From: Pedosphaera sp.
GTDB lineage: Bacteria > Verrucomicrobiota > Verrucomicrobiia > Limisphaerales > SIBE01
Assembly (NCBI GenBank): GCA_009695265.1
Contig: SIBE01000015.1
Location: 1-32,937 of the forward strand
Direction of reading: 5' to 3'
Length of the DNA stretch: 32,937 nucleotides
A model generated the notes under the pieces. It worked only from the letters and a program-made list of their open reading frames with translations. It searched no databases and was not told the DNA's origin. Both the position numbers and the translations under genes were made by a program. Below are positions 1 to 32,937 of this stretch, in pieces (position 1 is the first letter of the stretch; every line of letters begins with the position of its first letter).

Positions 1-584
1 GTGCCGACGTGGGCAATGATCGCGTCCGCGCCAGCCTCAGCCATCGCCTTCGCCTCCGCGGGCGTGGCGACATACACAATCGTGAACAGCTCCATCTTCC
101 GCGCCAGCCTGACCATTTCGAACTCCTTCTTCACGCTCATGCCGGTTTCTTCAAGAATTTCCCGGAACATGCCGTCCACGATGCAGTGCGTCGGAAAGTT
201 GTTCACCCCGGAAAAGCCCATGTCCTTAACTTTCAGCAACCAATGCCACATGCGGCGCCGAGGGTCCGTTGCATGTACGCCGCAAATGACAGGTATCTCT
301 TCAACAATCGGCAATACTTCATATTCACCGATCTCCATCGCGACCGCATTGGCATCGCCGTAAGCCATCAGCCCGGCCGTGGACCCATGGCCTGCCATTC
401 GAAACCGTCCCGAGTTATAAATGATGATCAAGTCGCCACCGCCGCGTTCGATAAACTTGGCGCTGATGCCAGTTCCAGCGCCGGCTGCGATGATGGCTTG
501 CCCTTTGGCCAGGGTGGCACGCAGCCGTTCGATGACTTCTTTGCGAGTGTAGGGGTTGCCCTTACCGGTCCAGGGATTTGGCAT
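1..584 (-). CDS. Phosphoenolpyruvate hydrolase-like TIM-barrel protein, C-terminus cut off by window edge
   Basis: The minus strand is open from an ATG at 584 to the window edge and gives about 194 residues. It starts MPNPWTGKGNPYTRKEVIER and contains GAGTGISAKFIERGGGDLI, then IYNSGRFRMAGHGS, then GVHATDPRR and GVNNFPTHCIVDG. These segments match what I know of the PEP-hydrolase-like (TIM-barrel) family, proteins of roughly 270-290 residues. The reaction of the bacterial members is not firmly established, so no substrate is assigned. The plus-strand frames here are shadows of this gene. The last visible residues (AEAGADAIIAHVGT) fit a late barrel strand, so roughly the last third of the protein lies outside. 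It is divergent from the oxidoreductase at 980 and separated from it by 395 bp. Family assignment is fairly sure; function is open. Confidence 0.85.
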   Translation of the reverse strand, partial: MPNPWTGKGNPYTRKEVIERLRATLAKGQAIIAAGAGTGISAKFIERGGGDLIIIYNSGRFRMAGHGSTAGLMAYGDANAVAMEIGEYEVLPIVEEIPVICGVHATDPRRRMWHWLLKVKDMGFSGVNNFPTHCIVDGMFREILEETGMSVKKEFEMVRLARKMELFTIVYVATPAEAKAMAEAGADAIIAHVG

Positions 585-979
585 AGAGAAAAGTTTGGAT
601 TGCTACAGGTTTGTTGACGCTTGCTTTGACCGTTCGGACAGGATTCGCCGATGCATCGAGGCGTCTAAACGGACGCAAAGCATTTCGCAAAATTCCAGCA
701 AACATTGCTCTGTTTCACCAAGAAATGCAACTCCGCACTCGCCCAGTGCAAAGATTTAGGAATTCTCTTTGCGAAAAGTAGGTAGTCCCAGCTTGAGCCG
801 GTGCCGGCGTGAAAGTCTGTTAAAGCAGCGATTCCATGCGGGTCGCTCATAGTGCGCCGTTCAAAAATGAATTGTTGAGTTCAATGTTCGAGGTTGACCC
901 GAAACCAAACACGAGTAATCTGACACAATCGCCTCACAACGTGTGATCAAACATAAATGTTTAATCTTTAATCTTTTTT
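585..979. other. Intergenic region between divergent genes
   Basis: This stretch separates two divergent genes and must hold both promoters. Near the oxidoreductase it is AT-rich and ends in T-runs directly before the ATG, with no Shine-Dalgarno sequence. A 61-codon minus-strand frame (665-850, MSDPHGIAALTDFHAGTG...) is open, but I do not recognise it and see no ribosome binding site for it. No strong hairpin or repeat was seen. Confidence 0.5.
894..921 (+). promoter_or_regulatory. Possible sigma-70-type promoter for the Gfo/Idh/MocA gene
   Basis: TTGACC at 894-899 and TAATCT at 916-921 are separated by 16 bases and lie about 60 bp upstream of the ATG at 980. The match is only approximate at both boxes and rests on the enterobacterial consensus, which may not apply well in this phylum. 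Confidence 0.3.
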
Positions 980-2392
980 ATGGAACAGAATAAAAACCTA
1001 TCAATGGCCGGCGGTGATACGCGCCGGGATTTTATCAAGAAAGCCGCGACCGCTGCCGCAGCAGTGGCTACCGTCAACGTCCTGAAAACGCCCGTCTATG
1101 GCCAAAACCAGGCTCCTTCTCCCGGGCGAGTCCTGGGTGCGAACGACCGTATCGGAGTAGCGGTAATCGGCGTCGGCTTTGGCATCGGCAAGAATCACCT
1201 GGAAGGTATTCATAAGAATGCCAGCGCCAATAACGTCGTCGTCCGCGGCGCTTGCGACCTCTTCAACAAGCGCCGTGATTGGGCTAAAGAAACCGCCAAG
1301 CTCAAGGATTCGGATCTCTTTTCCGATCACCGGAAGCTGCTCGAGAGAAAAGATATCGACGCCGTGGTTATCGCCACGCACGATCCGTGGCACGCAGCGA
1401 TCGCCATCGACGCTATGAACGCCGGCAAGAGCGTCTATTGCGAAAAGCCGATGACGCGTTACTTAGGAGAGGCTTTTCAGATCTATGACACGGTCAAAAA
1501 GACGGGACGCATTTTCCAGGTTGGTTCTCAAGGCTGTTCTGCCGGGGGTTGGCATAAAGCGGCTGAATTGATCCAAGGCGGGAAGATCGGGACGCTGATC
1601 TGGGGACAAGGCTATTATTGCCGCAACAGCCCGAAGGGCGAATGGAACTACACAATCGAGGAGGAAACCAAACCGGAAAACCTCGATTGGAATCGCTGGC
1701 TCGGTCCAGTATCGAAACGCCCGTTTAGCGCTGACGCCTTCCATCGCTGGCGGAAATACTACCCTTATTGCTCTGGGTTATTGGGCGACCTCGTGCCGCA
1801 TCGGCTGCATCCGCTGATGCTGGCCAGCGGCAATCCGGAGTTCCCTTCTCGCGTGATGAGCATCGGCACCAGGAATGTTCACACGGATCGCCACACTCCC
1901 GGCACACCGGAGCGGGATGTTCCAGAGCATGTGCAACTCGTAGCGGAATTCCCGAGCGGCTACATGGTCACCATCACTTGCAGCACGGTGAATTCGAGAA
2001 GCCCGAACTTCGTTATCTACGGTCATCAAGCCACACTCGAGATCGGCGACTCAGGCAACGTCGTCCAGATGGTTCCTGAGAGAGCATTCGCCAGTGAGTT
2101 CGAGGATCTTTCGGAAAGCGAACGCAAGGCATTGGCTCTTGATCCGATCAAAGGCCTCCAGCATGAAGACATCCGTGTGCATGAAAAGAATTGGTTTGAT
2201 TGCATCCGCAGCGGCAAGCAGCCGAATGCTGGCATCGAGCTTGCTATTCGCGTTCAGACCGTCATCTCGCTCGCTGAAATGTCCGAGCGCCTGAAGACTG
2301 TGTGTCTGTTCGACGACAAGACGCGCAAGATCAGCGGCACTGACGGCAAGGAAATACAAGCAATTAACTACGGCACTGGACCGATGTCCTAG
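980..2392 (+). CDS. Gfo/Idh/MocA family oxidoreductase with Tat signal
   Basis: This 470-residue protein belongs to the NAD(P)-dependent Gfo/Idh/MocA dehydrogenase family, whose members act on sugars, inositols and related polyols. The N-terminus carries a twin-arginine signal (TRRDFIKKAATAAAAVATVN, about residues 14-33), so the enzyme is probably exported with its cofactor bound, as is common in Verrucomicrobiota and Planctomycetota. The Rossmann nucleotide-binding loop is near residue 60 (GVAVIGVGFGIGKNH). The conserved EKP motif of the catalytic domain is in VYCEKPMTRYL near residue 155. The C-terminal alpha/beta domain follows (WNRWLGP, HRWRKYYPYCSGLLGDL). The start is preceded by a T-rich stretch and no clear ribosome binding site, but the Tat signal placed immediately after it supports this ATG. 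Substrate cannot be read from the sequence. Confidence 0.93.
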   Translation: MEQNKNLSMAGGDTRRDFIKKAATAAAAVATVNVLKTPVYGQNQAPSPGRVLGANDRIGVAVIGVGFGIGKNHLEGIHKNASANNVVVRGACDLFNKRRDWAKETAKLKDSDLFSDHRKLLERKDIDAVVIATHDPWHAAIAIDAMNAGKSVYCEKPMTRYLGEAFQIYDTVKKTGRIFQVGSQGCSAGGWHKAAELIQGGKIGTLIWGQGYYCRNSPKGEWNYTIEEETKPENLDWNRWLGPVSKRPFSADAFHRWRKYYPYCSGLLGDLVPHRLHPLMLASGNPEFPSRVMSIGTRNVHTDRHTPGTPERDVPEHVQLVAEFPSGYMVTITCSTVNSRSPNFVIYGHQATLEIGDSGNVVQMVPERAFASEFEDLSESERKALALDPIKGLQHEDIRVHEKNWFDCIRSGKQPNAGIELAIRVQTVISLAEMSERLKTVCLFDDKTRKISGTDGKEIQAINYGTGPMS

Positions 2393-2417
2393 CTAGACTC
2401 AGTTACTTTGCAAGCAA

Positions 2418-2450
2418 CGGGGTTTCGCGGGACATGCCTGCGAAACCCCG
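2418..2450 (+). terminator. Strong hairpin after the oxidoreductase gene, probable terminator
   Basis: CGGGGTTTCGC (2418-2428) pairs perfectly with GCGAAACCCCG (2440-2450). Three further pairs (one G-T) can close the loop down to about five bases. It begins 25 bp after the stop codon at 2392. The T-run after it is weak (ctcttt), so termination is likely but not certain. Confidence 0.55.
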
Positions 2451-2557
2451 CGCTCTTTCCAGTGCTGGCGAGTCTCGAGGTAGCGCGCTGCTGCGCAATG
2501 GAATCGTCGCGCATACCAAGACACGAGCCTCTTCGCAGCCCCGAAAACTAAAACCGT

Positions 2558-3547
2558 ATGCAGACAGTCGCTCTTGCACGTAACGCCATGGCGACGCGTT
2601 TCGAGATCCTGCTGCACGGTGAAGACGCAGTGGCATTGCGCGCTGCGGCCGAGGAAGCGCTCGATGAAATTGAGCGCTTGGAAGCCCAGCTCAGTCTTTA
2701 CCGGCTCTCCAGCGAAATAAGCGGCATCAATTCGAGGGCTGCCCGTGCGCCTGTGCGAGTTGAACCAGAGCTGTTCCGACTGTTGCAACAGTCTCGGCAT
2801 CTGAGTCAGGAAAGCGACGGCGCGTTCGACATTACTATCGCGCCCTTGGTGCGCTGCTGGGGCTTTATGGGTGGGACAGGAAAAATGCCGGAGCCCCAAA
2901 GCATTGCTGAAGCGCGATCACGCGTCGGCATGCAATTGGTGACTTTGAACGAAGATGATTTTACCATTCGATTCCTCCGGGAAGGGGTCATGATTGATCT
3001 GGGCTCTATTGGTAAAGGCTACGCCTTGGAGCGTGCCGCCGAGATTCTGCGAGACGCAGGTGTCACTTGCGCTCTTCTGCACGGTGGAACCAGCACTGTC
3101 TATGCGATCGGCGCACCGCCCGATGCCGATGCGTGGAAAGTGGCTATCGACGTGCCTGATGTGCGAGGTTCGGAGTACGAGATGAGCGTTGGCTCTGATA
3201 AGAGGGATGCAAAGCCCGTTAAGCCGTTAGCGATGGTGCCTCTGAAAAACGAGGCTCTGTCAGTTTCAGGTGTGCATGGCAAATCGTTTAACTTGAACGG
3301 TAAGATGTACGGCCACGTGATCGATCCTCGAACAGGTGAGCCTGTTCAGGGAGCTCTCTTAGCCGCCGTGATACTGCCCTCCGCCACCGAAACCGATGCT
3401 CTTTCTACAGCGCTGCTCACCTTGGGGGCTTCCGGACATCAGCAAATCGCGAGTCTTCGACCTGGCATGCGCACGTTGCTATTGACGCGAAAGGAGGGCA
3501 CTGAGGATAGGCGCTTAGAATCTAAAGGAATTCTCGAGGCGTTCTGA
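2558..3547 (+). CDS. apbE: FAD:protein FMN transferase, ApbE family, without signal peptide
   Basis: This 329-residue protein is a flavin transferase that moves FMN from FAD onto a Thr/Ser of FMN_bind-type or NqrB/RnfD-type proteins. Visible family motifs are AMATRFEILLHG at the N-terminus, SLYRLSSEISGIN near residue 47, FDITIAPLVRCWGF near residue 88, DLGSIGKGYALERA near residue 150, LLHGGTSTVYAIG, and the C-terminal GHVIDPRTGEPV and TETDALSTALLTLG, which hold the metal/FAD-binding residues. Most ApbE proteins are exported lipoproteins. This one starts directly at the catalytic domain, and an in-frame TAA at 2549-2551 excludes an N-terminal extension, so it appears cytoplasmic. The one candidate substrate visible in the window is the FMN_bind protein at 27971-29389; linking them is inference. 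Confidence 0.94.
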   Translation: MQTVALARNAMATRFEILLHGEDAVALRAAAEEALDEIERLEAQLSLYRLSSEISGINSRAARAPVRVEPELFRLLQQSRHLSQESDGAFDITIAPLVRCWGFMGGTGKMPEPQSIAEARSRVGMQLVTLNEDDFTIRFLREGVMIDLGSIGKGYALERAAEILRDAGVTCALLHGGTSTVYAIGAPPDADAWKVAIDVPDVRGSEYEMSVGSDKRDAKPVKPLAMVPLKNEALSVSGVHGKSFNLNGKMYGHVIDPRTGEPVQGALLAAVILPSATETDALSTALLTLGASGHQQIASLRPGMRTLLLTRKEGTEDRRLESKGILEAF

Positions 3548-3583
3548 TTGGGGAAGGTTCGAGGGAACGAATGAGGAAGGGAT

Positions 3584-3614
3584 GGACGGCCGTTGTCCAA
3601 CACCAGGTGTTTTG
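3584..3614 (+). terminator. Two small hairpins after apbE
   Basis: GGACGG/TTGTCC (3584-3589 and 3593-3598, with two G-T pairs) is followed directly by AACAC/GTGTT (3599-3603 and 3607-3611) and a short T stretch. They lie between apbE and the small membrane-peptide gene. Weak as a terminator; it could be only a pause or attenuation structure. Confidence 0.25.
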
Positions 3615-3650
3615 ATCCGCCGGAAAACGACGAATTACCGGAAGGATAAA

Positions 3651-3755
3651 ATGAACTTGTACGACAACAACGGTGTAACTGAGCCCATGTGGAAGAGTAT
3701 TCTTGGCTGCATTCTAGTGGCTGGCCTTTTCGGCTTGGCGCTAATCGCCCTTTGA
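3651..3755 (+). CDS. Small membrane peptide, 34 residues, unknown function
   Basis: An ATG at 3651 opens a 34-codon frame ending in TGA at 3753-3755. The ATG follows the ribosome-binding-like sequence GGAAGGATAAA, which stands out in a window where such sites are mostly weak. The peptide has a polar N-terminus (MNLYDNNGVTEPMWK) and a single hydrophobic segment (ILGCILVAGLFGLALIAL) reaching to the last residue, as expected of a one-pass or tail-anchored membrane peptide. It lies 103 bp downstream of apbE on the same strand. I do not recognise the family. A link to a membrane redox complex is possible from the neighbour but unproven. A longer minus-strand frame overlaps it but shows no protein features. 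Confidence 0.55.
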   Translation: MNLYDNNGVTEPMWKSILGCILVAGLFGLALIAL

Positions 3756-3843
3756 TCAAGGCCACTGGAACGGCCCAAGACGCACGATCCGATGCAGGGA
3801 TTTGCCCCGCCTCTGGACTGCTGCGATCAAGCGCGCCTTCGCG

Positions 3844-5928
3844 CTAGAACGAGGTCGATCGCAAATTCCATTCCTCCACGACATCTTTCGGGAGGTCGTG
3901 AAGAAAGCGCGAGGGATGTTGGATGATATCGCCGCTGTAACCAGCCGTCATGCGAATCAAGGGATAGCTCAGATAAAGTTCGTCCTTAGCCCTGGTGATC
4001 GCCACATAAAATAATCGCCGCTCCTCCTCCTCATTTTCCGGACGTTCGAGGGAACGCGCCGATGGGAAGAGCCCGTCACAGAGCATAATCACAAAGACGA
4101 CCCTGAACTCGAGGCCTTTGGCTTGATGGATCGTGGAGAGTTTGATTTGCTCGGAGTCTCGGGCCGCTGGTTTATCCTCCACGGTTTCCATAGTTGAAAG
4201 CAAAGCAAGTTGAGTGAGGAATTCCTCAGTGGTCTTAAACTGGAGCGCAAAATTGGCAAGCTGTTCGAGGTCTTCCAATCGGGTGCGATAATTTGGGTAA
4301 TTCTCCTTTAAGTAATCCTCATACCCGGCTTCGGTGATGATCCTCAGCATCTTTGCCGGACTGCTTTTCACCGGTTCACATTCCAGTTGAGCGATTGTAG
4401 CCGTAAATTGAGCCCAAGCTGCGTCGGCCTTTTTTGGCACCCCCTTCACGCACCCTTGTAAAGACGTTGCGAGACGTCGAAGATCACCCGAGGGAAGTTC
4501 ATGTAGCGGCTTCTGACTTCCGGCTTCTGATCGCTGATCCTTCGTCTCGGTTCTCTTTTCTCCGATTTCCCAATCCGTCTTGAATTGATGCCATATTTTC
4601 TCCGCTCCCTTTCCTCCAATGCCAGGCAACAAGCGAACAAGCCTCTTGAAGGAGAGTTCGTCCTGTGGGTTGCTTGTCAGCTTGAGGTATGCGGCGGCAT
4701 CTTTAATATGAGCCTGTTCGAAGAAACGAATGCCGCTGGTGATGCTGAACGGGATATTGCGGCGGGTCAGCTCTAGCTGCATTTCGAGGGCGTGAAAGTG
4801 AGATCTGTAGAGAACGGCCACCTCGTCGAGATTGATCCCTTCGTCACGCAATTCTAAGGCGCGTTGTGCGACAAAAGCTGCCTGTTCACCGGCGTCTCCA
4901 CAAGTCACGACCACCGGCTTCATTCCAGCTTTGCGAGCTGGCGTGAGTTGTTTGGCGAACTGATGGAGGTTCGGCGCGATCGCGGCATTGGCCAAGGCCA
5001 GAATTTCCGGAGTGCTGCGGTAATTGGTTTCGATTTTATAAATTTTGGCGTTTGGGTAACGTTCCGGAAACTGAAGAATGTTTTGGAAGTTCGCTCCGCG
5101 CCATGAGTAGATGCTCTGAGAATCATCACCCACGACCATCACGTTATGATGGCGGGCCGCAAGTAAATCAATCAGATCGCTCTGCAGTTTATTCGTATCC
5201 TGGTATTCATCGACCAAAATGAACTGAAACCGGCTCTGGTACTGCTCGCAAAGATCCTCGTGCTCTTGCAGCAGCCTTAACCAGAGGACGAGAAGATCAT
5301 CGAAATCCATGACGTTGGTCGAGCGTTTGCGTGCTTCAAAACTCCTTTGCACACGCCGGATGTCATCCGCCAGCATTCGGAAATAGTCGTAGTATTCGTC
5401 CAGAATAGCTCGGATCGATTTCTGAGTGTTAACGGCTAGCGAAAAAACCTCTCCCAGCACCTCTGCTTTTGGAAAACGGGTGGCCTTGATATCAATCTTG
5501 GCGTCATCAATGCAGGACTTGAGCAGTTCCTTGGTGTCCTCGCGGTCCAAAATCGTAAAATCAGGCCGAAAGCCAAGCCGATCCGCATGGCGCCGTAAAA
5601 TGCGATTGCCGATAGAATGGAATGTGCCACCCCAGAGCGAGGAAATGTCGTTGCTCAGCACCTCTGTCACGCGCCGCATCATTTCCTTGGCGGCCTTGTT
5701 CGTGAACGTGAGCAATAGGATGCGGTCGGGCGGTATGCCTTGCTCGATGAGATAAGCGACCCTGTACGTCAGCGTCCTAGTTTTGCCCGAGCCAGCCCCA
5801 GCGATTACTAATGCCGGACTCGGAAGCGCCGTCACGGCCGCGCGCTGTTGCTCGTTCAATTCACTGGCATAATCAATCTGCAAATGAATCGGCGCGCGAA
5901 AGGATTGAAGCACATAGTCGCGTGACAT
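3844..5928 (-). CDS. ATP-dependent DNA helicase, UvrD/PcrA/Rep family
   Basis: This 694-residue superfamily 1A 3'-5' helicase has all core motifs in order. These are Walker A AGAGSGKTRTL near residue 42, motif Ia LLTFTNKAAKEM, motif II DEYQDTN near 247, motif III VVGDDSQSIYSWRGA, motif IV ETNYRSTPEIL, motif V TIHQAKGLEFRVVFV and motif VI LFYVAITRAKDELYL near the C-terminus. The expected role is DNA repair or restart by unwinding duplex DNA. Length is typical of the shorter Rep/PcrA-type proteins. A charged, repetitive stretch at about residues 450-475 (TETKDQRSEAGSQK) is unlike the rest and is listed separately. The start is an ATG at 5928, just before LNEQQRAAVTALPSPALV, the usual Q-motif region, which supports it. 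Which of uvrD, pcrA or rep it corresponds to cannot be decided here. Confidence 0.95.
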   Translation of the reverse strand: MSRDYVLQSFRAPIHLQIDYASELNEQQRAAVTALPSPALVIAGAGSGKTRTLTYRVAYLIEQGIPPDRILLLTFTNKAAKEMMRRVTEVLSNDISSLWGGTFHSIGNRILRRHADRLGFRPDFTILDREDTKELLKSCIDDAKIDIKATRFPKAEVLGEVFSLAVNTQKSIRAILDEYYDYFRMLADDIRRVQRSFEARKRSTNVMDFDDLLVLWLRLLQEHEDLCEQYQSRFQFILVDEYQDTNKLQSDLIDLLAARHHNVMVVGDDSQSIYSWRGANFQNILQFPERYPNAKIYKIETNYRSTPEILALANAAIAPNLHQFAKQLTPARKAGMKPVVVTCGDAGEQAAFVAQRALELRDEGINLDEVAVLYRSHFHALEMQLELTRRNIPFSITSGIRFFEQAHIKDAAAYLKLTSNPQDELSFKRLVRLLPGIGGKGAEKIWHQFKTDWEIGEKRTETKDQRSEAGSQKPLHELPSGDLRRLATSLQGCVKGVPKKADAAWAQFTATIAQLECEPVKSSPAKMLRIITEAGYEDYLKENYPNYRTRLEDLEQLANFALQFKTTEEFLTQLALLSTMETVEDKPAARDSEQIKLSTIHQAKGLEFRVVFVIMLCDGLFPSARSLERPENEEEERRLFYVAITRAKDELYLSYPLIRMTAGYSGDIIQHPSRFLHDLPKDVVEEWNLRSTSF
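4510..4572 (-). repeat. Short repetitive insert inside the helicase gene
   Basis: On the coding strand this piece is built from near-copies of a 'gatcag / gaagcc / ggaagtcagaag' theme and encodes KRTETKDQRSEAGSQKP. It keeps the reading frame. From memory, similar RSE/QRSE-rich pieces are scattered through some verrucomicrobial and other genomes, both between and inside genes; I cannot verify this here. It lies between conserved motifs IV and V, where surface insertions are tolerated. Boundaries are approximate. Confidence 0.4.
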
Positions 5929-6020
5929 GACGGAAAGTTAACGACGAAACAGCAATGGGAAAAAGGGAAAACTGATTATTGTCGCACGTAGCGGCGGCCA
6001 GTCCGCTCCCTAAGGATCGG

Positions 6021-6881
6021 TCAAGCAGCGGCCGTTGCGCTAAGCTGCCTCTGCAAACGCTCCAGATTAGCCTCAATCAGCTCCACGTAAATATTCGGTC
6101 CGTCCGGATACGGATCATTGAGGAAAAAGTAAGCTCCTTGAAAACCCTTCTTGATCCGGTCTTGAACGTAGAAACTCCAGAATCCGTGGGTTTTTTGCAT
6201 CAGATCCGAGGCGCTCGAAAACATCGCTCGGGTATTGGTCTTCCCAGCACTGAAACGCTCTGATTCGGCGAATTCCTGGTAGAGGATGGGCAATTTCTCC
6301 ACGTAATCTTCGGCGGCCATCTGGCCCAGCAAATCCGCCGTGCCCAAGGCGAATCCCACAGATCTCTCGAGTTCATCCTGGAACAGTAGAGACTTCAACT
6401 CCACATTCGCGCCAGTGCAGCGAATCATGTTCTGCACCGCCGCAATGTCGTTCGCCTCGAACTCCTGCTCGCCGAGCAGCGCCGCCGCGAACTCCAGGCT
6501 TCGACTGACGTGGATCAATGTGTATTTCGCTCCGGTGCCTTCGTGATCCATTTTGGTTTTCAAATAACCGGTGTCGTGCAACAAAATCGCCAGCAGCCCC
6601 AGCTTGAACATCCGTTGAGTTAAGAGTGGTTCAACCCTCGCCTCATGGCGTCCACGCAATAGCCGCACCATGCAAAGTGTTCCTTGCATCGTATGCTCGA
6701 GATCATGGTAACGCGCGTCGATCGGCTGGTAATCGCGATACTTTCCAGTAAAACAATTGAGCGCCCATGAAAACGCTTTCGGAACAAAAAACCGGTCTGC
6801 ATTGGGGTACATCCCCAAGTAAGAGGCTTGAACTTCGAACTCCACCGCTGCTGAGTCTTTCGTATCAACCAAAAGGCGCAT
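6021..6881 (-). CDS. HD-domain metal-dependent phosphohydrolase-like protein
   Basis: This 286-residue protein shows the HD-superfamily metal-ligand pattern. It has a first histidine in RYHDLEHTMQG (H59/H63), the HD pair in LAILLHDTGYLKTK (H102-D103), a further histidine near 124, and a distal aspartate in GTADLLGQMAAEDY (D183). Such proteins hydrolyse phosphate esters of nucleotides or cyclic nucleotides. No second domain such as a GGDEF, RelA synthetase or HD-GYP extension is seen, so the substrate is unknown. The C-terminal third (FWSFYVQDRIKKGFQGAYFF...) is conserved-looking but I cannot assign it. It is on the same strand as, and 92 bp upstream of, the helicase gene, so the two could be cotranscribed. 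The ATG at 6881 follows an AT-rich leader. Confidence 0.75.
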   Translation of the reverse strand: MRLLVDTKDSAAVEFEVQASYLGMYPNADRFFVPKAFSWALNCFTGKYRDYQPIDARYHDLEHTMQGTLCMVRLLRGRHEARVEPLLTQRMFKLGLLAILLHDTGYLKTKMDHEGTGAKYTLIHVSRSLEFAAALLGEQEFEANDIAAVQNMIRCTGANVELKSLLFQDELERSVGFALGTADLLGQMAAEDYVEKLPILYQEFAESERFSAGKTNTRAMFSSASDLMQKTHGFWSFYVQDRIKKGFQGAYFFLNDPYPDGPNIYVELIEANLERLQRQLSATAAA

Positions 6882-7190
6882 TTTGCGTTTTCTAGCATTT
6901 TTTCATAAAAATGCACGTTTTTTCACACCATGAGCTGAACTCCACTCAGGGCGCGCTCATCTTAGGATGCTGCCAGTGGTAGTGGCTTCTTTGAAGCCAA
7001 AGGATCATCCAGTTGACATCAGCAGGGTCGGGTCATGCGTTGAGGAGCCATCGACAGGCTCCTCCTTCCACTATCAGCCTGGCAGATAGCGCGCCTCGGT
7101 TTTGGCTTGGTCAGGTGTCAGTTTTTTCACGTAAGGAACCGTCGGGATAACGCGCTTGTCTTATCAGCCGCTTTGGAACAAGCTTCGGCC
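6882..7190. other. Intergenic region with two hairpins, upstream of divergent genes
   Basis: The part near 6890-6930 is rich in A and T runs and probably holds the promoter of the HD gene. Further on are a small hairpin GGCTTC/GAAGCC (6984-6989 and 6993-6998) and a second, stronger one at 7042-7064. A frame continuous with the next gene opens at a TTG at 7107, but its first 28 residues look non-coding. Confidence 0.5.
7042..7064. repeat. Inverted repeat, 8-bp stem
   Basis: GAGGAGCC (7042-7049) and GGCTCCTC (7057-7064) form a perfect 8-bp stem with a 7-base loop. It lies between divergent genes, so it is not an obvious terminator; it may be an operator or a copy of a dispersed intergenic repeat. 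Confidence 0.35.
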
Positions 7191-7595
7191 ATGTCTGAAA
7201 TTGGTCAATTTGCCCATCATGGCGCCAACCGAATTACACCGCGTATTCTGAAAGGAATCCATAAACAGCTTCCGTTCTTGAAAGTCGAGTTTGCGACCAT
7301 CCACGCACCGCAGTTTCCGCATCTGGTGGATCAACTGGAGTTTCTGTCCGACGTGGTCGAGGATTTTGCGGAAGGAGCCGCCGAGGATTTACCATACGTC
7401 ACCGTGGCTAGCGCCGCCTTCGCCCTCGTCTATGCCCATCGCCAACTGCATTTAATTTCTGGCTCGGTTCCGATCTTTGGGTACGCGGATGATTCCGGAG
7501 TCGTTCGCACTGTCCTGATCGAGCACGAACGAGTGTTATCAGATTACGCTGAGAAAAACGGGTTGGAGTGGTCCAAAATTACACTGAAAGCCTGA
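7191..7595 (+). CDS. DUF1232/YkvA-like protein
   Basis: The preferred start is the ATG at 7191, giving 134 residues (MSEIGQFAHHGANRITPRI...). The C-terminal half, YVTVASAAFALVYAHRQL followed by VPIFGYADDSGVVRTVLIEH, resembles the DUF1232 (YkvA) pattern in which a hydrophobic segment is followed by a short 'P.fGy.DD' turn. The biochemical role of that family is not known. Most members are small and membrane-associated; here the hydrophobic part is modest. The frame could begin earlier (TTG at 7107), but the extra residues show no pattern and the ATG start gives a sensible N-terminus. It stands alone between the divergent HD gene and the convergent dus gene. Confidence 0.7.
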   Translation: MSEIGQFAHHGANRITPRILKGIHKQLPFLKVEFATIHAPQFPHLVDQLEFLSDVVEDFAEGAAEDLPYVTVASAAFALVYAHRQLHLISGSVPIFGYADDSGVVRTVLIEHERVLSDYAEKNGLEWSKITLKA

Positions 7596-7601
7596 TATGC
7601 C

Positions 7602-7618
7602 GTGGAGGAATTCTCCAC
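7602..7618 (+). terminator. Hairpin just after the DUF1232-like gene
   Basis: GTGGAG (7602-7607) and CTCCAC (7613-7618) flank a five-base loop, beginning seven bases after the stop codon. There is no T-run, so a role in transcript ending is only possible. Confidence 0.3.
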
Positions 7619-7714
7619 CGCTGTGGTCTGCGGCATCATTGGGTTCCCCGATTAAACCGCCGACAATCTGCCTGAATCGGACTCAGCCATTACGCCTCTC
7701 GTTTCACTACCGAA

Positions 7715-8821
7715 TCACCAGACCTCAACCGGTCCTTTGGGCACGGGAATGAACTGTCGCTTGGCGATGTCGGCCTCCTGCATAAAGGAAGCTACCAGGG
7801 GTGCCGGCTCGTAGCTCGGTTTCAAGGTGCCGGTTTCGTCCAGAAATTGTTTCCGCCAGCAAAGATAGCGCTCGAGTATCTCTCGGAACTGATCCCGGGT
7901 TGCGATTGTGACGACGCTTTTGTTGAATTCATTGGCCGGTCCAAAGCGTTTCGAATACCACGGCGCGACCTTCCGAAACATCCGGCATCCCAACGCCTCG
8001 CCAAACACTTCGATCATTAAGTCGAAGTGACGGCACATCACGCGAACACGTTCGGAGAAACCCGGGTCGGGCAAGAGTTCTCCTGTGCGTAAAAAATGCA
8101 ACGTGTGGGCAAAAATCCACGGATTATAAAAAGCGCCACGTCCGATGCTCACCGCGGCGCACCCGGTTTCCTCCAGCATTCGTTTGGCCGCCTGCGGTGT
8201 TGTGACATCCCCATTGCCCACCACGGGGATTGTTCTCACGGCTTCGACCACGGCGCGAATGCCAGCCAATTTGACTGTTCCTTCGAAGCCTTGCTCGCGT
8301 GTCCTCCCATGCACGGCGATGGCGGCAATACCGACGTCTTCCAACGCTCGGGCCAGATCCGGCGCCGTCCAGTTCTGATCGTCCCATCCCAAACGCATCT
8401 TGGCTGTGACAGGTATCTTCACAGCGTCCACCATTCCTTTCACGAGCTTCGTGGTCTTCTCCAGATCCGTCATCATGGCCGACCCGCCGCCGACGCGGCA
8501 GACCTTACGAACTGGACAACCCATATTAATATCCACGGACGAGATCCCAATCGATTCGAGATAGACCGCCGCATCCCGCATTTCTTCGGGAACCGACCCG
8601 AACAATTGGACGGCTAGCGGGCGGTCTGCCGGGCAAGTTTCGATCAGCTTGAGAGCTTTCGGATTCCTCTCCACCAGCGAGCGGGCATTTACTAGGTCGG
8701 TGGTTGCCAAATCCAGTCCTCCGATCTCCCGGAGCGTGAGCCGAAACGGCAGATTGGTATAACCTGCCAACGGCGACAGAAAGAGATTGGACTTAAGTTT
8801 TAGCGAACCTATGCAAAACAT
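7715..8821 (-). CDS. tRNA-dihydrouridine synthase, DusB-like
   Basis: This FMN-dependent TIM-barrel enzyme reduces uridine to dihydrouridine in tRNA D-loops. It has the FMN-binding N-terminal motif FLSPLAGYTNLPFR, the catalytic cysteine motif DINMGCPVRKV, then GGGSAMM, AKMRLGWDD, AVHGRTREQGF (histidine of the active site), VVGNGDV and GRGAFYNPWIF, which binds the FMN phosphate. I prefer the ATG at 8821 (368 residues), since the protein's first conserved motif begins only 14 residues later. A TTG at 8839 would add six residues and has no ribosome binding site. The C-terminal helical tRNA-binding part (RMFRKVAPWYSKRF) is present. The family is clear; the Dus subclass is less sure. Confidence 0.93.
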   Translation of the reverse strand: MFCIGSLKLKSNLFLSPLAGYTNLPFRLTLREIGGLDLATTDLVNARSLVERNPKALKLIETCPADRPLAVQLFGSVPEEMRDAAVYLESIGISSVDINMGCPVRKVCRVGGGSAMMTDLEKTTKLVKGMVDAVKIPVTAKMRLGWDDQNWTAPDLARALEDVGIAAIAVHGRTREQGFEGTVKLAGIRAVVEAVRTIPVVGNGDVTTPQAAKRMLEETGCAAVSIGRGAFYNPWIFAHTLHFLRTGELLPDPGFSERVRVMCRHFDLMIEVFGEALGCRMFRKVAPWYSKRFGPANEFNKSVVTIATRDQFREILERYLCWRKQFLDETGTLKPSYEPAPLVASFMQEADIAKRQFIPVPKGPVEVW

Positions 8822-8951
8822 GCGGAACCATAATGTCAAAAGGAGTTAATCATTCAAGCTGGGTCGCCGGTTATGTGCGCAGGCGGGCGCTCGTGGAATG
8901 AGTTCAACCGAATTTTCCAGATTTAACAGTGAGAATTGCCCGGCGCTGGAA

Positions 8952-9914
8952 TCATTCAGTTCCCAACGCGAGGTGATCGAGTGTTCGCTTCGCTATCAGC
9001 AGTCCTGTTTCCTCCAGCTTTCGTCCTGCCAACAAGTTAAGAGGTCCGCGCTGCGCAGACGATTCGCCAGACTGAGCGTGATCGCGAAAGACGGGGTCGT
9101 GCCAGCCTTCAATGTTTAAATCAGAATCGTAGCCCTCGCGCAAAAGTGCATGCACGATTTCGGCCCAGTTGGCTTGTCCTAAGCCGGGCATTCGATGTTC
9201 CGCGACTCCAGGATGACAAGGGCCGTAGAGTTCCAGCAATTGCCGGTTGATAGAAGCATCCTTTGCATGCACGTGAAAAATGCGCGAACCGAATCGGTGA
9301 ATATTCTGAACCGGATCGATGAACTGGCAGATCAAATGGCTGGCATCCCATTCGATCCCCAGGTTGTCGCATTTGGTTTCATTAAAAAGCCTCTCCCACA
9401 TCGATGGCTGACCCAACATGTTATAACCCATGATCGGCAGGTGATACGCCCCTTGCGGACAATGCTCGAAGGCGATTCGAACCCCTTTCTCGGCTGCATA
9501 GCGAGCCAGCGGTTCCCAGAACGCGAGCAGGTGGGGGATGTAGTTCTCGAACGGTTTGTACACCAGATTTCCCCCTCGTTCATTGAACTCTGTTTCGATC
9601 ACTGCTCCGGGAAATCCCGCAACGGTTTTGATGTGTAAGTGGCCTGCCACTTCGATAGCGCGGAGGAACACGCTGCGCGCAAACTCTGTTTGGCGCGGAT
9701 CGAGCGGATTCGCGTAGAGCGCAGCGATAGCCGAGATGCGGATATCCCGATCATTCCCCGCAGCTGCAATTTCATCCGCAAATTGACGCCAATCCACCTC
9801 GCGCGGCCCGCACTTGCTTTCGGCAAAAGCAACCCACTGGATCGAGCCAAAACCGAGTTTGTGAGCCCAATCGAGATCGCTGATTTCGCCTCTGGTCAAA
9901 ACACCTACTCGCAT
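8952..9914 (-). CDS. Sugar phosphate isomerase/epimerase-like TIM-barrel protein
   Basis: This 320-residue protein belongs to the xylose isomerase-like/AP endonuclease 2 TIM-barrel family. Putative metal ligands are visible in the expected order: glutamate in IAFEHCPQG, aspartate and histidine in IEWDASHLICQF, histidine in IFHVHAKDA, and glutamate in LNIEGWHDP. These proteins usually isomerise or epimerise free or phosphorylated sugars or inositol derivatives and often pair with Gfo/Idh/MocA dehydrogenases. Such a dehydrogenase is in the window (980-2392) but too far away to be an operon partner. There is no signal peptide, so it is cytoplasmic. The start ATG at 9914 leads directly into the first barrel strand (MRVGVLTRGEISDLDWAHKL). 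Substrate unknown. Confidence 0.88.
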   Translation of the reverse strand: MRVGVLTRGEISDLDWAHKLGFGSIQWVAFAESKCGPREVDWRQFADEIAAAGNDRDIRISAIAALYANPLDPRQTEFARSVFLRAIEVAGHLHIKTVAGFPGAVIETEFNERGGNLVYKPFENYIPHLLAFWEPLARYAAEKGVRIAFEHCPQGAYHLPIMGYNMLGQPSMWERLFNETKCDNLGIEWDASHLICQFIDPVQNIHRFGSRIFHVHAKDASINRQLLELYGPCHPGVAEHRMPGLGQANWAEIVHALLREGYDSDLNIEGWHDPVFRDHAQSGESSAQRGPLNLLAGRKLEETGLLIAKRTLDHLALGTE

Positions 9915-9993
9915 ACATTTCCACTCTTGACTGATTCGCTCGGAGAAAACCGCGCTGAAGGCGACTCGAAACTAGCCGATGGATCAGGGTTCA

Positions 9994-11232
9994 CTACCGC
10001 TTCCGTCGTCGCACGGGGCCGAAATAATAGCCCCCGCTGAGTCGCACGCCTCGTGTCTTCCGGTCCGCCAGCGGCGTTTGGCCGGGTTTGCCTTCCTCGA
10101 ATAGAGCCGTGTATTTGTAGTTAAAATTCTCCAGCTTGACGCGCTCAATTTTTTGGCTGACAAACCGCTCGATGGCTTGCACATGTTGCGCATCCTCGGC
10201 CACTACCAAAGTAAACGCGTCTCCCGTCGCTTCTGCTCTGCCCGTCCGACCGATCCTGTGGACGTAATCCTCGGGGTGCTGCGGCACATCAAAATTGATT
10301 ACATGGCTCACGTTGGCGACATCCAGTCCGCGCGACGCAATGTCCGTGGCGACCAACACCTCGTACCTGCCATCTCGAAAGCCGCGCAAGGCCTGTTCCC
10401 GTTCGCGCTGAGTGCGATTTGAATGAAGGATGGCCACGGCATGATTGTTCTTTTTCAGCATGTTCCCGATCCGATCGGCCCGGTTCTTGGTGCGGCAGAA
10501 CACGATCACGGAATCGTAATTGACACGCTCCAAGAGTTCGCGGAGCAAATCTGTTTTCTGATCTTCAGCCACTGGGTAAAGGACATGCTTTACCGTCGAG
10601 GCGGGAGACCGACGAACACCTATTTCGATGGTTTGTGGTGCTTTCATCGCCCATTTGATCAGTGACTCGATCTCAGGAGGAACCGTGGCCGAGAAAAGGG
10701 AGGTGTGCCGCGTGCGGGGACATCTTTCGACGATGCGGCGGACGTCCGGCATGAACCCCATATCGAGCATCCGATCTGCTTCATCCAACACTAAATAATT
10801 CACTCCATCCAACGTGCACGTGCCTTGTTGCAAATGGTCGAGCAATCTCCCCGGAGTAGCCACGAGGATGTCAACGCCGGATCGCAAAGCCTCATGCTGA
10901 CGGCCATAGCCCACCCCGCCGAAAATCACCGCCACTCGGAGATTTGTGAATCGAGCCAAATCGCGAATAGCCGTTTCCACCTGCGCGGCCAGCTCACGGG
11001 TCGGCTCCAGCACGAGGACGCGTGGGGTTTTCTCATGAGTGCCGAGTTTCGAAAGGATCGGCAGCGCGAACGCAGCCGTTTTGCCCGTGCCAGTTTGAGC
11101 GCTTCCGATGACGTCTTGTCCCGCCAGAATGAGAGGAATGGCCCGAAGTTGGATGGGCGTGGGCTCAACATACCCCATCGCCTTAACCCCTTCTAAAACG
11201 GAGTGAGAAAGATCTAATTTACTAAATGCCAT
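9994..11232 (-). CDS. DEAD-box ATP-dependent RNA helicase, RhlE-like
   Basis: This 412-residue RNA helicase carries the full DEAD-box set: Q motif (FSKLDLSHSVLEGVKAMGY...PTPIQ), motif I AQTGTGKTAAF, Ia PTRELAAQ, Ib TPGRLLDHL, II DEADRMLDMGF, III FSATVP, IV VIVFCRTKN, V TDIASRGLD and VI HRIGRTGRAEATG. A short basic tail (VRRRKR) may help RNA binding. The core sequence and the RMLDMGF extension are those of the RhlE group, which act in ribosome assembly and RNA turnover. The ATG at 11232 sits in an AT-rich leader without a Shine-Dalgarno sequence. It is divergent from the ThuA gene. Confidence 0.95.
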   Translation of the reverse strand: MAFSKLDLSHSVLEGVKAMGYVEPTPIQLRAIPLILAGQDVIGSAQTGTGKTAAFALPILSKLGTHEKTPRVLVLEPTRELAAQVETAIRDLARFTNLRVAVIFGGVGYGRQHEALRSGVDILVATPGRLLDHLQQGTCTLDGVNYLVLDEADRMLDMGFMPDVRRIVERCPRTRHTSLFSATVPPEIESLIKWAMKAPQTIEIGVRRSPASTVKHVLYPVAEDQKTDLLRELLERVNYDSVIVFCRTKNRADRIGNMLKKNNHAVAILHSNRTQREREQALRGFRDGRYEVLVATDIASRGLDVANVSHVINFDVPQHPEDYVHRIGRTGRAEATGDAFTLVVAEDAQHVQAIERFVSQKIERVKLENFNYKYTALFEEGKPGQTPLADRKTRGVRLSGGYYFGPVRRRKR

Positions 11233-11410
11233 AATTTACAATAGCAGCCGAAGTGTTTCATTGAAAGTGAATTAGCAGAGCCGCAAGACTTCTTCGATCG
11301 GTTCGCGGCGGAATCCCTGCTCATCGGAAGGCAACAGTCGGTTCAAAGGCCCAATGGTTAAACGCTTGACTCGGATGCTTGAATTCTCGATTCAACTGAA
11401 ATACCACTTT

Positions 11411-13111
11411 ATGCCATTTACCTTTCGTTACCCACTTTTGACCCGAGCCTGCGTGTTGGCATTGGCCCTGTTCATCGCCGGTTCGGCACACGCTGTCGAT
11501 AAGCCAAAAAAAATAGTGCTGATTGCCGGTCCTATCACTGGCCATCCGAAGGAGGCTCACGAGTACGAGAAGAACGTCATCCTTCTTAAACATCTCCTCG
11601 AAACGTCGCCGAATTTGCGCGGACAAATCCGCGTTGAAGCCCACTTCAAGGGCTGGCCGAAGGATCCGACGACACTTGATGATGCCGACACGATATTCCT
11701 GACATCGGATGGAAGCGATCGTGTCGAAAGCGATCAACCGCTCTATGTCGGTGACCGGCTCAAAGTCCTGGAGCGTCAGATGCAGCGGGGCTGCGGCTTG
11801 GTCCTGTTCCATTGGAGCACGTTCAGTCCAGTCCGGTTCCACCAACAAATCACCGAATGGGTCGGTGGCTACTTCGATTACGAAACCGGTCCTGCTCCAC
11901 GTAAATGGTATTCGGCGATTCAAACCTGGCCGGCGTTATCCGCTCTTGGAACACCGGGCCACCCCATCGCGCGCGGCGTCCAACCGTTCACCGCGCAGGA
12001 GGAATACTATTATCGAATCCGCTTTCGCGAGAACGATCCACGCTTGAAACCGATTGTGCTCACACGTCCACCAAAGGAAACGAACGACTTCGCCGTGGGT
12101 TGGGCTGTGGAACGGGCCGACGGCGGACGCGGCTTCGGTTTCACCGGCGGCCATTTCTATCAGAACTGGTGGAACCCAGATTTTCGCAAGCTGATACTCA
12201 ACGCAATCGTTTGGAGCGCCCAGCTCGAAGTTCCAAGCATTGGCGTGCAGTCCGAGCCGTTCGAGCGATTCAAGACTCTCATCCTAACCGGTCACCACCA
12301 TCCCGCGCATGATTGGCGAGCGGTCACGGCCGCATTAATTCTCGCCATCGAACAAGACCCGCGCGCCATCGTTCACGTCGCGGAAGATATCGAAGACCTC
12401 GCGACCGACAAGATCCGCGGCTACGACTTGCTCGTGATGAATTACAACAACTGGGACAAAACTGGTCTGTCTGAAGCAGCCAAGGCCAGCTTCGTGAGTT
12501 ACCTGCAAAACGGCGGCGGCCTGGCTGTTATTCACTTTGCCAACGGTGCCTTCACCGACACTGTTCCAAACAAAGAGTCCGACTGGCTTGAATACCGCAC
12601 TCGCATCGTCCGCCGGATCTGGGATCATCGACCCGGCCGCAGTGGACATGATAGCTACGGGCCGTTTCGCGTCGAGGTCGCCGGCATCAGACATCCGATC
12701 ACCGATGGACTTCAGCCATTCGAGGCCGTGGATGAACTCTATTACAAACAAGCTGGGGAGTTGTCGATCGAACCGTTAGCGTACGCGTTTTCCAAGGACA
12801 CCAAACAGCAGGAGCCGATGGCATGGGCTTACGATTACGGCCAAGGACGCGTTTTTCAGACTGTCCTAGGTCACGCCGATGAATCAGTCCGCAAGGCCGC
12901 CGCCATCATCCGCCGCGGCTCCGTCTGGGCTGCAGGCCGACAACAAATCAGCTTTGACCCGCCAATCGACTTGACCGAAGGCGCGCTCTTCCGGGACAGC
13001 AGCCCATGGACGCCGGAGCAATCGCGGAAACGGGCTCAAGCTCCCGCACGACCCGTTCCCGGCTCAACGCCTCAGCGTGCGGTGCAGCCAAGCAATCCTC
13101 CCGGCAAATGA
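11411..13111 (+). CDS. Exported protein with two ThuA domains in tandem
   Basis: I chose the ATG at 11411 (566 residues) because it starts a signal peptide (MPFTFRYPLLTRACVLALAL...GSAHA); the ATG at 11354 would place 19 extra residues before it. ThuA domains have a class I glutamine amidotransferase-like fold and occur in sugar metabolism proteins. The first copy spans roughly residues 30-265 (KKIVLIAGPITGHPKEAHEY, then CGLVLFHWSTF). The second spans roughly 285-510 (FKTLILTGHHHPAHDWRAV, then GGGLAVIHFANGAF, HPITDGLQPFEAVDELYY, and GRVFQTVLGHADESV). The two copies are diverged. The tail after 520 is rich in Pro, Arg and Gln. A role in polysaccharide or trehalose-like sugar use is inferred from the family only. 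M28 peptidase follows on the same strand after 58 bp. Confidence 0.88.
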   Translation: MPFTFRYPLLTRACVLALALFIAGSAHAVDKPKKIVLIAGPITGHPKEAHEYEKNVILLKHLLETSPNLRGQIRVEAHFKGWPKDPTTLDDADTIFLTSDGSDRVESDQPLYVGDRLKVLERQMQRGCGLVLFHWSTFSPVRFHQQITEWVGGYFDYETGPAPRKWYSAIQTWPALSALGTPGHPIARGVQPFTAQEEYYYRIRFRENDPRLKPIVLTRPPKETNDFAVGWAVERADGGRGFGFTGGHFYQNWWNPDFRKLILNAIVWSAQLEVPSIGVQSEPFERFKTLILTGHHHPAHDWRAVTAALILAIEQDPRAIVHVAEDIEDLATDKIRGYDLLVMNYNNWDKTGLSEAAKASFVSYLQNGGGLAVIHFANGAFTDTVPNKESDWLEYRTRIVRRIWDHRPGRSGHDSYGPFRVEVAGIRHPITDGLQPFEAVDELYYKQAGELSIEPLAYAFSKDTKQQEPMAWAYDYGQGRVFQTVLGHADESVRKAAAIIRRGSVWAAGRQQISFDPPIDLTEGALFRDSSPWTPEQSRKRAQAPARPVPGSTPQRAVQPSNPPGK

Positions 13112-13169
13112 GGATGCGAGGGGCTTTCGATCAGCTTGCTCCTTTGGCCTGATTTCTTTAAGGTTCTTC

Positions 13170-14786
13170 ATGATTTACCCTTTGCTGACGGCCTCGTTGC
13201 TGCTCCTGAGTCTCGGTGTCATCCAAGCCGCGCCGGCCTCTTCGGATGAGGGTGAATCTTGGTGGTCGCACGTGAAGATTCTGGCGGACGACAAGATGGA
13301 AGGGCGCGATACGGGCAGCGAGGGATATCGGAAGGCGGCAGCTTATGTGGCTGGAGAGTTCAGGCGGATTGGGCTGAAACCAGGCGGCACGAAGGGTTAC
13401 TACCAACCAGTCACGTTTCGTGTTCGCCAAATCATCGAAGAGCAATCGAGCCTTGAATTGGTTTCCAACGGCCAATCCCAACGCCTCAGCTTGAGCGAGG
13501 ACGCCAATTTCGGTTTGCCGTCCGATGTGGTCGGGAAAGTGAACGCTAACGCTATTTTTGTGGGCCACGGACTCGTGATTCCTGAGATGGAAATCGACGA
13601 TCTTGCGGGGCTCGATCTCAAAGGGAAAATCGCCGTTGTCCTGAGCGGTGGCTCGAAAGACATTCCGGGCGCAATCAAGGCCCATTATTCGCATCCGAGC
13701 GAACAATGGAAAGCGCTTCACCAAGCGGGTGCCATTGGTATAGCGAGCATCCGGAATCCGAAGGCCATGGATATCCCTTGGTCTCGGGCGACGCTGGCCC
13801 GGCTCAACCCCGGCATGTCTCTCGCCGACTCAGCACTGAACGACACGCGTGGGTTGAAGTTTGTCATTCGCATCAACCCGGCCAAGGCGGAAAGGTTTTT
13901 CGCAGGCACGGGTCGAACATTCGCGGATCTGCTGAAACTTGCGGACGAGAACAAGCCGCTGCCGAAATTCTCGTTGCAGGTGTCGATTCGCGCTAAGGTC
14001 GCCTTCAAGAAAAGCCAGATTGAATCGATGAACCTCGCCGGTGTGTTGGAGGGTAGCGACCCGAAGCTGAAACACGAATACGTGGTGCTCTCAGCGCATT
14101 TGGATCACCTGGGCGTTGGCCAGCCAATCGAGGGCGATGCCATTTACAATGGCGCCATGGACAATGCCGCAGGCATCTCCTCGCTATTGGAGGTCGCCCG
14201 GTTGCTGCAGGAATCCGGCTCGCCGCTCCATCGCTCCATCCTGTTTCTGGCGGTAACCGGCGAGGAGAAAGGGCTGCAAGGTTCAAAATACTTTGCCCAT
14301 TATCCGACCGTTCCGAAGCATGCCTTGGTGGCAAATCTGAACACCGACATGTTTCTGCCGCTGTTTCCGCTGAAGCGTCTCAAGGTGCTGGGCCTCGGAG
14401 AATCGACCCTCGGCGATGAGATACGCTCAGTCTGCTCGGCGGTCGGCGTCAGCGTGCAGCCCGATCCTCAGCCGGAGCGGAATTCTTTCATTCGTTCAGA
14501 CCAGTACAGCTTCATCCGTCAAGGTATCCCAGCGCTGGCGTTCGGATTCGGGTACGAGCTCGGCTCCCCAGAGCACAAACTCCATCAAGAGTGGTTGAGG
14601 ACCCGCTATCATGCGCCATCTGATGATTTGAACCAACCCCTGGATCTAGCCGCCGCCGCTCAATTCAATCGATTGCTTCTGGCCGCCACTCAGCGAATTG
14701 CGAATCACCCTGAGCGTCCGAGGTGGAACCTGGACAGCTTCTTTCGCCGATTCGCTGAACCCGCTAACAAGATCGGATTCAAATGA
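13170..14786 (+). CDS. Exported M28-family aminopeptidase with PA-like insert
   Basis: The start at 13170 (538 residues) is preferred over 13077, because AAGG lies eight bases upstream and a signal peptide follows at once (MIYPLLTASLLLLSLGVIQA). The M28 di-zinc site is complete: HLDHLG near residue 309, AMDNAAG near 329 (bridging aspartate), TGEEKGLQGS near 364 (catalytic Glu and ligand), NTDMF near 391 and YHAPSDD near 481 (last histidine). Between the N-terminal part and the catalytic core, NAIFVGHGLVIPEMEIDDL to GKIAVVLSGG looks like a PA domain. The protein should release N-terminal amino acids from peptides outside the cytoplasm. The following gene is also an exported metallopeptidase. 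Confidence 0.92.
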   Translation: MIYPLLTASLLLLSLGVIQAAPASSDEGESWWSHVKILADDKMEGRDTGSEGYRKAAAYVAGEFRRIGLKPGGTKGYYQPVTFRVRQIIEEQSSLELVSNGQSQRLSLSEDANFGLPSDVVGKVNANAIFVGHGLVIPEMEIDDLAGLDLKGKIAVVLSGGSKDIPGAIKAHYSHPSEQWKALHQAGAIGIASIRNPKAMDIPWSRATLARLNPGMSLADSALNDTRGLKFVIRINPAKAERFFAGTGRTFADLLKLADENKPLPKFSLQVSIRAKVAFKKSQIESMNLAGVLEGSDPKLKHEYVVLSAHLDHLGVGQPIEGDAIYNGAMDNAAGISSLLEVARLLQESGSPLHRSILFLAVTGEEKGLQGSKYFAHYPTVPKHALVANLNTDMFLPLFPLKRLKVLGLGESTLGDEIRSVCSAVGVSVQPDPQPERNSFIRSDQYSFIRQGIPALAFGFGYELGSPEHKLHQEWLRTRYHAPSDDLNQPLDLAAAAQFNRLLLAATQRIANHPERPRWNLDSFFRRFAEPANKIGFK

Positions 14787-14970
14787 TTTTACGGCGCCCT
14801 CATCGGCTTTCTTCGAGCGCGGTGCTCGTGATTGACTGTCTTGAGCTCAGGCGTGGTGCCTCCTTGACGAAGCTGAGGCGCTGCGGGAATATTGGCGCTG
14901 TGTTCACGAACAAATGCATATCTCTGACGGTTTGTCCACTGATTCGCCAAATAGAAAGGATTGCGCACCT

Positions 14971-16671
14971 GTGACTGTTCTAAGTTTGATTACTCGCCGA
15001 GGTTTTTTAGCGTTGAAAATATTCGCCGTTGCAGCACTGGCCGCTGCTGCTGCCGAGCCAAGTGATAATGCAACTCGCGCCCGCCAGTTCGTCGCCGCGC
15101 ACGAAGCCAAGATCCGACCGTTGGAAAAGGCCAGCGCATTGGCCTGGTGGAATGCCAACGTGACTGGAAAGGACGAGGACTTTAAAGCCAAAGAAGAGGC
15201 CCAAAACAAACTTGACCAAGCGTTGGCTGGCAAACAGCAATTCGCCGAACTCAAGGCAATCAAGAAAGGCAAACTCAGCGATCGATTGATCGCCCGGCAA
15301 ATCGAGGTGCTCTACTTGATGTATCTCGAAAAGCAGGTGGACCCCGAGCTGTTGAAGAAGATGACCGCCAAAGCCAACGCCATCGAACAGGCTTTTAATG
15401 TGGCGCGCGCCAAAGTGAACGGCAAGGAAATGACCGACAGCGAGGTCCGCAAGGTTCTAAAAGAGGCAAAGGAATCGGAACGCCGCAAGGCCGTGTGGGA
15501 AGCGAGCAAAGCCGTCGGTGCAGTGGTCGAGAAAGATCTCAAAGAGCTGATTAACCTCCGTAATCAAGCCGCCCGCGAGCTGGGCTTCAAAGATTATCAC
15601 GTGATGCAGCTTCACATCAACGAGCAGAGCCAGGAGCAAGTGCTGAAGCTGTTCGATCAGCTTGACCGCCTGACGCGCGAACCGTTCCGTCGAGCCAAGG
15701 CGGAGATCGACGCGAAGCTCGCCCAAAACAGCGGGGTCAAAGTGACGGATTTGCGGCCCTGGCATTATCACGATCCGTTCTTCCAAGAATCGCCCGCCGT
15801 TTTCAGCACCGATCTCGATGCGGTCTATTCCAAAGTCGATATCCTCAAGCTCTGCCGGGAATATTATGGAGGCATTGGGCTGCCCATCGAGGATGTGATC
15901 GCCCGCAGCGACCTTTACGAGAAGCCGGGGAAGAGTCCACACGCCTTCTGCACGGACATCGATCGCGAAGGCGATGTGCGAGCGCTGGCCAACATTGTGC
16001 CGAACGACTATTGGATGGGCACGATGTTGCACGAGCTTGGTCACTCCGTTTACAGCAGCAAGAATATTCCGTCCAGCGTCCCCTACGTTCTGCGGACTGA
16101 AGCGCATATCCTCACGACCGAAGGCGTGGCCATGATGTTCGAGCGCCCGGCAAAAAGCGCCGACTGGTTGCAAGCCATGGGCGTGACTGTGCCCGATCCG
16201 AAAGGCTTTAACGAGACTGGCGCGCAGATGCTGCGGAATCAGCTTTTGATTTTCTCCCGCTGGTGCCAGGTGATGCTGCGCTTCGAGAAAGAGCTTTACG
16301 GCAATCCAAATCAGGACCTGAACAAACTCTGGTGGGACTTGGTCGAACGGTATCAAATGGTCCATCGACCTGAGGGCCGCAATGCCCCGGATTACGCGAG
16401 CAAGATTCACATCGTCGTGGCGCCAGCGTATTACCATAACTACATGATGGGCCAATTATTCGCCTCGCAGGTGCATCACACGATTGCCCGCGAGGTGCTG
16501 AAGACAACGCCGAACAAGGCTCTCTACGTTGGTAAACCAGAGGTCGGCGAGTACATGAAAAAGCGGGTCTTCGTTCCGGGGAAAACGATGTCTTGGAACG
16601 CGCTCACGAAGTTTGCGACAGGGGAAGAGCTAAATCCAAAGGCATTCGCCGCGGACTTTCGGCCGGAGTAA
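14971..16671 (+). CDS. Exported M2/M3-type zinc metallopeptidase (gluzincin, HELGH)
   Basis: I chose the GTG at 14971 (566 residues), which has AGAAAGGA about ten bases upstream and begins directly with a Tat-like signal (ITRRGFLALKIFAVAALAAAAA). The ATG at 14914 would bury that signal behind 19 residues. The zinc motif HELGH is near residue 354, and a third-ligand glutamate lies in TTEGVAMMFE near 384. The long helical N-terminal half and the C-terminal HIVVAPAYYHNYMMG segment resemble peptidyl-dipeptidase A (M2) more than thimet-type M3 enzymes, but the two families share a fold and I cannot separate them by eye. It should cleave short peptides in the periplasm or outside. It follows the M28 gene by 184 bp in which I see nothing notable. 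Confidence 0.88.
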   Translation: MTVLSLITRRGFLALKIFAVAALAAAAAEPSDNATRARQFVAAHEAKIRPLEKASALAWWNANVTGKDEDFKAKEEAQNKLDQALAGKQQFAELKAIKKGKLSDRLIARQIEVLYLMYLEKQVDPELLKKMTAKANAIEQAFNVARAKVNGKEMTDSEVRKVLKEAKESERRKAVWEASKAVGAVVEKDLKELINLRNQAARELGFKDYHVMQLHINEQSQEQVLKLFDQLDRLTREPFRRAKAEIDAKLAQNSGVKVTDLRPWHYHDPFFQESPAVFSTDLDAVYSKVDILKLCREYYGGIGLPIEDVIARSDLYEKPGKSPHAFCTDIDREGDVRALANIVPNDYWMGTMLHELGHSVYSSKNIPSSVPYVLRTEAHILTTEGVAMMFERPAKSADWLQAMGVTVPDPKGFNETGAQMLRNQLLIFSRWCQVMLRFEKELYGNPNQDLNKLWWDLVERYQMVHRPEGRNAPDYASKIHIVVAPAYYHNYMMGQLFASQVHHTIAREVLKTTPNKALYVGKPEVGEYMKKRVFVPGKTMSWNALTKFATGEELNPKAFAADFRPE

Positions 16672-16709
16672 TCCCTTTACTCCGTGACAGCGCATTGGGA
16701 ATGATCTAA

Positions 16710-17582
16710 ATGCCGCCGATGTTCAACCGACCAACCAACCCAGGAGCCCGGGCCGAGTGTCCTATCCCTGCGCGGTTAGATTGCTACCTCACAGCTGCAG
16801 CACCGAACAGCGCCACGCGGGGAGCGGTCGGCTTTACGTTGATCGAGTTGCTCGTTGTGATCGCGATTATTGCCATTCTTGCAGGGATGCTTTTGCCCGC
16901 TTTGAGCAAGGCGAAATTGAAGGGGCAACAAACGGTTTGCTTGAGCAACCTCAAGCAGTTGCAGCTTTGCTGGTCGATGTACGCGGATGACAATCATGAC
17001 AAAATTGCCTCGAACGATCCGAACGTTGGACCTGGATCGAAGTCGTGGATCCTCGGTTACATGCAGGATAACAGTCCGGACTCCACTAACAAAACTCTGA
17101 TCGAGAAGGGCACCCTCTTTCCTTACAATTCTTCGACGGCCATTTATCGTTGCGCGAGCGATGTGGGACGCTCCACGATTGGCGGCAAAAAATATCTCCG
17201 TGTTCGGAGCTATGCCATGAACGGGTACATGAATGGAGTCGATGTGGGACTCGTGTTCTTCGGCCAAAAGGGTTACAAAGTAAATCTAAAGACCGTCGAG
17301 GTCACAGCGCCGCCGCCTTCGCAGGCGTTTGTTTTCCTGGACGAGCATCAAAACAGCATTGACGACGGTCACTTTGGGTTTGCGCCCGAGGGAGACCAGT
17401 GGATGAATCTTCCCGCGATGTGGCACAATAGCGGATGCGACTTTTCCTTTGCCGACGGCCATGCGGAGGCTTTGAAGTGGCGCGACTCACGAACCTTGGC
17501 GATCAAGGCGATCAATACTGTCAGGACTGCGAACAACGCCGACTTAAAGCGGTTCCAGTCGATCGTGGCGACGAAGAATTAG
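16710..17582 (+). CDS. Prepilin-like (type II secretion pseudopilin) protein with H-X9-DG motif
   Basis: This 290-residue protein has a class III prepilin signal: G41 followed by FTLIELLVVIAIIAILAG, with the conserved glutamate five residues into the mature part, then LLPALSKAKLKGQ. The rest is the extracytoplasmic globular part. It contains the H-X9-DG pattern (H in MWHNSG, DG in FADGHAEALKW) typical of the very numerous PVC-group pseudopilin-like proteins, and NLKQLQLCWSMYADDN, another hallmark. The leader before the cleavage site is unusually long (about 41 residues, or 38 from the second ATG). I checked this frame and found no ATG, GTG or TTG nearer to the cleavage site. No secretion ATPase or prepilin peptidase gene is nearby, so it probably uses machinery encoded elsewhere. 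Confidence 0.92.
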   Translation: MPPMFNRPTNPGARAECPIPARLDCYLTAAAPNSATRGAVGFTLIELLVVIAIIAILAGMLLPALSKAKLKGQQTVCLSNLKQLQLCWSMYADDNHDKIASNDPNVGPGSKSWILGYMQDNSPDSTNKTLIEKGTLFPYNSSTAIYRCASDVGRSTIGGKKYLRVRSYAMNGYMNGVDVGLVFFGQKGYKVNLKTVEVTAPPPSQAFVFLDEHQNSIDDGHFGFAPEGDQWMNLPAMWHNSGCDFSFADGHAEALKWRDSRTLAIKAINTVRTANNADLKRFQSIVATKN

Positions 17583-17648
17583 TCGGAGAGAAAGTGAACT
17601 CAGGTTCTTCTGGTTTGCCATTGGCAGGTTTCCCGTTAAGTTCGCTGA

Positions 17649-18836
17649 ATGCAGACAGATTATTCTGTTGTCGGTCATTGGCAGGGCGGGTTTGAAGAGC
17701 TCGCGCTGCAAAAATGGGCCGAAGGATTACGCCGCCGACTGCCTGCCGCTCGTGTGTCGCTCGGGCTGGTTTTCATGACGCCTCGGTTCTTTCCTCACGC
17801 TGCCCAAGTTTTGGAAATCCTGCAAGTGCATGCGCAAATCCCTCTTCTCACCGGCTGTTCGAGCACAGGTCTAATCACCGGCGCGGAGGAACTGGAAGAA
17901 GACGGCGGTTTGGTGGTCGGTTTGTATGTCCTTCCGGAGGGCGATTTGGAAGCGCACCGTTTCACCCAGCACCAAATTGAAGAAAGCAATGGCCCAGGCT
18001 ATTGGCACGTCGAGACCGGCTTGAATGCAGATCAAACGAATGGCTGGCTCGTGTTCGCCGACCCGTTTCATATAGACAGCGATTCCTGGCTGAAAAACTG
18101 GAATGAAGCGTATGCGCCTCTCCCGATTTTGGGCGGTCTTGCCAGTGGCGATATGTCGGAGCAACGCACTCAAGTTTATCTGGATGGCGAAGTGTTCGAA
18201 GATGGAGGCATCGCCATCTCCTTTGGCGGCGGAGTTAAGCTGGCCAGCGTCATATCCCAAGGCTGCACTCCGATCGGCGAAACCTGGACTATTACCAAGG
18301 TGGACCGGAATCTGATTCAACAGATCGGCAACCGGCCGGCCTATGAGATTTTGGTGGACACTTTCAACCATCTTTCCTCGGAGGATCAGCAGAAGACTCG
18401 CGGTAATCTGTTTGTCGGTTTAGTGATCAATGAATATTTGGACGAGTTTCATCGGGGCGATTTTCTCATTCGCAATCTGGTGGGAGCCGACCCGAAGACT
18501 GGCTGTATTGCCGTGGGCGCTCTGCCGAGGGCCGGGCAGACCATCCAGTTTCAAAGGCGTGATGCGATAACCGCTTCAGAGGACATGGCGGCCCTCCTCG
18601 CGAACGCCCAGCAACGACTAGGGAAGACGCCGATTTATGGCGGTTGCCTCTGTTGCTGCACCGGCCGCGGCCGGCGTATGTTCGGCCAGTCGCATCACGA
18701 CGCCAGCATGGTTCAAGATCGGTTAGGCCCGATCGGTCTGGCTGGCTTCTTCTGCAACGGCGAGATTGGACCCGTGGGCGACCGGAATTTTCTGCACGGT
18801 TACACGGCATCGCTCGCGCTTTTCTTGAAGAAATGA
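17649..18836 (+). CDS. FIST-domain sensor protein
   Basis: This 395-residue protein matches the FIST_N plus FIST_C arrangement. The N-terminal part has VSLGLVFMTPRFFPHAAQVLEIL and LLTGCSSTGLITGAEELEE. The C-terminal part has GAVKL-like VKLASVISQGCTPIGE, RPAYEILVDTFNHL, FLIRNLVGADPKTGCIAVG and CCCTGRGRRMFG. FIST domains are thought to bind small ligands, perhaps amino acids, in signalling. This copy has no kinase, GGDEF or methyl-accepting partner fused to it or beside it. The stop codon overlaps the trmB start (ATGA at 18833-18836), so the two are translationally coupled. No signal peptide is seen. Confidence 0.85.
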   Translation: MQTDYSVVGHWQGGFEELALQKWAEGLRRRLPAARVSLGLVFMTPRFFPHAAQVLEILQVHAQIPLLTGCSSTGLITGAEELEEDGGLVVGLYVLPEGDLEAHRFTQHQIEESNGPGYWHVETGLNADQTNGWLVFADPFHIDSDSWLKNWNEAYAPLPILGGLASGDMSEQRTQVYLDGEVFEDGGIAISFGGGVKLASVISQGCTPIGETWTITKVDRNLIQQIGNRPAYEILVDTFNHLSSEDQQKTRGNLFVGLVINEYLDEFHRGDFLIRNLVGADPKTGCIAVGALPRAGQTIQFQRRDAITASEDMAALLANAQQRLGKTPIYGGCLCCCTGRGRRMFGQSHHDASMVQDRLGPIGLAGFFCNGEIGPVGDRNFLHGYTASLALFLKK

Positions 18837-19570
18837 CCGAGGAGCAAATCAACGACCAGCGATCTGCACTCGGTTGCCCGAGTGGTGTGGAATCCGTGCG
18901 ACCATCCACTGAGTCCGATCCGCAAGCTTGCATTCCCGCAGACCCAGGGGCTCCTACAAGGCCGGAACTCCGCTCGCCGGCAGCGACGCTAATTTACCGG
19001 CCGGTCACGTATGTCGAGCGGCTTAATCTCCGTCAGCTTTTTTCGAGTCAACGGCCGCTCGAAGTAGAGCTTGGCAGTGGCGACGGCTCTTTCCTGGCTC
19101 AATATGCGCGGCTGAATCCTGATCTGAATTTTTTGGCTGTCGAACGATTGCTGGGCCGACTCCGAAAACTCGACCGAAAGGGCCTGCGAGCAGGTTTGAC
19201 TAATTTGCGACTGATCCGAATTGAGGCCTCTTACTTTGCGGAATACCTTTTGCCTCGTGAGTCAGTCCGAGCCCTGCATATCTATTTTCCAGATCCTTGG
19301 CCGAAACGGCGGCATCACAAAAACCGGCTTATCCACACTCTATTTACCGAGGTGACTCGCCAGGTGTTGGAGCCGAACGGGAAGGTTTACCTGCGGACCG
19401 ATAATGCCGATTACTTCGCCCAAATGACCGATGTCTTTCAGTCGAATTCTGCCTTTCGGATTATCGACACCCCGTCTCCGTTGAGTGGGATCAAGACGGA
19501 TTTTGAACGGGACTTTGAGGCAAAAGGAGTTCCGACCTTGCGGGCGGCTTACCAGCGCGCAGAGGGCTGA
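18833..19570 (+). CDS. trmB: tRNA (guanine-N7-)-methyltransferase TrmB
   Basis: This SAM-dependent enzyme makes m7G at position 46 of tRNA. The ATG at 18833 overlaps the FIST stop codon (ATGA) and gives 245 residues; longer versions of this frame run inside the FIST gene and are not credible. Motifs seen are EVELGSGDGSFLAQYA (SAM-binding loop), FLAVERLLGRLRKLDRK, the signature HIYFPDPWPKRRHHKNRL, and near the end KTDFERDFEAKG, the family's substrate-binding region. About 50 Pro/Ser/Thr-rich residues precede the catalytic core and are not conserved features of the family. Confidence 0.94.
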   Translation: MTEEQINDQRSALGCPSGVESVRPSTESDPQACIPADPGAPTRPELRSPAATLIYRPVTYVERLNLRQLFSSQRPLEVELGSGDGSFLAQYARLNPDLNFLAVERLLGRLRKLDRKGLRAGLTNLRLIRIEASYFAEYLLPRESVRALHIYFPDPWPKRRHHKNRLIHTLFTEVTRQVLEPNGKVYLRTDNADYFAQMTDVFQSNSAFRIIDTPSPLSGIKTDFERDFEAKGVPTLRAAYQRAEG

Positions 19571-19655
19571 ACGGCTAAGCCGGGGAGATCGCTGACGATT
19601 TCAATCATCACGCAACTCCGTCGCATAATGATCCGGAGCGCGCTGGATTCTAAAG

Positions 19656-20093
19656 CTAGACATCAATAACCGGGCCGCCTTCGTCCTTCCTAGGTTTTGT
19701 TCGAGACTTTCGTCCGCGTTTCACCTCGATCCGGGCATTGCTAATTCCTAACATCGAATTGGCCATCAGTGAAATAAGACTGATCACCAACCCGCCCCAG
19801 AAAGCCGCCCAGAAACTTTCGACGTGGAACGGACCGACGAGCCAGCCGACCAAATACAGGAGCAGCGCGTTGATGACTAAAGTGAACAGACCCAACGTGA
19901 GGACGAGCAAAGGCAGGGCCAGGAGCAGCATGAAAGGACGCAGAAATGCGTTGAGGATGCCGAGCAGCAGGGATGCCACCAAAAGCCCGTCGGCTGTGTC
20001 ATAATGGATACCGCTCACCACGTTGGCTGCGACGAGCACAGCCAATGTGGTGGTGAGCCAACGTTGAAGAAATGGTTTTATATCCGAGCTCAT
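19656..20093 (-). CDS. Phage holin family 4 / YvlD-like membrane protein
   Basis: This 145-residue integral membrane protein has about four hydrophobic helices: TTLAVLVAANVVSG, LLVASLLLGILNAFLRPF, LLALPLLVLTLGLFTLVINA with LLLYLVGWLVG, and FWAAFWGGLVISLISLMANS. The NAFLRPF...PL..LTLGLF...NA pattern is the signature of the phage_holin_4 superfamily. Despite the name, the family is widespread as a chromosomal gene of unknown function and is not evidence of a phage here. The C-terminus is basic and cytoplasmic in appearance (VKRGRKSRTKPRKDEG). It converges with trmB. Confidence 0.85.
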   Translation of the reverse strand: MSSDIKPFLQRWLTTTLAVLVAANVVSGIHYDTADGLLVASLLLGILNAFLRPFMLLLALPLLVLTLGLFTLVINALLLYLVGWLVGPFHVESFWAAFWGGLVISLISLMANSMLGISNARIEVKRGRKSRTKPRKDEGGPVIDV

Positions 20094-20179
20094 GCTTCTT
20101 GCAGATCGGCTGTAAGATCAAATCTTTTGGCGATCTGTTCAACTGTAAATTCTCGCTCATTAGTGACCCTCACTTTGTG

Positions 20180-20560
20180 ATGAAGCGGTCCAACACCTTG
20201 CGAGTAGTTCAGACTCATCTTCCCCCATTGCCGGACAATGTGCTGGGAATTTACTATCCGGCAATGGGGGAAGATGAGTCAGGTGTCGCCCACGGCCTGA
20301 TGGTCGTCTCAGGTCTGGAGATGATCACGGCTAAATCTTCTCATCAAACTCTAAGACGTGCAGGCGCGGTCTGTTTCGCAGCAGTGGTGCTGAAGTCTGG
20401 CTTGGAAGCCGTCACAGGCCAGGCATTTTTTACTTCGCTCCATTTCGGTCTGCTTGGCACTCCCGTTGCCGTTTGCCATGCAGGCGGAGTTCTTGGCGGA
20501 ATTGTCGCTTTTCTGAGTTGGAGAGGTCTCACCAAGAGAACAGCAGCTGGTAACGCTTAA
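20180..20560 (+). pseudogene. C-terminal half of a rhombosortase-like intramembrane serine protease, probably broken
   Basis: The frame starting at the ATG at 20180 has 126 codons. From residue 34 onward it matches what I recall of rhombosortases (rhomboid-type GlyGly-CTERM processing proteases). It has SGVAHGLMVVSG with the catalytic serine (codon 20279-20281), a helix AVCFAAVVLKSGLEAVTG corresponding to the 'lGviaKvaWEq' helix, and TPVAVCHAGGVLGGIVAF with the catalytic histidine at residue 100. The first 33 residues come largely from the inverted repeat at 20212-20280 and do not resemble the family, and the roughly 80 residues of N-terminal membrane helices are absent. The region upstream to 20094 shows no coding potential for them. 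If expressed, an alternative start is the ATG at 20264. The assignment rests on pattern memory only. Confidence 0.5.
20212..20280. repeat. Perfect 24-bp inverted repeat with 21-base loop
   Basis: The left arm 20212-20235 begins GACTCATCTTCCC and the right arm 20257-20280 ends GGGAAGATGAGTC. All 24 positions pair without mismatch, and the pairing stops at both ends. Loop 20236-20256. The right arm ends one base before the end of the putative catalytic serine codon of the rhombosortase-like remnant. It is not placed as a terminator, because no gene on either strand ends here and no T-run follows. Confidence 0.95.
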
Positions 20561-20599
20561 CGTTCTCCTTCCGATGTGGCTTGAGACCGTTCGCAGGGC

Positions 20600-22069
20600 T
20601 TAAAAGGCTCCATTCGCCAACCGCTCAAACCGCTCATAAGCCCTGTCCCACGATTGGGCGTCGAAAGGTTCGATGGTATCCAATGGAACGGAATTTCGGA
20701 CCACCTGCCGCGCCGCTTTCAGGGAAGGTAAATGTCCCAGCGTCAATGCTTGAACGAGGATGTTACCCGCAGCAGTTGCCTCGACCGGCCCGGTCACAAC
20801 GGGCACTTGAATCGCGTTCGCGGTGAATTGGTTCAAGAGAGCGTTCTTGCTGCCACCGCCCACGATATGGAGACGCTCGATCGGATTTCCAACGAGTTGC
20901 TCCATCTGCCTGAAGGTCCGGCGATAGAGCAAAGCAAGGCTTTCTAAAACAGATCGGATGGTTGCACCGGGATTGGGTGGGATTGGCTGGTTGGTTTCAC
21001 GGCAAAAAGAGGCAATCTTGGCCGGCATCTCGCCCGGACTTAAGAAACGTGGATCGGCTGGATTGATGAGTGAGTGGAATGGAGGCGCTGTTGCCGCCAA
21101 TTGAGCCAGGGCCGCGTATTCAAATTCTTGCCCAGACCTCGCCCACTCTCGACGGCATTCCTGAACTACCCAGAGTCCAACGATGTTCTTCAGCAAGCGG
21201 ACCGAACCGCCGTAACCAATTTCATTCGTGAAGTTCAACTCGCGGCAAGTATCCGTAATCACTGGAGCGGGCAATTCGACCCCCATTAACGACCAGGTCC
21301 CGGAACTAATGTAAGCCCAATTACTGCCCGAAGCCGGCACGGCGGCTACGGCGGCGCCAGTGTCGTGCGAGCAAGTTGCCAACACTTCGAGTGCCTGGAG
21401 GCCCACCTCGTCCGAAATCTCTTTCCGCAATACTCCCAACCGTGAGCCCGACGGCACAATCGGCGCAAACAATCGTGAAGGCAGACCTAGTGCCTCGATC
21501 AGATGCTTCGACCACGAGCGAGTGCGCGGATTGTAGAGCTGGCTTGTGCTGGCCAGGGACTCTTCTGCTTTGGCGACACCGGAGAGTAAAAAGTTGAAGC
21601 CGTCGCCCACCAGTAAAACCTGTTCAGCACATTCGAGTCGCTCAGGAGATTCGGCCGCCAATTGAAACAGTGTGTTGAGCGCCATGAACTGAATTCCCGT
21701 TTCAGCAAAAATGGTTTCCCACTTCAATTTGAGGTAAGCGTTTCCCACGCCTCTGGCCGACCGTGAGTCGCGATAATGGAACGTCGGCGGCATGATTACG
21801 CCGACGGAATCAAAAAGGAGGTAATCCACTCCCCACGTGTCGCAACTGATGCTCGAGATGGGAATTTTAAGTTGCCCAGCTTTCTTCAGTCCCTTTTTTA
21901 GCTCGCTGAAGAGTGTGTCGATATCCCAGTGCAAAGACCCGTTCGCTTGGACGGGCCCATTGGAAAATCGATGGATTTCTTCGAGAGCCAGTTTGTCATC
22001 CTGCAGTGTTCCGAGCATGAGGCGACCGCTTTCCGCGCCGAGGTCGCAGGCCAAGTAATGTGCTTTCAT
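20600..22069 (-). CDS. rhaB: Rhamnulokinase (FGGY carbohydrate kinase)
   Basis: This 489-residue FGGY kinase should phosphorylate L-rhamnulose at O1. The N-terminal ATPase fold is clear (YLACDLGAESGRLMLG), followed by SLHWDIDTLF, SISCDTWGVDYLLFD and PTFHYRDSR, a rhamnulokinase-type pattern with the catalytic aspartate in WGVDY. The second half has ATCSHDTGAAVAAVP, YISSGTWSLMGVE and LHIVGGGSKNALLNQFTAN, the adenine-binding motif. It lies 28 bp downstream of the aldolase gene on the same strand, a compact two-gene unit. Close relatives such as fuculokinase cannot be wholly excluded, but the sequence and the neighbour favour rhamnulokinase. Confidence 0.92.
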   Translation of the reverse strand: MKAHYLACDLGAESGRLMLGTLQDDKLALEEIHRFSNGPVQANGSLHWDIDTLFSELKKGLKKAGQLKIPISSISCDTWGVDYLLFDSVGVIMPPTFHYRDSRSARGVGNAYLKLKWETIFAETGIQFMALNTLFQLAAESPERLECAEQVLLVGDGFNFLLSGVAKAEESLASTSQLYNPRTRSWSKHLIEALGLPSRLFAPIVPSGSRLGVLRKEISDEVGLQALEVLATCSHDTGAAVAAVPASGSNWAYISSGTWSLMGVELPAPVITDTCRELNFTNEIGYGGSVRLLKNIVGLWVVQECRREWARSGQEFEYAALAQLAATAPPFHSLINPADPRFLSPGEMPAKIASFCRETNQPIPPNPGATIRSVLESLALLYRRTFRQMEQLVGNPIERLHIVGGGSKNALLNQFTANAIQVPVVTGPVEATAAGNILVQALTLGHLPSLKAARQVVRNSVPLDTIEPFDAQSWDRAYERFERLANGAF

Positions 22070-22097
22070 CTTACAGAGAAACCCTTGGTGACGCCGT

Positions 22098-22850
22098 CTA
22101 GATCTTTAACTGCCTTTGACGGTAAGCTTCGTCGGGTCTCATGACGATTCGCTCGACATGTTTGGGCGACATAAAATTGGGACCACCTAAAGTCGCGGCG
22201 CCCATGAAGATAGCCGCGGCTTTGCTTGCCATGAGAAGGCAGGCCAGGACAGCCTCGGGAGAACTCCCCAGCGCAATGATGCCGTGGTTTTGCAATAGGA
22301 TCAGGCGCGGGACGTAACCGCTTTGTTGGATGAAAGCGTTCGTTCGTTCCTGGATTTCACGAGCTAAAAGCAACCCGGGATCGACGTAAGGAATAAAGAC
22401 GGAAGCTGGGCCGCAGCAGACGATTTCATCTGGAAACAAACGCCGCTCTGCAAAGTCACGCGCTCGCGGCGAACAAAGAATCTGATTCACCGCCACGGGA
22501 TGGCAATGACCGACAAAGCTCACTTCTTCCAAAGCCAGAAGCCAGGCATGGAACATGGCTTCCACGCTGGGCTTTTTTCCAAGACCATCGACCCGCGCCT
22601 CCAGCAGAAATTCGTCAAAAGCCTCCTCTTTCAAAGTTTTGTTGGCCATCAGGGCTAGCATTTTGGCCGTGTCGCAACTCGTCACGTCAGCTTCGACCAA
22701 GGTCGCGAGAGAGCAACCGCTCGCCTTCACGGCAAACTGGCTGTTGCTGAGTTTCGCTGAGGTGTTGCCCTCGGCGAGAATGGCAAGCTGCCGGTCTTCA
22801 CGCCCGATCGCATGGGAAAGTTGAATGAGAGCCGAGATTTTTTCGTTCAT
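22098..22850 (-). CDS. Class II aldolase/adducin family protein, probable rhamnulose-1-phosphate aldolase
   Basis: The start at 22850 gives 250 residues beginning MNEKISALIQLSHAIGRED; an upstream start at 22892 adds a 14-residue extension without family resemblance. Class II aldolase features are AEGNTSAKLSNSQFAVKASG, the zinc histidine pair in VGHCHPVAVNQIL, and the third histidine in LLQNHGIIALGSS. The catalytic glutamate may be in the SVEAMFHAWL segment. By its position directly upstream of rhaB, it likely splits rhamnulose-1-phosphate into dihydroxyacetone phosphate and lactaldehyde. No isomerase gene is seen next to it. Fuculose-phosphate aldolase is an alternative. Confidence 0.85.
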   Translation of the reverse strand: MNEKISALIQLSHAIGREDRQLAILAEGNTSAKLSNSQFAVKASGCSLATLVEADVTSCDTAKMLALMANKTLKEEAFDEFLLEARVDGLGKKPSVEAMFHAWLLALEEVSFVGHCHPVAVNQILCSPRARDFAERRLFPDEIVCCGPASVFIPYVDPGLLLAREIQERTNAFIQQSGYVPRLILLQNHGIIALGSSPEAVLACLLMASKAAAIFMGAATLGGPNFMSPKHVERIVMRPDEAYRQRQLKI

Positions 22851-23076
22851 GCTTCTGATCCAAATTAAAGCTGCGGGGCTGAGGAGACGCAAAGTTTATT
22901 TGAAAGGAAGCGGTTGATTTGATCTTCGCTCTTGCAGATACTCCGCATGCGTCAATCTGGTAAGCAACTGATGAAAATGCTTTGGATCAAACTTCAGGAA
23001 GTCTTCGTGCTTCGGTAACGCGTCGCCGATGGCACGAGTTCTCGATTCCACATCCAATGCTAGGACGCGAGAGAAG

Positions 23077-26000
23077 ATGTTATCACGAACTATCGCGCTA
23101 AGAATTCTGGTGTTGACTCTAGCCATCGCAGGCAGAGTCGCTTTTGCGCCCGCATTTTCATCTGAACCGACCCAGGAAGGTTTCGATTACTTCGAGAAAA
23201 GAATCCGTCCTTTGCTCGTCAAGAATTGCTTCGAGTGCCACGGGGAAGAAAAGCAGAAGGCGCATTTGCGACTGGACTCCTTCAGTTCGATTCTCGCGGG
23301 CGGCGATAGCGGACCTGCGCTTCTCCCAGGGCAGCCCGAAAAAAGTCTGATCGTCACTGCGGTCAGGCAGGGCGATCCAGACTTGCAGATGCCGCCGAAG
23401 AAAAAGCTGACCGAGCGGCAAATCGCTGATTTGACCGAATGGATCAAGATGGGCGCTCCATGGCCCAGTGAAGAAAGAAAGAGGGCTCAACGTTCTGCGT
23501 TTCAAATCACCGAGCAAGATCGGGCTTTTTGGGCGTTCCAGACGATCCGGCGGCCCGCGCTGCCTCAAGTCAAGCGCAGTGAGTCAGTCGCCAATCCAAT
23601 TGATTTATTTATTTTGGCGAAACTCGAAGCTGAGGGTTTGGCGCCCAACCCTCCGGCCACGCGCCGCGAGCTCGTCCGCCGGGCTTACTTCGATTTGATC
23701 GGTCTGCCACCGACTCCTGAACAAATCGCCGTTGTTGAACAGGACGAATCGCCCGGCGCTTACGAGAAATTGATCGATCGCTTGCTTTCGCTGCCCCAAT
23801 ACGGCGAGCGCTGGGGGCGTCACTGGCTCGATGTCGTTCGGTACGCCCAGAGCAATGGTTACGAGCGCGACGATGAAAAGCCAATGGCCTGGCGCTACCG
23901 CGATTACGTGATCAAGTCGTTCAACGAAGACAAACCCTACCATCGTTTCATGTTGGAACAACTGGCGGGCGATGAATTGCCAGACAGCAATTTCGATTCG
24001 GTTGTTGCGACCGGCTTTTACCGGCTCGGTGTTTGGGATGATGAGCCTGACGACAAGGGCATGGCCGTTTTCGATGAACTCGATGACTTCGTTTCAACGA
24101 CCGGGACAACCTTCATTGGCCTGACTCTAGGCTGCGCCCGTTGTCATGACCACAAGTTCGATCCCATCTCGCAGGCCGATTATTATCAGTTCCTCTCGTT
24201 TTTCCGGAATATCCGCCCTCACGAAAACGCAAAATACTCGTTGGATTCGGCGAGCTACACGCCGCTTGAAACGCCCGACAACATCCGACGGTGGCACGAG
24301 AAGCAGGGAAGCAAACTGAAGCCGCTTGAAGCGCAGCTCGCTTCGTTGCAAACGCAAACCGCCGACAGAAAACAACGGATCAAAGAGGCGCAGAAACAAG
24401 CGAAGCAATTCGAAGCTCGACTTGCCTCTTCTCAGATCGATCAGGAACAAGATCAAGTCCGAACTCACCTCGAACGGGTTCGCAACGAGGTCAAGAGACT
24501 TCAAGCTGAAGCCAAGCCGACGGAGGAGGAGAACAAGAAACTTCAGGAGCAGATCAGCAGAGTTCGGAAAGAGACGGCACCATTTGAATGGGCTTTGTCT
24601 GCCCGAGAAAACAGTTCAAAGCCCATTCCCACTCACATTTTGACTCGTGGAAATGCGGCGACCCCAGGCGTCGAAGTCCAACCCGCTTTCCTATCCGTCC
24701 TCGGAGGACAGAGGCCGGTGGTTAAACAGCGTCCTCCTGATTCAAAATCCACTGGCCTGCGTCTCGCCTTGGCGGAATGGATTGCAAGCGCGGAGAATCC
24801 GCTGCCTGCTCGAGTCATGGCGAACCGCATTTGGCAGCACCACTTTGGGCGCGGGATTGTCAAAACGACGACCGACTTTGGGCGCACTGGGATTGCCCCG
24901 ACGCACCCTGAATTGCTTGACTGGCTGGCCGCGAAGTTCATTGAAAGCGGCTGGTCCGTAAAACAAATGCACAAGTCGATTATGCTATCGAGCACGTACC
25001 AGATGTCTTCACAAAATCAAAACTCGCCAGCACTTGCGGTTGATCCAGGAAACGATCTGGTGTGGCGGCAGAACTTGCGCCGTCTCGAAGCAGAAGCCAT
25101 CCGGGACACTGTTCTCAGCATCAGCGGACGACTGAACTTGCAGATGGCCGGTCGGGGCTTCTTCCCGCACTTGGGAGGTGAAGTGATTTCCGGCGCGTCG
25201 AATCCAGGCGCAGGATGGGAAATCTCAGGAGAAGCAGAACGTTTGCGCCGGACAGTTTACACCTTCGTCAAGCGGACCATGCTCGCGCCTGTTCTAGAAA
25301 ATTTCGATTACAGCAACACCACTTCGCCGCTCGGCGAACGCCCTGTCACAACGGTTGCTCCTCAAGCTTTGATGCTGCTCAATGACGAGTTTCTCAATCA
25401 GCAAGCCATGGCGTTTACCAAGCGCCTGATACGCGAGGCCGAGAGCGAACCTGGCCAACAGATCAAATACGGTTATCGGCTTGCCTTGGGTCGAGAACCG
25501 AATGAGCGCGAGACGCGGATTGCTCTCGATTATCTTCAGCAGCAAACCAAGGCGTTTACCTCAATCCGGTCGCGGCTAACATTTCGTCCTGATGTTCCGG
25601 AATCGTTGAACGAAGGTTATCTTGGGCGGTTGCAAACCAAGGATATGGTCATTGGACCCCGGGTGAACTGGAGTTATCACCGCGGGTTTTGGGGCGGCGG
25701 TTACAGCGGAATCAAAACGGTGGATCATACGCGAGGACCTTTCGCTTTGTGGCAAGGAGAGCAGTTTTCAGATGGGATTATTCACACTCGGATCATACTG
25801 CACAAAGGTTCAGAATTGGCGGGCGTGATTCTCCGCGCCCACCTGCAGGGCCACATTTTCCAAGGGTACGATGTTGTGTTGGATCACCGGCATCAGCGGA
25901 TCGTTTTGAGCCGGCACAGCACTAACCTGACGATGCTCGCGCAAGCAAACGCTTCCCTTCAGGTCGGTCTGGAGTATCGACTGAAAATAGAGGCCCTCGG

Positions 26001-26298
26001 TCCGCGCGTTCGAGTCTGGTTGAACGGTGGAAGGGAACCGATCCTGGATGCCACCGATACTGAGCCGGTCACCGAAGCTGGATATATCGGCGTGCGGAGT
26101 TGGGGCGCGGCCGTCAGCTTGGACGATTTGCGCCTGCAATTAGAGAGCCGGGAGGTCTCGTGCTCCCCGGGTTCGGCCGAGGCTGCAGCACAGCTTTCTT
26201 TGACCGAGGAAGCCATCGATGCCGAGCCGAGCCATCGAGCCTTGCAATCGTTCTGCCTTCTTCTGCTCAATTTAAACGAAGTGATCTATGTCGATTAG
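23077..26298 (+). CDS. Exported cytochrome c-like PSCyt1/DUF1549/DUF1553 protein with inserted lectin-like domain
   Basis: I chose the ATG at 23077 (1073 residues) because a signal peptide follows directly. Residues 35-130 form a Planctomycete-type cytochrome c domain with a heme motif CFECH (51-55) and a candidate distal Met in LQMPP (105). DUF1549 spans about 170-378 and ends in a second CxxCH, CARCHDHKFDP (353-357). Residues 405-500 are a strongly charged coiled coil. DUF1553 starts near 558 (LRLALAEWIASAENPLPARVM) and continues to about 822. Residues about 855-1022 form a beta-rich, concanavalin/LamG- or DUF1080-like domain (GPRVNWSYHRGFWGGG...VRVWLNGGREPIL...GYIGVRSWG). DUF1553 then resumes at its normal C-terminal motif (ALQSFCLLLLNLNEVIYVD). 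These proteins are almost always paired with DUF1501 proteins, as here. Their biochemical role is unknown; extracellular polymer oxidation is often supposed. Confidence 0.93.
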   Translation: MLSRTIALRILVLTLAIAGRVAFAPAFSSEPTQEGFDYFEKRIRPLLVKNCFECHGEEKQKAHLRLDSFSSILAGGDSGPALLPGQPEKSLIVTAVRQGDPDLQMPPKKKLTERQIADLTEWIKMGAPWPSEERKRAQRSAFQITEQDRAFWAFQTIRRPALPQVKRSESVANPIDLFILAKLEAEGLAPNPPATRRELVRRAYFDLIGLPPTPEQIAVVEQDESPGAYEKLIDRLLSLPQYGERWGRHWLDVVRYAQSNGYERDDEKPMAWRYRDYVIKSFNEDKPYHRFMLEQLAGDELPDSNFDSVVATGFYRLGVWDDEPDDKGMAVFDELDDFVSTTGTTFIGLTLGCARCHDHKFDPISQADYYQFLSFFRNIRPHENAKYSLDSASYTPLETPDNIRRWHEKQGSKLKPLEAQLASLQTQTADRKQRIKEAQKQAKQFEARLASSQIDQEQDQVRTHLERVRNEVKRLQAEAKPTEEENKKLQEQISRVRKETAPFEWALSARENSSKPIPTHILTRGNAATPGVEVQPAFLSVLGGQRPVVKQRPPDSKSTGLRLALAEWIASAENPLPARVMANRIWQHHFGRGIVKTTTDFGRTGIAPTHPELLDWLAAKFIESGWSVKQMHKSIMLSSTYQMSSQNQNSPALAVDPGNDLVWRQNLRRLEAEAIRDTVLSISGRLNLQMAGRGFFPHLGGEVISGASNPGAGWEISGEAERLRRTVYTFVKRTMLAPVLENFDYSNTTSPLGERPVTTVAPQALMLLNDEFLNQQAMAFTKRLIREAESEPGQQIKYGYRLALGREPNERETRIALDYLQQQTKAFTSIRSRLTFRPDVPESLNEGYLGRLQTKDMVIGPRVNWSYHRGFWGGGYSGIKTVDHTRGPFALWQGEQFSDGIIHTRIILHKGSELAGVILRAHLQGHIFQGYDVVLDHRHQRIVLSRHSTNLTMLAQANASLQVGLEYRLKIEALGPRVRVWLNGGREPILDATDTEPVTEAGYIGVRSWGAAVSLDDLRLQLESREVSCSPGSAEAAAQLSLTEEAIDAEPSHRALQSFCLLLLNLNEVIYVD

Positions 26299-26471
26299 GC
26301 TAGAACGATTCAGTTGGCGTCGGGAAGTTCCCTCAGATGCGAACTCGCTCCCATCTCTTTGGGTTGGCCTTGAACATTTCAGCCGTTCGGATTTTGGATC
26401 TGCTTCGATACTCGGCTTCCGAATGGGGTCAAGACACTCGCTGCACAGCATGATCAACGAAAGGATCATCC

Positions 26472-27974
26472 ATGAATTCTCCTTCTAAGTATTCCGTTCC
26501 GAAAGGCCTTTGCCAGGGAAGTCGCCGCGAATTCCTTTGGCAGATGGGAGCCGGCTTTGCTGGCCTTGCCCTGACATCGATGTTGGATCAGGACGGATTC
26601 TTCACCAGACATGCCTATGGTTCGAACCCTCAGCTCAATGAGGTGTCGTCCGTAAGCCCGCTGGTGCCGCGGTCGGCGCAATTTCCCACGAAAGCGAAAT
26701 CGTGTATTTTTCTTTTCATGTATGGTGGGCCATCCCAGATGGATTTGTTCGATTACAAGCCTGAGCTGCAGAAGCGCGATGGGCAGACCGTCCAAATGGA
26801 AATTCGCCGGGGCGATGTAAAACCATCGAAATTGCTGGCGAGCAAACGGAAGTTCGTCCAATCCGGCAAATCGGGATCGTGGTGTTCTGATGCTTTGCCC
26901 CATCTATCCCGGCAAATGGATAAGCTGGCGGTCATTAAGTCGCTCTATCAAGATTCGTTCGCTCACGGGTCGGCGATGCTTCAGATGAACAGCGGTCGTG
27001 TCATTCAAGGTTATCCGTCACTCGGCTCATGGCTTGGCTATGGGCTTGGGACTTTGAACCGAGATTTGCCGGGTTATGTCGTAATGCTTGATCCGCGCGG
27101 CGGCCCCATTAGCGGCGCAGCGAACTGGTCTAGCGGGTTCATGCCGGCTGCTTATCAGGGCACTCTCTTCCGCTCCAGCGGCCAACCCATTCTTAATCTC
27201 AATTCTGCTTCAGGCCTGACTGCCGAAATGCAACACTACATGATCAGCACAGTCAACGCCCTCAACGCCGAACATTTGGCCAGCCGTCCCGGCTATTCCG
27301 AATTGCAAGCTCGCATCGCCAGTTACGAATTGGCTTTTCAACTCCAGACCACCGCGCCAGAAGCCTTGGACCTGGCGCAGGAATCGGAAGCAACCAAAGA
27401 GATGTACGGTCTCAACGATCCTAAAACGGACCATCCGCTCGCACTCGGGCCGGCGCCTTTTGGCCGGCAATGCCTCATTGCGCGGCGGCTCGTCGAACGG
27501 GGCGTTCGCTTCATCCAGATTTACCACGGCGGCGGCCACCAACAGCAGAATTGGGACGCGCACAATGGCGTCGAAGAAAACCTGACAATTCATTGCCCGG
27601 AAATCGACAAGCCGATCGCCGCCCTATTGACTGATCTTGAACAACGCGGATTGCTCGAAGAGACGGTCGTGGTTTGGGGTGGCGAATTTGGACGCCAGCC
27701 CGTTCTTCAGGGAGGCGACGGCCGGGATCACAACCCAAAAGGCTTCACCTACTTTCTCGCGGGTGGCGGAGTGAAGGGCGGCACGTCCTTTGGCGAAACA
27801 GATGAACTCGGGCATGAAGCCGTCGTTGATCGCCATCACATTCGCGACCTGCACGCGACGATTCTTTCTCTCATGGGCCTCGATCATCGCAAGCTGACGT
27901 ATTTCTACGGCGGGCTCGATCAGAAGCTGACCGGCGTCGTCGAAGCAGAGGTTATCAAAGGAATTCTAGCGTGA
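26472..27974 (+). CDS. DUF1501 protein, Tat-exported
   Basis: This 500-residue protein has a twin-arginine signal (SRREFLWQMGAGFAGLALTS) and the DUF1501 hallmarks CIFLFMYGGPSQMDLFDYKP, FAHGSAMLQMNSG, RGVRFIQIYHGGGHQQQNWDAH, VVVWGGEFGRQP, GRDHNPKGFTYFLAGGGVKGG and DLHATILSLMGLDH. The fold is alkaline phosphatase/sulfatase-like, with metal-ligand Asp and His residues in those motifs, but the substrate of the family is not established. It follows the cytochrome/DUF1553 gene by 173 bp; ribosome-binding-like AAGGA precedes the ATG. The 173-bp gap has only a weak imperfect hairpin (26383-26391 with 26418-26426). Its stop overlaps the start of the FMN_bind gene by 4 bp, so the two are coupled. Confidence 0.94.
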   Translation: MNSPSKYSVPKGLCQGSRREFLWQMGAGFAGLALTSMLDQDGFFTRHAYGSNPQLNEVSSVSPLVPRSAQFPTKAKSCIFLFMYGGPSQMDLFDYKPELQKRDGQTVQMEIRRGDVKPSKLLASKRKFVQSGKSGSWCSDALPHLSRQMDKLAVIKSLYQDSFAHGSAMLQMNSGRVIQGYPSLGSWLGYGLGTLNRDLPGYVVMLDPRGGPISGAANWSSGFMPAAYQGTLFRSSGQPILNLNSASGLTAEMQHYMISTVNALNAEHLASRPGYSELQARIASYELAFQLQTTAPEALDLAQESEATKEMYGLNDPKTDHPLALGPAPFGRQCLIARRLVERGVRFIQIYHGGGHQQQNWDAHNGVEENLTIHCPEIDKPIAALLTDLEQRGLLEETVVVWGGEFGRQPVLQGGDGRDHNPKGFTYFLAGGGVKGGTSFGETDELGHEAVVDRHHIRDLHATILSLMGLDHRKLTYFYGGLDQKLTGVVEAEVIKGILA

Positions 27975-29389
27975 GATCTCAAACTGTCAGGAGACCCTGG
28001 GCATTCCACGATCGCCCCTTTTGTTTCATCGGCGTCGTCCGATTGCTCGCGTGGATTTCCGTGGCGCATTGCCTGGTCGTTACGACTCTGGCCGAGGACG
28101 AAGTCGAGCTCTTGAGCGGCATTCGCGTCCAAGGCAAGATCATCGAGCGGACCGAGCAATCGATCAAGATTCAGGTCACGGTGGAAAGCCGGCAATTGAT
28201 CCGGAGCTATCCCCTCAATCGAGTGCGAGCCGTCATCCGCGAGGGCCAGCGCCAGGTGCTCACTCCGCAAACCGCCGATCTCTCGAAAACAGGTCCCGGC
28301 GTCAATTCTGAGGGGGCACTTTCTCCAAGTCTGAGCGCCGGATCTGAGATTCTGCAGCGCACTGCCGCGGCAGTTGAGTCCCTTATCCAGAAAATGGGCC
28401 GGACTGCTCCGGATTGGTTTGATGCGACGCCCTTGGAGTATCCCGAGACCCTTAATCTGACTTGGCCCGAGCCGACCCCGATCATTTGGAACTACACGCG
28501 CAATGTGGATCACTATATTTGGGACATCATCAATACCAATCCCAAGCGGTATCCTAGCGGGGTGCGGTTGATGCACCACATGCTCCAAGTGAATCAAACC
28601 AGTGAAGGCACCCGTGCGCGAGTCATGGATCAGCTCGGTCGGATGTATTTCGAATTCTTCAGGGACTACGCGCGAGCTGCCTTCTGGTGGCGCCAAGCAA
28701 ACGTGGAGAAGAGCCCAAAATTCTCTCAATCGCCCAGCCCCGCCCATTTGGCCGAATGCTACTGGCGGTTGGGCAGCCGTTCCATGGCGATGGATTTGCT
28801 CAATCACGTCCGGTTAACGCCAGCCGTGGTCAAAGCTTGGGGAGATTTAAAGGAAAAGGAGAAGGCGCTTCGACTGTGTGATGAAGGACTGCGGAACGGT
28901 TTTTTGCCGAGCCAAACTTACCTGCTTGCGGGCGATGTGTGCCGAACCGTTCGGGACTTTTCGCAAGCGGCAGAATTCTACCGGAAAGTCTTGGAGGTTT
29001 CCGTGGAGGGCACTCCGGCTCGAGTCGAACAAATCCGGCGAGATCAAGACCGTTCGCGCGCAACGTTGGAGGTGATTCGTCTGTTTGATACGCTCGATGT
29101 CAGCCGGATTGCGGACGGCCCGTACGCGGGGAAGAGCCTCGGTTATTCCGGAAATGTGGAGGTGGAAGCCGTGGTGAAAGCCGGGCGTATTGAATCGCTC
29201 AATGTGGCCCATCACAGTGATCGCCAATACTATCATGCGATTGAGGAAACCACCCGGCGGATTCTGGCCAGGCAAACCGTCTCCGGAGTGGACGCCATCA
29301 GCGGTGCGACGATCACTTCGGAGGCTGTGATCCGCGCCTCCGCCAAAGCGCTGGCGGAAGGAATGAGTACGAACGCAGCTCAAAAATAA
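27971..29389 (+). CDS. Exported protein with C-terminal FMN_bind domain
   Basis: A GTG start at 27971 overlaps the DUF1501 stop codon (GTGA) and gives 472 residues. Residues about 20-41 are a signal peptide or anchor (FIGVVRLLAWISVAHCLVVT). A small beta-rich piece follows (DEVELLSGIRVQGKIIERTE, up to about 90). Residues about 190-370 look like helical repeats (GTRARVMDQLGRMYFEFFRD, RAAFWWRQANVE, ALRLCDEGLRNGFLPSQ, DFSQAAEFYRKVLEVS), TPR-like. The C-terminus (about 383-465) is an FMN_bind domain, YAGKSLGYSGNVEVEAVV, ending in the flavinylation motif DAISGAT, with T447 (codon 29309-29311) the expected site for FMN attachment by ApbE. FMN_bind domains are the periplasmic flavin carriers in NosR, RnfG and NqrC. 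The fusion to a TPR-like part is unusual. Confidence 0.88.
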   Translation: MRSQTVRRPWAFHDRPFCFIGVVRLLAWISVAHCLVVTTLAEDEVELLSGIRVQGKIIERTEQSIKIQVTVESRQLIRSYPLNRVRAVIREGQRQVLTPQTADLSKTGPGVNSEGALSPSLSAGSEILQRTAAAVESLIQKMGRTAPDWFDATPLEYPETLNLTWPEPTPIIWNYTRNVDHYIWDIINTNPKRYPSGVRLMHHMLQVNQTSEGTRARVMDQLGRMYFEFFRDYARAAFWWRQANVEKSPKFSQSPSPAHLAECYWRLGSRSMAMDLLNHVRLTPAVVKAWGDLKEKEKALRLCDEGLRNGFLPSQTYLLAGDVCRTVRDFSQAAEFYRKVLEVSVEGTPARVEQIRRDQDRSRATLEVIRLFDTLDVSRIADGPYAGKSLGYSGNVEVEAVVKAGRIESLNVAHHSDRQYYHAIEETTRRILARQTVSGVDAISGATITSEAVIRASAKALAEGMSTNAAQK

Positions 29390-29541
29390 CCTCTCTAGAG
29401 TGCTTGCGTCTGCGAAGGCGGGTCGATGTTTGCGAAGATGACCGAGTTTGGAAGCTAGCCAGGGCCTCTACCAGATCAAGTTGGAACTGGCCCTTTCTGA
29501 TAACCGAGATCTCAGACTCGTGAGTAATACATGGGTGCGAA

Positions 29542-31719
29542 ATGCGATTAGACCATTTTCTTCCAGCTTTAACTAAGGTCAAAGACCGCGCATTCCGTCG
29601 GCCGAGGTGGCCAGCGCGAGTGGCGCGGAGAGTATTTCCCGCATCCTGGCTATCAGATAGTCAACCGCGACGAGTCGGCGGAGTGCGGCGATGGCTCCAG
29701 CGACTCGGTCCTACGTGGCTTTCTTCACCATTGCGCCGTATCATTCAAACCGTCTGCCTCGCTCTATTCCTCTGGTTTTTCTTTGCCCGCTGCTGGCCTT
29801 ACAGCGCCCAGCCTCTGCCGGTTTGGAAGGGATGGATCCCTGTTGAAATCGACGCGGAAACGGGCCGCGTGCGGATTACTTCCGAGAATGAACTGACGGG
29901 TTCACTTCAAGCGGGCACCCACGTTCACATCTGCGATCAACAGACTGGGAACCAAACGCCGGCCTATCTCGGATCTTTTGTCGTCGAGCGAGCGATCGGC
30001 AGAAGGGAGTTGTATCTGCGACCACAGGAGACAATGACTCCCGGAGCACTGGAGCAATTGTCGATTAGCGCTGGGCCTTGGACATTATCTGCTCAGCCGC
30101 CGAACAAGTGGCCTTCGCATTATGCGGACCAATTCGCTACTCTGGACAAGATCCCGGTGGAAACATTTCTTTTACTCGATCCTCTCGTGAGCATTTCCAC
30201 CGCACTGGCCGCGAGGGCTTGGATCTGGTCGCTCTGGGGCGCTGCGATTATTCTTGGCGTGTGTGTATTTATTCCGCGTGGCTTCTGTGGATACGTCTGC
30301 CCCCTCGGCACAGTGATTGATTTGTTTGACTGGGCTATTGGGAAACGTGTGAAGCGTTTCAATGTTCCAGATGACGGGTGGTGGGTTCACTTCAAATATT
30401 ATCTGTTGCTGGGCGTCTTGGTGGCCGCGCTCGGGGGTGTCCTTCTCTCGGGCTTCGTGTCCGCCATCCCCGTGCTGACGAGAGGTCTGCTCTTTCTCCT
30501 GGCGCCGCTCCAGCTCGGATTCGTGCGGGGATGGCATCAAGTGCCAGCCATGAATTCGGGCCAACTTCTATCCATCCTTCTGTTCGCGGCTGTCCTTTGC
30601 TTGGGGTTTCTGAGGAGTCGCTTCTGGTGTAAATATGTTTGTCCGAGCGGCGCGGTTTTTTCCTTGGGAAATTTGTTTCGGACCACCGAACGCAAAGTGG
30701 AAGACTCTTGCATCCACTGCAACAAATGCGTCGAGATCTGTCCGTTCGACGCGATCAAGCCTGATTTCACCACGCGTGTCACCGACTGCACGCTCTGCCA
30801 GACCTGTGGAGGAGTTTGTCCGACTCATGCCATTAAATTCGTTGACCGCAACAACCACGCCTTCCTTAAACTCGAAAACGAACCGCCGACTGGCGAGTCG
30901 CGCATTGGACGTCGAGGTTTTCTGGGCAGTGGATTGGGTGTGCTTGCCGGCCTCACGGGTGGAGTCGGATCAGGTTTGGTAACGAAAACGTTGGGCGCGC
31001 GCCTCGATGACCCTGCGCAGTGGCGGCCAGTGCGCCCGCCCGGCAGCGTGCCGGAGCAGGAGTTTCTCGAATTGTGCATTCGTTGCGGTGAGTGCTTCAA
31101 GGTCTGCCCAAACAACGTGCTGCAGCCTTTGGGTTTTCAGCAAGGACTAGAGGGCCTATGGACACCGCACGCCGTGGCAAATTGGGCGGGTTGTGAGCCC
31201 AGTTGCAACTCTTGCGGCGGCGCTTGTCCAACAGGCGCAATTCGCGCGATACCGCTCGAAGAAAAGAAAGTGGCCCGCATGGGATTGGCCGTTGTGAACG
31301 CTGCAACGTGCCTGCCTTGGGCCGGAAAAGAAGCTTGCCAATTGTGCGTCGATGAATGCGTCGCGGCCGGCTACGACGCTATTGAGTTTGTTCGCGTTCA
31401 CACCCTCGATGACAGTTCTGGCAAACCTCCGGAAGGCGCTGGATTTCTCGCTCCCAAAGTCCAGCCCGACAAATGCGTGGGCTGTGGCTTGTGCCAGACC
31501 CGGTGTTACAGCATCAACGTCAAAACCAAAAAATCGCTTCAACAATCCGCCATCATCGTCGAAGCCGGCAACGGCAAGGAAGACAGGATGATGAGCGGCT
31601 CGTATGTGACCCTCCGGGAAAAGACCCGCCGCGAAACGCCACGTGCTACAGGTGCTGACGCTCCGGCGGAATACCTTCCAGAGTTTTTGAAGCGTGGACC
31701 GTCACACGTGGAGAAATAG
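29542..31719 (+). CDS. Membrane polyferredoxin, NapH-NapG-like fusion (NosR-type C-terminal half)
   Basis: This 725-residue protein has about five or six membrane helices: 66-86, 223-245, 285-310, 311-328 and 341-358. It carries the NapH/NosR-type motifs CGYVCPLG (249-253) and CKYVCPSG (363-367), then two 4Fe-4S sets, CIHCNKCVEICP (390-400) and CTLCQTCGGVCP (416-426). Residues 457-475 look like a Tat signal (RRGFLGSGLGVLAGLTGG), as in NapG. They are followed by further clusters, CIRCGECFKVCP (512-522), CEPSCNSCGGACP (551-562), C590/C599/C602/C606, and CVGCGLCQTRC (645-655). An extra beta-rich loop (about 90-205) lies after the first helix. The arginine-rich first 60 residues make the start uncertain. 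It follows the FMN_bind gene by 152 bp in which I see nothing else, and should move electrons across the membrane between quinol or ferredoxin and exported acceptors. Confidence 0.92.
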   Translation: MRLDHFLPALTKVKDRAFRRPRWPARVARRVFPASWLSDSQPRRVGGVRRWLQRLGPTWLSSPLRRIIQTVCLALFLWFFFARCWPYSAQPLPVWKGWIPVEIDAETGRVRITSENELTGSLQAGTHVHICDQQTGNQTPAYLGSFVVERAIGRRELYLRPQETMTPGALEQLSISAGPWTLSAQPPNKWPSHYADQFATLDKIPVETFLLLDPLVSISTALAARAWIWSLWGAAIILGVCVFIPRGFCGYVCPLGTVIDLFDWAIGKRVKRFNVPDDGWWVHFKYYLLLGVLVAALGGVLLSGFVSAIPVLTRGLLFLLAPLQLGFVRGWHQVPAMNSGQLLSILLFAAVLCLGFLRSRFWCKYVCPSGAVFSLGNLFRTTERKVEDSCIHCNKCVEICPFDAIKPDFTTRVTDCTLCQTCGGVCPTHAIKFVDRNNHAFLKLENEPPTGESRIGRRGFLGSGLGVLAGLTGGVGSGLVTKTLGARLDDPAQWRPVRPPGSVPEQEFLELCIRCGECFKVCPNNVLQPLGFQQGLEGLWTPHAVANWAGCEPSCNSCGGACPTGAIRAIPLEEKKVARMGLAVVNAATCLPWAGKEACQLCVDECVAAGYDAIEFVRVHTLDDSSGKPPEGAGFLAPKVQPDKCVGCGLCQTRCYSINVKTKKSLQQSAIIVEAGNGKEDRMMSGSYVTLREKTRRETPRATGADAPAEYLPEFLKRGPSHVEK

Positions 31720-31831
31720 AGCTGCTGTGTGATCCATTGAGAACAAATCACGGGGTCGGCTGAAGTGCTGAATTTTCAGGTTGAAAAAAAGGATTTGCAC
31801 CGAATTTCGTTCTGAAGGATAAGTCTCGGTG

Positions 31832-32937
31832 ATGTTAGCCAAGGTGTGCTCCGCAGCGGTAAGTGGGATTGAAGCCTATCCAGTCGAGGTTGAAGTCAAT
31901 GCGGGCTGGGGTGATACGCTCGTTGTTATCGTCGGTTTGCCGGATGCTGCCGTCAAGGAATCGCGCGACCGGGTGAGCACCGCGCTGACCAACTCCGGCT
32001 TCAAATTTCCGATGGGACGCACCACGATCAACCTGGCTCCCGCCGACGTCAAAAAAGAAGGTCCGAGCTTTGATTTGCCGATCGCCGTCGGCATGCTGGC
32101 GGCCAGCGACCAACTCGCTTCCGATCAGCTCGATAATTTCGTGATAGTCGGCGAACTGGCGCTCACCGGAGCGGTTCGGTCAGTGAAAGGAGTTTTGCCG
32201 GTGGCTCTTCGGGCGCGGGCTGAAGGCAAGCTGGGCGTTTTGGTTCCGGCCGAAAATGCGCCCGAGGCAGCCGTCGTGGCAGGGTTGCAAGTGATCCCGA
32301 TCCAGAATCTGCGCGAAGCAGTGGGCTTTCTCGAAGGCGAAGTCAAGATCGCGAGAACCCGGGTGGATATCGACCGTCTCTTCGAGGAGCGGCGGGATGA
32401 CGAACTCGATTTTGCGGATGTTAAAGGCCAGGAGTCTGTCAAGCGCGCTCTCGAGATTGCGGCTGCGGGCGGCCACAACGTGTTGCTGATTGGCCCGCCG
32501 GGGACAGGAAAATCGATGCTGGCGAAAAGGCTCTCCACCATCCTGCCGCCACTGACCTTGGAAGAGGCGCTCGAAACCACCAAGGTTCACAGCATTGTCG
32601 GACTTCTGGAGCCGGGTCAGGCGCTGGTAACACGGAGGCCCTTCCGATCGCCGCACCACACCGTGAGTGACGCTGGACTTTTGGGTGGCAATGCTAATCC
32701 CACACCAGGCGAGATTTCCCTTGCGCACCATGGTGTGTTGTTTTTGGATGAACTCCCGGAATTCAAACGCAACGTCTTGGAAACCTTGCGCCAACCTCTC
32801 GAAGAAGGGCGCGTGACCATTTCGCGCGCGGCCGGCAGCATGACGTTCCCTTGTCAATTCATGATGGTGGCGGCCATGAATCCAAGTCCGGACGGAAAAA
32901 TGGCAGCCGAGTCCAGGAGCACTCCCCGGGAAATCCA
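31832..32937 (+). CDS. comM: YifB/ComM family Mg chelatase-like AAA ATPase, C-terminus cut off by window edge
   Basis: The gene opens at ATG 31832 (a GTG at 31829 is in frame) with GAAGGA upstream, and runs off the right edge after about 368 residues; the family has about 500. The N-terminal Lon-like fold is typical ([73 protein letters not shown]). The AAA part has Walker [14 protein letters not shown], the [11 protein letters not shown] motif, [19 protein letters not shown] (Walker B) and MVAAMNPSP. Characterised relatives promote branch migration during natural transformation. It is separated from the polyferredoxin gene by 112 bp and is probably its own unit. Confidence 0.95.

Follow-up and report, generated by a model that had tools for sequence, protein, structure and literature searches.

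The question raised by this locus is how a perfect inverted repeat came to lie exactly where a gene has been broken. The window, by which we mean the whole 32,937-nt stretch of Pedosphaera sp. DNA that was analysed, belongs to a metagenome-assembled genome (MAG) of 3.1 Mb in 153 contigs that is 61% complete (G000). The repeat has two arms of 24 nt, at 20212-20235 and 20257-20280, which are 100% complementary and separated by a spacer of 21 nt; this is the longest perfect inverted repeat of the window, and three composition shuffles of the window yielded none of 14 bp or longer. Folded as single-stranded DNA, the palindromic unit reaches -30 kcal/mol (z = -9.8). The earlier note had described a perfect 24-bp repeat, and the complementarity of its arms bears this out; its length is far beyond chance.

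To the right of the repeat lies what is left of a rhombosortase gene (20279-20560, forward strand), a pseudogene corresponding to residues 135-227 of a 227-residue protein and 86% identical to its counterpart in G001, a MAG of the same genus (CAMAWP01 contigs) that served as reference relative. Its match to the profile TIGR03902 is partial (E = 6e-7, covering only profile positions 84-153 of 154), and by alignment the codon within which the right arm ends, TCA at 20279-20281, is that of the catalytic serine in the GLCGLSGVAHG motif of the intact homologue. Residues 1-134 are gone and the remnant has no whole rhomboid domain; it keeps the serine, at the joint itself, and the C-terminal HAGG motif. 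The view that a broken rhombosortase lies on the right, previously proposed from the sequence alone, is upheld by the partial profile match and the aligned serine codon. Measured against G001, dN/dS is 0.35 for the remnant, 0.12 for the FGGY kinase gene and 0.28 for the holin-like gene, values drawn from few sites, and that of the remnant is compatible with decay without being proof of it. A fused open reading frame at 20072-20560 was considered as a gene and rejected: at its start it overlaps the oppositely oriented holin-like gene, and it reads through the insertion sequence relic described below.

The insertion sequence behind the repeat

A search of G000 found 51 bp of this region (20230-20280) again, at 98% identity, on contigs C5, C146 and C72. 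Each of these matches lies no more than about 150 bp from a contig end, and the three contigs share identical terminal sequences of 145 bp. G001 holds six further near-identical ends, which are also situated at contig ends and have differing flanks. Such copies would represent a multi-copy insertion sequence (IS) whose body was collapsed by the assembler, and no intact copy was recovered because the contigs break inside the IS. On its inner side the 145-bp sequence encodes PKLPAPMLSLGKANKNRLKNPRRGRD followed by a stop; the recovered ends carry just the last 26 codons and align across 44 nt, at 82-84%, with the 3' end of IS1634-type genes from another genome (G091), one of whose transposase products matches the IS1634 transposase profile NF033559 with E = 2e-64. 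Since PKLPAPMLSLGKANKNRLKNPRRGRD aligns with the C-terminus of IS1634 transposases, the sequence common to the arms and the contig ends is, by this similarity, the right (3') end of an IS1634-family element. The 51 bp consist of the terminal 49 bp of this right (transposase 3') end, running from inside to outside at 20230-20278 on the forward strand with a 98% match to the three G000 and six G001 ends, followed by 2 bp of target. Searching a plasmid collection with the 145-bp end gave no match, searching viral contigs with a 21-bp end gave none, and a 39-bp end found solely the six G001 copies among GTDB contigs. As a separate observation, the IS on C146 borders a dispersed repeat, roughly 130 bp long (TGAAGTCGGAACTTCCCGTGTTGCGG...GTAGTCCCGGCTTCAGCCGG...), that matches more than 30 places in G001 with 75-95% identity and looks like an abundant repeat family of the genus.

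The IS1634 family, formerly the IS1549 group, has ends of the form C-----YT, target duplications of 5-6 bp and targets reported to be AT-rich (PMC2266710). Both termini of the relic read CTCATCTT, which meets this consensus, and since this terminus and the pentamer target fit the hallmarks of the family, we place the IS-derived unit at 20214-20278 (65 bp), with 20214 and 20278 as the last bases of the IS proper. In each 24-bp arm the outermost 2 bp belong to the target site and not to the IS, and they pair only because the target pentamer is itself palindromic. Judging by sequence comparison, the stem was probably 26 bp long originally and has since been interrupted by a single G-to-A change at 20256, a position at which all nine full-length IS right ends (9/9) differ from the window.

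Outward of GGGGGAAGATGAG, the next bases at right ends are TCAGA, TCTGA, CCAGA or CCCGA; among the six right ends of G001 (on C8, C47, C512, C23, C67 and C314), three continue with CC(A/C)GA and three with TC(A/T)GA. Left ends in G001, which read CTCATCTTCCCCCTAATTT, adjoin pentamers of the same palindromic type, and for two of the insertions in G000 the empty sites of G001 show a native TCAGA and TCTGA at the junction. A YCNGR pentamer was read beside IS ends in both genomes, one side of a copy at a time, and the preference of the IS for a palindromic YCNGA target is clear; YCWGR pentamers occur only about once per 115 bp. In its termini, its 5-bp target sites and the match of its inner right-end coding DNA to transposase C-termini, the element resembles other members of the IS1634 family, but its target here is a palindromic YCWGR pentamer, where AT-rich tracts have been reported for the family (PMC2266710), and the relic departs from the family further in having two right ends and neither a left end nor a transposase.

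Left ends are distinguishable from right ends: the four that were seen, all in G001, diverge from the right end after 13 bp. The left arm of the window, CTCATCTTCCCCCATTGCCGGA, equals the outer right end, matching across all 22 bp, and the sequence at 20214-20237 (reverse strand), the outer 24 bp of an inverted second right end made up of the 22-bp stem and the CA of the original stem, is likewise the same as the outer right end and differs from the left ends of G001. A search of G000, a genome 61% complete, found no left end, and looking there for partner left-end contigs via the empty sites of the relative again returned no left end and mostly short matches resembling dispersed repeats. The right-end/right-end assignment therefore relies on G001; we infer that the right end belongs together with the left ends seen there, and G000's own left end could differ. 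On the left ends of this same-genus genome, the relic is a tail-to-tail joint of two right ends with no left end. Sought in its own genome and in relatives, the arm recurs as single IS ends (on three contigs of G000 and six of G001), but no other copy of the palindrome was found.

The deletion and the genes lost

In G001 the flanks of the window lie on one contig (C34), collinear and equally oriented, with a divergence of about 5.5% on each side. The left flank aligns up to a native TCAGA (15060-15064), the counterpart of the left target pentamer of the window (TCAGA, 20209-20213), which overlaps the former stop codon of a lost sigma-54 activator gene and is of the type found beside all other IS ends. 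The right flank picks up at TCTGG (19426-19430), about 4.36 kb farther on, where it aligns with the right target pentamer of the window (TCAGG, 20279-20283), which contains the serine codon TCA. The two pentamers flanking the relic differ from each other at one base, and the right one also differs from the TCTGG of G001. Coding content and structure do, as had been noticed before, shift at one place, where an IS terminus meets the rhombosortase serine codon.

What the window lacks, going by the content of G001, is a sigma-54 activator (514 aa), a GlyGly-CTERM-like VIT-VWA protein (701 aa) and residues 1-134 of the rhombosortase, which is intact in G001 (227 aa; 85.4 bits to TIGR03902, with a cut-off of 84). 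That the relic is an IS-derived scar marking a deletion we regard as very nearly certain. Assembly or amplification might also bring distant sequences together as a chimera, a possibility raised in the earlier note, and the joint is indeed built from a repeat that breaks other contigs. However, the flanks are collinear at a distance of 4.36 kb in a same-genus genome, with similar divergence on both sides, and each breaks at a native IS target pentamer, which a random chimera would not give; we consider such an origin highly improbable.

The presence of a truncated rhombosortase means that the lineage of the window once had the cluster and then lost it. The same three genes are found together in a genome from another family of the order (G012), where the VIT protein has a glycine-rich GlyGly-CTERM-like tail. 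In three members of the window's own family (G003, G005 and G007) the holin-like gene directly neighbours the FGGY gene and the rhombosortase cluster is absent from between them, so the genus of the window may have acquired the cluster before it was lost again here. VIT/VWA GlyGly-CTERM proteins, and dedicated rhombosortases encoded beside a single target, were described by Haft and Varghese (PMC3237569). The intact relative conforms to these pairs (TIGR03902; PMC3237569) in that its VIT-VWA GlyGly-CTERM-like protein adjoins the rhombosortase, whereas in the window the pair is destroyed and the C-terminal 93 residues of the enzyme are left.

A divergent sigma-54 activator, a VIT-VWA GlyGly-CTERM-like protein and a rhombosortase make up a cluster that is conserved in the order (L126:3061-7708; G012:C137); the sigma-54 regulator, 62% identical between families, is an apparent partner of it. 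G001 itself was deposited as Akkermansia muciniphila although it comprises about 7.3 Mb; genomes of that species are under 3 Mb, and the label is probably wrong.

Origin and meaning of the palindrome

A simple insertion with one target duplication is insufficient to explain the relic, because the IS target pentamers of the two flanks are separate native sites. On balance we favour a detailed route in which the hairpin represents two outward-facing right ends of one IS1634-family IS, fused at the joint of the deletion of about 4.36 kb. The IS would first have entered the sigma-54 activator gene at its 3' end, in TCAGA. A second copy, inverted relative to the first, would then have appeared at a TC(T/A)GG pentamer within the rhombosortase gene. 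It might stem from an independent insertion or from intramolecular replicative transposition; replicative inversion generates a pair of copies in opposite orientation whose outward ends are the same. The inverted pair would finally have collapsed by deletion between the right ends at an 8-bp microhomology, GCCGGACA (20230-20237), removing both IS bodies and the intervening DNA and leaving the 65-bp palindrome, bounded left and right by canonical IS termini. The full right end holds GCCGGACA one way and TGTCCGGC the other, which makes an 8-bp stem, and two outward right ends joined at this microhomology reproduce the window sequence exactly, save for the G-to-A at 20256. We saw no intermediate carrying two IS copies in inverted orientation, and we infer both the order of events and the microhomology step. 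For Tn5, replicative inversions giving inverted copies are on record, as are deletions starting precisely at transposon ends (PMC2723962); the relic shares with these rearrangements of Tn5 and Tn10 the same end facing outward and deletion from an exact terminus, but here the bodies of the elements are gone too and a 65-bp joint is left.

The main rival, which we consider unlikely without dismissing it, begins with a single IS at the left TCAGA that made an adjacent deletion into the rhombosortase gene, either directly or with the joint inside its right target duplicate (TCA/GG, the slash marking the joint). The palindrome would be a separate product of fold-back copying, which used the 8-bp stem within the right end itself and may have taken place on an end cut by the transposase; the copy would thus have stopped at the IS terminus. 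The right end alone does form this stem, Tn5 adjacent deletions begin exactly at element ends (PMC2723962), and TCAGG is possibly the TCA of a TCAGA duplicate followed by GG of the gene, so that the difference between the relic's pentamers also fits a single insertion with a deletion starting inside the right duplicate. However, an extra special event is needed for the second arm to stop exactly at the IS terminus, and canonical YCWGR targets at both joints are more simply given by two ordinary insertions. A simple template-switch inverted duplication in place, one of three options in the earlier note, fails to account for both arms stopping at an IS terminus beside canonical targets. A single IS might instead have undergone an internal deletion joining its left end to its right, together with an adjacent deletion, in which case the left end in G000 would be nearly the same as the right. 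The search that recovered no left end of this IS from G000 is in keeping with this, but we hold it improbable, given that all four G001 left ends (4/4) part from the right end after 13 bp and the window's left arm follows it throughout. If the tail-to-tail reading is true, the left end of the IS in G000 should read CTCATCTTCCCCCTAA...; if there was an internal deletion, it should read CTCATCTTCCCCCATTGCCGGA.

Insertion of the 65-bp palindrome as a unit, as a miniature inverted-repeat transposable element (MITE), with the neighbouring deletion occurring later, is very unlikely. With MITEs the relic shares its shortness, its non-coding nature and an inverted pair of intact IS termini (perfect over 22 bp), and it has no transposase ORF and a YCWGR pentamer on either side. 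Unlike them it is single-copy (one in G000, at 61% completeness, and none in G001), lies at a deletion junction and has no matching target duplication, for TCAGA and TCAGG are not identical and the flanks represent two native sites 4.36 kb apart; on its single copy and the want of a matching duplication this candidate was rejected. What stands of the earlier idea of a miniature mobile element is the derivation from an element; the sequence is what remains of a complete IS, a scar found in one copy, rather than a miniature element in dispersed copies. The reading as a regulatory or RNA hairpin was likewise set aside, the whole sequence being accounted for by IS ends; an Rfam search around the hairpin gave no match, and G001 has no palindrome kept between intact genes, only single IS ends. 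The palindrome is non-coding and most likely without function.

That this 65-bp palindrome is transposition-competent in trans, and that collapse of inverted ISs at the subterminal 8-bp stem regularly yields IS1634-type hairpin mini-elements, would be a more far-reaching conclusion, and one that we think very doubtful. Otherwise the case is one of ordinary genome decay and mobile-element damage. It offers a view, at base resolution, of an insertion sequence erasing a small dedicated protein-sorting cluster, with a hairpin as the sole witness, and right-end/right-end scars of this kind could flag past IS-mediated deletions in MAGs, where insertion sequences usually sit in assembly gaps.
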